From Clostridioides difficile (GTDB lineage Bacteria; Bacillota; Clostridia; Peptostreptococcales; Peptostreptococcaceae): 48,488 nucleotides of DNA. Position numbers and translations under genes: made by a program. The stretch is taken from NCBI RefSeq assembly GCF_900243075.1, contig NZ_OEZH01000093.1:10969-59456 (forward strand). The letters run 5' to 3'. Position 1 is the stretch's first letter; the number at the start of each line of letters is the position of its first letter. Below are positions 1 through 48,488 of this stretch, one piece after another. The notes beneath the pieces were generated by a model. That model was not told the origin of the DNA. It ran no database searches and was given only the letters and a program-made list of their open reading frames with translations.

Positions 1-2477
1 TTATCCCATATAATGGGTATCTTATAAATATCTATAGAATCTAAATTGCAAGGATGTCCAATTTGAAATTCAGAATACATATTTTTAAATTTTTTATTTG
101 CATATAATAACAAACTATTTTCACTGTCAATCACATAAATACATTGAGAAATATTATCTAAAATATTCTTATATTGCTGCACCTGTTGATTAAATTTATT
201 ATTTTTTTTACATTTCAAAAACATTGATATGATTTGAGAAATCAATGATAATGTACTTATTTCTTCTTGTGTCCATAGACGTAACCCTGTACATTCATCA
301 AATCCAATAAATCCACTGAAAACTTGACCCTCTCTATATGCACATTGAAGTGTGGAATGAATATCTTGACTAGAGAACAATGCTTCTAGTTCAGGTCTTA
401 ATGTATGAATATCTCGACAATAGAAAACTAAATCATCTCCAAAAAGCTTTTCATAATCTCCATAGTCTTGAAAATCAATATTTTGCAAGCATGCCATTTG
501 AGAAGAAATGCCTTCATTACACCATTCATAGGTGTTAGAGGTATATCGACCATCATCTGTATTTTCAAAAATATAAGCACGACTTACATTAAACTGCTTT
601 CCAACAACCTCAAGTATCATATTAATTGTCTGGTCTATATTATCTGTCTGATAAAGCATACGGAATATATAACGTGTAAGATTATCAGGACATTCAACAT
701 ATTGTTTTTCTGAATCAATGACTGTACCAAGAGAAGAATAATTAAATTCCTCTAATTCTTTAAAAGAATCATAATCATATATTACATAATTGTTTTTTCC
801 CAAACTTTTTGCCTTATATAGAGCTTTATCAGCTTTTGTATACATTTCCTTGAATGTTCTACCATCTTTTGGATATATAGCTATTCCAATACTACAAGTC
901 ACTTTTAGAGCACTTTTTCCTTTCTGAAATAAATGACTAAACATATACAATAATTCTTCTGCTTTCTTTTCTGCATCTTGTACTGAAGAAATGTTCTTCA
1001 TAAAAATCGTAAACTCATCTCCACCTATTCTTCCAACAATATCACTGTCACGCATTATTTTTCTCATGCCTGATGCCATCTCAGTAAGCACTATATCTCC
1101 AATCATATGCCCTTCTGTATCATTAATCTGTTTAAAATTATCTGTATCAATCATAAACATTGCACCCATCGCATTTAAATTTTCTTCAAAATATTTCTTA
1201 ATCTGCCTTTCAGTCTCAGCACGATTATAAATTCCTGTTAATGCATCTTTCTCTGATATATGCTGTAATTTCTCAATCTGTTTTCTTTCCTTCGTTATGT
1301 CAAGACCTATACTATAAAAAGATGGTATCCCATCCCAACTATCTTCTCCACTGATATAGCACAATGTAATAGTCCATATACGTTCTTCCTTTGAACGTGT
1401 ATATATTCTTGCTTCAAATACAACATTATCCCCAGACTCCTTTAAATCTTGTGCCATCTTCTTACTACGTTTATAATCTTCAGAAAATAAATATCCACAT
1501 TGATTATTAAGTTCCTCTGCAAACTGTTCCTTTGTATATTCAATCATATTTAAAAATATATCATTACACCAAAGTATAGTAAGATAATCTCTTGCATCTA
1601 CTCTAACCATTCCTGCTGGAATAGTTTTCAAAATTGATTCTCTTTCCTGATCTTTTTTTGCTAATTTATATTCAGCACTATACATATCATAAGATAATTC
1701 AATACGAGCTCTTCGCCCTTGCCAATTCAACATACGATTTTTAATCATAAATGTTCGTTTCAGTTTTTTATTATAAAATTCCCATTCATATATATCATCT
1801 TTTTTTAAATATAGGTTTGTACAAAATGGACATCGAGAAGTTCTATCTTGAATTACCTCATAACACTTTCTCCCAATAAGTTCATTTGCAGATGCTTGTA
1901 AGGTATTACATGAGTGTTTATTTAAGTATAGTAATTCACATGTATCCATATCACTAATATAAACATTTCCAGCATACTCTGACATCATCCACTCAAAATT
2001 TTTTGTACTTTCTTTCTCCATTTCATACAGTTTATCCTGCTTTATTTTTAACTCATTAATATTTGAATACAATATATAAACTATTGCTTTTTCATTTTCC
2101 TTTGATTCAATTAATATGCCAGTCATTATTACCCAAATAGGGTCTCCATGATTTACTGAAATACAAATGTGATATTCTATACTCTTTTTGCCATGATGGT
2201 AAGCTTCTAAAAAATGATTTTTCATAGATTCAAAATAATAAATATTATTTTCATAATAGTCTCTTAAACTAGAGAATTTAAGCAAAAATTCTTTTTCTGT
2301 ATATCCCAACAGTTTATAAAAGGCTGTATTTCCCCAGATTATTGTAAATGAATCATCTAAAAAATGCTTACTAACTCCAATATTCATGGATTTTAGCATG
2401 TCTTCTGAAATAACTTCATTATTTATTATTGATTGCTCTTTTCCACACACTTGCTGTAATCCAGTATCTTCTTTCAT
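1..2477 (-). CDS. Multi-PAS GGDEF diguanylate cyclase with GAF and further PAS domain (3' end outside window)
   Basis: Open frame of 825 codons from ATG at 2477 to the window edge with no stop. Domains read from the translation: PAS at about 25-150, PAS-like at about 170-270 (with a CPFC cysteine pair), PAS at about 285-400, GGDEF from about 408 (DALTGIYNR at 411-419), GAF at about 590-745, and the start of another PAS near 760. The GGDEF signature is intact at 485-489. A product-inhibition I-site (RDSD, 476-479) sits exactly five residues upstream, so the cyclase should make c-di-GMP and be feedback-inhibited. No membrane segment is seen, so it is probably cytosolic. A GGDEF domain followed by GAF and PAS suggests more output or sensory modules beyond the edge. 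The start has a GGGGG ribosome site at a long spacing of about 13 nt, so it is likely but not certain. It stands alone, with no operon partner in view. Confidence 0.9.
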   Translation of the reverse strand, partial: MKEDTGLQQVCGKEQSIINNEVISEDMLKSMNIGVSKHFLDDSFTIIWGNTAFYKLLGYTEKEFLLKFSSLRDYYENNIYYFESMKNHFLEAYHHGKKSIEYHICISVNHGDPIWVIMTGILIESKENEKAIVYILYSNINELKIKQDKLYEMEKESTKNFEWMMSEYAGNVYISDMDTCELLYLNKHSCNTLQASANELIGRKCYEVIQDRTSRCPFCTNLYLKKDDIYEWEFYNKKLKRTFMIKNRMLNWQGRRARIELSYDMYSAEYKLAKKDQERESILKTIPAGMVRVDARDYLTILWCNDIFLNMIEYTKEQFAEELNNQCGYLFSEDYKRSKKMAQDLKESGDNVVFEARIYTRSKEERIWTITLCYISGEDSWDGIPSFYSIGLDITKERKQIEKLQHISEKDALTGIYNRAETERQIKKYFEENLNAMGAMFMIDTDNFKQINDTEGHMIGDIVLTEMASGMRKIMRDSDIVGRIGGDEFTIFMKNISSVQDAEKKAEELLYMFSHLFQKGKSALKVTCSIGIAIYPKDGRTFKEMYTKADKALYKAKSLGKNNYVIYDYDSFKELEEFNYSSLGTVIDSEKQYVECPDNLTRYIFRMLYQTDNIDQTINMILEVVGKQFNVSRAYIFENTDDGRYTSNTYEWCNEGISSQMACLQNIDFQDYGDYEKLFGDDLVFYCRDIHTLRPELEALFSSQDIHSTLQCAYREGQVFSGFIGFDECTGLRLWTQEEISTLSLISQIISMFLKCKKNNKFNQQVQQYKNILDNISQCIYVIDSENSLLLYANKKFKNMYSEFQIGHPCNLDSIDIYKIPIIWD

Positions 2478-2881
2478 AATTTTTGATTATCCCCCTATCT
2501 TTATCTCCACTTTTAATAAACTATGCTTCTTTAACATAATGATAAAAGTGAATCATTAACATGTGTCAATTTATTTCATTTATAATGATTTTTTATTTGA
2601 AATTTAATTTTCACACTCTTACTAAACTTCTCCCTCTAAAACTTTTAAATTAGTAAATTTTTTGATGCTATATTCATCATTTAATAGCTTAAATTATTAC
2701 TTCTTATTTACTTAAAACCACATTCAAATTTTCGTCTAAAAACATGTAATTTTCTCATGATTACTAAAAATTTTATTCTTTTAATGAAATTATATCATAA
2801 CTTAAATCTTAAAACAGTTCTTTTCTTAATAGAAAAGTCAAGATAAAATTACTGAAATTATATGTAATATAATAGAAAAAT

Positions 2882-2936
2882 ACACTAATTTATTCATGAA
2901 TAACACTAATTTATTCATGAATAACACTAATTTATA
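2882..2936. repeat. 21-bp tandem repeat with palindromic cores
   Basis: Two exact 21-bp copies (2882-2902, 2903-2923) are followed by a partial third copy (2924 to about 2936). Each full copy contains the palindrome TTATTCATGAATAA. It lies in the 580-bp gene-free stretch between the GGDEF gene and the XRE regulator, about 400 bp upstream of the GGDEF start. Regularly spaced palindromes two helical turns apart look like a protein-binding array, but no regulator can be assigned. Apart from this array and the terminator at 2998-3040 I see nothing else in 2478-3063. Confidence 0.6.
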
Positions 2937-2997
2937 AATTTAATAATCTAACCTCTAATTAACAAAGCTTAATATTAATTATAAATTACAACCTAAA

Positions 2998-3040
2998 AAA
3001 TAAAGCTATGATAAAATGAACATTTTATCTAGCTTTATTT
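2998..3040 (-). terminator. Rho-independent terminator of the XRE gene
   Basis: Near-perfect stem of about 19 bp (2998-3017 with 3022-3040), GAAC loop, ending in T-rich sequence on both sides. It begins 24 bp past the XRE stop codon and could work in both directions. Confidence 0.75.
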
Positions 3041-3063
3041 TTATTAAGTTTAATATACAAAAT

Positions 3064-3498
3064 TTAGTCTATTCTGCCTTTTTTATTTATATATTCTAAT
3101 ACATAACCAATTCCCATACCTATAAAACTACCGACTATTCCCCACATAAAATTATCTGTAATAAATCCAATTGATATCCCCACTATAAAACCACATATCA
3201 TGAAATTCTCTAACAGTTCATCTTCTGACTCACTTTCATCATAATGTGTACTATTTGTAAGTACTTTACTCGATTCAATCACGTCTTCAGTTTTATCTCT
3301 ATTTTCATTGAATAACAACTCATCTAAAGTTATATTAAATATATTACTTAATAGCATTAAATTCTCTATGTCTGGATATGTTTTATTAGATTCCCATTTT
3401 GATATAGCTTGTCTAGATACATTTAGCATTTCAGAAAGTTGTTCTTGTGATAAATTTCTTTCTTTTCTCAGTCTCTTTAAATTTTTTCCAAAGTTCAA
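3064..3498 (-). CDS. XRE-family transcriptional regulator with C-terminal membrane segments
   Basis: The N-terminal helix-turn-helix (about residues 4-60) contains SQEQLSEMLNVSRQAISKWE, the classic XRE/Cro signature. An acidic linker follows, then two hydrophobic stretches at the C-terminus (FMICGFIVGISIGFI and IVGSFIGMGIGYVL), which suggest membrane anchoring. I chose the TTG at 3498 because GAGGTG lies 6 nt upstream and the family starts MNFGKNLKRLR; the longer frame begins at a GTG inside that ribosome site. About 144 aa. It is monocistronic with its own terminator. XRE proteins with membrane tails are common in clostridia and usually act as local repressors. The target is unknown. Confidence 0.85.
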   Translation of the reverse strand: MNFGKNLKRLRKERNLSQEQLSEMLNVSRQAISKWESNKTYPDIENLMLLSNIFNITLDELLFNENRDKTEDVIESSKVLTNSTHYDESESEDELLENFMICGFIVGISIGFITDNFMWGIVGSFIGMGIGYVLEYINKKGRID

Positions 3499-3633
3499 TA
3501 TTATCACCTCATCTCAACTTAATTATATTTATATATTAATCGATTCACAATCCTTATATAGTTGCATTTTGTCAACTAATAGTTGCATTACTGATTTTAT
3601 CTATATTCTAGATTAAGGTAACAAAGATTAAAA

Positions 3634-3674
3634 AGGCTGTATCATAGCAATTATAAACTACTATGATACAGCCT
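3634..3674 (-). terminator. Terminator of the sugar-acid PTS operon
   Basis: Perfect 14-bp inverted repeat (3634-3647 and 3661-3674) with a 13-nt loop. On the minus strand it is followed by TTTTTAATC. It starts 5 bp after the aldolase stop and closes the six-gene operon. Confidence 0.9.
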
Positions 3675-3679
3675 AAAGG

Positions 3680-4312
3680 TTAAACTTCTCTTATACTTTT
3701 AATAATTTCACGAATCTTTTTAGCATTTTCAGCAATATCCCCAACAGTACCTTTAGTTAATAAACCACCAAATCCGCATACATCAACCCCATTTTCCAGC
3801 CATACATGTAAGTTTCCAAAATTAATTCCGCCACTTGCTAAAACTGGCATATCAGGTATTGGCGTTTTAAATACATTTACTAGTTTAGGTCCATAGAAAT
3901 CTGATATTGGAAAAGCCTTGATAAAGGCAGCGCCTAAACTCAGTGCCTCTACTGCTTCAGTCAATGATGTACATCCTGGAGCATAAGGAATTTGATATCT
4001 ATTGCAAGTTTTTGCTACATCTTCATTGTAATTTGGTGCAATAATAAATTGAGCTCCATGTAAAATAGCATGACGAGCTGTTTCACTATCCAAAACCGTC
4101 CCTGCTCCCACACAAAGTGCTTCGCCATATTTTTTATTAAGCTCTTGAATTATTTCTCCAGCATTATTCAAGGTATAACTCATTTCTATAACTGTTATGC
4201 CACCTTTTATACAACCTTCAGCAATTTCACATGCACGATTAAGTGTTTCTTCTCTTACAATTGCAAGAGCCCCACATTCTGCCATTCTTTTAGTTATATT
4301 CACCTTTTTCAT
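3680..4312 (-). CDS. eda: 2-dehydro-3-deoxyphosphogluconate (KDPG/KHG) aldolase
   Basis: 210 aa, the normal length for class I KDPG/KHG aldolases. It cleaves 2-keto-3-deoxy-6-phosphogluconate (or a related 2-keto-3-deoxy acid) to pyruvate and glyceraldehyde 3-phosphate. Visible family motifs: VIEMSYT with the catalytic Glu, GAGTVLD, and the Schiff-base Lys in FIKAFPISDF. A GAGGTG ribosome site lies 5 nt before the ATG. It is the last gene of an operon with an ascorbate-type PTS, an SIS isomerase and a DapA-like aldolase, followed directly by a strong terminator. Its place there suggests that the imported sugar acid ends as a 2-keto-3-deoxy phosphosugar acid. The exact substrate cannot be read from the sequence. 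Confidence 0.93.
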   Translation of the reverse strand: MKKVNITKRMAECGALAIVREETLNRACEIAEGCIKGGITVIEMSYTLNNAGEIIQELNKKYGEALCVGAGTVLDSETARHAILHGAQFIIAPNYNEDVAKTCNRYQIPYAPGCTSLTEAVEALSLGAAFIKAFPISDFYGPKLVNVFKTPIPDMPVLASGGINFGNLHVWLENGVDVCGFGGLLTKGTVGDIAENAKKIREIIKSIREV

Positions 4313-4408
4313 ATCATCACCTCTATATTCATCAAACCACTTTGCTCCTCCATTAATTTAAACCTCATTTTATAATACATACATTAGTCATATACCAGTC
4401 TAATTACC

Positions 4409-5314
4409 CTATCTACTCTCACTATTTTTATTAAATATTACTCTATAATTTTCAACTACTCTCTTAATTTCTTCAAGTACTTCTCCAGTTGGCTCAGTTA
4501 CAGGAAGTCGTGCAGTCCCAACATTAATTCCATTCAAGACAACAGTTTTCTTTATAACAGATGGAATTGTTCCAAGCTTTAAGATACGGCGAAGTTCTTC
4601 TATACTATTCTGAGCTTTTTGAGCCTCTTTCAAATTACCTTTCATAAAGTTATCATAAATGGCAATATCAATTTCTGTAAGAAAGTTTGCTGTTGCAGCA
4701 ACAGCACCTTGAGCACCAGCTCTCAAGCTTTCAAGAATAAGTGAATCTGAACCTGAAAATACACTGAAATCCTCACTCTTAGTTACTTCAATATAAGCTT
4801 TCATGTTGTCAAGTTTACCACTACTATCCTTAATTCCAATAATATTCTTTATCTTTGACAATTCACACACTGACTCTGGTTCAATATTAATTCCAGTCTT
4901 CCCTGGCATGTTGTACATCATAATAGGTAAATTAACTGAATCAGCGATAGTTTTATAATGTAAAATTAATTCCTCCTGTGTTGGTGTTACAAAGTATGGT
5001 GTAATAATAGATAACGCACTTGCTCCAATAGTTTCCATTCTCTTGGATAAACTTATAACTTCACGAGTTGAATTACCACCTGTTCCAACAAAAACAGGTA
5101 CACGGTTGTTAGTGTGATTGATAACAATCTTTGCAAATTCAACTTTTTCATCATCTGTCAATACATGACATTCACCATTAGTTCCCAAAATAAATAATCC
5201 ATAAATTCCTTTTTCAATTAAATAATCAATTAATTTGCATGTTGCTTGTTGATTTATATTTTGATTTTTATCAAATGGTGTTATCATTGCACATATAATG
5301 CCTTTATATTTCAT
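4409..5314 (-). CDS. DapA/NanA-family aldolase (dihydrodipicolinate synthase-like)
   Basis: About 301 aa, a TIM-barrel class I aldolase of the DHDPS/N-acetylneuraminate lyase family. Family residues: GTNGECHVL near the start, the catalytic Tyr in MMYNMPGKTG, and the Schiff-base Lys in GIKDSSG. I chose the ATG at 5314 because GAGAGGG lies just upstream and this leaves 4 nt to the SIS gene stop; a start at 5347 would overlap it. Such proteins in catabolic operons are usually 2-keto-3-deoxy sugar-acid aldolases or dehydratases rather than lysine-biosynthetic DapA. The neighbouring PTS and KDPG aldolase point to the catabolic role. The substrate is unknown. Confidence 0.88.
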   Translation of the reverse strand: MKYKGIICAMITPFDKNQNINQQATCKLIDYLIEKGIYGLFILGTNGECHVLTDDEKVEFAKIVINHTNNRVPVFVGTGGNSTREVISLSKRMETIGASALSIITPYFVTPTQEELILHYKTIADSVNLPIMMYNMPGKTGINIEPESVCELSKIKNIIGIKDSSGKLDNMKAYIEVTKSEDFSVFSGSDSLILESLRAGAQGAVAATANFLTEIDIAIYDNFMKGNLKEAQKAQNSIEELRRILKLGTIPSVIKKTVVLNGINVGTARLPVTEPTGEVLEEIKRVVENYRVIFNKNSESR

Positions 5315-5318
5315 AAAA

Positions 5319-5918
5319 TTATATTCCCTCTCTAATAGACTTTCCAAGACTCCCTGCTGGATGCCACTTCAAATACTGCTCTACATCAAGTCCTTTAGCA
5401 TATTGTAATGCAACGCTTAATGACTGTAAGACTATTGTTTCTGCAAGAATTGAGGCACGAGGAGCTTTATTAAGACAATCCCCTTCCTGATTAACCCCTG
5501 CGAACAAGAATATATCACAAATATTCTTTAAAAATGAATTAGCATTACCACTTACACCAATTATCCTTGCTCCATTTATTTTTAGTGTTTCAATAGTTGC
5601 TTTTAACTCTTGAGTTTCACCGCTATTTGATATTGCAATAACAACATCTCCTTCAACTACTTGACCACTTGAACCATGCACTGCTTCTGTACCATGCAAT
5701 ATATATGCTGGTGTTCCAGTAGATGAAAGCAATGAGGAAATATATCCTGATACATACCCTGGTTTACCAATACCAGTCACATGTACACGTCCATGATTCC
5801 TTTCAGCTTCAAAAATTAAATCACATGCTTTATTTATAGACGTCTCATCTATTGAGGCAATAAATTCTGACACTTCGTTAGATAGAGTGTATAAAAATGC
5901 AGATAATGTTTTTTTCAT
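5319..5918 (-). CDS. SIS-domain sugar-phosphate isomerase (KpsF/GutQ-like)
   Basis: 199 aa forming a single SIS domain. Motifs include GIGKPGYVSGYISS, HGTEAVHGSSG and ISNSGETQEL, typical of KpsF/GutQ arabinose-5-phosphate isomerases. It ends after LKWHPAGSLGKS and lacks the two CBS domains of full-length KpsF. It probably interconverts an aldose and ketose phosphate made after PTS uptake. The ribosome site GGGAGG precedes the ATG. It lies between the EIIC gene and the DapA-like gene with short gaps, so it is cotranscribed. A 6-phospho-3-hexuloisomerase-type activity is an alternative. Confidence 0.87.
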   Translation of the reverse strand: MKKTLSAFLYTLSNEVSEFIASIDETSINKACDLIFEAERNHGRVHVTGIGKPGYVSGYISSLLSSTGTPAYILHGTEAVHGSSGQVVEGDVVIAISNSGETQELKATIETLKINGARIIGVSGNANSFLKNICDIFLFAGVNQEGDCLNKAPRASILAETIVLQSLSVALQYAKGLDVEQYLKWHPAGSLGKSIREGI

Positions 5919-5975
5919 AATGCTTGTCCTCCCTAAAATTATCGTGACTACAATTAGACTTTTATATAATTTAGT

Positions 5976-7247
5976 CTAGATAGGTTTTATAAATTGTAAA
6001 ATATTATGTAATATTGAACCAACTACGTTGTAATCAATATTTGGGAACGTTGCACCCTCTATACCAAGAGTTCCATAAACTGGATATAGTATAACTGGTA
6101 AAAATGCAAGTAATAATCCTACAACGAACGACCCAGCAATAGCTCCTCTCCATCCGCCTGAAGTATTACCAAATATTGCAGCTGTACCACCTGAGAAGAA
6201 ACATATGTGAGCAGCTGGAATAATTACTACAGGGAATATACTAGGAAATGATGCCATAATAGCAATCGCTAATAGACCAGCAGCATATGCTGAGATAAAT
6301 CCAATAATAACTGCATTTGGTGCATATGGGAATACTGTTGGAACATCTAGTGCAGGACGTGACCCTGGAATATACTTTTCTGAAATGATTACGAATGCTG
6401 CAGTTATTTCGGCTAAGAACATACGAACACCTGACATCAGTATTGACATACCAGCTACAAATGTAAATGCCTCTATAAGCGGAAATACTAACCAATGTGT
6501 TGAGCCAGCAATCTCTTGAGTAAATGCTTGACCAGCTTTTAATGTTGCAATATAAAATAAGATTAGCATAACTATGGATAGACCCATTAAGAAGTCTCTG
6601 AATATTGATAACCACTTAGGAAATTCTATAGTCTCTGTTGTATCATCTTTATGTTTCGAAAATAAACGCCCAATATAACCTGATAGACCATAACCAATCA
6701 TATTAAAGTGACCAATAGCTTGTTCATCACCGCCTGTTAATTCACGCATAAATGGTTGACAGAACTGAGGTAGTGCAGCAGACATAAATCCTAAGATAGC
6801 TCCACCCATTAAGATAGTGATTGTATTATCGAATCCATGTGCTTTCATGATTAAAACTAATACGCAAGAAAAGAATAAACTATGACCTGTTGTAAAGAAA
6901 ATATTCTTAAACCTTGTAACACGTGCAAATACTAAATTTAATATGAATCCAAGAATTAATGTACACGAAACTGCAAAGCCATATGTACCTTGTGCAAGTG
7001 CTGTAGCTGCTTCTGGTGAAGCTATAACACCAGTAATTCCAAAGCCATGTTGGAATAATTTATTGAAATTTTGAAGTGCTCCAGTCATAGCAGAAGCACC
7101 AATACCAAATATCAAGAAACCTATAAGTGTTTTTGAAGACCCAGTAAATACTTCAACAGCTGATTTCTTTTGAAGAATCAATCCTATACATGCAACTACA
7201 CCAAGTAAAACAGCAGGTGTACTTAACAAACTAATAATAAATTCCAT
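5976..7247 (-). CDS. PTS EIIC component, ascorbate (UlaA/SgaT) family
   Basis: Highly hydrophobic, about 423 aa with roughly ten membrane segments; the transport pore of a PTS permease. Resemblance to UlaA/SgaT comes from the N-terminal VVACIGLILQKKSA, GFLIFGIGASAMTG, and the central GGDEQAIGHFNMIGYGLSGY, which replaces the GHQQ region of E. coli UlaA. I placed the start at the second ATG (7247), 8 nt after GGGAGGA; the first ATG at 7253 almost touches that site. The EIIB gene lies just upstream. No separate EIIA gene is present; the regulator upstream carries an EIIA domain. The substrate is probably a sugar acid or polyol, not necessarily ascorbate. Confidence 0.9.
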   Translation of the reverse strand: MEFIISLLSTPAVLLGVVACIGLILQKKSAVEVFTGSSKTLIGFLIFGIGASAMTGALQNFNKLFQHGFGITGVIASPEAATALAQGTYGFAVSCTLILGFILNLVFARVTRFKNIFFTTGHSLFFSCVLVLIMKAHGFDNTITILMGGAILGFMSAALPQFCQPFMRELTGGDEQAIGHFNMIGYGLSGYIGRLFSKHKDDTTETIEFPKWLSIFRDFLMGLSIVMLILFYIATLKAGQAFTQEIAGSTHWLVFPLIEAFTFVAGMSILMSGVRMFLAEITAAFVIISEKYIPGSRPALDVPTVFPYAPNAVIIGFISAYAAGLLAIAIMASFPSIFPVVIIPAAHICFFSGGTAAIFGNTSGGWRGAIAGSFVVGLLLAFLPVILYPVYGTLGIEGATFPNIDYNVVGSILHNILQFIKPI

Positions 7248-7273
7248 AAACATTCCTCCCTATTTTTTTAAAT

Positions 7274-7561
7274 TTATACCTCTTTTGAAGCAAGGAATTT
7301 TTCTAGTGCTGTCTTAATTTCGTTACGGTCAACAATATTGTGAATTCCAATTATATCAAACTTCAAATTTTTATTTTTTAGTTCTTCAGCAACATCAATT
7401 AATGTTTCTACAGCATCTCCATTGAATCCATTTAATGAATCCAATGAACCATGTTCTACTTCAATTGGAAAGTTATTTTCCTTAATAATTTGTTGAGTCT
7501 TTATTTTTAACATTAAACTTGAGCCAACTCCTGCTCTACATGCGATTAAAATCTTATACAT
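7274..7561 (-). CDS. PTS EIIB component, ascorbate/galactitol type
   Basis: 95 aa, a normal length for a stand-alone EIIB of the UlaB/GatB fold. The phosphorylated Cys8 lies in the P-loop ACRAGVGSSLM. A perfect AAGGAGG precedes the ATG. The gene sits between the PRD regulator (14-nt gap) and the EIIC gene, so it is translated from the same message. It carries phosphate from an EIIA to the sugar bound by EIIC. Confidence 0.92.
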   Translation of the reverse strand: MYKILIACRAGVGSSLMLKIKTQQIIKENNFPIEVEHGSLDSLNGFNGDAVETLIDVAEELKNKNLKFDIIGIHNIVDRNEIKTALEKFLASKEV

Positions 7562-7575
7562 AATTAAATCCTCCT

Positions 7576-9663
7576 TTATAATTCGTGTTTTTTTATAAAA
7601 TCAATAATTTCTTTAGCTTCTTTAGCACTATCCAAAATCTTAAAGAACTCATCTTGTTCCAATAATTCAACCAGTTCAGACATAGCACGTAAATGACTAT
7701 TATTATCTATTGCACTTAGGCAAAACACATATTTTACAGGGTCATTCTCATCATTTCCAAACTCAATAGGGCTATCTAAAGTAGCAATACCTATTGCAAT
7801 CTCTTTTGCCCCAGCTTCTGGTCTAGCATGTGGAAGCGCAACATGTTTTGTAATTACTATGTATGGTCCAGATACTTTTGCCGAGTTAATCATGGCATCT
7901 ACATATCCCTCAGTCACTTTGTTATTTTCAACTAATGCAGAAGCTGACTGTCTAATAGCCTCCTCCCAATTCTTAGCTTTTACCTTTATTTTTACTAGTG
8001 TTTCATTAGTAATCTCACTTAGCATAGGCTCCTCTCTTTCCTTAGATGTAAAATTTTCTACTTGTGTAAAATAGGCTAATAACTCACTTGAAAGAATACT
8101 TTCAGAAGTTACTTTTGCATATTTTTTTATTATCTCCATAACCTCATCTATTTTAGGTTGTCTTAAAAAAATGTCACCTAATTGAATGTACACTTCACGT
8201 GTAATTTTATATTTTTCTTTTGTGGTCATAACAGGGCTTACTTTAATCACTGGCACATCTGTTTTTAGACCTTCTGTATTATAATTAGTAGTAAATACAA
8301 TGTCTACGGGTTCACTGATATTTTCCAATCCAACTGATTCTGACATTGGTATAAAATGTAAGTCAGGGAATAAGTTCGTAAGTTCTGCATGTAAAATAGC
8401 TGAACTACCAACACCATTTGAACAAACTATTAATGCTATCCTTTTTCTAAAACCATCAAATTCTTTTTTATTTGAAAAAAGTGTTGCAAAGTGCATTGTC
8501 AAGTATGCTAACTCCTCTTCCTGAATTTCTTCTCCAAATAATCCACAAAACTCTTTCATTGCATTACTTACAATTCTATAAACTAATCTATATTCTTCTT
8601 TTACTTTTTCGCAAATTGGATTATAAATAGGTAGTTTAAATAAAAGTCTGTAATAGGCTGGTCTAAAATGAGAATATAATTGTTTAAATATTTTTTCTTG
8701 ACTTATATAATAAACTCCACTTAGATATCCGAATCTTGTCATCATTTTATTTACAATTTTTGAAATTACATCCTTATCTTCTGTATCTTCTTCATAGTTT
8801 CCTACTGATATACCTAAAATCCAAGCACTAATATACATTACATTATGAGGTTTTATCTTCTCTTCATTCTCATATACTTCTAATAATTCCTTAGCAAATT
8901 TATATTCCTTCATTGAGCTCATAACTGAAATATTGGGAATATCTACATTTTCTTGAATAACTATTCTAGTTGAACACATCCTTGCTTTTAGAAAGATAAA
9001 TATATATATAAATTCTATTAATCTATCTTCAACAAAAGTAATTTCATATTTTTTTATTAGCTTCAATATAATTTTTTTAGCTTCTTCAAAACTGTCTAAA
9101 TTATATTCTTTAATAAAAATATCAAATACTCTTGAACTTTTTTCTTTAGACAAAGTTTCTATAATGTTCTTAATAAGTACTCTCCTTATTTCCATTTCAT
9201 TTCCAACTAAGTAATATCCATTTATACGATTATTCTTGACCTCTATACCCTTTTTTTCAAGATTTGGTATTAAGTCTTTAAAATCTAGATTTACAGTAGA
9301 CCTGCTTACTTTTATAGAATTTATAAAATGATTAATTGAGATGTCCTCCATATTAATAAAAAGCATTAAATACATATATAAAAGTCTTTCAACTTTACTA
9401 AAATAATAAGTATTCTTAGAATAGTTTTTTTCTAGAATTTCTTTAATTGCTTTTTTTGTTTCTTTTCTAACGATAATATCTTTATCAGCTCTTAAACATA
9501 TAAGTGGTACGTTTTTTACTTTAAGCATGTCATTGATTTTATTTATTCTATAAGTAATTTGTCTCTTTGATGAGTTAGATTCATCTTGTAATCCATTAGT
9601 TGTAATCAATGTGCTATTTAATAAAATCTGGAGAATTGATACAATTTCTTTGTCCACTACCAT
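7576..9663 (-). CDS. BglG/MtlR-type PTS-regulated transcriptional activator (HTH-PRD-PRD-EIIB-EIIA)
   Basis: 695 aa. Layout: an N-terminal helix-turn-helix region (about 1-100) with a second HTH-like part (INSIKVSRSTVNLDF), two PTS regulation domains (about 190-400), an EIIB-like domain with a Cys (VCSNGVGSSAI, near 415) and a C-terminal EIIA domain of the mannitol/fructose type with the phospho-His in ALPHARPEAG. PRD2 keeps its two histidines (SHFRP and TMHFATL). This is the MtlR/LicR activator plan, in which the phosphorylation state of PRD, EIIB and EIIA reports PTS flux. It is the first gene of the operon, 14 nt before EIIB. No other EIIA is encoded in the operon, so this domain may also energise transport. 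The start at 9663 is preceded by only a weak ribosome site, and an in-frame stop lies just upstream. Confidence 0.9.
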   Translation of the reverse strand: MVVDKEIVSILQILLNSTLITTNGLQDESNSSKRQITYRINKINDMLKVKNVPLICLRADKDIIVRKETKKAIKEILEKNYSKNTYYFSKVERLLYMYLMLFINMEDISINHFINSIKVSRSTVNLDFKDLIPNLEKKGIEVKNNRINGYYLVGNEMEIRRVLIKNIIETLSKEKSSRVFDIFIKEYNLDSFEEAKKIILKLIKKYEITFVEDRLIEFIYIFIFLKARMCSTRIVIQENVDIPNISVMSSMKEYKFAKELLEVYENEEKIKPHNVMYISAWILGISVGNYEEDTEDKDVISKIVNKMMTRFGYLSGVYYISQEKIFKQLYSHFRPAYYRLLFKLPIYNPICEKVKEEYRLVYRIVSNAMKEFCGLFGEEIQEEELAYLTMHFATLFSNKKEFDGFRKRIALIVCSNGVGSSAILHAELTNLFPDLHFIPMSESVGLENISEPVDIVFTTNYNTEGLKTDVPVIKVSPVMTTKEKYKITREVYIQLGDIFLRQPKIDEVMEIIKKYAKVTSESILSSELLAYFTQVENFTSKEREEPMLSEITNETLVKIKVKAKNWEEAIRQSASALVENNKVTEGYVDAMINSAKVSGPYIVITKHVALPHARPEAGAKEIAIGIATLDSPIEFGNDENDPVKYVFCLSAIDNNSHLRAMSELVELLEQDEFFKILDSAKEAKEIIDFIKKHEL

Positions 9664-9718
9664 TAATCCCTACTTTCTTCTTAAGATTAGTCTTCATATT
9701 ATCATTGGATTTTTTCAT
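9614..9718 (-). other. Possible 34-codon leader reading frame overlapping the regulator start
   Basis: Starts at ATG 9718, directly after GGAGGTG (the best ribosome site in this leader, but only 2 nt away), and ends at TAG 9616-9614, inside the regulator gene in another frame. The peptide is Lys/Asn-rich without a recognisable family. It could be a coupling leader peptide or a chance frame beside a strong anti-Shine-Dalgarno match. Confidence 0.25.
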
Positions 9719-9772
9719 CACCTCCACAATACTTATTTTATTTGAGAATTTTATCGTTTTCAATTTCATTTA

Positions 9773-9801
9773 AGTATAACTTTTGTTTTAGATTGAGACA
9801 A
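9773..9801 (-). promoter_or_regulatory. SigA-type promoter of the sugar-acid operon
   Basis: On the minus strand, -35 TTGTCT (9801-9796), a 17-nt spacer, and -10 TATACT (9778-9773). It predicts a start near 9766 and a leader of about 100 nt to the regulator ATG. Confidence 0.7.
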
Positions 9802-9861
9802 AAATTAAACTTATCTAAAATAGATACTATAGTACACCTGTAGATTTTATAAATAAAAAAG

Positions 9862-9881
9862 GTTTCTTTAGGTAAAGAAAC
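9862..9881 (-). terminator. Short terminator-like hairpin upstream of the operon promoter
   Basis: Stem GTTTCTTT/AAAGAAAC with a 4-nt loop (9862-9869, 9874-9881). On the minus strand it is followed by CCTTTTTTATTT. It would insulate the downstream promoter from transcription entering from the right. Confidence 0.55.
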
Positions 9882-9941
9882 TTAAGAAACATTTATTTAA
9901 AGAATAGAAACTATACTAATTATGAATAAATTACTACAAGT

Positions 9942-9976
9942 AAAAAGCACATTAATTTAAAATAAAATTGATGTGC
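9942..9976 (-). terminator. Terminator-like hairpin
   Basis: 12-bp stem (9947-9958 with 9965-9976, one wobble pair). On the minus strand it runs into TTTTTAC. It is the second of two terminators in tandem between 9850 and 9980. The rest of 9802-10148 shows no gene. Confidence 0.65.
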
Positions 9977-10148
9977 CTTATTTATAATTCTAATGTATTA
10001 AATTTGTTTTTTAACTTGTAGTTTTACATCCTTTTTTCTTCAATTAACTCATCTAAATGAAAGATTTAATAATAGATGTTCCTTCTGATTTTAATATTTT
10101 AAGCCAAGCAAGTTAAAGTTTTTTCTTATATAATAAGTTGATACTTAT

Positions 10149-10340
10149 CTATTTCATTCTTTTAAGTATTTCATCTAATGAAATACACTCTGAATACCTT
10201 CCATTCCAGATAAATCCATTGTAATATTTATATGATTGTTCTGATGACAAAAATGAATTGTCAATAGTTGTATTTGTATAGGATGGAACTATTATAACAA
10301 TCAATTCTATCCTATAAATTTTTATTTGTGAAAAATCCAC
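10149..10340 (-). CDS. Small hypothetical frame, possibly a gene remnant
   Basis: 63 codons of unrecognised sequence; the C-terminal part (NGFIWNGRYSECISLDEILKRM) looks protein-like. There is no clear ribosome site before the ATG and no good partner. It could be the 3' end of a decayed gene, since the neighbouring CPBP gene is also broken, or a chance frame. No function is proposed. Confidence 0.25.
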   Translation of the reverse strand: MDFSQIKIYRIELIVIIVPSYTNTTIDNSFLSSEQSYKYYNGFIWNGRYSECISLDEILKRMK

Positions 10341-10448
10341 TAAAAATATAGTAAATCTTAAGATAATACTTACAAATATTTATTAATTAAAATTAATTAA
10401 TAAGGAGAATTATTTCACTCATTTGTGATATGGTTCTCACTTATATTA

Positions 10449-11275
10449 TTAAAGCATTTGTGTTGTGTTTTTAGAAAATTTTTTATATAGTGCATTTCCT
10501 GGATTTATAGCTATCAATACAATTGCAACTATTAAATATAACATTGCATAGTACTTTATAAGCTCTATTAAATCTCCATTAATTATCCCAATAAAAAAAT
10601 TAAATAGTTGATGTATTGTAATAGGTATTATTAAAGTTTTATTTAGATTATAAAAAGTTGTCATTATAATACTAATTGATATAATTGCAATCATAAAAAA
10701 TATAATATATATTTTATTAAATCAACTTCTTTAAATCCTGTTGTAAACCATATTGGTAAATGCCACATCCCCCACCAAAAACCTACTATTATTGATGCTT
10801 TTAAAGGAGAATGTTTTTTCTGAAGGTGATTTTGAACAAATCCTCTCCAACCTAATTCCTCACCTAATGGTCCTGCAAATAAAGTTTTTAAGAAGAAATA
10901 TATAAGCACTCCTAATGACGAAATTTTAAAGTTAGGTATTGTTCCATGATTTTTAGATGCTAATATAAGTATAACTACTATAGTTATTAAAACTTGTATA
11001 CTAATTGCTATTGATACTATTGAAAATTTAAATTTATTTCTAAATTTACCTTTTACATATACTAAAAATTTTTTATCTGGGTAAATTTTTTTAAATAATA
11101 TCATAAATGCAAAAGTTGATGACCAAGATGATATGCACAGAGCAATATCAGATATCACTGCTGGAAGTTTTATCATTATAGTTGCTAGTGTCAATAAAAA
11201 AAGTGGTAAAAAAATCATATTTGTTAGAATAATAAAACTTACTATAGGTCTTTTTAATACTTTATTTGTTCTCAT
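10449..11275 (-). pseudogene. CPBP-family intramembrane protease, split by a frameshift at a T6 run
   Basis: The first part (11275-10691) encodes membrane segments and two CPBP/Abi motifs: GEELGWRGF (EExxxR) and FWWGMWHLPIW (the FxxxH box). It stops at TGA 10693-10691. The second part (10694-10449), in the -1 frame, continues with the remaining helices and the third motif (HQLFNFF). The junction reads TAT TTT TTA TGA, so one extra T restores a single protein of about 274 codons. CPBP proteases are membrane glutamic-type peptidases, often linked to bacteriocin self-immunity. The junction also has the ATGA start/stop overlap and a T TTT TTA slippery heptamer (10700-10694) in the right phase for -1 slippage, so expression by recoding is possible. 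A simple disabling indel is the default reading. Confidence 0.8.
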
Positions 11276-11378
11276 AAATAATCCTCATTTCAAATTAATA
11301 TTTAACTGCTATATAAGTTATAACTGCTTATATCATGAGTTTAAACCTATGAGTAAGTCTCAGGTCAATGCTTTTATG

Positions 11379-12173
11379 TTATTTTATAGGTGCATAAAGC
11401 TCTAAAAATATACGCTCAATACCTTCTTCATAAGTAGTAAGCAATATATTAACATAGACTATTCCAAGTAATTCATATTCATTTTCTATTGCTATTTCTC
11501 TTAATCTGTCTTTCACTTTATTATCAATACTTTCTCCTCCAGTTGACCATCTGCCATCTTCAATAATAGTATAAATGCAATTAGGATGAGATAAAACTTC
11601 ACCTTCTATGATTTTGTCATATTCATCTACTTCCCTTACAATTATAAATTTTTCTTCTACTATACCTTCTTCATTAAAACTTATTACTCTTCTTAAATCA
11701 GTTAATGTAACTGCTTTTTTTAAGTTGTTTGTATTCTCTTTTAAGACCTCATATTCATCATAGCCAGTAACATGTTTTATTCTACCCTTTACCTCTAAAG
11801 GCTTCATTTCTTTTATTATGTATTTCCCAAAATATGTTTTGATTTTGTCACAATCTTCTTTGACTAACTGAATTTTTTTTAAGAGAAGCTTTTTATATTC
11901 TATTTCTTCTAGTATGATTTGTTCCTTCTCTTCTAGTAAAAGTTCTAAATCATTTATACTCTTACTTTTTCTTATTTCTTGAATCTTTTTAATTTCTATA
12001 TCAATTTCTCTATAAAAGTTTATCGTTGTAATATCATATATATCAAACTGATTATATATTCTATATCCATTTTCTTCATTTTTCTTAGGATTTACTAATC
12101 CTTTGTCTTCATAAAATTTTAGTGTGTCTCTAGACATTCCTAAAAATTTAGATACTTGTCCAATTGTATACAT
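11379..12173 (-). CDS. MerR-family regulator with GyrI-like effector domain (BmrR type)
   Basis: 264 aa. The N-terminal winged HTH (1-70) starts MYTIGQVSKFLGMSRDTLKFYEDKGL, the MerR signature. A coiled-coil dimer helix follows (about 75-115, Lys/Glu/Leu-rich). A C-terminal domain (about 120-262, with IIEDGRWSTGGES and a final IFLELYAPIK) resembles the GyrI/AraC effector-binding fold of BmrR, which senses hydrophobic or cationic drugs. The upstream stretch has AGGAGGACATAATG at the start. The CPBP gene lies downstream on the same strand (about 100 bp) and may once have been its target. Confidence 0.88.
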   Translation of the reverse strand: MYTIGQVSKFLGMSRDTLKFYEDKGLVNPKKNEENGYRIYNQFDIYDITTINFYREIDIEIKKIQEIRKSKSINDLELLLEEKEQIILEEIEYKKLLLKKIQLVKEDCDKIKTYFGKYIIKEMKPLEVKGRIKHVTGYDEYEVLKENTNNLKKAVTLTDLRRVISFNEEGIVEEKFIIVREVDEYDKIIEGEVLSHPNCIYTIIEDGRWSTGGESIDNKVKDRLREIAIENEYELLGIVYVNILLTTYEEGIERIFLELYAPIK

Positions 12174-12446
12174 TATGTCCTCCTATTATTAGATAAATTC
12201 TTTATGCTCATTAAACGTATTTCTATTAACAACTACAACATCACCTAAACTTTGAAGTATCAAAACCAGCATAATATTTACAATCTTTGGAATTACTCTT
12301 TTTATTTCATAACCCAAGTGTAAACTTGTTAATATAATACGTTATAAATACTATATTGTCTACATATTTCTAACAATGGTTCTTTCACTTTAAGATGTTC
12401 TTAAACATATTTAACTTTTATTTCAAAAGATTTCCTATAGATAAAA

Positions 12447-12506
12447 ATGTTCCCTTCATGATAACAGTTTTATTATTTCAACTATCTGTCACCATAAAAG
12501 GAACAT
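12447..12506 (-). terminator. Long imperfect hairpin downstream of the LVIVD-cluster operon
   Basis: 21-nt arms (12447-12467, 12486-12506), mostly paired with several wobbles, and an 18-nt loop. On the minus strand it is followed by TTTTTATCTATAGG. It is the only terminator candidate downstream of the gene ending at 12707. The remainder of 12174-12706 holds no gene that I can see. Confidence 0.5.
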
Positions 12507-12706
12507 CTTAATCTTTAAACACATTCTAAATACTCTTTTAACAAATATTATTAAATTATTCTAATGCTATTGTTTCATATTTATTAGTCTTATTTTTATA
12601 TAAATTTAAATATAAAACTATATATTCACCTACTTTTAAGGGTACATAAGTCTTCTTCTACTAGCAATAGTAAGTGCATCCTCTACTTATCATAAACTAT
12701 AAATTT

Positions 12707-13555
12707 TTATCTCATTGTAATATATCCATGATACTGTGAATATGCATCCATAGTTGCTATATCACCTAAGAATACTGATGCAATATTGAATTGTGGTTTT
12801 AAATACGGGAATTCCTCTTCTTGTGCCCATTCTGGCTTTTTAATAAAAGCTTTTGCCTCTTCAACCACAGCTTTATACCATTCTTCTTCTCCTTCAAACC
12901 ATAGTTCTACTACACGGTCAAAGGCAGTTGCTCCATAGTTAATTATTATTTTACTACTGACAAAACGATTAACATAGCAACAGTTTGTAAAATATGGAAC
13001 TATTTCATCATAAAACCATTTTTCTCCTTCTTCTTTAGAAATTCCATCTGGATACTTAATCATAAATTGCCAACGATAGTTTGGTCCATCTTGTACAGTA
13101 CGTCCTTTTCCTCTAAAATCTTCTTCCCAATTTATTGGAACAAAGGCAAATATAAATGGTGGACATCCGTTATCTCCACCTACTGCACGTCCTACATCTC
13201 CACTTTCTGCATTCTCATGAACCTTTTTATTCTCTACATCTGGTATACATCCTTGCCAACGTAGAACATCCATAGGCATATATTCTGTCATAATTCTATT
13301 TGCCATCTCAGGCATATGCTCATCCACAAGCCAATAATGTTCTGTTAGTTGCATCTTACGTACACCAAAACGCTCACCTTCATTTGGTGTAGGATATGCT
13401 TGATAAAAGGCATATTTAGTACAATATGGTCCAAAAGTACTAATACTATCTGGAATATGGTGACGATATAACCAGTCCATTAATTTAGGTCTATACTCTT
13501 CCTTGGCAAGCCCTACATATATTAAACTTCTCATTATTTTAAATTCAAATCCCAT
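12707..13555 (-). CDS. Unknown protein with two EthD-like (dimeric ferredoxin-like) halves
   Basis: About 282 aa, soluble, no signal peptide. The two halves each look like an alpha+beta barrel unit: the first with SLIYVGLAKEEYRP, a DWLYRHHIPDSI helix and EHYWLVDEH; the second with FIFAFVPINWEEDF, YPDGISKEEGEKWF and VVELWFEGEEEW. This is the pattern of EthD/dimeric-barrel proteins, which often serve as small dehydratases, monooxygenases or accessory proteins for aromatic substrates. The assignment rests on pattern only. The ATG at 13555 follows GGAGA by 6 nt; the ATG at 13561 touches it. It is the last gene of the five-gene operon, so the job is probably tied to the flavoprotein and propeller protein upstream. 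Rich in Trp, Tyr and His. Confidence 0.6.
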   Translation of the reverse strand: MGFEFKIMRSLIYVGLAKEEYRPKLMDWLYRHHIPDSISTFGPYCTKYAFYQAYPTPNEGERFGVRKMQLTEHYWLVDEHMPEMANRIMTEYMPMDVLRWQGCIPDVENKKVHENAESGDVGRAVGGDNGCPPFIFAFVPINWEEDFRGKGRTVQDGPNYRWQFMIKYPDGISKEEGEKWFYDEIVPYFTNCCYVNRFVSSKIIINYGATAFDRVVELWFEGEEEWYKAVVEEAKAFIKKPEWAQEEEFPYLKPQFNIASVFLGDIATMDAYSQYHGYITMR

Positions 13556-13592
13556 AAACATTCTCCTATAATCAAAGTATATTCACATGCTT

Positions 13593-14105
13593 TCAATTTA
13601 ACTTTTTCTTATCTTTACTCAAAATATATCTTGTAAACAAATCTACACCTGCACCCACATACCACACTCCTACTGCCATAGCTACAGCAATTTGAATACA
13701 AATATCTTGTAAGTTAATAATATTTTCACCTGTCATAATAGTTAGACCTATAGCCCAACCACAAAGCCATGATGGTAGGAAAATTATTTTTTCAAATAAG
13801 AATGCAATTATAACTGCAAAAAAACCTAATATACTAAGTGTTAAAAATAATTCTAGGTTTTGATTGAAGTTTATATATTCCATAATTAAAATAGTCAACA
13901 CTGCCCATAAATCTCCACACCAAAAACCAAACATTATTTTTAATCCATCTTTTTGTTTATTACCATTAGTTACATATAATCCTGCACAGATTAGTGCTAC
14001 AGCTCCAGTTTTTATTCCTATATAAGGTGCTAACACTGCCCATAAAGGAGGTAGTAAAGCAATCCCCATAGACAGTGTTAATATTTCTTTTTTCTTTCTA
14101 TACAT
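13593..14105 (-). CDS. DUF1097-family membrane protein
   Basis: 170 aa with about six membrane segments and little else; basic C-terminus (ILSKDKKKLN). The N-terminal GIALLPPLWAVLAPYIGIKT and the following GFWCGDLWAVLT match the repeated small-residue helix pattern of DUF1097 (E. coli YcdZ type). Function of the family is unknown; a small-molecule transporter or facilitator role is plausible. It overlaps the preceding small membrane gene by 8 nt, so the two are translationally coupled and may form a two-part complex. Confidence 0.65.
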   Translation of the reverse strand: MYRKKKEILTLSMGIALLPPLWAVLAPYIGIKTGAVALICAGLYVTNGNKQKDGLKIMFGFWCGDLWAVLTILIMEYINFNQNLELFLTLSILGFFAVIIAFLFEKIIFLPSWLCGWAIGLTIMTGENIINLQDICIQIAVAMAVGVWYVGAGVDLFTRYILSKDKKKLN

Positions 14106-14322
14106 TTCCTATATCGTAATTAGTAGCTTCTCTAGCTTGCCTTATCTCTAATAGCTTCATTGCTATTTGATTTGCAATCATAGATACTACAAAATAACTT
14201 AAGTATAGTGGTATAAATATAACAATAAATGCTGGAGTTAATCTAACATTGTAATATGTAAGTACTAAACAAATAACTACTAGAATAATTTCAATTTGTT
14301 TAAAGCTTGGCTTTTCATTCAT
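14098..14322 (-). CDS. Small two-helix membrane protein
   Basis: 74 aa: a charged start, hydrophobic stretches at about 10-25 and 28-50, then a charged tail (EIRQAREATNYDIGNV). AGGAGG precedes the ATG. No family recognised. It overlaps the DUF1097 gene, which suggests it is a small subunit of the same membrane complex, in the way some bipartite carriers pair a short and a long membrane subunit. Confidence 0.6.
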   Translation of the reverse strand: MNEKPSFKQIEIILVVICLVLTYYNVRLTPAFIVIFIPLYLSYFVVSMIANQIAMKLLEIRQAREATNYDIGNV

Positions 14323-14374
14323 ACAATAAGCCTCCTATAATATCCCTTAAAAAAGAGTCTTAGTATTTTAATTA

Positions 14375-15328
14375 TTATCCTAATGAAACTCCAGCTTGAT
14401 TTTCTTTAGTTAATGGTTCTATAAAATTATAAGCTGTTTTTCTTTCTTTAAATTCTGGTGTTTTACGAACTTCTTCATAATGACCTTCCATTTTTTTAAT
14501 ATCATCACCATGTATAAACTTACCTGCTAAAGTATCATGGGCATGACCTAATTGTTCTTCTGGGAAACTAAATACAGTTTTTCCACTTGTAGTATCTAAT
14601 TCTCCAACTATACCACATAGAGCACATATTGATTTTTTAGTACCTGGCTCAAGGTAGAATAATCTATTGTGACAATGTGGACATACTCCCTCTTCTCCTT
14701 GGTATGAAGCTTTTTCAAAATTTTTTGCTGCTTCAACTATATTTAAACCTATTTGATGAACTTGAGCAAGTTTTGTATCATCCATTACCAATTCCTTTGC
14801 CCATGGAAACCAAGCATTGTCTATAACTTTCCACATTGGTATTAGAGCTAGCATAGCATGTTCACATTGAACTCTTGTACCCCAGTCAGAACCTCCTATT
14901 CCCATGAATGATATTACTTTATCATTAAGTATTCTTGAATCTGGAATTTTTCCTCCTGTAGCTTCTGAAACTTTTGTTCCTATAATATTATTTCCTCTAT
15001 CTGCTCTTGGTCCAAAACGATCCATTATAGTATGGAATAATCCTGATGCTCCCTCTTCAAAGATAGGGTCTGAAATTATTATCCCATCAGCATCTTTCAT
15101 TTTGTCAAGTAACCATTCAAAATCATCTTTTAATACACACATACTACCTTTTCCAGATAATAAAGTCTTAACACACGCACAACATCCAGTACAATGTTTA
15201 ATGTTAATAGATGACATTTGAATAAATTCTACTTCAGCCCCTGCTTCTTGAGCACCCTTAAGTGCAACTTTACACATTGTGTCATTATTTCCATTTTTTG
15301 TTCCGAAAGAAATACCTAGTATTTTCAT
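14375..15328 (-). CDS. Flavodoxin-like NAD(P)H-dependent FMN reductase with cysteine clusters
   Basis: 317 aa. Residues 1-200 have the NADPH-dependent FMN reductase fold: MKILGISFGTKNGNND (FMN phosphate loop) and SDPIFEEGASGLFHTIMDR. A Cys cluster (HCTGCCACVKT, then GSMCVL) sits where iron-sulfur flavoproteins carry their Fe-S site. After about residue 205 a zinc-ribbon-like pair follows (CPHC and CALC). It should move electrons from NAD(P)H to flavin and on to a partner or substrate in the cytoplasm. A good GAGGGAG ribosome site is present. It lies between the propeller gene and the small membrane genes in the same operon, making it the likely redox enzyme of the module. The C-terminal extension of about 110 residues is longer than in simple FMN reductases. 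Confidence 0.8.
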   Translation of the reverse strand: MKILGISFGTKNGNNDTMCKVALKGAQEAGAEVEFIQMSSINIKHCTGCCACVKTLLSGKGSMCVLKDDFEWLLDKMKDADGIIISDPIFEEGASGLFHTIMDRFGPRADRGNNIIGTKVSEATGGKIPDSRILNDKVISFMGIGGSDWGTRVQCEHAMLALIPMWKVIDNAWFPWAKELVMDDTKLAQVHQIGLNIVEAAKNFEKASYQGEEGVCPHCHNRLFYLEPGTKKSICALCGIVGELDTTSGKTVFSFPEEQLGHAHDTLAGKFIHGDDIKKMEGHYEEVRKTPEFKERKTAYNFIEPLTKENQAGVSLG

Positions 15329-15355
15329 TTTTAACTCTCCCTCTTTAGTATTTAT

Positions 15356-16744
15356 TTAATCTTCTTTCATTTTTAATATATAGAATCCATCATCTAAGGC
15401 ATCTATGATGATGTAGCCTCTATCATCAACAATAAGATCTTCTGTTACTGCTAAACGTGGTCCAGGGAATCCTGGGAAATAAGACTCTTCTGGCGTTTTA
15501 TTTGGATTTGGTGGTATAAAATATGCTAACTCTTTGATGTAATATGGATCCGATACATCATAAACCCTTAACCCTGCATGGAAATAACAGCAATATACTC
15601 TATCTCCTCTTTGCTCTAGCCATGGCTTATTATCCATTGGTTCATGAAGGTTATGTGGACCAAATGGTCCTGGTTTTCCTAGCCCTGCAACATTAAAGTT
15701 AGGATAAGGGAAATCTTTTGGCACTTCAGGATATGGGAATTGAGCAATTAATGTTGGTTTTGTTGGATCACTAACATCAACCATATGTATATTATTCATA
15801 GCTTGAGCCTCTGTAATACTATCTGGTTTAAAAAATTGAAATCGTTCTCCCTCATTTTGAACAACAACTAAATCTCTTCCTGGTAATGGTAGTGCTGTAT
15901 GAGTTCTTGCTCCTGCAAGCCTACTAGAAAATGCAGGCATAAATGGTAATTCACCTAAGCATTTTGGTCTTGTTAAATCTTCAACATCTAGTACAACTAA
16001 GCCAGCTCCTCCATAACCACAATATGCTTTCCCATCTCTTACAAATGGAGGTCCATGAAGCCATCCTTTATCCATAAATTCTGGGCAATGAGGTGCTCCT
16101 GGGTCAAAAGTTCTATTTGGATACCCATCTGCATATTGGTCTGGTCTCCACCATTTACCTATTTCCACTGGATTGGTAGGATCTATTATATCTATGACCC
16201 TGTAAATCAGACCTTCAAATCCAGCACAGTCACTTGATAAATGTACATATCTTCCTCCGTTATACATAAATCTATGGACACCCATTACATGCTTTAAGCC
16301 ACAATCCCAATAACCTAAAAACTTAGGGTTTAAAGGGTCTTCTTTTAAACTATATATTCTAATTCCTGCTTCACACTTAATATTTGCTAATTTAGCTTGG
16401 TCAACAAGTGCTCCTGGTCCACTTCCACAACTCATTGCTACTATCATTAAATCATCTGCTATTTGAATTTTTGGAGTTGTTGTTGTAGGATATTCTTTAG
16501 GGTCTAACATTTGAAAATGTTTTATAAATTGAGGATTATAAGGGTCTGTAATATCACTAATCATTACTCCATTTTTTTTATTTCCTCCAAAACAGCATCC
16601 ATATAAATAGTATTTTTCATCTCTTTTATACAGAGCCATTTGAAACATCCCACAAGTTCCATCTAAGTTATTGAAGGAACAAACTTCAAGATTTTTAATA
16701 TATCCATTATTTCCTTTGCCTTTTGCATAAAATTTATCTTCCAT
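15356..16744 (-). CDS. LVIVD-repeat beta-propeller protein
   Basis: 462 aa, soluble, no signal peptide. Repeated blocks of the form hhhhDhsDPxxPxxI occur at least five times (MISDITDPYNPQFI, VIDIIDPTNPVEIG, VLDVEDLTRPKCLG, MVDVSDPTKPTLIA, VYDVSDPYYIKELA), which is the LVIVD-repeat pattern of a propeller. Several conserved His residues (HVMGVH, ARTHTALP, GPHNLHEP) point toward a central pocket, as in the selenium-binding-protein/methanethiol-oxidase class of propellers, so metal binding is possible. First gene of the operon, with an AAGGGAG ribosome site. It is divergent from the lysR gene 270 bp away, and a palindrome lies 20 bp upstream of its start. An enzymatic or scaffold role next to the FMN reductase is inferred; nothing more specific can be seen. 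Confidence 0.75.
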   Translation of the reverse strand: MEDKFYAKGKGNNGYIKNLEVCSFNNLDGTCGMFQMALYKRDEKYYLYGCCFGGNKKNGVMISDITDPYNPQFIKHFQMLDPKEYPTTTTPKIQIADDLMIVAMSCGSGPGALVDQAKLANIKCEAGIRIYSLKEDPLNPKFLGYWDCGLKHVMGVHRFMYNGGRYVHLSSDCAGFEGLIYRVIDIIDPTNPVEIGKWWRPDQYADGYPNRTFDPGAPHCPEFMDKGWLHGPPFVRDGKAYCGYGGAGLVVLDVEDLTRPKCLGELPFMPAFSSRLAGARTHTALPLPGRDLVVVQNEGERFQFFKPDSITEAQAMNNIHMVDVSDPTKPTLIAQFPYPEVPKDFPYPNFNVAGLGKPGPFGPHNLHEPMDNKPWLEQRGDRVYCCYFHAGLRVYDVSDPYYIKELAYFIPPNPNKTPEESYFPGFPGPRLAVTEDLIVDDRGYIIIDALDDGFYILKMKED

Positions 16745-16763
16745 TTTTTCTCCCTTCTTATTT

Positions 16764-16788
16764 AAAGTATTATCAATTGATATACTTT
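16764..16788. promoter_or_regulatory. Palindromic operator upstream of the LVIVD operon
   Basis: Inverted repeat AAAGTATTATCAA/TTGATATACTTT with centre CAATTG, broken by one extra base in one arm, 20-44 bp before the first gene of the operon. Position and symmetry suit a repressor site or the activation site of the divergent LysR protein. The rest of 16745-17014 is AT-rich; a TATAAT box preceding lysR (about 16960) is the only other element visible. Confidence 0.5.
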
Positions 16789-17014
16789 CATTTTATGAGA
16801 CAAATTTACTTAAATCCAATATCGTTTTCATGGGAATATATAAGTTATTCTTATTAATAAATTTATAAAATCTGATAAAAATATATACTCAAAACATATA
16901 TTTTTATACAAATATTTTTCAATATTCTTTAAAAGTAAATTTTCTTATACTATAATAAGTTTTAATTATATAAATAAGGCTTATAAACAATTAAGTTTAA
17001 ATAGGGGTGATTAT

Positions 17015-17929
17015 TTGAATACTAAACAATTAGAATATTTTATATCTGTAGCAGAAACTCTAAGTTTTACCAAAACAGCAGAAAAATTCTATATTTCCCA
17101 AACTGCTGTTACACAGCAAATAAAAGCTTTAGAAGAACGAATAAATGTAACTCTATTTACAAGAAGTAAACGACATGTTGAACTAACACCAGCTGGGAAA
17201 GTTTTTTTATCTGAGGCTCGCACTATAATAAAAAATATTAATGATGCTATTGCAAAAACACAACAATTTGCGCATGGTTTTTTTGGAACTTTGAGTATTG
17301 GAATCTTAATAGGATATGAAAAAAACAAATTTCAACAATATTTAAAAGAATTTTCTAATACATACCCTAATATATCTATGGATATTTGTACTAATGAGAT
17401 AACCGAACTTTTAAACTTAGTAAAAAATAATTTTATGGACCTTGCCTTTGTTATTAATCCAGAAAATCAACCGTTAAAAGACTTTGAATATAAAACTGTA
17501 GAAAGATATTCTTTGGTAGCCCTTTTACCGTCTGGTCACCCACTTTATAATGAGGATTCTATCGATTTAATTGAACTACAGCATGATAAGTTTATTTTTG
17601 TAAAGGAAACAGGAGATGAGTATGGACAAAAATCCATGATACAAAATAGATATCGTGAAGCAGGGTTTGTGCCTAATGTGGTACAACGTTCAAATAATCT
17701 TAATACTATTGAGTCATTGGTAGCTTCTAACATGGGGATATCCATTTTACCTTCATTTTGTGTTACAGATACAATGCTAGAGCGTGATATTGCAATAGTC
17801 CCTATAAATGAAGTACAAAATAGAATTGAGGTTGTAGTTGTATGGAATAAAAACAATACAAATCCAGCATTGGAAAAATTTATTTCTATAATGTCAACTG
17901 CCATTACCCTAAAGGGTAGTAGCTTGTAA
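17015..17929 (+). CDS. LysR-family transcriptional regulator
   Basis: 304 aa. The N-terminal winged HTH reads TKQLEYFISVAETLSFTKTA and ISQTAVTQQIKALEE, standard for LysR proteins. The effector domain of about 90-300 has two Rossmann-like lobes, ending with SNMGISILPSF and the usual VVVWNKNN strand. It starts with TTG at 17015, preceded by AGGGGTG. Divergent from the five-gene LVIVD operon, so it most likely controls it with a small-molecule inducer. The IS element begins immediately after the stop codon and leaves the gene intact. Confidence 0.92.
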   Translation: MNTKQLEYFISVAETLSFTKTAEKFYISQTAVTQQIKALEERINVTLFTRSKRHVELTPAGKVFLSEARTIIKNINDAIAKTQQFAHGFFGTLSIGILIGYEKNKFQQYLKEFSNTYPNISMDICTNEITELLNLVKNNFMDLAFVINPENQPLKDFEYKTVERYSLVALLPSGHPLYNEDSIDLIELQHDKFIFVKETGDEYGQKSMIQNRYREAGFVPNVVQRSNNLNTIESLVASNMGISILPSFCVTDTMLERDIAIVPINEVQNRIEVVVVWNKNNTNPALEKFISIMSTAITLKGSSL

Positions 17930-17934
17930 AAAGC

Positions 17935-18130
17935 TAGTTGAATAGCCTAAGTTTACACTACGTTATGTAAGAATATATAGGTACTTTAGGATACTTCTCT
18001 AGTCCTAAACTCTACGGTATATCATTAAACATCACTGATGGCAGGTGAAGTGTGGTATATTTAAAACCTTTCATAACATTGGCGAAGAGAGCTTACCACC
18101 GTAAGGTGAGGTTAAATTATCTGAAAGGAT
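17935..18130 (+). ncRNA. HEARO RNA / omega RNA of IscB
   Basis: About 200 nt of conserved, structured sequence directly upstream of iscB, where HEARO RNAs (HNH endonuclease-associated RNA and ORF) lie. Visible pairings: TTACA/TGTAA (17953-17957 with 17966-17970), TTTAGGA/TCCTAAA (17985-17991 with 18003-18009), CACC-GTAA-GGTG with a GNRA tetraloop (18097-18108), and a closing stem CCTTTCA/TGAAAGG (18067-18073 with 18122-18128). The block GGCGAAGAGAGCTTACCACC is what I recall as the conserved HEARO core. In IscB systems the guide is read from DNA just left of the element, so the spacer here would come from the end of lysR. Confidence 0.8.
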
Positions 18131-18136
18131 TATACT

Positions 18137-19489
18137 ATGGTATATGTAATTAATTTTGAAGGAAAACCATTAATGCCTACTACTAATGCAAAGGCTAGAA
18201 AATTATTAAAACAAAAGAAAGCTACTGTTAAAAGAGTTAATCCATTTATTATACAATTATTATATAAGACAGATACTGAATATATTCAAACTATAACATT
18301 GGGGATAGATAGTGGATATTTAAATATAGGATTTTCAGCTATAACAGATAGTAAAGAATTAATAGTTGGAGAAGTAAAATTGCTTCAAGGTATGAAAGAT
18401 AGATTATTAGAAAAAAGTCAGTATAGAAGAATTAGGAGACAAAGGTTAAGATATAGAAAACCTAGATGGAACAATCGAAAAATAAAACAAGGATGGTTAG
18501 CACCAAGTTTACAACATAAATTGAATACCCATCTTAAATTTATAGATTATCTTAATTCTATATTGCCTATCAGAAATATAGTAATAGAGGTTGCCAACTT
18601 TGATATACAAAAAATTAAAAATCCTGACATATCTGGAGTAGAATATCAACAGGGAGAACAAATGAGCTTTTGGAATGTAAGGGAATATGTGCTTCACAGA
18701 GATGGACACAAATGTCAAAATCCTAATTGTAAGAATAAGAGTAAAGAACAGATATTAGAAATTCATCATATTAAGTACAAGAGTGAAGGTGGTTCTGATG
18801 CTCCTAGTAATTTAATAACTTTGTGTAATAAGTGTCATACATCTCCTAATCATAAAAAGGGTAAATTTCTGTATGATTGGTGTGAAAATGGTAAAAAGGT
18901 CAGAGGTTTTAGAGATGCTACATTTATGTCAATGATAAGATGGTACTTATTGGAACAGTTGAAAGAAAAATATACTAACATTAAAGCAACTTATGGTTAT
19001 TTGACTAAAAATCATAGAATTGAACATGGTATAGAAAAAAGTCATTTTAATGATGCTTTTGCTATAGCTAAAGGTGTTAATCAAGTTAGAAATTTAGAAA
19101 TATTTAAAGTTGAACAATCAAGATTAAATAATAGAAGTCTTGAAAAATTCTATGATGCTAAATATATAGATAATAGAACTGGTGAGAAGGTTTCCGCAAG
19201 TGAACTTAATTGTGGAAGAAGGACTAGAAACAAGAATTTAAATTCTGAAAATCTTAGAGTGTTCAGAGGTCAGAAAATATCTAAAGGTCAAAGAAGAATA
19301 AGGAAGCAAAAATCATTGTATCAGCCAAATGACTTGATTAAATATGATAGAAATGTTTATACAGTTAAAGGTAGTCAGAATGAGGGTAAATACATAGCTT
19401 TAAAAGAAATCAAAAAAGTACCAAATGTAAAACTAATTAAGCCATATATCTTTAAGAAGGGGTTAAATTGGAGTCATGGATTATATTAG
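18137..19489 (+). CDS. iscB: IscB RNA-guided endonuclease
   Basis: 450 aa, with the domain order of IscB, the Cas9 ancestor. PLMP domain (about 1-45, EGKPLMPTTNAKARKLLK), RuvC-I (TLGIDSGYLNIGF, Asp58), Arg-rich bridge helix (about 96-114), RuvC-II (IVIEVANFD, Glu151), an HNH domain with a Cys-pair zinc knuckle (CQNPNC ... CNKCH) and catalytic ILEIHHIKY (His210/His211), RuvC-III (SHFNDAFAIAKG, His303 and Asp306), and a C-terminal region of about 135 residues for TAM/RNA contacts. All catalytic residues are present, so it is probably an active nuclease cutting both strands with the upstream omega RNA. The ATG follows AAAGG by 8 nt, a site that lies in the last stem of the RNA. Its 3' end overlaps tnpA by 14 nt. 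Confidence 0.95.
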   Translation: MVYVINFEGKPLMPTTNAKARKLLKQKKATVKRVNPFIIQLLYKTDTEYIQTITLGIDSGYLNIGFSAITDSKELIVGEVKLLQGMKDRLLEKSQYRRIRRQRLRYRKPRWNNRKIKQGWLAPSLQHKLNTHLKFIDYLNSILPIRNIVIEVANFDIQKIKNPDISGVEYQQGEQMSFWNVREYVLHRDGHKCQNPNCKNKSKEQILEIHHIKYKSEGGSDAPSNLITLCNKCHTSPNHKKGKFLYDWCENGKKVRGFRDATFMSMIRWYLLEQLKEKYTNIKATYGYLTKNHRIEHGIEKSHFNDAFAIAKGVNQVRNLEIFKVEQSRLNNRSLEKFYDAKYIDNRTGEKVSASELNCGRRTRNKNLNSENLRVFRGQKISKGQRRIRKQKSLYQPNDLIKYDRNVYTVKGSQNEGKYIALKEIKKVPNVKLIKPYIFKKGLNWSHGLY

Positions 19490-19877
19490 TAGAAATCATT
19501 CTAAGTATTTGTTATTAGTACATCTGATATTTGTATGTAAATACAGAAAAAATTTGCTAATTAAATTTGGCGATGAAATTAAACATATTCTTAGTGATGT
19601 AGCAAAAGAAAAAGATTTGATCATGGTTGAAATGGAAGTTGATAAAAATCATGTGCATCTATTAGTTAAATACAGACCAACAGTTTCTATATTGGAGATA
19701 GTAAGATGGTTCAAGCAGATTTCAACTTATAGAATTTGGCGAATTAATAATAATCAATTATACCTTAACAAATATTTTTGGAAGGAAAAGACTTTTTGGT
19801 TAGATGGATATTTTGCTTGTAGTATAGGTGCTATTTCTAAGGAAACTATTGAAAGATATATACATAATCAGGGATAA
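19476..19877 (+). CDS. tnpA: TnpA, IS200/IS605-family Y1 transposase
   Basis: 133 aa, full length for the family. The HUH motif is His59-Val-His61 in DKNHVHLLVKYRP, and the catalytic tyrosine is Tyr128 in KETIERYIHNQ. The N-terminal LLLVHLIFVCKYRK is characteristic. The enzyme excises and inserts a single-stranded circle via terminal hairpins. It starts within the end of iscB (14-nt overlap), so translation is probably coupled; only a poor GGAG site precedes the ATG. All active-site residues are intact, so the element may still be mobile. Confidence 0.95.
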   Translation: MDYISRNHSKYLLLVHLIFVCKYRKNLLIKFGDEIKHILSDVAKEKDLIMVEMEVDKNHVHLLVKYRPTVSILEIVRWFKQISTYRIWRINNNQLYLNKYFWKEKTFWLDGYFACSIGAISKETIERYIHNQG

Positions 19878-19885
19878 GCTTACAT

Positions 19886-19908
19886 CCACTAACCTAAAGG
19901 TATAGTGG
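19886..19908 (+). repeat. Right-end subterminal hairpin of the IS element
   Basis: CCACTA-ACC/GGT-A-TAGTGG: an imperfect hairpin with one bulged A, 9 nt after the tnpA stop. Such bulged hairpins near the ends are the TnpA recognition structures of IS200/IS605 elements. Confidence 0.75.
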
Positions 19909-19951
19909 TTTTACGCCTTATCTTATAAAAATTGATTAATATTGATTATAA

Positions 19952-19989
19952 AAATAGCATTAGCCACTTTTATATGGTTAATGCTATTT
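19952..19989. terminator. Bidirectional terminator between the IS and the permease gene
   Basis: 15-bp stem with one wobble (19952-19966, 19975-19989) and an 8-nt loop. The minus-strand read-out ends in TATTTTTATAA. It separates converging transcripts of tnpA and the permease remnant. The remaining bases of 19990-20163 show no gene. Confidence 0.75.
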
Positions 19990-20163
19990 CTACTTACTTA
20001 TTATTTAGTTTTTAATTTGCTATTTAATAATAGTATAAAAAGAACTGCATTTAACAACTATAAGTCTTTTCCCAGAAATGTCATTAAATAAATCAAGTCT
20101 AGAAATATTTATATGTATTGTTTAAGTAAAAATTTATTTTAATACTTCTTATTACTATTTTTA

Positions 20164-21147
20164 TTATTCAAATAAACTAATGCTATTTATATCTAGTACT
20201 CTAGCTCCAAATGTACCTAATATTAATCCTATAGGTATTGAAATACTGTATAAACTCAATAGCTCTTGTAATATTAATTTGAATATTTTGAAATTATTAT
20301 ATCCTACAGCTCTTAAAATTCCATATTCACTAATTCTTTTATATATAGAAATATTAAATATTCCATATATAACTATTCCACATATAAAACTCATAATAAG
20401 CACTACTTGCATATCTTTTAAATTTATAGAAGCATTTGAAATCTCAAGATCTGCCATATCTCTATTTATAATGGTATTTTTATCTTTTATATTAAGATTT
20501 TTGCATATTTTATTTACCTCATTATATATGTCTGTTCCTTCTTTAAAGCTTGCATATGCTTGTATTTGTGAATAATTATCCAAATCTATAGGTATAAATA
20601 AATCTAATCTAGCAGCTGACTTTTCTAAAGCTCTATCACTTATTATTCCAACTAATTTAAATGTTTCTTCCTCTGTTTCACCTTTGTCATTGTAAACTTT
20701 TAATGTTATTTCTTGTCCTACTTCTGGTTTTATACCAAAATTTCTTAAAGCCCACTCTTCTGCTACCATTTCATTCTTCTTTTCTGGAAGCCTACCTTTT
20801 ACTACCTTAGAATTACTCGTTATATAACTATTGTTTGCTCCTACTATATCTATACTTTGACGTTCCTCACTTGAGGTTTGTTTATACACCGAAGTTAATC
20901 CAAAATTTTCTATTGTATTATTTTTTTCTAACATTTTTATTTGATTTTTATTTATTTCCTCAAAGTTAACACTATAGATTCCATTTTCATATTTCATATT
21001 TTGAAGTTCGAGATTATTATTAGTTGCATTTAAAATACTAACTCCTACGATAAGAGCTATTGAAAGTACTATACTTATTGAAATTGATATAGACCTTCCT
21101 TTATACGCTTTTATATATTTATTTGATAGGTTTAATTTTTTTTTCAT
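20164..21147 (-). pseudogene. Truncated FtsX/MacB-like ABC transporter permease
   Basis: 328 codons from the ATG at 21147, chosen because AAGGGGG lies 7 nt upstream; an upstream start at 21216 would run through a hairpin. It has an N-terminal membrane helix (about 20-42), an extracytoplasmic domain of about 210 residues, a second helix, the FtsX coupling segment KRISEYGILRAVGYNNFKIF, and part of a third helix, then it stops. The last helix and the second FtsX half found in longer family members are missing. There is no ATP-binding protein gene beside it. It therefore looks like a remnant, possibly cut by a deletion at its 3' end, although a small permease partner used by a distant ATPase cannot be excluded. 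Confidence 0.7.
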
Positions 21148-21167
21148 ATTTTTACCCCCTTGTAAAG

Positions 21168-21209
21168 ATATAAGCCATTTCATTTTAAAGAAATGGCTTA
21201 TATTTTTTA
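21168..21209 (+). terminator. Perfect hairpin in the permease leader, terminator-like on the plus strand
   Basis: Perfect 14-bp arms (21168-21181 and 21190-21203) with an 8-nt loop, then a T-run (21202-21208) on the plus strand. On the minus strand it lies about 7 nt before the AAGGGGG ribosome site of the permease and could hinder ribosome loading. Confidence 0.55.
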
Positions 21210-21396
21210 ATCTCATTAATATATAAGATTTTCTAATAAATTAATTTTATATTTTTAATTGCACAATCTATAGGCGATGAATTATGATAATTATTTGTTA
21301 TCAATTTATTTATAATTTTACATATTGGCTTAGTACAGAAATAGTATAAGTCATACCCTTCACATCTTTACTATGAACTCTACAATTTCATCTTTT

Positions 21397-21476
21397 AAAA
21401 AGGATGTTACCTTGTATAAAAAAGATTTGATAATTTTTATCATTTCTAAATCTTCTATGTTTACAAGATAACATCC
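21397..21476 (-). terminator. Long hairpin with T-run, minus-strand terminator
   Basis: 15-bp outer arms (21402-21416, 21462-21476), with inner arms around AAGATTT/AAATCTT. On the minus strand the stem is followed directly by TTTTT. It probably belonged to the remnant gene that ends at 21476, and now also closes the downstream end of the kdgK operon. Confidence 0.6.
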
Positions 21477-21580
21477 TATACTTTCTTTTTCAACAGTTTT
21501 ATCTCAACTGGGCATTTTAGTTCTCCAACTGGAATGCTTTTTCGAATATATTTATTATAATCTTGTCTATATATTTTACT
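21476..21580 (-). pseudogene. 3' remnant of an unidentified gene
   Basis: A stop-bounded frame of about 35 codons without a start. It ends in protein-like sequence (YNKYIRKSIPVGELKCPVEI, then Lys-rich) at a TAG that lies on the edge of the terminator hairpin. That arrangement is how a real gene end looks. The family is not recognised. The other parts of 21217-21768 contain nothing that I can assign. Confidence 0.3.
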
Positions 21581-21768
21581 CTATTTTCTTTAGATTATTT
21601 CAATTAACTGTTCTCTTTGTTATCATCAATATCTCTATCCATTTACATTAGTGTGGTGTAATTAATATTTCATCTTAGAAAATGATAACTTATAATCTAT
21701 TACTTTTACTAATAATAAACTTTTTAACAAGCCTTCATTTTTTAATAATCTTATTCTATATAAAAATA

Positions 21769-22761
21769 CTATCTCAATATATCTACTTTTTCATTATTCA
21801 TCAATCTAAATACATGACTTGTACTTACTAAAGAATTATCTCCATAAGTTGTATGGGCTAACACCGAACTAGCAACCCCAAACTCAACTATATCTTCATT
21901 ACTCATATTTTCCAAATATGAATATATAATTCCTGCCACATATCCATCTCCAGCACCAACCCTGTCATATATTTCTAACTTATATTCTTTACTTTCAAAA
22001 TAACCATCATTATTTGATATATATCCCCTTATAAATCTATTGTTCATATCATCAAACCTTCTCATAGTTCCAGCTACAATATCTATATCATACTCTTTTT
22101 TAATCAATTCTGAACTCGATTTTATATCTAAATTATCTACATTAAGAATTTTATTTATATCTCTATAACTAGCAAATAATCCGTGGCAATATGGTAGTAT
22201 TTTCTTATAATCATCTACTAAATCATCATAAGTCTTTTTTGGATTTAGCGATTGTCTAAAATTAAAATCAAAGAATACTTTTATCCCCTTTTCATAAGAT
22301 TTTTTAGATAATTCTAAAGCAATCTCTTTAACTGAATCTGTAAGTTGCATAGCAATACCACAAATATGGACTACATCAATTCCTTCTAGACATTTATCAA
22401 TATCATAGTCTTGTAGTTTACTCTCACAAAATGAACTATTTAACCTATTTAAATAAGTCACTTCTGAAGGCCTTTCTCCATATCCACTTTCAAGAAAGTA
22501 TACTCCTATATGATTTCCTCCATATGTAATAAAGTCATCTTTTACCCCAAGCTTTCTTATATTTGCACTTGATGCTTTACCTACATTATTACTGGGCAAC
22601 TTTGTCAACATATAGGTATTGTATCCAAAGTTTTTAAGCCCAGATAATATATTTAATCCCGTACCTGTAATTACATAATTTAGTTCATTAGTTTGTGTTA
22701 AGAACTTGTAGTCAGGTACTGAAAGTCTCATCATTATTTCACCAAAAGCTAATATATTCAT
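21769..22761 (-). CDS. kdgK: PfkB-family sugar kinase, probable 2-keto-3-deoxygluconate kinase
   Basis: 330 aa, the usual ribokinase/PfkB length. It starts MNILAFGEIMMRLSVPDYKF (substrate loop) and has the C-terminal anion hole with catalytic Asp in DRVGAGDGYVAG. Similarity to KDG kinases rests on GEIMMRLS and the gene's place as the last gene of the operon, 4 nt after dgaF. It would phosphorylate 2-keto-3-deoxygluconate to the 6-phosphate, feeding DgaF. Another sugar-acid kinase specificity is possible. Confidence 0.85.
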   Translation of the reverse strand: MNILAFGEIMMRLSVPDYKFLTQTNELNYVITGTGLNILSGLKNFGYNTYMLTKLPSNNVGKASSANIRKLGVKDDFITYGGNHIGVYFLESGYGERPSEVTYLNRLNSSFCESKLQDYDIDKCLEGIDVVHICGIAMQLTDSVKEIALELSKKSYEKGIKVFFDFNFRQSLNPKKTYDDLVDDYKKILPYCHGLFASYRDINKILNVDNLDIKSSSELIKKEYDIDIVAGTMRRFDDMNNRFIRGYISNNDGYFESKEYKLEIYDRVGAGDGYVAGIIYSYLENMSNEDIVEFGVASSVLAHTTYGDNSLVSTSHVFRLMNNEKVDILR

Positions 22762-22765
22762 AAAT

Positions 22766-23506
22766 CTATCCCAATAATTCTTTCATTATTTTATAAAGTA
22801 CTTCTATATCTTCCACTTTTGTATCACCTGTTTCTTTATCGATTATTGATGTATAAACATGAGGTATAACTTTTTCTACACCAGCATCAAGTGCAATTTG
22901 AACTATCTCTTTAAAGTTATCTAAGTCTATACCTCCTGTTGGCTCTAGATAAAAATTATGCTTTGCACAAGCTTTTGCAACTTCTATATATTCATCCTTT
23001 GTTTTAAGTCCTCCCATAGGGAAAAATTTAATTGAGCTTCCTCCCATATCTTTCATCATGGCTATTGCTGTTTCTATAGGAACTATACCATCTTTTTCTT
23101 TTGAACTTAATGGACCTGTAGATATTTTTACAAATCCTGGTTTACCAGTTGGAGAAACTAATCCATTTATTATACTATCATTTTGACCAAGCAATACTCT
23201 AGATGTAGCCACACCTGTAAACACTTGATTTATATGTTGTGGCTGAAGTTCTTTAGAAATCTGAGATACCATATTTGACTGATTTGGGTCTCCAGCTCCA
23301 AGTCCAACAGATACTGCATTATCTATTTCTTTTGAGTATTTTTTCATATCTTCAATAGCTGATTCTACAGTGCTATAATTCTTCGATAATACTCCTACTA
23401 GTACATGACCATCACAAGCATCATATACTTCTTTAGCATTTTTTATGCTTCCTGCAAGAACATTTAAACAAACTCTATTTTTATAATATTGTGGTATACA
23501 ATTCAT
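22766..23506 (-). CDS. dgaF: 2-dehydro-3-deoxy-6-phosphogluconate aldolase, DgaF family
   Basis: 246 aa, a TIM-barrel aldolase unrelated in sequence to the Eda protein at 3.7 kb. Recognised as the DgaF type by CLNVLAGSIKNAKEVYDA, HINQVFTGVATSR, SPTGKPGFVKISTGPLSS and the Lys of SSIKFFPMGGL. It splits KDG-6-phosphate to pyruvate and glyceraldehyde 3-phosphate. I placed the start at the ATG at 23506, 6 nt after GGAGGG. Together with DgaE upstream it forms the lower part of the D-glucosaminate pathway known from Salmonella. Cotranscribed with kdgK. Confidence 0.9.
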   Translation of the reverse strand: MNCIPQYYKNRVCLNVLAGSIKNAKEVYDACDGHVLVGVLSKNYSTVESAIEDMKKYSKEIDNAVSVGLGAGDPNQSNMVSQISKELQPQHINQVFTGVATSRVLLGQNDSIINGLVSPTGKPGFVKISTGPLSSKEKDGIVPIETAIAMMKDMGGSSIKFFPMGGLKTKDEYIEVAKACAKHNFYLEPTGGIDLDNFKEIVQIALDAGVEKVIPHVYTSIIDKETGDTKVEDIEVLYKIMKELLG

Positions 23507-23578
23507 ATTTATTCCCTCCATTGGTAAAATTCAATTTATTAAATCATTATAACGTCACTTATTCTATTCTCTATTTTT

Positions 23579-24688
23579 CTACTTCTCTATTATCTCTTTT
23601 ATTTTATTATAGATTATATCTAAATCACTTCCAGTTACACTCCTTATATCAATCTCAATCTTACTTTCATTAGCCTTATAGTCCCTAGTGTATATGGCTA
23701 TCTCTCCACCTCTAAGTTCATTTATAATTTGTTGTGTTGACTTATTTATTATATCTTCATTAAAGTCAATTTCTCCACGAAGTATTTCTCTACCTGCTGA
23801 ATCTCTAGTTATACTAGCACTCACTCCCTTTAGAGTATTTATCTTATCTATAAATGGATTTAGCTTGTCCGCCATTTCTTTTAAAGTTACCTTATCATTA
23901 TTTATATATCTCTCAATTGCGTATGTTAGACCTATGATATTTTCTTTTCCTATTTTCATAGCCCTTCCTATACCCTTTGATTGAAGCTTTACATTATCTA
24001 TGTATTTTTTCTTACCTATTACTAACCCCGAGCTAGGACCCTCTATAGCCTTAGCACCACTGTATATTACTAGGTCTGCTCCCAATTCATAATATACATT
24101 TAAATCTTCTTCTGCCGCTGCATCTACTATCAAAGGTAAATTATATTCTTGGGAAACTTGCACTGCATCTAACACACTTAGCATACTCTTTTGGACGCAA
24201 TGATGAGATTTAATATACATAATTGCTGCTGTATTTTCATTTATCTCTCTTATTATATGTTCCTTGTTACACATATTAGCATAACCAGCCTCAACAACTT
24301 CTCCTCCTCCAAGTCTTATCATTACTTCTACTGGAACTCCATAATCAACATTGTGCCCCTTTGGAATTATTATTTCCCTTTTAACTTGTTTTTTAGGATT
24401 ATTTACATTGTAAACTAGACTCATATCATCTTTTGCTATTACTGCTCCCACACTCTGTGCAATCCCAGCAGATGCACTAGAAACTATCAGTGCACTTTCA
24501 CACCCTAATAAATTTGCTATATATTCACCTGTTTTATTTACAAGTTCTTCTATTATAAAGAAATTTTTACACCCTTCACCTATTGCTTCAATAACTTCAT
24601 TATCTACTGTTGATACTCCTAGTATAGTCATCTTTCCTGAAGCATTTATAACTCGTCTTACAGAGTACTTTTCAAATATACTACTCAT
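23579..24688 (-). CDS. dgaE: DgaE-type PLP-dependent ammonia-lyase (D-glucosaminate-6-phosphate ammonia-lyase family)
   Basis: 369 aa, SelA-like fold type I PLP enzyme. The pyridoxal lysine is in VIYSGAKAIEGPSSG; VRRVINASGKMTILG at the start and LPLIVDAAAEEDL (Asp contacting PLP) also fit. The family removes ammonia from a 2-amino-2-deoxy sugar acid 6-phosphate to give the 2-keto-3-deoxy acid phosphate. It lies 17 nt after the amidohydrolase gene, an association seen in EF_0837/EF_0838-type clusters of other Firmicutes. The next gene, DgaF, uses the predicted product. Confidence 0.88.
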   Translation of the reverse strand: MSSIFEKYSVRRVINASGKMTILGVSTVDNEVIEAIGEGCKNFFIIEELVNKTGEYIANLLGCESALIVSSASAGIAQSVGAVIAKDDMSLVYNVNNPKKQVKREIIIPKGHNVDYGVPVEVMIRLGGGEVVEAGYANMCNKEHIIREINENTAAIMYIKSHHCVQKSMLSVLDAVQVSQEYNLPLIVDAAAEEDLNVYYELGADLVIYSGAKAIEGPSSGLVIGKKKYIDNVKLQSKGIGRAMKIGKENIIGLTYAIERYINNDKVTLKEMADKLNPFIDKINTLKGVSASITRDSAGREILRGEIDFNEDIINKSTQQIINELRGGEIAIYTRDYKANESKIEIDIRSVTGSDLDIIYNKIKEIIEK

Positions 24689-24705
24689 ACAATAGTTTCT
24701 CCCTT

Positions 24706-25839
24706 CTACTCATTCTCTTCTATAGACTCGCCTATATTCAAATATTCTCCATTAACTACTACCGCTCTTGGCTTTATAGATGTGCTTGTGATTACTGACT
24801 TACTCAAAGAATCTTGAAGTTCTTTTTCTTCATTGACCACATCAAATATAGTTAAATCAGCATCATATCCTTCTTTTATTAAACCTTTATTTTTTAAACT
24901 TATTGCATCTGCTGCATTCTTAGTAACTTTATTTATTGTATCTTCAAGTGAATAGCCCATATATATAAACTTTTCCATTGTTGTAGACAGGTTATAGACT
25001 GGACCATTTATTCTGTTTTTAATATATATATCTGTACTTATGGTGTCTGGAAAAATCCCTGCATCCTTAGATTTCATTGCAACATCTATACTAAAACTTT
25101 CTGTACCATGACCTACATCAAGGATTATACCTCTTTCTCTAGCTTCTATGATTTCCTTTTTAACCTCATTACCTCTAAGTATTCCATTTGGCTTTCCATT
25201 ATATATATGAGTTAATATATCTCCTTTTTCCATATAGTCGAATATATCTTCTATTGTCGGAGGAGAACTCCCAAAGTGAACCATCATAGGTAGATTAAGT
25301 TCATTTTTTATTCTTTTAGCTACTTTTAAAGGTTCAACACCGTTTGAAATTACAACACTTTTACTCATTCTAGCTTTGATTCCAACAACAAAATCTTTGT
25401 ATTTTTTAACTGCACTTTTAAGTTCATATTCATCAACATTCATCATATTTGAAAGTTCATCTTGAGATGTTATTCCCTGCTTAGCAATATTTATTAAAGC
25501 ATATACATTTGTCTTATATTTTTTAGTATCTTCATAAAATTTACCTATATCTAAAGCTCCTGTTGTTCCTGCATCTACTACAGTAGTAACACCGCTTTTT
25601 ATTCCAACCTCATCTGGATAATCCTTATAAAGGTCTAGTCTTTCATAGCAGTGCGTATGTATATCTATCCACCCTGCACTAATAAATTTTTCTCCATCTA
25701 GATTTATAATTTGTTTTGCCTGATACTTAGAAGCATCTATCTGATTTTTTACTTCTATTATTTTATCGTCTAATATAGCTATATCAATTATACTTTTATC
25801 TACTGTTTTTCCACCTTTTATTAATATGTCTATCTTCAC
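24706..25839 (-). CDS. Amidohydrolase of the EF_0837/AHA_3915 family (predicted deacetylase)
   Basis: 377 aa, an amidohydrolase TIM barrel between two halves of a small beta domain. Metal ligands: HTH in WIDIHTHCYERLDL, the carbamylated Lys in VGIKARMSKS, His in MMVHFGSSP and LTHIYNG, and Asp in ISTDIY. This is a two-zinc hydrolase that should cleave an amide bond, here plausibly an N-acetyl group on an amino-sugar acid before DgaE acts. A GTG start at 25839 has GAGGGAG upstream, inside the end of the previous gene (1-nt gap, so tight coupling). A dihydroorotase-like activity is unlikely given the operon. Confidence 0.85.
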   Translation of the reverse strand: MKIDILIKGGKTVDKSIIDIAILDDKIIEVKNQIDASKYQAKQIINLDGEKFISAGWIDIHTHCYERLDLYKDYPDEVGIKSGVTTVVDAGTTGALDIGKFYEDTKKYKTNVYALINIAKQGITSQDELSNMMNVDEYELKSAVKKYKDFVVGIKARMSKSVVISNGVEPLKVAKRIKNELNLPMMVHFGSSPPTIEDIFDYMEKGDILTHIYNGKPNGILRGNEVKKEIIEARERGIILDVGHGTESFSIDVAMKSKDAGIFPDTISTDIYIKNRINGPVYNLSTTMEKFIYMGYSLEDTINKVTKNAADAISLKNKGLIKEGYDADLTIFDVVNEEKELQDSLSKSVITSTSIKPRAVVVNGEYLNIGESIEENE

Positions 25840-25840
25840 T

Positions 25841-26935
25841 TTACTCTCCCTCTAAAATAATCTTAAATTTACTCCAAGGTTCAATAAAGTCTAAAAGTAT
25901 TATTTCGTCTTCCTTTATTCTACCTACCTTATTTTTTCTTTCATCTGTACAATCTTGAAGTATCAACTGTAATTCCCCTTTATACTTTCCAAAGTCATCA
26001 TTACCAATCACTACATCTCCTCTTTTAAAGATGGTCGTATTATCATGCTTAGGGAAATTTTCTTTAACATATTTTTTTCTTACTTCTGTAGACCTTGCTA
26101 CCTGATTAGTTATGTCCCCTCTTCTAAAATGTTGCTCATTTACCATTATTGTCTTCTCTATTTCAGAAGTTTCTTCCTCAGCTACTACACTAAATACAAC
26201 TTGATATTTATTTACTTCAGACATTCTTTTTAATTCATCTTCACTTGCATATGCATTTCCCACAATTACATCATCAATCAATCCAGTTGCGAATAAGTGC
26301 TTAGTTGCTGTAGATATATCTAAGTTTCTATGCATTTCAAGTGTACACAGTCCATCATTTATGTTCCAAGGCCCTATTGTTGCGTATTTTGAGTTAACAA
26401 AAGCAGCAGTTCTTATTCCATACTTTTTAAATCTATTTGAACATCTTACAAAGAAATCATACGGCAAGCCTGTACCCCTTTGAGGATAAAAATTATGACA
26501 ACCATATATATTATTTACATTTGGCTTGTACGTAATTATATTATCTAAGTATGCTACATCATTACTCATATTTAGTTCTACTTTCAAATCATATGGATTG
26601 AAAGAAATCATAGCTTCTTTACTTCCATCATATCCATAGTCAAGCCTTATTCCACTAGCATTTAACTCACTAAAGAATGTTAAATCATCATAAGATATTT
26701 CTAATATATCAAATATATTTGGAGCTATATCAAGGATTACTTCAAATCCTAATTCTCTTGAAAAGGTTATAATCTCTTTAAAATGTTTTTTAACTTCTTC
26801 CTTAGGTCTTGTAATTGAAAGCATGCACATAAATATTCTCTTAAATCCATATTTTGAAGCCATTTTTATATATGCCTTATCATCTTCCATGTTACTATGT
26901 TCTGGATATACTGATATTCCTAATCTTCTTTCCAT
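25841..26935 (-). CDS. DUF871/MupG-like 6-phospho-glycosidase
   Basis: About 364 aa: an N-terminal TIM barrel (LGISVYPEHSNMEDDKAYI, ASGIRLDYGYDG) and a C-terminal cyclophilin-like domain starting near residue 245. This is the DUF871 family, whose Staphylococcus member MupG cleaves MurNAc-6-phosphate-GlcNAc. The start is ATG 26935 after a perfect AGGAGGAG; the TTG upstream lies before it. Here it follows a lactose/cellobiose-type EIIC, so it should hydrolyse the phosphorylated disaccharide delivered by that PTS. The downstream genes suggest that one product is an N-acetylated amino-sugar acid phosphate. That last point is inference. Confidence 0.85.
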   Translation of the reverse strand: MERRLGISVYPEHSNMEDDKAYIKMASKYGFKRIFMCMLSITRPKEEVKKHFKEIITFSRELGFEVILDIAPNIFDILEISYDDLTFFSELNASGIRLDYGYDGSKEAMISFNPYDLKVELNMSNDVAYLDNIITYKPNVNNIYGCHNFYPQRGTGLPYDFFVRCSNRFKKYGIRTAAFVNSKYATIGPWNINDGLCTLEMHRNLDISTATKHLFATGLIDDVIVGNAYASEDELKRMSEVNKYQVVFSVVAEEETSEIEKTIMVNEQHFRRGDITNQVARSTEVRKKYVKENFPKHDNTTIFKRGDVVIGNDDFGKYKGELQLILQDCTDERKNKVGRIKEDEIILLDFIEPWSKFKIILEGE

Positions 26936-27069
26936 CTTTCTCCTCCTCAAATTACATTATTTAAAATACATAAAATTAAAGGCGAAGGTCATTCCTCCTA
27001 CCTTCACCCTTAATAACTTATAAGCTTTTTCTATATTTTATATAGTACAAAACTTCTATATATGTATTT

Positions 27070-28371
27070 TTATAAATTTTCACTCATTTCTTCTTGTTCT
27101 CTTTGTAATTGTTGCTTTTCAAAAACTTTGAAGAATGGATAATAAACAGCAAATGATATCACAAAGTTGATTAATACTAAGATACCTGCTAGTATACTCC
27201 AATTAGTACTCATTACTGCTGCTATTGGTGCTGGCATTGCAAATGGTAATCTTGCTACCATCATAGGTATAACCCCTGTAATAGTAAGAACATACGATAG
27301 AATTGTCATTATTATAGGTCCAATTATAAATGGTATTCCTAGTATTGGATTCATAACTATTGGTGCTCCAAATATTATAGGTTCGTTTATGTTGAATAAT
27401 CCTGGTAAAAATCCTAATCTACCTAAACTCTTTAGATATTGTGACTTAGAAAACATAAACATTACAACTAATGCAAGAGTAGCTCCTGCTCCCCCTATCC
27501 ATACATACCACTGTAAAAATTGTTCTGTAAATATGTTTGGCATTGCATGAGCTGATACTCCTTCTGTGAATGCAGTTATATTTTCTGCTATAGACATATC
27601 CCATATAGGTCTTATTACTGGCCCCATTATAGCTGGACCATGTATTCCAAGTACCCAGAATAAAGTTATTAGAAATACTGTCAGTAACCCACCACCTAAA
27701 CTATTTCCTGATAAAAATCCTTTTAAAGGTGATAACATAGCACTTAGTGCTGCACTTATATCAAATCCTAAAATATGTCTTATTACCCAGAATAACATTA
27801 AGATTACTGCTGTTGGTAATAATGCAGTAAATGAATTTGAAACCTCTACTGGAACTCCTGCTGGCATCTTAATTGTAATATTCTTTTCCTTCATGAAACG
27901 ATATATCTCAACTGTAATTAATGATGTTACGATTGCTCCAAATAATGATGGTGAATTAAGTTTAGCCATATCCATCCATCTACCAGCTTCTATAACACCA
28001 CTCACTGGTTCAACTACTTGTGTTGGAACTATTGTAGAAACTAAAAACGCCATAACTGCAAGCATTCCAACACCTGTTGTATCTAGATTATAGCTTTTAG
28101 CAAGTGATGATGCTATTCCAAAAGTAGCATATAGAGATAAAAATCCTACAGTATATCTAAATGGTATATCTAATGTTTCTCTAAATGGAGCTATAAAATC
28201 CATATAGGCATCAATAGGTATGTTTAATAATATTGTGAAAAATGACCCCACTATTGTTAGTGGTAATGTTGCTATTATACCTGCTCTTACAGCTCTCATA
28301 TGTCTTTGATTGCTTATCTTCGCTGCTACAGGCATAATCTTGCGCTCTAAAAAACTTGCGAATTTTTCCAT
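27070..28371 (-). CDS. PTS EIIC component, lactose/cellobiose family
   Basis: 433 aa with about ten membrane segments. Family motifs: ALFAFLERKI-like start (FASFLERKIMPVAAKI), HGPAIMGPVIRPIWD, and the substrate-site GLFNINEPIIFGAPIV with the conserved Asn-Glu-Pro. It transports and phosphorylates a disaccharide or glycoside together with the EIIB and EIIA genes upstream of gntR. AGGGGGAT precedes the ATG. A double operator lies about 100-160 bp upstream, so it begins its own transcript, which runs on to the mupG-like and dga genes. Confidence 0.93.
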   Translation of the reverse strand: MEKFASFLERKIMPVAAKISNQRHMRAVRAGIIATLPLTIVGSFFTILLNIPIDAYMDFIAPFRETLDIPFRYTVGFLSLYATFGIASSLAKSYNLDTTGVGMLAVMAFLVSTIVPTQVVEPVSGVIEAGRWMDMAKLNSPSLFGAIVTSLITVEIYRFMKEKNITIKMPAGVPVEVSNSFTALLPTAVILMLFWVIRHILGFDISAALSAMLSPLKGFLSGNSLGGGLLTVFLITLFWVLGIHGPAIMGPVIRPIWDMSIAENITAFTEGVSAHAMPNIFTEQFLQWYVWIGGAGATLALVVMFMFSKSQYLKSLGRLGFLPGLFNINEPIIFGAPIVMNPILGIPFIIGPIIMTILSYVLTITGVIPMMVARLPFAMPAPIAAVMSTNWSILAGILVLINFVISFAVYYPFFKVFEKQQLQREQEEMSENL

Positions 28372-28476
28372 AGTTATCCCCCTGTATTATTGATATTATC
28401 CTTTATTTATAATGCAATAACGATTTCATAACACAAACTAATTTTTATGTAATTGATAATATCACTTATTTATTAA

Positions 28477-28530
28477 AAATATTATAACATTATAATGTTT
28501 GCTTGTAAACATTATAATGTTATAATATTT
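28477..28530. promoter_or_regulatory. Double GntR operator upstream of EIIC
   Basis: Perfect inverted repeat: 24-bp arms (28477-28500, 28507-28530) with a 6-bp spacer. Each arm itself holds the palindrome AACATTATAATGTT. The right arm is identical over 24 bp to the site at 30217-30240 before the EIIB gene. TATAAT boxes are embedded in it, so bound repressor would cover the promoter. Confidence 0.75.
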
Positions 28531-28546
28531 TTTTATTTTTATAAAT

Positions 28547-28589
28547 AAAAATCCTGAGCATATTATCATTTTAATAAACTCAGGATTTT
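28547..28589 (-). terminator. Terminator of gntR
   Basis: 11-bp stem (28547-28557 with 28579-28589) and a 21-nt loop, starting 3 bp after the gntR stop; the minus strand continues TTTTATTT. Confidence 0.8.
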
Positions 28590-28591
28590 CA

Positions 28592-29293
28592 TTATATTTC
28601 ATATTTAATTACGTAATTTTGTACTTCTGTATTATATCTTGCAAATGATAACTCAACTATATTATCACTCTCATCATAGGTCTTTCTTTTTCTTCCTAAT
28701 AATATGTCTTTATCTAGATTTAGAGCCTTTGATACTTCTAGTTCTGATTCTTCTATAAAAAATTCATCTTCAAATCTAGTTATATTTATATTTCTTCTAT
28801 ATAAATACATATATAAAGAACTTTCATTATTAAAACTTTCAACAGTCAGATTTTCATCAAAAGGTATATAATGAGTAAAAAATATATATGGCTTACTATC
28901 CAAGTAATACATTCTGGTAATCTTGCTACATTTTTCCCCAAATATGCTAAAGACTTGTGAATTTTCATCATTTATTATTTTTTCAATTGAAATAGTCTCT
29001 TTAGATAACTTATGACCTTTAGATAAAAGTATACTTGAAAAAGACTCTGCTTTAGATAGTTTATTAAAAAGACTATTACTTATTACTTTTGTCCCTTTTC
29101 CACTTTTTTTCTCTACATACCCTTCTGATTCTAATATCTCAATAGCTTTTCTAATAGTAATTTTACTGACCCCAAATTCTTCCTCCAATTCTCTTTCTGT
29201 TGGAATATTTTCATCAATTTTATATTCGTTATTTAATATTTTTTGTTTTAATATATCTACGACTTGTATATATAATGGTTGATTTCTTAACAT
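28592..29293 (-). CDS. GntR/HutC-family regulator (UTRA domain)
   Basis: 233 aa. Winged HTH at about 1-70 (LYIQVVDILKQKILNNEYKI, PTERELEEEFGVSKITIRKA) and a UTRA effector domain at about 85-230 (ITRMYYLDSKPYIFFTHYIP). Such proteins usually repress sugar-use operons and release DNA on binding the phosphorylated sugar. GAGGTG precedes the ATG. A perfect 30-bp palindrome sits 15 bp upstream of its own start, and related sites lie at both other promoters of this locus, so it is very probably the regulator of the whole cluster, itself included. It has its own terminator. Confidence 0.92.
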   Translation of the reverse strand: MLRNQPLYIQVVDILKQKILNNEYKIDENIPTERELEEEFGVSKITIRKAIEILESEGYVEKKSGKGTKVISNSLFNKLSKAESFSSILLSKGHKLSKETISIEKIINDENSQVFSIFGEKCSKITRMYYLDSKPYIFFTHYIPFDENLTVESFNNESSLYMYLYRRNINITRFEDEFFIEESELEVSKALNLDKDILLGRKRKTYDESDNIVELSFARYNTEVQNYVIKYEI

Positions 29294-29307
29294 GATTCAC
29301 CTCTTAA

Positions 29308-29337
29308 ATTATATGTTATAATATTATAACATATAAT
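29308..29337. promoter_or_regulatory. Perfect 30-bp palindrome, autoregulatory GntR operator
   Basis: 29308-29337 reads the same on both strands over all 30 bp; half site ATTATATGTTATAAT. It shares TTATAAT and TATAACAT elements with the operators at 28477-28530 and 30217-30240, and covers the expected gntR promoter. Confidence 0.7.
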
Positions 29338-29382
29338 CTTATACTATTAATAGTAAATATCTATTAACTTTAAACTCAATAC

Positions 29383-29486
29383 AAAAAGAGTTCTCAAAAC
29401 AAACTTAATGTACTGCTCACCAAATATTGAACCAACAATCTAGCAATTAGTGTGCAACACATAATGTATATTTTAAGAACTCTCTT
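29383..29486 (-). terminator. Long-range stem with T-run after the EIIA gene (terminator or small RNA)
   Basis: AGAGTTCT (29387-29394) pairs with AGAACTCT (29476-29483), enclosing about 80 nt. On the minus strand the structure ends in CTCTTTTTGT. It closes the EIIB-EIIA transcript before gntR. The enclosed segment is unusually long for a plain terminator. Confidence 0.5.
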
Positions 29487-29505
29487 AATTTATTCTCTTT
29501 AATTT

Positions 29506-29823
29506 TTATTTACCTTCTAACTTCAAATGTAAATCAACGATTTCCTCAGCCAACTGTTGAAAATTCATACCATTCATTAAGTGGTCTTGTGCATGTATAA
29601 GTATGACACTTATTTCAGTCCTGTTTCCAGTAGCTTCGTTTTGTATTAATTCTGTTTGATATCTATGTGCCTTATTTATAACTTCCTTAGACTCTTTTAA
29701 TAATTCTTTTGCTTTTTCCATGTTTCCATTCTTAGCTTCTTTTATTGCCTCAAAAGCTAATCCTTTACCTTCACCTGCATAACCTATTATATTAAAAGAT
29801 ATTTCTATAATCTTTTCATCCAT
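29506..29823 (-). CDS. PTS EIIA component, lactose/cellobiose family
   Basis: 105 aa, a three-helix EIIA. The phosphorylated histidine is His77 in VILIHAQDHLM, the invariant family motif. A GGGAGA ribosome site lies 9 nt before the ATG. It passes phosphate from HPr to the EIIB encoded just upstream. EIIB and EIIA form one short transcript controlled by the operator at 30217. Confidence 0.95.
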   Translation of the reverse strand: MDEKIIEISFNIIGYAGEGKGLAFEAIKEAKNGNMEKAKELLKESKEVINKAHRYQTELIQNEATGNRTEISVILIHAQDHLMNGMNFQQLAEEIVDLHLKLEGK

Positions 29824-29870
29824 TCTTTGATTCTCCCAATTTATATATTAAAAATATATTATGTTTTCTA

Positions 29871-30182
29871 TTACTTAGTGTTGTTAAGTTCTATTGCTCT
29901 ATTTAAAACAGCTTCTCCATTAACTGTTCCATAGTGCATCATATTTATAACCTCTACTGGTATATTATATGGCTTAGCAATTTCCTGTGCCTTAGGTAAT
30001 ATGTATCTAACTTGTGGTCCTAATAATAAGACATCACATTTTTCTATTTCATTTTGTATAGTTGATTCTGGTATTGCCCAAATTTGTGACTCTATACCGT
30101 TTTCTTTAGCTGCACTTTCCATCTTAGTAACTAATAAACTTGTAGACATTCCTGCTGAACAGGCCAACATTATTTTTATCAT
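29871..30182 (-). CDS. PTS EIIB component, lactose/cellobiose family
   Basis: 103 aa with the phospho-Cys8 in MLACSAGMSTSLLV, which is the CelB/ChbB-type P-loop. QVRYILPKAQEIA is also typical. GGAGGAAAA precedes the ATG. First gene of the PTS locus; a GntR operator lies 35-58 bp upstream. Confidence 0.95.
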   Translation of the reverse strand: MIKIMLACSAGMSTSLLVTKMESAAKENGIESQIWAIPESTIQNEIEKCDVLLLGPQVRYILPKAQEIAKPYNIPVEVINMMHYGTVNGEAVLNRAIELNNTK

Positions 30183-30216
30183 ATATTTTCCTCCAAATTT
30201 TTATTAACAACCACCT

Positions 30217-30240
30217 AAACATTATAATGTTATAATATTT
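30217..30240. promoter_or_regulatory. GntR operator upstream of EIIB
   Basis: A 24-bp sequence identical to 28507-28530 and, in reverse complement, to 28477-28500, with the core AACATTATAATGTT. It covers the promoter region of the EIIB-EIIA transcript. Confidence 0.75.
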
Positions 30241-30319
30241 TATTTAATTCTACCCTAAATGCAATATACTTTCAATACTTTTTTGTTATTTTAATATTAT
30301 TAATTACTAAACTAACAAA

Positions 30320-30347
30320 AACCGTATCATTTATTTATGATACGGTT
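30320..30347 (-). terminator. rlmH terminator overlapping its stop codon
   Basis: Perfect 11-bp stem (30320-30330, 30337-30347), 6-nt loop, then TTTTTG on the minus strand. The upstream arm is built from the last coding codons of rlmH (EPYH), so the stop codon at 30331-30333 lies in the hairpin loop. Confidence 0.85.
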
Positions 30348-30810
30348 CTCCATTATTTATCCTATAAGCTCTATAAATCTGTTCTAACAATATCAACCTC
30401 ATCATCTGATGAGGAAAAGTCATCCTAGAAAAAGATAACTTATAATCAGCCCTTCCTAGAACCTCATCAGAAAGTCCTAAAGAACCTCCTATTATAAAAC
30501 AGATACTACTATTTCCTCTAACTGCTAAATCACTCATGGTCTTAGCAAGTTCTTCAGAAGACAAATTCTTTCCATCAATAGCCAAAGCTATAACATAACT
30601 ATTATGCTTTATCTTCCCTAAAATTCTCTTTCCTTCTTTATCTTTTATAATTTCCATTTCCTTAGCACTCAAACTCTCTGGAGCTTTTTCATCATCCAAC
30701 TCTATAATTTCTAACTTACAATACTTAGAAAGCCTTTTCTTAAACTCATCAATACCTAATTTTAAATATTTTTCTTTAATTTTACCTACTACAACTATAC
30801 TTATATTCAT
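30331..30810 (-). CDS. rlmH: RlmH, 23S rRNA pseudouridine-1915 N3-methyltransferase
   Basis: 159 aa, exact family length; a SPOUT methyltransferase that acts on helix 69 of the assembled 70S ribosome. Motifs: [14 protein letters not shown] at the start, SAM-binding [14 protein letters not shown], and C-terminal [18 protein letters not shown] with the HxxxR region. AGGAGAAAC precedes the ATG. A single-gene unit with its own terminator, located near the origin as in most Firmicutes. Confidence 0.97.
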
Positions 30811-30882
30811 ATGTTTCTCCTAAACTTAAATTTGTTGCAAATTTATATACTAATAGAACTTACAAACTCTATAAAATTATCT

Positions 30883-32979
30883 CTATATTTCTTGATTTGC
30901 ATACTCTATAAATTCCTCGAAAGGTATAGCTTTACTATAATAATATCCTTGATATATTTCACATCCTAATTCATATAACTTATCTCTTTGGTTCAAATTT
31001 TCAACATACTCAACAATTATATCAAAATTCAAGTTCTTTGAAAGATTAACAATAGAAATTATGATTTCACTACTTCTTTTATTTGTAAGTACTTCTTTAA
31101 CTAACGAACCATCTAACTTAACTATATCAAAATTATTATTTTGAAGATATATAAGAGAACTATGCCCCATGCCAAAATCATCCATAATTAGCTTTATTCC
31201 TAAGTTATGTATCGCATTTATACGCTCAACAATTATTTGTGAACCTGATAATGCAATTTGCTCTGTGATTTCTATACCTAACATACTAGGATTTATATCA
31301 TTACTATTAATTATATTTTTTATTTGCTCCGGTAACTTAGGGTCATCAAGTTGGTCTGGAGATATATTTACGGAAAACTTAACAGGGTTTCTCAATAATT
31401 TTTCACTCTTCTTTAAATCAACGCATGCTTTATTTATGATATACTCTCCTAGTTCATCCAAAAACCCTTCCTCTTTAGCCAAAATTATAACTAGTGGTGG
31501 ATAAATGAATCCTCCTATTGAATGTTTCCATCTAAGTAGCCCTTCTGCACCTACAACATCTCCATTATAATTGACTTGTGGCTGATAAAAAAGTTCTATT
31601 TCTTCTCTTTTCATAGCAAACTTCAAGTCTGATGCCAACATTTTTGAAATTGAACCTATTTTACCATTATGATTTAGAAGATTAGGCTGTTCACCTGTCA
31701 ATTCATACCTTTTTACTAAGTTTGTTAAGTTTTCTATGTTATTTTTAAACATATATGTATATCTATTTTGCGACATCTTTATAAATGGAATATAAATTAT
31801 AACTCCCACACATAGATTAAATAATTGCAACAAACTACCTCTTAGTGAACCTGTAGCCATATATCCACTTAAAAATATAGGTGATGTCCATTCTACAGCA
31901 GAAACTGTACATGGTACAATCCCTACAGACATAGCCACATAACTTGTAATAGTTAAAATTATAGGAGTAATTACAAAAGGTACAAACATAATATAATTAA
32001 AAACAATTGGTATCCCGAAAACTAGCATCTCATTTATATTAAAAAGAGCTGGTATTGAAGCAATTTTAGCTAGCTTTCTTACGTTTATACGCTTTTCACT
32101 AAGAAAAATTGCAATTACTAGACATAGCAAAGAGCCACATCCTCCCAACAAAACCATTGTATCAAAAAAAGTCTTAGTAAAGATTTCTGTTGGCAATTGA
32201 TTATTATTAACTAAATTGATGTTAATTGCCATGCTATTTTCAAATAAATTTTTTGCAACTGTATCTAGTACATTACTCCCATGAATTCCAAAAAACCACA
32301 TAAAGTGCATTAAAAAAATAAACAACAGAGCACTCATAAGGTTTGTTCCCATTCTATTAAACACATTTGAAAATAAATTATAAAATATATCTTGAAAGTT
32401 TGAACTACCAATTAGACTTATCATTATCACTCTAAAAATAGAAAACAAAAATACTACTATTATGAAAGGAACTATAGCTGAGACTACCATATTAAAGTCT
32501 GCATCAGCTCCTTCTGTATGAAACTTTACACTTGTAACAAAAGATTCTGTAAGTTTTATAAACAATACAGAAGATGTCATAGCAACAATAATAGCTGTAA
32601 ATAACCACTTGGTCTTGAATATTTCTATATAGGAATTAAGTTCATTTCCACTTGAAAACACTAAAAAAGAACACATTGCAACTATAGGAACAAGTACTGT
32701 ATACTTGCTCCCATATATTTTCCCATAACTATAACTTATTGTTAATAATATTATTAATGAAATAATTCCTAAAGTAGAATCATTTATAAAGTTAAGAAGA
32801 TTTGCAATTTCACCATTAAACAAGCTTGATAAATACTCTTGATAAGCCTTTATTGGAAGATTTAAAATGACAAGAGCAGTTGAACCAGTCATAATAGCAG
32901 GTATCGCTAAAATCATTCCTTGCTTTATAGAATATAAAATTTTATTATCTTCAACATTTTCGAAGTTTCTTTTTAGCAA
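30883..32979 (-). CDS. PTS EIIC-like membrane domain fused to an EAL c-di-GMP phosphodiesterase
   Basis: 698 aa, TTG start at 32979 with GAGGTG 7 nt upstream. Residues 1-430: about ten membrane segments related to the lactose/cellobiose EIIC, with FGIHGSNVLD and ALFNINEMLVFGIPIV. The Asn-Glu-Pro of true transporters is Asn-Glu-Met here. Residues about 450-695: an EAL domain with EGL (Glu479) in place of EAL, SVNIS, GIEITEQ, DDFGMGHSSL, VKLDGSLV, VEYVEN and QGYYYSKAIP. The catalytic Glu, Asn, double Asp, Lys, Glu and Gln positions are all filled, so activity is likely. Such EIIC-EAL fusions are a hallmark of C. difficile. It probably hydrolyses c-di-GMP in answer to an external sugar; no EIIB or EIIA partner is adjacent. 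Confidence 0.92.
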   Translation of the reverse strand: MLKRNFENVEDNKILYSIKQGMILAIPAIMTGSTALVILNLPIKAYQEYLSSLFNGEIANLLNFINDSTLGIISLIILLTISYSYGKIYGSKYTVLVPIVAMCSFLVFSSGNELNSYIEIFKTKWLFTAIIVAMTSSVLFIKLTESFVTSVKFHTEGADADFNMVVSAIVPFIIVVFLFSIFRVIMISLIGSSNFQDIFYNLFSNVFNRMGTNLMSALLFIFLMHFMWFFGIHGSNVLDTVAKNLFENSMAININLVNNNQLPTEIFTKTFFDTMVLLGGCGSLLCLVIAIFLSEKRINVRKLAKIASIPALFNINEMLVFGIPIVFNYIMFVPFVITPIILTITSYVAMSVGIVPCTVSAVEWTSPIFLSGYMATGSLRGSLLQLFNLCVGVIIYIPFIKMSQNRYTYMFKNNIENLTNLVKRYELTGEQPNLLNHNGKIGSISKMLASDLKFAMKREEIELFYQPQVNYNGDVVGAEGLLRWKHSIGGFIYPPLVIILAKEEGFLDELGEYIINKACVDLKKSEKLLRNPVKFSVNISPDQLDDPKLPEQIKNIINSNDINPSMLGIEITEQIALSGSQIIVERINAIHNLGIKLIMDDFGMGHSSLIYLQNNNFDIVKLDGSLVKEVLTNKRSSEIIISIVNLSKNLNFDIIVEYVENLNQRDKLYELGCEIYQGYYYSKAIPFEEFIEYANQEI

Positions 32980-32991
32980 AGTTATTCACCT

Positions 32992-33789
32992 CTACTTTAT
33001 CTCATAAACATTAGAAACATCATTTCGTGATAATACATCTAGTTTTACATCTTGTCCAACTACTATATCATTTGATGCTAATACTCCTTTTGAAGTCTCA
33101 TATGCCAACTCAGGGAAATTATTTTCTTTACTTAAGTGTGCTAATAATACAGATTCTGTACCTTCATTAATAAGCTCAACACAGAAATTAGCTGCATCTT
33201 CATTAGATAAATGACCAGTATTTGACATTACTCTTTTCTTTAAAGCATATGTATATGAACCCATCATAAGCATATTAGGGTCATAATTTGATTCTAAAAC
33301 TACTAACTTAGATTTGTATAAATGTTTTTTTATATTTTGAGTTATACATCCTATATCAGTAGCTATAGATATCTTTTCATCACTCTCTGTATAAAAATTA
33401 TAGCCAACTGGGTCAGACGCATCATGTTCTATTGAAAAAGGTCTCACTATAATATCTCCTAATGAATAAGTTTTATCATTTTCAAAAACCTTCATATTTT
33501 TATCTTTGATATCACCTAGCTTATCCTTCATAGAACACCATGTCTTTATATTAGCAAATACTGGTATATCAAACTTTCTTGATAATATACCTGCCCCTTT
33601 TATATGGTCAACATGCTCATGTGTTATAAATATTCCTTTTAATTTATCTGCATCTACATCAATGTCTTTAAGACCTGTAGTTATTCTCTTTCCACTTAAT
33701 CCTGCATCTACTAATATATTAGTATTTTTATATCCTATATAATGGCAATTGCCACTACTTCCACTTCCCACTGAACAATACTTTAGCAT
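32992..33789 (-). CDS. yycJ: MBL-fold metallohydrolase, YycJ/WalJ family
   Basis: 265 aa. The metal motif HxHxDH is His57-Glu-His59-Val-Asp61-His62 (FITHEHVDHIKG), with further ligands in IEHDASDPVG, SIATDIG and TGHLSNED. Members of the YycJ/WalJ group are nucleases or hydrolases linked to the WalRK cell-wall regulon and to DNA repair. AGAGGTG precedes the ATG. It lies 12 nt before the EIIC-EAL gene and may be cotranscribed with it. Confidence 0.88.
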   Translation of the reverse strand: MLKYCSVGSGSSGNCHYIGYKNTNILVDAGLSGKRITTGLKDIDVDADKLKGIFITHEHVDHIKGAGILSRKFDIPVFANIKTWCSMKDKLGDIKDKNMKVFENDKTYSLGDIIVRPFSIEHDASDPVGYNFYTESDEKISIATDIGCITQNIKKHLYKSKLVVLESNYDPNMLMMGSYTYALKKRVMSNTGHLSNEDAANFCVELINEGTESVLLAHLSKENNFPELAYETSKGVLASNDIVVGQDVKLDVLSRNDVSNVYEIK

Positions 33790-33830
33790 TCCTTCACCTC
33801 TTTTTCTGCCTTATAGATTATATTATACCA

Positions 33831-33866
33831 AAAAAACAGAGTATTAAATAAAATTTAATACTCTGT
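33831..33866 (-). terminator. Terminator of the M1 peptidase gene
   Basis: Perfect 14-bp stem (33836-33849, 33853-33866) with a 3-nt loop (the end pairs may open), followed by seven T on the minus strand; 7 bp after the peptidase stop. Confidence 0.9.
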
Positions 33867-33873
33867 ACGAAAT

Positions 33874-35337
33874 TTACTTATATTCACTTATAATCTTATT
33901 TATGTCTACCCCTTTACTATTCCATAGCTCCACAAAAGCTCTTCCATTAACATTTTTATGCTTATATTTATTATAATATTCATTTAAAGTCTCAAAAAAT
34001 ACTTTATCACCAACTTCTTTTCTTATTTCATTAAATGCTATTGCCCCTTTTGTATAAACATTTAAACTGTATTCAGTAGAATTTTTATACTCATTTGCTG
34101 GTTTAAATATATTTTCACTCAAATAACTTTTTGTCTGTATCTCCATAGTTTTTATAAGTTTATTTGCCATTTCTTTACCATACTTTTGCTCAAAGTAAAC
34201 TATTGTAGAATATTCAGTAAGTGCCTCATCCAACCAAGGTTCACTTATTTCATCATTTCCAACAGCAGAATACCACCATTGATGTGCTGTCTCATGAGCA
34301 ATAACATATTCTAGTAAAAATTCATTTTTTTCATTATATAAGCTTTGGTCTATCATAACAAGCATAGGATATTCCATTCCCCCTATAAAAAAATCACTTG
34401 CTACAACAGAGAATTCTTTGTATGGATATTTACCAAATAATTCACTAAATATATTTATTGAATCTTTAGCAACTTCAGTTGCCTTCTTAGAAAACTTCTT
34501 ATTTAAATTGTATGTATTAATAGCTACTCCTCTTGAGTCTACTTTATTTACATCAAATTTACTACTTAATATAAATGCAAAATCTCTAACATTTTCAGCT
34601 TCTATTTCATACAACATCTTCTTACTGTCATGTTTATCATTAACAAGTTTTCCTGTATGAGCAATTTTATATTTGTTTGGAATCAATAGTTTCACATGAA
34701 AATCGCTAGTTTCACTATAAAATGGGTCACCAATAGTTTCATAGCTCTTTAGATTCCATCCTCTTTCATCATTGACACAGGCTATAGGAAACCAATTAGT
34801 AACATTTATAGTATTTTCTCCATATCCAAACCTTCCAACCGAATTTGGTATTTTTACATTATATTTTATATCTAATGATGTTCTTTCATTTGGTTTTAGT
34901 TCTTTACCTAATTCTATTTCTAATATATCATTTTTATCCCCTTTAATTTTATATGCCATTTTACTATTATTATTTAATATATTCTTTATATCTATATATC
35001 CTTCATTAAATCCATTAGGATAAGCTCTTGTCATTTCATTTTTTTCAAAAGGAGCAAAATCTTTTTTTGAAAAAGCATTCGGATATATGTGGAAATATAT
35101 TTTGTCTATACTGGATTTTGTATTATTTATGTACTCAATACTCTGATTGCACATTAACCTCTTAGTTTCGTCATCAAATATAACATCTATATTATATTGA
35201 TTTATTTTTGAATTAGTTTCTTCTTTGTATGTTTCTAAACTGTCATCCTTTTCTATAAAGCAACCTATTATTAATACCATAAATAGAATTGCTACTGATA
35301 ATGTTCTTCTTACTTTTTGGTTGAATTTTATAACCAA
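33874..35337 (-). CDS. Secreted M1-family zinc metallopeptidase (predicted lipoprotein)
   Basis: 487 aa. The N-terminus has a basic region, a hydrophobic core (SVAILFMVLIIG) and a lipobox ending LIIGC, so the protein should be anchored on the outer face of the membrane. Active site: HETAH at 348-352 with Glu371 18 residues on (HExxH-x18-E). VVASDFFIGGMEYPML corresponds to the GxMEN region, here GGMEY, slightly divergent. It is a gluzincin aminopeptidase that trims peptides outside the cell. TTG start with AAGGAGGAG 6 nt upstream. Single-gene unit; the promoter region is shared with the divergent dnaD-like gene. Confidence 0.9.
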   Translation of the reverse strand: MVIKFNQKVRRTLSVAILFMVLIIGCFIEKDDSLETYKEETNSKINQYNIDVIFDDETKRLMCNQSIEYINNTKSSIDKIYFHIYPNAFSKKDFAPFEKNEMTRAYPNGFNEGYIDIKNILNNNSKMAYKIKGDKNDILEIELGKELKPNERTSLDIKYNVKIPNSVGRFGYGENTINVTNWFPIACVNDERGWNLKSYETIGDPFYSETSDFHVKLLIPNKYKIAHTGKLVNDKHDSKKMLYEIEAENVRDFAFILSSKFDVNKVDSRGVAINTYNLNKKFSKKATEVAKDSINIFSELFGKYPYKEFSVVASDFFIGGMEYPMLVMIDQSLYNEKNEFLLEYVIAHETAHQWWYSAVGNDEISEPWLDEALTEYSTIVYFEQKYGKEMANKLIKTMEIQTKSYLSENIFKPANEYKNSTEYSLNVYTKGAIAFNEIRKEVGDKVFFETLNEYYNKYKHKNVNGRAFVELWNSKGVDINKIISEYK

Positions 35338-35434
35338 AATATCTCCTCCTTTTCAAAATGAATATTGCTAGAAAATATTTACATGCTAATCTTATGACCT
35401 TTTATTTGTTTACAGACAAATGTAATATAAAAAA

Positions 35435-35443
35435 TGATATAAT
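35435..35443 (+). promoter_or_regulatory. Extended -10 promoter of the dnaD-dnaI pair
   Basis: TGATATAAT (TGn plus TATAAT) at 35435-35443, 8 bp before the ribosome site GAGGTG (35451-35456) of the first gene. No good -35 is seen, as is usual for extended -10 promoters. The message would have a very short leader. Confidence 0.6.
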
Positions 35444-35461
35444 TTAATCTGAGGTGATAAA

Positions 35462-36520
35462 ATGTTTTTCAAAGAAAGCAATGAAATAGATTTAGGTGAA
35501 ATCACTATTCCCAATATCTTTATAGATATATTTATGCCAATGGCGGACGGGTTATACGTAAAAGTTTATCTTTTGGGCTATAGACAAGCATGCGATATTA
35601 CTTCTAATCCTAAGTTTGACAATAATTCAATAGCCAAAAACCTAAATATACCATTGTCTGATGTGTTATCTGCTTGGAAATTCTGGGAGGAAAAGAAGAT
35701 TATAAAAATACATGACAATGGAGAATATGATAGTTTTAATTATTCAATAGAGTTTTTAGATTTAAAAAATTTCTATATTGAGAATATATTAAGTAATAAT
35801 TCATCTATAAAATCTAATACAGATCAAGTTGTATCTACTTCTGAAAATCCAAGTATTAGAAAAATGTTCAATTCTATAAATAAAATAGTTGGTAGATATC
35901 TCGACCCAAGTGAAAAGATAAGCATCATGGATATAATGAATAAATACAATATGAGTCCTGATATGATACTTTGTGCCTATGAGTATGTAAAAGATAAAAC
36001 TGGTACATCAAAACCAGTTAAATACATTGAGGGCATTATCAGGAATTGGTATGATTCAAATTTATATACACCAAAGGATGTTGAAGAAAGCTTTTTAGTT
36101 AGAAGTGAAAGATATATTCTATATAAAACCATTTTCAATGAATTGGGATTCTCAAGACAACCATCAAAATCAGAAAAAGAACTTATGGATACCTGGTTCG
36201 ATAAATTTGACATGGATATAGACTTGATAATAAATGCATGTTCTAAGTCTAAGAATATTTCAAACCCAAGTATATCTTATATAAATGGTATAGTTAGAAA
36301 TTGGAATGAAAAAAATATAAAAAATTTAAATGATTTAAAGCAAAAAGAGGAAGAACGTATAGTTAAGGAGAATATTAATAAAAAGCAGATTAATACTACT
36401 CAAAACAACAATACTTACAAGAAGACTAAATTTCATAATTTCAATGAAACATTCACTCAGTATACCTCTGATGAACTCGATGAGATTATCAAAAAAAGTC
36501 AAAAAGAAAAGTTTAAGTAG
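35462..36520 (+). CDS. dnaD: DnaD/DnaB-type primosomal protein
   Basis: 352 aa. A winged-helix N-terminal domain (about 1-110, with NIPLSDVLSAWKFWEEKKIIKI), then two tandem DnaD-like (DDBH2) domains at about 135-205 and 215-290. Each ends in the YxxxIxxxW motif (YIEGIIRNW and YINGIVRNW), a feature shared with Gram-positive helicase-loading proteins. A charged, flexible tail follows. It remodels DNA at the origin and recruits the helicase loader encoded just downstream (8-nt gap). Naming as DnaD or DnaB-equivalent is by domain, since clostridia carry one protein with this layout. Confidence 0.9.
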   Translation: MFFKESNEIDLGEITIPNIFIDIFMPMADGLYVKVYLLGYRQACDITSNPKFDNNSIAKNLNIPLSDVLSAWKFWEEKKIIKIHDNGEYDSFNYSIEFLDLKNFYIENILSNNSSIKSNTDQVVSTSENPSIRKMFNSINKIVGRYLDPSEKISIMDIMNKYNMSPDMILCAYEYVKDKTGTSKPVKYIEGIIRNWYDSNLYTPKDVEESFLVRSERYILYKTIFNELGFSRQPSKSEKELMDTWFDKFDMDIDLIINACSKSKNISNPSISYINGIVRNWNEKNIKNLNDLKQKEEERIVKENINKKQINTTQNNNTYKKTKFHNFNETFTQYTSDELDEIIKKSQKEKFK

Positions 36521-36528
36521 GTGATTAA

Positions 36529-37521
36529 ATGAATGAAGATAAAATAAGAAAAATACTTGCTAAATATGCTGAGAGAAGAGATAACAATGAACTCTTATTA
36601 GAGCATAGAAAAAATGAGGTATATAATAAAATCCCTGAAATAAAATCTATAGATGATGAGATTTCTAAAATAGGTCTCAATTTAGCTAAAATAGTACTTT
36701 TAAATCCTAAATCTAAAGATGAAATTGTAAATAAGTCTAAAAAAACTATAGAATATTTAAAAGCAGATAAAGAAAAACTTTTAGTTGAAAATAATATACC
36801 TCTTGATTACTTAGAAATAAAGTTTCAATGTGCTTCTTGTAAAGACAAAGGATTTTTACCTAATGGAGAAAAATGTTCTTGCCTTAAACAAGAAATTGTA
36901 AATGAAGCTTATAAAATGTCTAATTTAGATAGAATTTTAAGTCAGGAAAATTTTTCGAATTTTAACTTGAATATATTTTCTCCTAAGAAAGGTTCTGATG
37001 GGGAAATATCTCCTAGAGAAAATATGCTAAATAACTTGAGTATTTGCGAAAATTTTGTTCATGATTTTAAGAAAGATAATAATGATAATCTACTATTTTA
37101 TGGTTCTACTGGACTAGGAAAAACATATATGTGCAATTGTATTGCAAAGGAACTATTAGATAAAGGTAATGTTGTAATCTATCAAACTTCTTTTAGAATC
37201 TTAGATATTCTTGAAGATTATAAATTTAGAAGACACTCAAATAGTCAAATAAGTGAAGATAATTATAAAAACTTGTTTGATTGTGATTTATTAATAATAG
37301 ATGACCTTGGTACTGAACTTAATAATTCTTTTACTAGTGGAGAAATCTTCAACATTGTAAACACAAGACTTGTTTCTGGTAAAAAAATTATTATTTCAAC
37401 CAATTTAACACCATCTCAGATAGGAAATACTTATACTCAAAGAACTCTTTCTAGAATTTTAGATAAATTTAGGATTTTAGAATTTACTGGTGATGATTTG
37501 AGATGGGAAAGATTCAAATAA
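36529..37521 (+). CDS. dnaI: DnaI/DnaC-type helicase loader ATPase
   Basis: 330 aa. N-terminal part with a Zn-binding cysteine group (CASCKDKGFL ... CSCLKQE, about 102-124), then a AAA+ domain: Walker A GSTGLGKT near 190, Walker B LLIIDDLG, sensor and Arg-finger region STNLTPSQIGNTYTQR. It holds the DnaB helicase in a loading-competent state at the origin. The order dnaD-dnaI on the plus strand faces the purA and dnaB genes read from the other strand. Confidence 0.94.
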   Translation: MNEDKIRKILAKYAERRDNNELLLEHRKNEVYNKIPEIKSIDDEISKIGLNLAKIVLLNPKSKDEIVNKSKKTIEYLKADKEKLLVENNIPLDYLEIKFQCASCKDKGFLPNGEKCSCLKQEIVNEAYKMSNLDRILSQENFSNFNLNIFSPKKGSDGEISPRENMLNNLSICENFVHDFKKDNNDNLLFYGSTGLGKTYMCNCIAKELLDKGNVVIYQTSFRILDILEDYKFRRHSNSQISEDNYKNLFDCDLLIIDDLGTELNNSFTSGEIFNIVNTRLVSGKKIIISTNLTPSQIGNTYTQRTLSRILDKFRILEFTGDDLRWERFK

Positions 37522-37556
37522 AGTAGCCCTTAAAAAACATTTTTTTATTTTTAAAT

Positions 37557-37584
37557 AGAGAGGTAAGAACAAACTTGCTTCTCT
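37557..37584 (+). terminator. Terminator of the dnaD-dnaI unit
   Basis: 11-bp stem with two wobble pairs (37557-37567, 37574-37584) and a 6-nt loop, followed by GTTTAAAA. A T-rich stretch also lies at 37540. The rest of 37585-37897 contains no gene that I can identify. Confidence 0.6.
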
Positions 37585-37897
37585 GTTTAAAACTTATAAC
37601 ACATAAATCTATCTATCTTTTAATTTTTCTATTTACAAATCTAATGTATCTTAACATAACAAATCTTTTATATTCTTTTTAATTTATATTTATTGACACT
37701 ATAAGTTTATTATATTCTATAATGTGCTTCTACGATTATTCCAGATTTTAGTTTTAAAACTATAGTGTTACAAGTAATTTAATATTTTATTGCAATTAAT
37801 TTTTATTTTTAATACAATAAAAATAAAAATTAAAAAAAGATACTTAAAAGTATCCTGTAATATAGAAAATTATATTAATTTAAATTTATGTACTATA

Positions 37898-37972
37898 TGG
37901 AGCTGGTGATAGGAATCGAACCTACAACCTGCTGATTACAAGTCAGCTGCTCTACCGTTGAGCCACACCAGC
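37898..37972 (-). tRNA. tRNA-Thr (anticodon TGT)
   Basis: 75 nt including an encoded CCA. Acceptor stem GCTGGTG/CACCAGC, anticodon loop CTTGTAA on a GCTGA/TCAGC stem, T-loop GGTTCGATTCC. Last gene of a four-tRNA cluster. Confidence 0.95.
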
Positions 37973-38006
37973 ATATAATCTAGTATTTATTTTTTACTCC
38001 AAAAAT

Positions 38007-38082
38007 TGGTGGGACTAACAGGGCTCGAACCTGTGACCCCCTGCTTGTAAGGCAGGTGCTCTCCCAGCTGAGCTATAGTCCC
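38007..38082 (-). tRNA. tRNA-Val (anticodon TAC)
   Basis: 76 nt including CCA. Acceptor stem GGGACTA/TAGTCCC, anticodon loop CTTACAA on CCTGC/GCAGG, T-loop GGTTCGAGCCC. Confidence 0.96.
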
Positions 38083-38086
38083 ATAC

Positions 38087-38161
38087 TGGTGACTCGTAGG
38101 GGAATTGAACCCCTGTTACCGCCGTGAAAGGGCGGTGTCTTAACCTCTTGACCAACGAGCC
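38087..38161 (-). tRNA. tRNA-Glu (anticodon TTC)
   Basis: 75 nt including CCA. Acceptor GGCTCGT/ACGAGTC with one G-T pair, anticodon loop CTTTCAC on CCGCC/GGCGG. Four bases from tRNA-Val, so cotranscribed. Confidence 0.96.
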
Positions 38162-38167
38162 ATATTT

Positions 38168-38243
38168 TGGTGATCTATCCGCGACTCGAACGCGGGACAC
38201 CCTGATTAAAAGTCAGGTGCTCTACCGACTGAGCTAATAGACC
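38168..38243 (-). tRNA. tRNA-Lys (anticodon TTT)
   Basis: 76 nt including CCA. Acceptor GGTCTAT/ATAGATC with one G-T pair, anticodon loop CTTTTAA on CCTGA/TCAGG. First gene of the tRNA cluster, 46 bp after the promoter. Confidence 0.96.
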
Positions 38244-38288
38244 ACATTTTTTCGACTTTTTTCGTCGTTTCTTTCACTCACAAGTTAT

Positions 38289-38317
38289 ATTATAAATGCT
38301 ACACAATTTTTAGTCAA
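38289..38317 (-). promoter_or_regulatory. Promoter of the tRNA cluster
   Basis: -35 TTGACT (38317-38312), exact 17-nt spacer, -10 TATAAT (38294-38289) on the minus strand: near-consensus, as expected for a stable-RNA promoter. Confidence 0.85.
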
Positions 38318-38485
38318 TAGTTTTTTTATTTTTTTTAGTATATAATTAAAATCAGCTTATGTTATTTATTTTGAACAAAATTCTTTTAAAAACCTGTAAT
38401 TATATACGCAAGTTCGACCTTAATTCTAATCAGAATATATATCAGTTATTTCAACTGAACAAAAATTTAATATGTATCTAATATA

Positions 38486-38530
38486 AAAGAGTATCCCTGA
38501 TAACTATAATCATTATCTTGAGATACTCTT
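38486..38530 (-). terminator. purA terminator
   Basis: Stem of AAGAGTATC with GATACTCTT (38487-38495, 38522-38530) and inner pairing GATAA/TTATC, about 40 bp after the purA stop. Confidence 0.75.
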
Positions 38531-38571
38531 CTTTAATTATTTACAATTTAAATCATTTAATTAATAAAATA

Positions 38572-39879
<1,308 letters not shown>

Positions 39880-39942
39880 TTATATACTATCGAACGCTTT
39901 ACTTACTTATTCTATCAAACATTCGTATTTTTTTCAACTTTT

Positions 39943-40251
39943 TTAGCATTCTCCAATATTTAACATATATTCTTCTATTTTTGAAAACTCTTCTTTCTGT
40001 ATTATTTCTTTTTCATATTTTATAACTTTTTCCATAAATTTATCCACATCTAAAAGTTTTTCTAACTTACATATGTTAATTATATTCCCAAAGTTTGTAT
40101 TAGTCATGTTTATATAATACTGATTATCCACAATGTTAGCATAAACAACAATAGATTCCTTTAGATTATTATCAATTACTCTAAATAAGTTTATTTCATC
40201 AAGTACTTTAATTATATTGGGATACATATATTTCAAGCTTATTTTTTCCAT
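39943..40251 (-). CDS. Hypothetical protein, 102 aa
   Basis: AGGAGG stands 6 nt before the ATG, so it is a real gene. The protein is small, acidic-basic mixed, with no membrane segment or motif I recognise (NIIKVLDEINLFRVIDNNLK; KFMEKVIKYEKEIIQKEEF may form a coiled coil). It lies between the dnaB region and purA. Its coding sequence contains two perfect DnaA boxes (40040-40048 and 40124-40132). Confidence 0.75.
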   Translation of the reverse strand: MEKISLKYMYPNIIKVLDEINLFRVIDNNLKESIVVYANIVDNQYYINMTNTNFGNIINICKLEKLLDVDKFMEKVIKYEKEIIQKEEFSKIEEYMLNIGEC

Positions 40252-40447
40252 ATTATTCCTCCTGATAATTAATAGTTATACACAGATAAAGCAAGCCAAA
40301 AGCTTGCTTTATCTACTTATTCACACTTATCAACAGGCTACCTGTGGATACTGTGGATAGTTTTTTAGCTAAATTTCAAGGTTTAGACATATTTAGTGAC
40401 ATGTATCCACATTTTTCCTGTAGAAAGAAAGAATGTTCTGTGGATAT
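40040..40447. other. Cluster of DnaA-box-like 9-mers
   Basis: Nine matches to TTATCCACA in about 410 bp. Two are perfect (40040-40048, 40124-40132, plus strand). Seven have one mismatch: 40276-40284 TTATACACA, 40317-40325 TTATTCACA, 40327-40335 TTATCAACA, 40343-40351 and 40352-40360 (minus strand, adjacent), 40403-40411 (plus) and 40439-40447 (minus). They cover the gene-free stretch between dnaB and the 102-aa gene and extend into the latter. This looks like a DnaA-binding cluster away from oriC. Confidence 0.65.
40285..40313 (-). terminator. Terminator downstream of dnaB
   Basis: Perfect 12-bp stem (40285-40296, 40302-40313) with a 5-nt loop, embedded in the DnaA-box cluster; it ends the long minus-strand operon that includes dnaB. 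Confidence 0.75.
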
Positions 40448-40455
40448 TCGTTAGA

Positions 40456-41784
40456 TTATAGGTCTCTCAACTTATCCCCAAATCTTTGAACTTCACCAAG
40501 CCAAACAAGCTCAACAGAACCAGTTTCGCCATGTCTATTTTTTGCTATTATCACTTCTCCTATATTTTTACTCTCAGAATCAGCATGATAATACTCATCT
40601 CTATATAGGAACATAACTATATCTGCATCCTGCTCTATTGCTCCAGATTCTCTTAAATCAGATAGCATAGGTCTATGGTCTGCTCTTTGTTCTGGAGCAC
40701 GCGATAATTGAGATAATGCTACAACAGGACAGTTTAATTCTTTCGCTAATACCTTTAGTGACCTTGATATTTTAGATATCTCTTGTTGTCTACTTTCATT
40801 ATTACCTTCACCTTCCATAAGTTGAAGATAATCAATAAGCACTAAATCTAGTCCTTTTTCTATTTTTAACTTTCTACACTTTGACCTTAATTCTGATATT
40901 TTTATACCAGGAGTATCATCTATGTGTATTTTTGCATCTGATAACACTGCCATAGCATCTATAATTCTAGGCCAGTCATTATCATTAAGTGTTCCAGTCT
41001 TTATTTTTTTTAATTCTACACTAGACTGCGAAGATAACATACGTTGTACTAATTGTTCCTTAGACATCTCTAAACTAAATACAGCTACAGAGGCATCACC
41101 CTTTAAAGCTGCGTTTTGAACCAAGTTTAAAGAAAAAGCAGTTTTACCCATTGCTGGTCTAGCTGCAATTAATATTAAATCAGTCCTTTGAAGACCATTT
41201 ATTTTTTTGTTTAAATCTTTAAAACCAGTAGTTATACCAGTCACATCACTCTTATTAGTGTATAATTTTTCTATCATATCATAGGCATCCATCAAAACTA
41301 AGTTTATAGGTTTAAAATCATCACTAGTTTTCTCCTGTGATATATCAAATATCCTCTTTTCAGCTTGTTCTAACACATCTTCAATCTTAGTTGCTCCACT
41401 ATATCCTAGATTTATTATTTCATTAGAAGCTTTTATAAGCTTTCTAAGCACAGACTTTTCTTTTACTATATCAGCATAGTATTTTACGTTTGAAGTTGTT
41501 GGCACTATAGTAGAAAGACTTGTAATATAACTGATTCCTCCAATATCATTAAGATGCCCTTGTTTTCTTAGTTCTTCTGTCAATGTTATCAAGTCTATAG
41601 GCTCACCTTTATTACTCAAAGTTATCATACATTCATATATTATTTTGTGAGCCTCTTTATAGAAATCATTAGGCTTTATAGTTTCTGTAACTGTTATTAT
41701 AGCATCTTTATCTAGAAGTATAGAACCTAATATCGATTGTTCTGATTCTACACTATGAGGAGGAATTCTCGTCATATCTTCCAT
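40456..41784 (-). CDS. dnaB: Replicative DNA helicase DnaB
   Basis: About 442 aa, full length (called DnaC in Bacillus). N-terminal primase-interacting domain (PPHSVESEQSILGSILLD), linker, then a RecA-like motor: Walker A ARPAMGKTAFS, DLVLIDYLQLM (Walker B), QLSRAPEQR and KNRHGETG. It unwinds DNA at the fork as a hexamer loaded by the DnaD/DnaI pair found 4 kb away. The start is ATG 41784; AGGTG lies 6 nt upstream. The end of rplI is 18 nt upstream. Confidence 0.98.
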   Translation of the reverse strand: MEDMTRIPPHSVESEQSILGSILLDKDAIITVTETIKPNDFYKEAHKIIYECMITLSNKGEPIDLITLTEELRKQGHLNDIGGISYITSLSTIVPTTSNVKYYADIVKEKSVLRKLIKASNEIINLGYSGATKIEDVLEQAEKRIFDISQEKTSDDFKPINLVLMDAYDMIEKLYTNKSDVTGITTGFKDLNKKINGLQRTDLILIAARPAMGKTAFSLNLVQNAALKGDASVAVFSLEMSKEQLVQRMLSSQSSVELKKIKTGTLNDNDWPRIIDAMAVLSDAKIHIDDTPGIKISELRSKCRKLKIEKGLDLVLIDYLQLMEGEGNNESRQQEISKISRSLKVLAKELNCPVVALSQLSRAPEQRADHRPMLSDLRESGAIEQDADIVMFLYRDEYYHADSESKNIGEVIIAKNRHGETGSVELVWLGEVQRFGDKLRDL

Positions 41785-41802
41785 CTTAATCACCTCTAGT
41801 TA

Positions 41803-42252
41803 TTACTGTTTTTCTTTTACATCCACTCTTATTTTAGTAGTTACTTTTTGATGTATTTTTATTTCTACAAAAGTTGAACCTAAAGTTCTTATTGGCTCAT
41901 CTAATAATATTTTTCTTTTATCTACATCTATGTCTTTTTGTTTCTTTAATTGCTCCGCAATTTCTTTAGCTGTTATTGAACCAAACAGTCTTCCACCTTC
42001 ACCTGATTTTGAATATATTTCTATATTGATTTCTTCCATTTGCTTGCCTAATAAAACAGCTTCTTCATATTCTTTTTGTGCTTTTATTTCTTTAGATTTA
42101 TTCTTTTCATTTAATTCTTTTATTGCTACACTATCCGCTTGTACAGCTATCTTTTTAGGAAACAAGAAATTTCTTGCATATCCATCACTTACTTCTTTCA
42201 TTTCCCCTTTTTTACCAGTTCCTTTTACATCTTTTAATAATATAACTTTCAT
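41803..42252 (-). CDS. rplI: 50S ribosomal protein L9
   Basis: 149 aa, complete: [20 protein letters not shown] and [13 protein letters not shown] at the N-terminal rRNA-binding domain, long connecting helix, C-terminal domain with GRLFGSIT. The ATG directly abuts the gdpP stop, so translation is coupled. Part of the gdpP-rplI-dnaB block shared by Firmicutes. Confidence 0.98.
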
Positions 42253-44247
42253 CTATTCTTCCTCCTCTAAATACTCCTCTATTATTTTATTTACCATTTT
42301 ATAAGCTTCTTTTAGAGAAACATTTTTTAACTGTGCTCCAGCTATATCTATATGTCCCCCGCCTCCTAATTTCTCCATAAGTACATGTACATTTATTTGT
42401 CCTAAAGACCTAGCACTTATAAATACAGTATCATCTTTTTCACCTAATACAAAGGAAGCTTCTACTTCTTTGATGTTTAATAACTCATCAGCAGTTTGAG
42501 CTATTATAACATTTATACTATCTATCTCAGTACTTGAATATGCTAGGCATATTCTATTATTAATTATTTTAGTACTTTGAATTATTTCAGCTTTTATTAT
42601 GAAGTCTTTTACATCCGAATTAAAGAACTTCTTAACCTCTATAGTATCTGCTCCAACTTTTCTAAGATAAGAAGCAGCTTCAAAAGTCCTAACACCTGTT
42701 TTAAATGCAAAATTTTTAGTATCTAGACTTATACCTGCTAAAAGTCCTTCAGCTGTAAGTTTATTTATTGTTACGTCTTCATCCATATATTGAACTAACT
42801 CGGTAACCATTTCACATGTTGAGGATACATATATCTCATGGAATAAAAGTACTGCATCATTTATAAACTCCACACCTCTTCTATGATGGTCTATAACTAC
42901 TATCTTCTCTGATAGCTTTAATAACTCTTCACATTCAGTATAATTGGGTCTATGAGTGTCAACTACTACAACCAATGTGTTTTTAGTACAGTTATCAATA
43001 GCCTCCTCTTTCCCAATAAACAACTTCTTGTAATAATTGTTTTCATTTATTTTATTTATAAATATTTCTATAGATTCATTTACAGATTGTAAAACTATGT
43101 TTGCGGTTTTGTTACAGGATTTACATATATCATAAACTCCAACTGCTGCTCCCATAGCATCCATATCTGGATATTTATGTCCCATTATATAAACTTGGTC
43201 ACTTTGTTGTATAACCTCTCTTAAAGCATGACCTATTAATCTGGATTTTACTTTGGTTTTCTTTTCTACAGCTTTAGACTTTCCTCCATAAAATACAAAT
43301 TTATCTTTTGTTTTTACAACGGCCTGGTCACCACCTCTACCAAGTGCTAAGTCAAGAGCACCTGTAGCAAGCTTTAGGTTCTCATTTAATGTATCTCCAT
43401 CTATACCAATTCCTATACTTATAGTAACAGGAAGATTATTTCCATAATCAATATGTCTTATTGTATCTAAAATAGAAAACTTCTCAGATTCTAATTTTTT
43501 CAACTCTTTTTTATGCATCACTAAGAAGAATTTATCTTTTGAAGTTCTTCTCAATGCGCCATTTGAAGTTGATTCTAAAGCAGAAAGTATTTTTTCTACT
43601 TCAACATTAATTAAAGCTCTCTTATCTTCTGCTGCACTTTTTAATACTTCATCGTATCCATCTACTTGTATTAGCATCATTGCATTTTTTTCATCATCAT
43701 AGTCTTGTTTTACTTTTAAATATTCAGTCTTGTCTATCCAGTATAATATCATCAAATATTTAGGATTCTTTTCTTGATCATTTTTTATAACATTATAAAT
43801 TATTGTATATTCTTTTTCTTTATAGTTTATTTCTGTGTACATCTCTTTATTTTCATTTAACACTTTTCTTAAATTAAGATTTTTAACTATATCTTCTATA
43901 TTTTTATCTAGTAAATCTTTTTGACCAATCATATCATAAAACTTTCCATTATACCATGATATATTTCCATCAAATTCTAAGATACATAGTGGTATTGGAA
44001 GATTTATTATAGCTTTCTTAGTTGTTTCGTCTATATCTAAAGATAAATTTTGAATATACTCTGTCCATTCATTACGTCTGATATTAGTTGTTCTCCAATT
44101 GTGAAAAACCATATATACAAAAATACAGAAAAATAAACACCCTACATACAAGTTGTAATAAAGCAAAATTATACTAGAAATACCAATAACAATTATATAT
44201 AAATTTATTTCTGGCATATTTAATTTAAAGGTTTGTTTATTACTCAT
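42253..44247 (-). CDS. gdpP: GdpP-type c-di-AMP phosphodiesterase (membrane, PAS, degenerate GGDEF, DHH/DHHA1)
   Basis: 664 aa. Two membrane helices at about 13-50, a PAS-like domain at about 75-165 (ICILEFDGNISWYN), a degenerate GGDEF at about 180-300 (no GGDEF sequence), a DHH domain at about 340-490 (MGHKYPDMDAMGAAVG, VVVVDTHRP, VVIDHHRRG) and DHHA1 at the end (EKLGGGGHIDIAGAQ). Metal ligands His, Asp, Asp and DHH are present. It splits c-di-AMP to pApA and so tunes potassium and osmotic balance and wall-drug tolerance. It lies between a DUF2232 gene (10-nt gap) and rplI. Confidence 0.96.
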   Translation of the reverse strand: MSNKQTFKLNMPEINLYIIVIGISSIILLYYNLYVGCLFFCIFVYMVFHNWRTTNIRRNEWTEYIQNLSLDIDETTKKAIINLPIPLCILEFDGNISWYNGKFYDMIGQKDLLDKNIEDIVKNLNLRKVLNENKEMYTEINYKEKEYTIIYNVIKNDQEKNPKYLMILYWIDKTEYLKVKQDYDDEKNAMMLIQVDGYDEVLKSAAEDKRALINVEVEKILSALESTSNGALRRTSKDKFFLVMHKKELKKLESEKFSILDTIRHIDYGNNLPVTISIGIGIDGDTLNENLKLATGALDLALGRGGDQAVVKTKDKFVFYGGKSKAVEKKTKVKSRLIGHALREVIQQSDQVYIMGHKYPDMDAMGAAVGVYDICKSCNKTANIVLQSVNESIEIFINKINENNYYKKLFIGKEEAIDNCTKNTLVVVVDTHRPNYTECEELLKLSEKIVVIDHHRRGVEFINDAVLLFHEIYVSSTCEMVTELVQYMDEDVTINKLTAEGLLAGISLDTKNFAFKTGVRTFEAASYLRKVGADTIEVKKFFNSDVKDFIIKAEIIQSTKIINNRICLAYSSTEIDSINVIIAQTADELLNIKEVEASFVLGEKDDTVFISARSLGQINVHVLMEKLGGGGHIDIAGAQLKNVSLKEAYKMVNKIIEEYLEEEE

Positions 44248-44257
44248 TTCTATCCTC

Positions 44258-45214
44258 CTAAGTGGATTTATAACTTCTTACCTTTCTAAAGTCAATTATA
44301 CTATCTACCATACCAACAAAAGATATTCCCATAAATCCAAATAAACATAAAATTATCCCTGAAAGAAACATAATTTTATTTGGTCCTTGTCTTATCCATT
44401 TCTTTAAAAAATAAATACAAACTGCTATACCTTGAATTACAAACATTAAATTAAAAACTAGCTGTAAATTAGTCATTATTAATTCTGTATATAGTTTTGA
44501 ACCAATAATCTGAATACATAAGACTAATAAATAAAGTAAGAAAGTTGTGAGTATAGCATTTCCTGGTAAATAAAAGTCAGCAAATTTAGGAAATCTTATA
44601 TTCATCTTTGTAATTCTTTTGATAAAAAATACACTTAAATAATATGTTACAAACGCTGATAACAACCCTTGTAAAAATAACATCATTGGTAGCATATTTG
44701 TAAAATAACTTACAATCTCATCAGGCTTCATTTTATCAAACACTTTAAGTTCAGTTGCAGAAAAACTATTTTTTTGAATATTTACAATTTCTGTTATCAT
44801 TTTAGAAACTTCATCCAATAGATTTACATTTAAAAATATCTTTAATACAAAGAAATATACAAGCATTGAAAGTACAAATATTATCGTTCCACCATATATT
44901 GGTTCAAATTTATTACTATCCTCTTGTTCAAAACTTCTCTTTAGCATCTTTCCTATTGCTATACCTGGTAAAGAATACATTATACATATATTTAATGCAT
45001 AAGAAATGTCTGCAAATAGAACCAGTACACAAAATGTAATCAAAATAGATATAAGAGAATACTTTCTATCAGTAATAGCACCTATAATTACATATGGAAC
45101 AGCTGCTAATATACTAAACATTCCTAGCATTGGAATATAGGCTATTACTAAAGCGATTATTATAGCTAAAACTATTATAGACATTGCTTTAGATAGTCTA
45201 ATCTTATTATTCAA
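44258..45214 (-). CDS. DUF2232 (YybS-like) membrane protein
   Basis: 318 aa with about eight membrane segments, matching the DUF2232/YybS protein that lies before gdpP in many Firmicutes (YSLISILITFCVLVLFADIS). Function unknown; it resembles energy-coupling-factor S-type or small carrier proteins in hydrophobicity only. Gap of 7 nt from the MazG-like gene. Confidence 0.85.
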   Translation of the reverse strand: MNNKIRLSKAMSIIVLAIIIALVIAYIPMLGMFSILAAVPYVIIGAITDRKYSLISILITFCVLVLFADISYALNICIMYSLPGIAIGKMLKRSFEQEDSNKFEPIYGGTIIFVLSMLVYFFVLKIFLNVNLLDEVSKMITEIVNIQKNSFSATELKVFDKMKPDEIVSYFTNMLPMMLFLQGLLSAFVTYYLSVFFIKRITKMNIRFPKFADFYLPGNAILTTFLLYLLVLCIQIIGSKLYTELIMTNLQLVFNLMFVIQGIAVCIYFLKKWIRQGPNKIMFLSGIILCLFGFMGISFVGMVDSIIDFRKVRSYKST

Positions 45215-45221
45215 TTTAATA

Positions 45222-45542
45222 TCACTCCCTATTATCCATATGTTTTTTTAAATTAGATAAATCTCCATACCATCTTTCAACGCTATGGTCCTCATCTATA
45301 CCAATTTTTATTTTTTCCTTGACTTTATAATCCACATCTCTAAAACTAATTCCTAATCTCTTTGCTAAGAGATATGTTATCATTATTATATTTGCTAAAG
45401 TATCTTGAATTGCTTCATCTAATGGTTTTACCCCTTTAAACAATAAATTAAACAAATCACTTACACTCATTAATATTTCTGTTTTCATCCACTCTATTAT
45501 CTTTATGTTTCTCGTTATCTCAGAACCTTTATCTATTTTCAC
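45222..45542 (-). CDS. MazG-like family protein
   Basis: 106 aa, a short all-alpha protein with DLFNLLFKGVKPLDEAIQDTLANIIMITYLLAKRLG and a C-terminal DHSVERWYGDLS. It fits the MazG-like group that sits by rpsR in clostridia. Full metal-binding ExxE pairs of true MazG pyrophosphatases are not all visible, so an NTP-hydrolase role is uncertain. GTG start with AAGGAGGG 8 nt upstream. Confidence 0.75.
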   Translation of the reverse strand: MKIDKGSEITRNIKIIEWMKTEILMSVSDLFNLLFKGVKPLDEAIQDTLANIIMITYLLAKRLGISFRDVDYKVKEKIKIGIDEDHSVERWYGDLSNLKKHMDNRE

Positions 45543-45613
45543 GTTTACAACCCTCCTTAATATATAATATTATATCATAAATAATAATATATTTAAGTAT
45601 ATAAACAAAAAAA

Positions 45614-45629
45614 CGAGCTTTATAGCTCG
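45614..45629 (-). terminator. Strong second terminator of the rpsF-ssb-rpsR operon
   Basis: CGAGCT/AGCTCG stem (45614-45619, 45624-45629) with a 4-nt loop and seven T afterwards on the minus strand. It insulates the MazG-gdpP-rplI-dnaB unit. Confidence 0.85.
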
Positions 45630-45657
45630 CCTCATTTAGATAATAAATGTATATAAT

Positions 45658-45684
45658 AAAAAATGAGCACAAGGCCCATTTTTT
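45658..45684 (-). terminator. First terminator after rpsR
   Basis: Imperfect stem AAAATGAGC with GCCCATTTT (one G-T pair), about 5-nt loop, T6 on the minus strand, touching the rpsR stop codon. Confidence 0.6.
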
Positions 45685-45911
45685 TAGTCTAATGTATATG
45701 GTAAAAGTGCTATATTTCTCGCTCTTTTTATAGCAACTGTTAATTCTCTTTGATGCTTAGCACAAGTTCCAGATATTCTTCTTGGTAATATCTTTCCTCT
45801 TTCAGTTATATACTTTTGTAATCTTTGAGTACTTTTGTAATCTATTTTAGCGTTTTTGTCAGCACAAAATTGACAAACTCTTTTTTTCTTACGTCTTTTT
45901 TTATTCATCAT
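45684..45911 (-). CDS. rpsR: 30S ribosomal protein S18 (zinc-ribbon C+ form)
   Basis: 75 aa: [54 protein letters not shown], a complete S18. The CxxC and CxxxH-like residues (CQFC and CAKH) mark the zinc-binding form, so zinc limitation could matter. Two ATG codons in tandem start it; GGAGGG is 9 nt upstream of the first. Third gene of the rpsF operon. Confidence 0.98.
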
Positions 45912-45929
45912 GACTTTTTTCCCTCCTTT

Positions 45930-46364
45930 TTAAAATGGTATATCGTCATCATCTATAGCTTGAAAACCTTGTGGGTCTAAACCTTGAGGTTCAAAGCTTG
46001 GCTCAAAAGCTGGAGCACTCTCTCTATATGAATTTTCCGATTTATTCTTACTATCCAAAGCTTGTACTGATCTAGTACTCACTTTTGTAAAAGTTCTCTT
46101 TTCACCTGATTGTGTCTGATAATTGTCTACTCTTATAGATCCTTGAAGTGCAACTAATCTACCTTTAGTTATGTAGTTAGCACAAAATTCAGCAGATTTA
46201 CCCATTACTTCAACAGGTATAAAATCAGTTTCTTTAGATCCATCTTTTTTTACATAGTCTCTATCAATGGCTATTGTAAAGGATGCCACTGGTGTTCCTG
46301 TACCTGGGATGTATCTTAATTCAGGGTCTCTAGTCAATCTTCCCACTAATACAACTTGATTCAT
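45930..46364 (-). CDS. ssb: Single-stranded DNA-binding protein
   Basis: 144 aa. OB-fold N-terminus (MNQVVLVGRLTRDPELRYIP, VASFTIAIDRDY, FIPVEVMGKSAEF), then a flexible Gln/Ser-rich linker and the acidic tip ending DDDDIPF, which recruits replication and repair proteins. It stands between rpsF and rpsR, its usual place. Confidence 0.98.
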   Translation of the reverse strand: MNQVVLVGRLTRDPELRYIPGTGTPVASFTIAIDRDYVKKDGSKETDFIPVEVMGKSAEFCANYITKGRLVALQGSIRVDNYQTQSGEKRTFTKVSTRSVQALDSKNKSENSYRESAPAFEPSFEPQGLDPQGFQAIDDDDIPF

Positions 46365-46400
46365 AAAAACACCACCTATTTTTTATAATAAAACCAGTTA

Positions 46401-46679
46401 TTAAGCAACAACTATCATGTGTCTTATTACATTTTCATTTATCTTTAAGTTTCTGTCTATCTCTTTAGGAACGTCTACTGCTGATTTGAAGTTAACTAAT
46501 ACATAGAAACCTTCTGTAAACTTAGCTATTGGATAAGCTAATTTTTTAGTTCCCCAAGTATCAACTTTAACTATTTCTCCGTCAGTTGCAACAACTTCCT
46601 TAACTTTGTTTAGTATAGCCTCTCTTATTTCTTCATCAGAGTTTGGCTTTACAACATAAACTAATTCATAATTTTTCAC
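46401..46679 (-). CDS. rpsF: 30S ribosomal protein S6
   Basis: 92 aa, complete S6 (MKNYELVYVVKPNSDEEI, WGTKKLAYPIAKFTEGFYVL). GTG start with GGAGGTG 7 nt upstream. First gene of the rpsF-ssb-rpsR operon; partner of S18 in the small subunit platform. Confidence 0.98.
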   Translation of the reverse strand: MKNYELVYVVKPNSDEEIREAILNKVKEVVATDGEIVKVDTWGTKKLAYPIAKFTEGFYVLVNFKSAVDVPKEIDRNLKINENVIRHMIVVA

Positions 46680-46682
46680 TAT

Positions 46683-46750
46683 AATTCACCTCCCTTTGGA
46701 CTTAACGGCTCTACACTCTTAGAGCAGAGAAATGAGACTAAAATCTCATA
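46683..46750 (-). promoter_or_regulatory. Structured leader of rpsF, candidate S6:S18 autoregulatory element
   Basis: The predicted transcript starts near 46751 and folds ATGAGA/TCTCAT (46750-46733), then GCTCTA/TAGAGC followed by CG TTAAGTCC, and then the ribosome site. S6:S18 leader motifs have a CCG near a small helix, and GCCG is present after the second stem. I did not verify the fold against the family model. Confidence 0.4.
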
Positions 46751-46757
46751 CCTACAC

Positions 46758-46786
46758 ATTTTATCATTTATTCTTATTTCTGTCAA
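46758..46786 (-). promoter_or_regulatory. rpsF operon promoter
   Basis: -35 TTGACA (46786-46781), 17-nt spacer, -10 TAAAAT (46763-46758) with TG upstream, on the minus strand. Confidence 0.85.
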
Positions 46787-46840
46787 TTTAAATTTTGGAC
46801 AAAGTTTAGTATGAGGTGAATTCTACATTCTTAAATTAAC

Positions 46841-46864
46841 AAGGGATGGCAACAGCCATCCCTT
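46841..46864 (-). terminator. Terminator of the aminotransferase gene
   Basis: Perfect 10-bp GC-rich stem (46841-46850, 46855-46864) with a 4-nt loop, about 32 bp past the stop; the tail is only moderately T-rich (TTGTTAATTT). Confidence 0.8.
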
Positions 46865-46895
46865 GTAATATATCTATATAAGTTATTATTTTTAA

Positions 46896-48092
46896 TTAAG
46901 CTTCTACACCCATAGCTTCTTTTAATACAGCTGCTATATTTTTTATACCTTCTATTATTTTTTCTTCTGGCATATTTGAATAGTTAAGTCTGAAAGTATT
47001 TTCTCTACCACCATTAGGGAAGAATCCTCCTCCAGCAACATAAGCAACATTCTTATCTAAGCATTTTGGCATTAATTCTTTAGCATTTAAGTTACTTGGA
47101 AGCTCTACCCATGTAAATAATCCACCTTCTGGATGAGTAAATACTAATCCTTCTGGGAATTCTTCTTCCATAGTCTTAAGCATTACATCTCTACGTTTAA
47201 CATAAACTGCTTTTATTTTGTCAACGTGTTCATCTAAGTCGTACATATCCATAAATTTGCTTACTTCCATTTGAGATATAGTTGATGCTTGTAAGTCTGC
47301 ACCTTGTTTTGCAAAGTTAAATTTAGATAATATTTCTGGAGAAGCACAAGTCCATCCTAATCTGTATCCTGGGCAGAATATTTTAGAGAAAGTTCCTAAG
47401 AATATTACTAATCCTTTTGTATCCATTGATTTTAAAGATGGTAAAGTTTCTCCTTCAAATCTTAAATCTCCATATGGATTATCTTCTATTACTGGTATTT
47501 CAAATTTGTTTACTATTTCCATGAATTTTTTACGTCTTTCAAGTGGCCAAGTTCTTCCTGTTGGATTTTGGAAGTCAGGTATTACGTAAATCATTTTTAT
47601 TCTATCAGTTGTTTCTAGTATTTTTTCTAATTCTTCCATTATCATTCCATCAGAATCTGTTGGAACATCTATAAATTTAGGTTGGTAAGATTTAAATGCG
47701 TTTATAGCTCCTATGTAAGATGGACTTTCACATAAAATTACATCACCCTCATCAATAAATACTTTTCCTGCAAAATCTAGACCTTGTTGAGAACCACTTG
47801 TAACTAATATATCATCTTTATTTACATTAGTTTTATTTTTCTCATTCATTCTAGCTGCTATTTTTTCTCTTAATGGTTCATATCCTTCTGTTGTAGTATA
47901 TTGCATAGCTGATCTTCCATTTTCTTCAAGCACTGCAACTGATACTTTTTTCATTTCTTCAACTGGAAATAATTCTGGAGCCGGCATTCCACCAGCAAAA
48001 GATATTATTTGTGGTTGTTGAGTAAGTTTTAAAAGCTCACGTATTTCTGATCCTTGTAAACCTTGCATTCTTTTTGCATATTTAACTGCCAT
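46896..48092 (-). CDS. PLP-dependent aminotransferase, class I/II (LysN/2-aminoadipate type)
   Basis: 398 aa, no HTH domain. Fold type I features: TSGSQQGLDFAGKVF, YVIPDFQNPTGRTW, DNPYGDLRFEG, and the PLP lysine in FLGTFSKIFCPGYRLGW with the Arg that contacts carboxylate near the end (FRLNYSNM). Resembles MocR-like aminotransferase domains and 2-aminoadipate/aromatic transaminases. It moves an amino group between an amino acid and 2-oxoglutarate or similar; substrate not assignable. GGGGGTG ribosome site. Single-gene unit. Confidence 0.9.
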   Translation of the reverse strand: MAVKYAKRMQGLQGSEIRELLKLTQQPQIISFAGGMPAPELFPVEEMKKVSVAVLEENGRSAMQYTTTEGYEPLREKIAARMNEKNKTNVNKDDILVTSGSQQGLDFAGKVFIDEGDVILCESPSYIGAINAFKSYQPKFIDVPTDSDGMIMEELEKILETTDRIKMIYVIPDFQNPTGRTWPLERRKKFMEIVNKFEIPVIEDNPYGDLRFEGETLPSLKSMDTKGLVIFLGTFSKIFCPGYRLGWTCASPEILSKFNFAKQGADLQASTISQMEVSKFMDMYDLDEHVDKIKAVYVKRRDVMLKTMEEEFPEGLVFTHPEGGLFTWVELPSNLNAKELMPKCLDKNVAYVAGGGFFPNGGRENTFRLNYSNMPEEKIIEGIKNIAAVLKEAMGVEA

Positions 48093-48194
48093 AATTAAAG
48101 CACCCCCATGAAAATGTTTTCTTCAACTTTTATTATACCAAAATTTTGGATATTAATATACGGTATTTGACATTTTTTAAATGTTAAATTTATA

Positions 48195-48380
48195 TCATTT
48201 TTTTATTAGCTTTTTTACTCTCTTTTCTAAGGTCTCTCTATCAAGCATTATTAGCCTTGAACATTTAGTACATTTTATCTTTATATCCATTCCAGTTCTT
48301 ACGATTTCAAACTCTTTACACCCACATGCGTGTTGCTTTTTTAATTCAACAATATCCCCTATTTTTAAATCCATTGGCAT
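48195..48380 (-). CDS. DUF951-family small protein
   Basis: 61 aa: DLKIGDIVELKKQHACGCKEFEIVRTGMDIKIKCTKC reduces to a KOW/SH3-like beta fold with a CGC...CTKC cysteine group, the DUF951 pattern. Role unknown. It typically lies near rpsF and the chromosome-partition genes. The start could be ATG 48380 or 48374; there is no strong ribosome site for either. Confidence 0.85.
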   Translation of the reverse strand: MPMDLKIGDIVELKKQHACGCKEFEIVRTGMDIKIKCTKCSRLIMLDRETLEKRVKKLIKK

Positions 48381-48398
48381 AAATAATTAGCCTGCTAC

Positions 48399-48488
48399 TC
48401 AAAATATGGTCAAATATATCCATATCGAGATTTTTCCTTCTTCATTGAACCTCGCCTTGCCTAAGCTACTACGATTTGGTATAGTTCT
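48399..48488 (-). CDS. 3' tail of a gene extending past the right edge
   Basis: An open frame of 29 codons to a TGA at 48401-48399 reads off the window edge. The KARFNEEGKISI stretch recalls the C-terminus of MscS-type channels (usually K-R-F-D-E-E-G-I), and mscS is a common DUF951 neighbour, but 29 residues cannot decide this. Confidence 0.25.
   Translation of the reverse strand, partial: RTIPNRSSLGKARFNEEGKISIWIYLTIF

Follow-up and report, generated by a model that had tools for sequence, protein, structure and literature searches.

The window, which is the whole analysed stretch of Clostridioides difficile DNA (48,488 nucleotides), contains a complete IscB-omega RNA-TnpA element at 17893-19924. 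The element is apparently autonomous and lies at the 3' end of a lysR-family regulator gene. The features of the locus, all on the + strand, are as follows.

17015-17929, +: host gene, lysR-family regulator (ORF and Pfam LysR domains; the congener gene stops directly after the insertion point)
17877-17892, +: predicted 16-nt omega RNA guide in the left flank, the lysR 3' end (from the HEARO start at 17893 and the known position and length of IscB guides)
17893-19924, +: whole ISC / IS200-IS605-type element, 2032 bp (empty site in 7 of 7 congeners)
17893-18096, +: HEARO / omega RNA scaffold (RF02033, 131.9 bits)
17905-17918, +: left subterminal hairpin within the omega RNA, loop TAAA (17893-17945 folded as DNA, z -2.6)
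18137-19489, +: iscB, 450-aa RNA-guided endonuclease, activity predicted (family profiles, alignments, structure model)
19476-19877, +: tnpA, 133-aa Y1 HUH transposase, overlapping iscB by 14 bases (family profiles, residues)
19886-19908, +: right subterminal hairpin with loop TAAA (DNA fold of 19876-19924, z -2.0)
19925-19930, +: right flank ATAAAA, predicted TAM; TTTAT on the other strand is the predicted TnpA target (edge motif at five sites)
19952-19989, +: 15-bp hairpin now 3' of tnpA, probably the terminator native to lysR (RNA fold and congener palindrome)

The HEARO covariance model was matched over its full length directly upstream of iscB (gathering score, 83; E 3e-27), in agreement with the initial annotation, which had described the omega RNA as whole. 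Two-sided changes that keep the pair were found at 40 of the 56 predicted omega RNA pairs among 15 sequences. The protein scored 380.3 bits against the NCBIfam profile guided_IscB (NF040563; cut-off 175) and matched both Pfam RRXRR and HNH, and TnpA scored 122 bits against NCBIfam transpos_IS200 (cut-off 55). These HEARO, IscB, and TnpA scores rule out a chance origin of the observation. All of the catalytic residues named earlier were present, namely D58, E151, H210, H211, H303, and D306 in IscB and HVH 59-61 and Y128 in TnpA. Among 31 aligned sequences, E151, H210, H303, and D306 were invariant, and D58 and H211 were conserved in at least 90%. Counted along the printed alignment, D58, E151, H303, and D306 correspond to D61, E193, H340, and D343 of OgeuIscB, which are described as its RuvC residues (PMC9640706).

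The AF2 model of IscB had a mean pLDDT of 74.9 and a pTM of 0.62, with block pLDDT values of 76 to 88 for residues 401-440 and of 45 to 57 for some C-terminal blocks. Structural alignments spanned residue 1 to residues 446-450 of the model, a span that was read from the first and last residues only and that speaks for domains, not for single TAM contacts. The WED/TAM-interacting C-terminal domain is present, as the 9nvu profile match reaches position 438 of 442. Therefore, neither loss of the HEARO RNA nor loss of a needed protein region was found, with part of the C-terminal half modeled at low confidence. Whole-chain Foldseek superposition on 8csz was loose (TM 0.50, rmsd 11.9), and IsrB (8dmb), which has no HNH domain, tied for first by Z among the structural matches. 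Compared with OgeuIscB (7XHT, 8CSZ), the PLMP, RuvC, and HNH regions and the RuvC residues align, and both systems combine a HEARO-type omega RNA, whose guide is 5', with a 3' TAM that has purines as its third and fourth bases. In contrast, the window IscB is shorter (450 versus 495 to 496 aa for the solved chains), and its predicted TAM is ATAAA, although this also fits NNRR. The other solved chains differ in their own ways: that of OrufIscB (9NVU) is an engineered REC variant, and, when read from the printed alignment, that of TbaIscB (9K30) deviates at the D58 position and at one of the HNH histidine positions.

The element borders were mapped by comparison with element-free relatives in a sample of eight genomes of the genus, own genome included. 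A lysR ortholog was present in all seven other genomes, and the covariance search found no HEARO match in any of them. The congeners are collinear with the window up to 17890-17892, and BLAST homology on the right resumes at about 19925 in six of the seven; in the seventh (G005, L044), alignment right of the junction is limited to roughly the first 20 bases. Because the lysR locus is empty in 7 of 7 congeners, the element ends are fixed. The initial annotation was thus right about a complete element, which is borne out by the full HEARO model, the intact IscB and TnpA ORFs, and the empty sites, and wrong about its start: the element begins at 17893 instead of 17930, and its first 37 bases double as the end of the lysR ORF. 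Its end moves by a single position, from 19925 to 19924, with a one-base ambiguity from the congener comparison. Both ends carry subterminal hairpins of modest z, as equal folding was reached in 2 (left) and 8 (right) of 200 shuffles. The element is present as a single copy in its own genome.

The insertion point is the last codon of lysR, ahead of the likely terminator hairpin, and the element is codirectional with lysR. The native LysR C terminus reads Ile-Ser-Ile-Ile-stop, with -Val-stop in two congeners (L045 and L047). In the window, two host bases of the last native codon are completed by the element, and 11 further codons and a stop follow. The hairpin at 19952-19989 folds as RNA with -18.4 kcal/mol (z -6.6), and a similar palindrome was read by eye 3' of lysR in six of the seven congeners; the terminator scan listed no terminator, this hairpin included. 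From this arrangement we infer readthrough of lysR into the element. Codirectional insertion as a general route to guide transcription was considered at 53 loci, which include HEARO matches under the cut-off and several loci from one genome, and was rejected. Two loci were excluded because the flank was too short; the nearest upstream ORF was codirectional at 39 of the 51 scored loci, and so was the second upstream ORF at 32 of the 43 loci that show one (both counts by eye), which gives no bias beyond local gene orientation. A stretch of about 45 bases further to the right (20096-20140) is repeated in several congeners and at more than 10 places in the own genome, of which five lie no more than 200 bases from a contig start.

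Close relatives of this IscB were found by tblastn on phage-plasmids and viral contigs. The protein is 97 to 98% identical on three C. difficile plasmid records of 132 to 136 kb (pCd11_2, pCd18_2, and pZ1322PCD0028-2), 96% identical on Clostridioides phage pCD1602_4 (132.5 kb), and 96 to 98% identical on six IMG/VR contigs. Phage tail, antirepressor, or integrase genes lie less than 6 kb from the element on the plasmid records, and large extrachromosomal siphophages of about 132 kb are described for C. difficile (PMC5786514). These copies are the same element, with the same ends and edge motif, and differ from the window copy in their sites and guides and, except for pCD1602_4, in an internally deleted tnpA. 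They occupy four further sites: A (L160, L162, L173, and L174), B (L161, L164, L166, and L175), C (L163), and D (L176). At sites A to D, the copies begin with GTCAAC on the left and are followed by ATAAA on the right, except that L160 ends inside the element and its right edge is unseen; one representative per site scored above the HEARO cut-off, with 124 to 137 bits. The ATAAA motif therefore stands at the right edge of all five known sites. Site A is exactly empty in phiCDIF1296T, with 0 bases gained or lost, and thus there is no target duplication. The five sites of one element show, as far as sequence can tell, that it has moved in the past. No description of IscB in Clostridioides or its phages was found in the open-licence PMC literature.

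IscB guides are reported to lie 5' of the scaffold and to be 16 to 17 nt long (PMC9640706). Because the element is inserted at the lysR 3' end, the lysR 3' end would be the omega RNA guide. At the empty lysR site, the guide target is followed by ATAAAA, which fits both the NTAAA reported for OrufIscB (PMC13180657) and the NNRR reported for OgeuIscB (PMC9640706). The target with ATAAAA was found with no mismatch in 4 of the 7 congeners, with one in one, and with two in two. For OgeuIscB, mismatches at positions 1 to 14 are reported to abolish cleavage (PMC9640706). The exact 14-nt seed followed by NTAAA occurred only at lysR in those four congeners and was absent from the own genome, where the occupied junction reads AATGTCAA; the bases after the guide are GTCAAC, and the occupied site is without the TAM motif. 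When one mismatch was allowed, places outside lysR appeared in seven of the eight genomes, with three in the own genome, about as frequently as with a backward control pattern or somewhat more. Conservation, empty-site, and TAM logic favor the earlier proposal of an active nuclease, and the window IscB is a candidate RNA-guided nuclease that is very probably functional.

The guides of the phage copies were compared with related records. At site A, the guide target with ATAAAA was perfect in two of the four element-free records fetched and had one mismatch in the other two. At sites B, C, and D, uninserted phages carry the target with 0 mismatches (L180, L182, and L183, respectively), followed by ATAAA; the site C record, L182, comes from pCD1602_4, itself element bearing at site D. 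Of 100 shuffled guides, the closest match had 3 (A), 1 (B), 2 (C), and 2 (D) mismatches, and a second site B record (L181), with one mismatch and extra bases, was no better than the closest shuffled guide for site B. Perfect guide matches are thus unexpected by chance, and their position at homologous junctions strengthens this. Only site A is a clean empty-site pair among the phage sites. Site B was ruled out as an exact pair by 24 extra bases in LIBA6276, and sites C and D were ruled out as clean empty sites, as the left flank and ATAAA match and the sequence then diverges. Comparison of LIBA6276 with site D (L184) gave no junction. In LIBA6276 (L180, about 2101-2126), a small palindrome lies between two ATAAA motifs and is absent from the element-bearing version of the site.

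Selection on iscB was estimated from five copies. The dN/dS ratio was 0.05 to 0.17 in all 10 pairs and 0.07 to 0.17 between the window and the four phage copies; judged by these ratios, IscB is under purifying selection. These values, together with the intact RNA and both intact ORFs, argue against the window copy being an inert remnant that is intact only by recency and is no longer transcribed or mobile. The insertion ahead of the likely lysR terminator also keeps the element inside a transcription unit. The single copy and the promoter-like sites, which were in no excess over shuffles, would fit such a remnant, which we regard as improbable.

The two genes of the element have fared differently on the phages. 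The IscB ORF is 450 to 451 aa in 10 of the 11 Clostridioides copies, window included, and is frameshifted to 434 aa in L164. Among the 10 copies in the tnpA alignment (tnpA is unseen in L160), tnpA is whole in the window and in L176 (pCD1602_4) and internally deleted in the other eight, through one or the other of two distinct deletions. The iscB sequence does not differ among L160, L162, L173, and L174, nor between L161 and L166. At site B, L161 and L175 have the same tnpA deletion, yet 13 codons differ synonymously and 6 nonsynonymously between them, whereas site numbers alone favor nonsynonymous over synonymous changes by about 1091 to 256. This points to selection on IscB after tnpA loss, unless phage recombination supplied the differences. 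The tnpA deletion common to L173 and L163 at two sites was rejected as proof of movement after the loss, because 10-bp direct repeats flank this deletion, which could have occurred on two occasions.

These patterns raise the possibility that the phage-plasmid IscB is a tool for competition or homing independent of transposition, by which a carrier would cut relatives lacking the insertion at a matching site while tnpA decays. The full-length IscB ORFs beside deleted tnpA, the mostly synonymous L161/L175 differences, and the presence of a related phage with a perfect target and ATAAA for each of the four phage sites would all fit this, and TnpB is reported to act as a gene drive in plasmids (PMC11870625). 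However, recombination among phage copies could mimic selection after tnpA loss, targets in relatives are also predicted by simple insertion, only one phage site has a clean empty partner, iscB itself is frameshifted in one copy, and the window copy is chromosomal and has kept tnpA. We therefore hold this explanation only tentatively. It is likewise doubtful, although conceivable, that IscB of Clostridioides phage-plasmids is an RNA-guided drive against empty sites in competitors, kept by selection after tnpA loss, with the window copy as a chromosomal offshoot.

We consider it highly likely that the locus holds an autonomous ISC element of the IS200/IS605 type with a working-looking IscB. This reading draws on what the sequences show: exact borders, intact genes, a conserved omega RNA, empty sites, the conserved ATAAA edge, and selection on IscB. 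TnpA would mobilize the element in single-stranded form, with cuts beside TTTAT on the gene-complementary strand and at the conserved GTCAAC edge. As the omega RNA would start at this edge, whatever adjoins on the left would become the guide, and transcription running on from lysR probably supplies the lysR 3' end guide. Loaded with this omega RNA, IscB would then cut element-free copies of the site, where the guide target is directly followed by ATAAAA, and repair from an element-bearing copy would restore the insertion. The occupied site would be spared because GTCAAC follows the guide. Counted against this autonomous-element reading are the single copy, with no sign of recent spread in the genome, the promoter-like sites in no excess over shuffles, the AF2 confidence values and loose superposition on 8csz, the tied rank of IsrB, and the apparent frequent loss of mobility in the family, as suggested by tnpA deletion in 8 of the 10 aligned copies.

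The claim that IscB is much rarer than TnpB holds within the genus: TnpB-family matches occurred in all eight genomes (5 to 61 each, fragments included), whereas IscB exceeded its family cut-off only in the window's own genome. At E 0.001, five of the eight genomes had any IscB match, and all except the own one were weak and under the cut-off. The own genome has 29 TnpB-family matches besides the single IscB, many of them small or broken. Under stricter filters, HEARO exceeded its cut-off in 5 of 100 relatives and in 9 of 391 genomes of the class, own genome counted in both. In other Clostridia, homology between copies within a genome mostly begins at HEARO position 1 or a few bases away from it, and the right ends run into ATGAA or ATAAA in 13 of the 15 copies listed (by eye, with an ambiguous register in the G101 and G217 families; exceptions L131 and L140). 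These copies support the same element geometry. The complement of the edge motif, TTYAT, resembles targets of the IS200/IS605-type transposon family, and the IStron group including CdISt1 of C. difficile is reported to insert after TTGAT, ATTAT, or TTTAT (PMC4227781).

Several of these elements (right ends of L121 to L137) seemingly separate a ribosome-binding site from an ATGAA start codon, and their guides would then contain ribosome-binding sites. The edge ATGA opens an ORF of at least 70 aa at 6 of 12 sites versus 61 of 271 control ATGAA sites (binomial P of 0.03; 12 of the 15 listed copies, three G053 copies left out). Start-codon insertion was not built upon, as the sample is small and the families are partly repeated. 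In addition, L123, L124, L127, L131, L136, and L137 are short HEARO copies with about 330 to 470 nt between the homology ends and both ends kept, too short to hold iscB. Guide-RNA regulation of host loci is known for nuclease-dead TnpB relatives. The guide within a host gene and the left flanks that resemble ribosome-binding sites at some other IscB sites would suit an element acting mainly as such a regulator of its host locus; yet the nuclease residues are all kept and the target in the own genome is without a TAM, which makes this reading very improbable.

ISC elements as described by Kapitonov reportedly combine IscA and IscB. The apparently autonomous element in the window shares a Y1 TnpA with an RNA-guided nuclease both with these and with TnpB-type IS605 elements and CdISt1 IStrons. 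TTTAT, the complement of ATAAA, is among the insertion targets of the CdISt1 group (PMC4227781), whereas the TnpB guide is reported to come from the right end (PMC9956272). Within the window, no family of group I introns was found at the gathering score. At the contig end, a RAGATH-18 RNA match (48434-48488, - strand; 45.7 bits versus a gathering score of 44.9) is cut by the contig end; this RNA is tied to IS607 TnpB nucleases (PMC11061315), and a second RNA-guided element may start there.

To our knowledge, the use of IscB in editing has been tested far more than what the protein does for its natural carriers. IscB is regarded as the likely ancestor of Cas9 (PMC9640706), and pairing with an own TnpA is reported for only a few HEARO nucleases (PMC9755519). 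From the present element, a TAM of the ATAAA type is predicted for a compact IscB of 450 aa that is still paired with its own TnpA. The case is above routine, as sequence data suffice to read off the guide, the TAM, both empty and occupied sites, and the siblings borne by phages. Within a single element family, guide and TAM are readable at five insertion sites, two of which, lysR and phage site A, have true empty-site partners, so that models of retention and drive are directly testable in laboratory strains.
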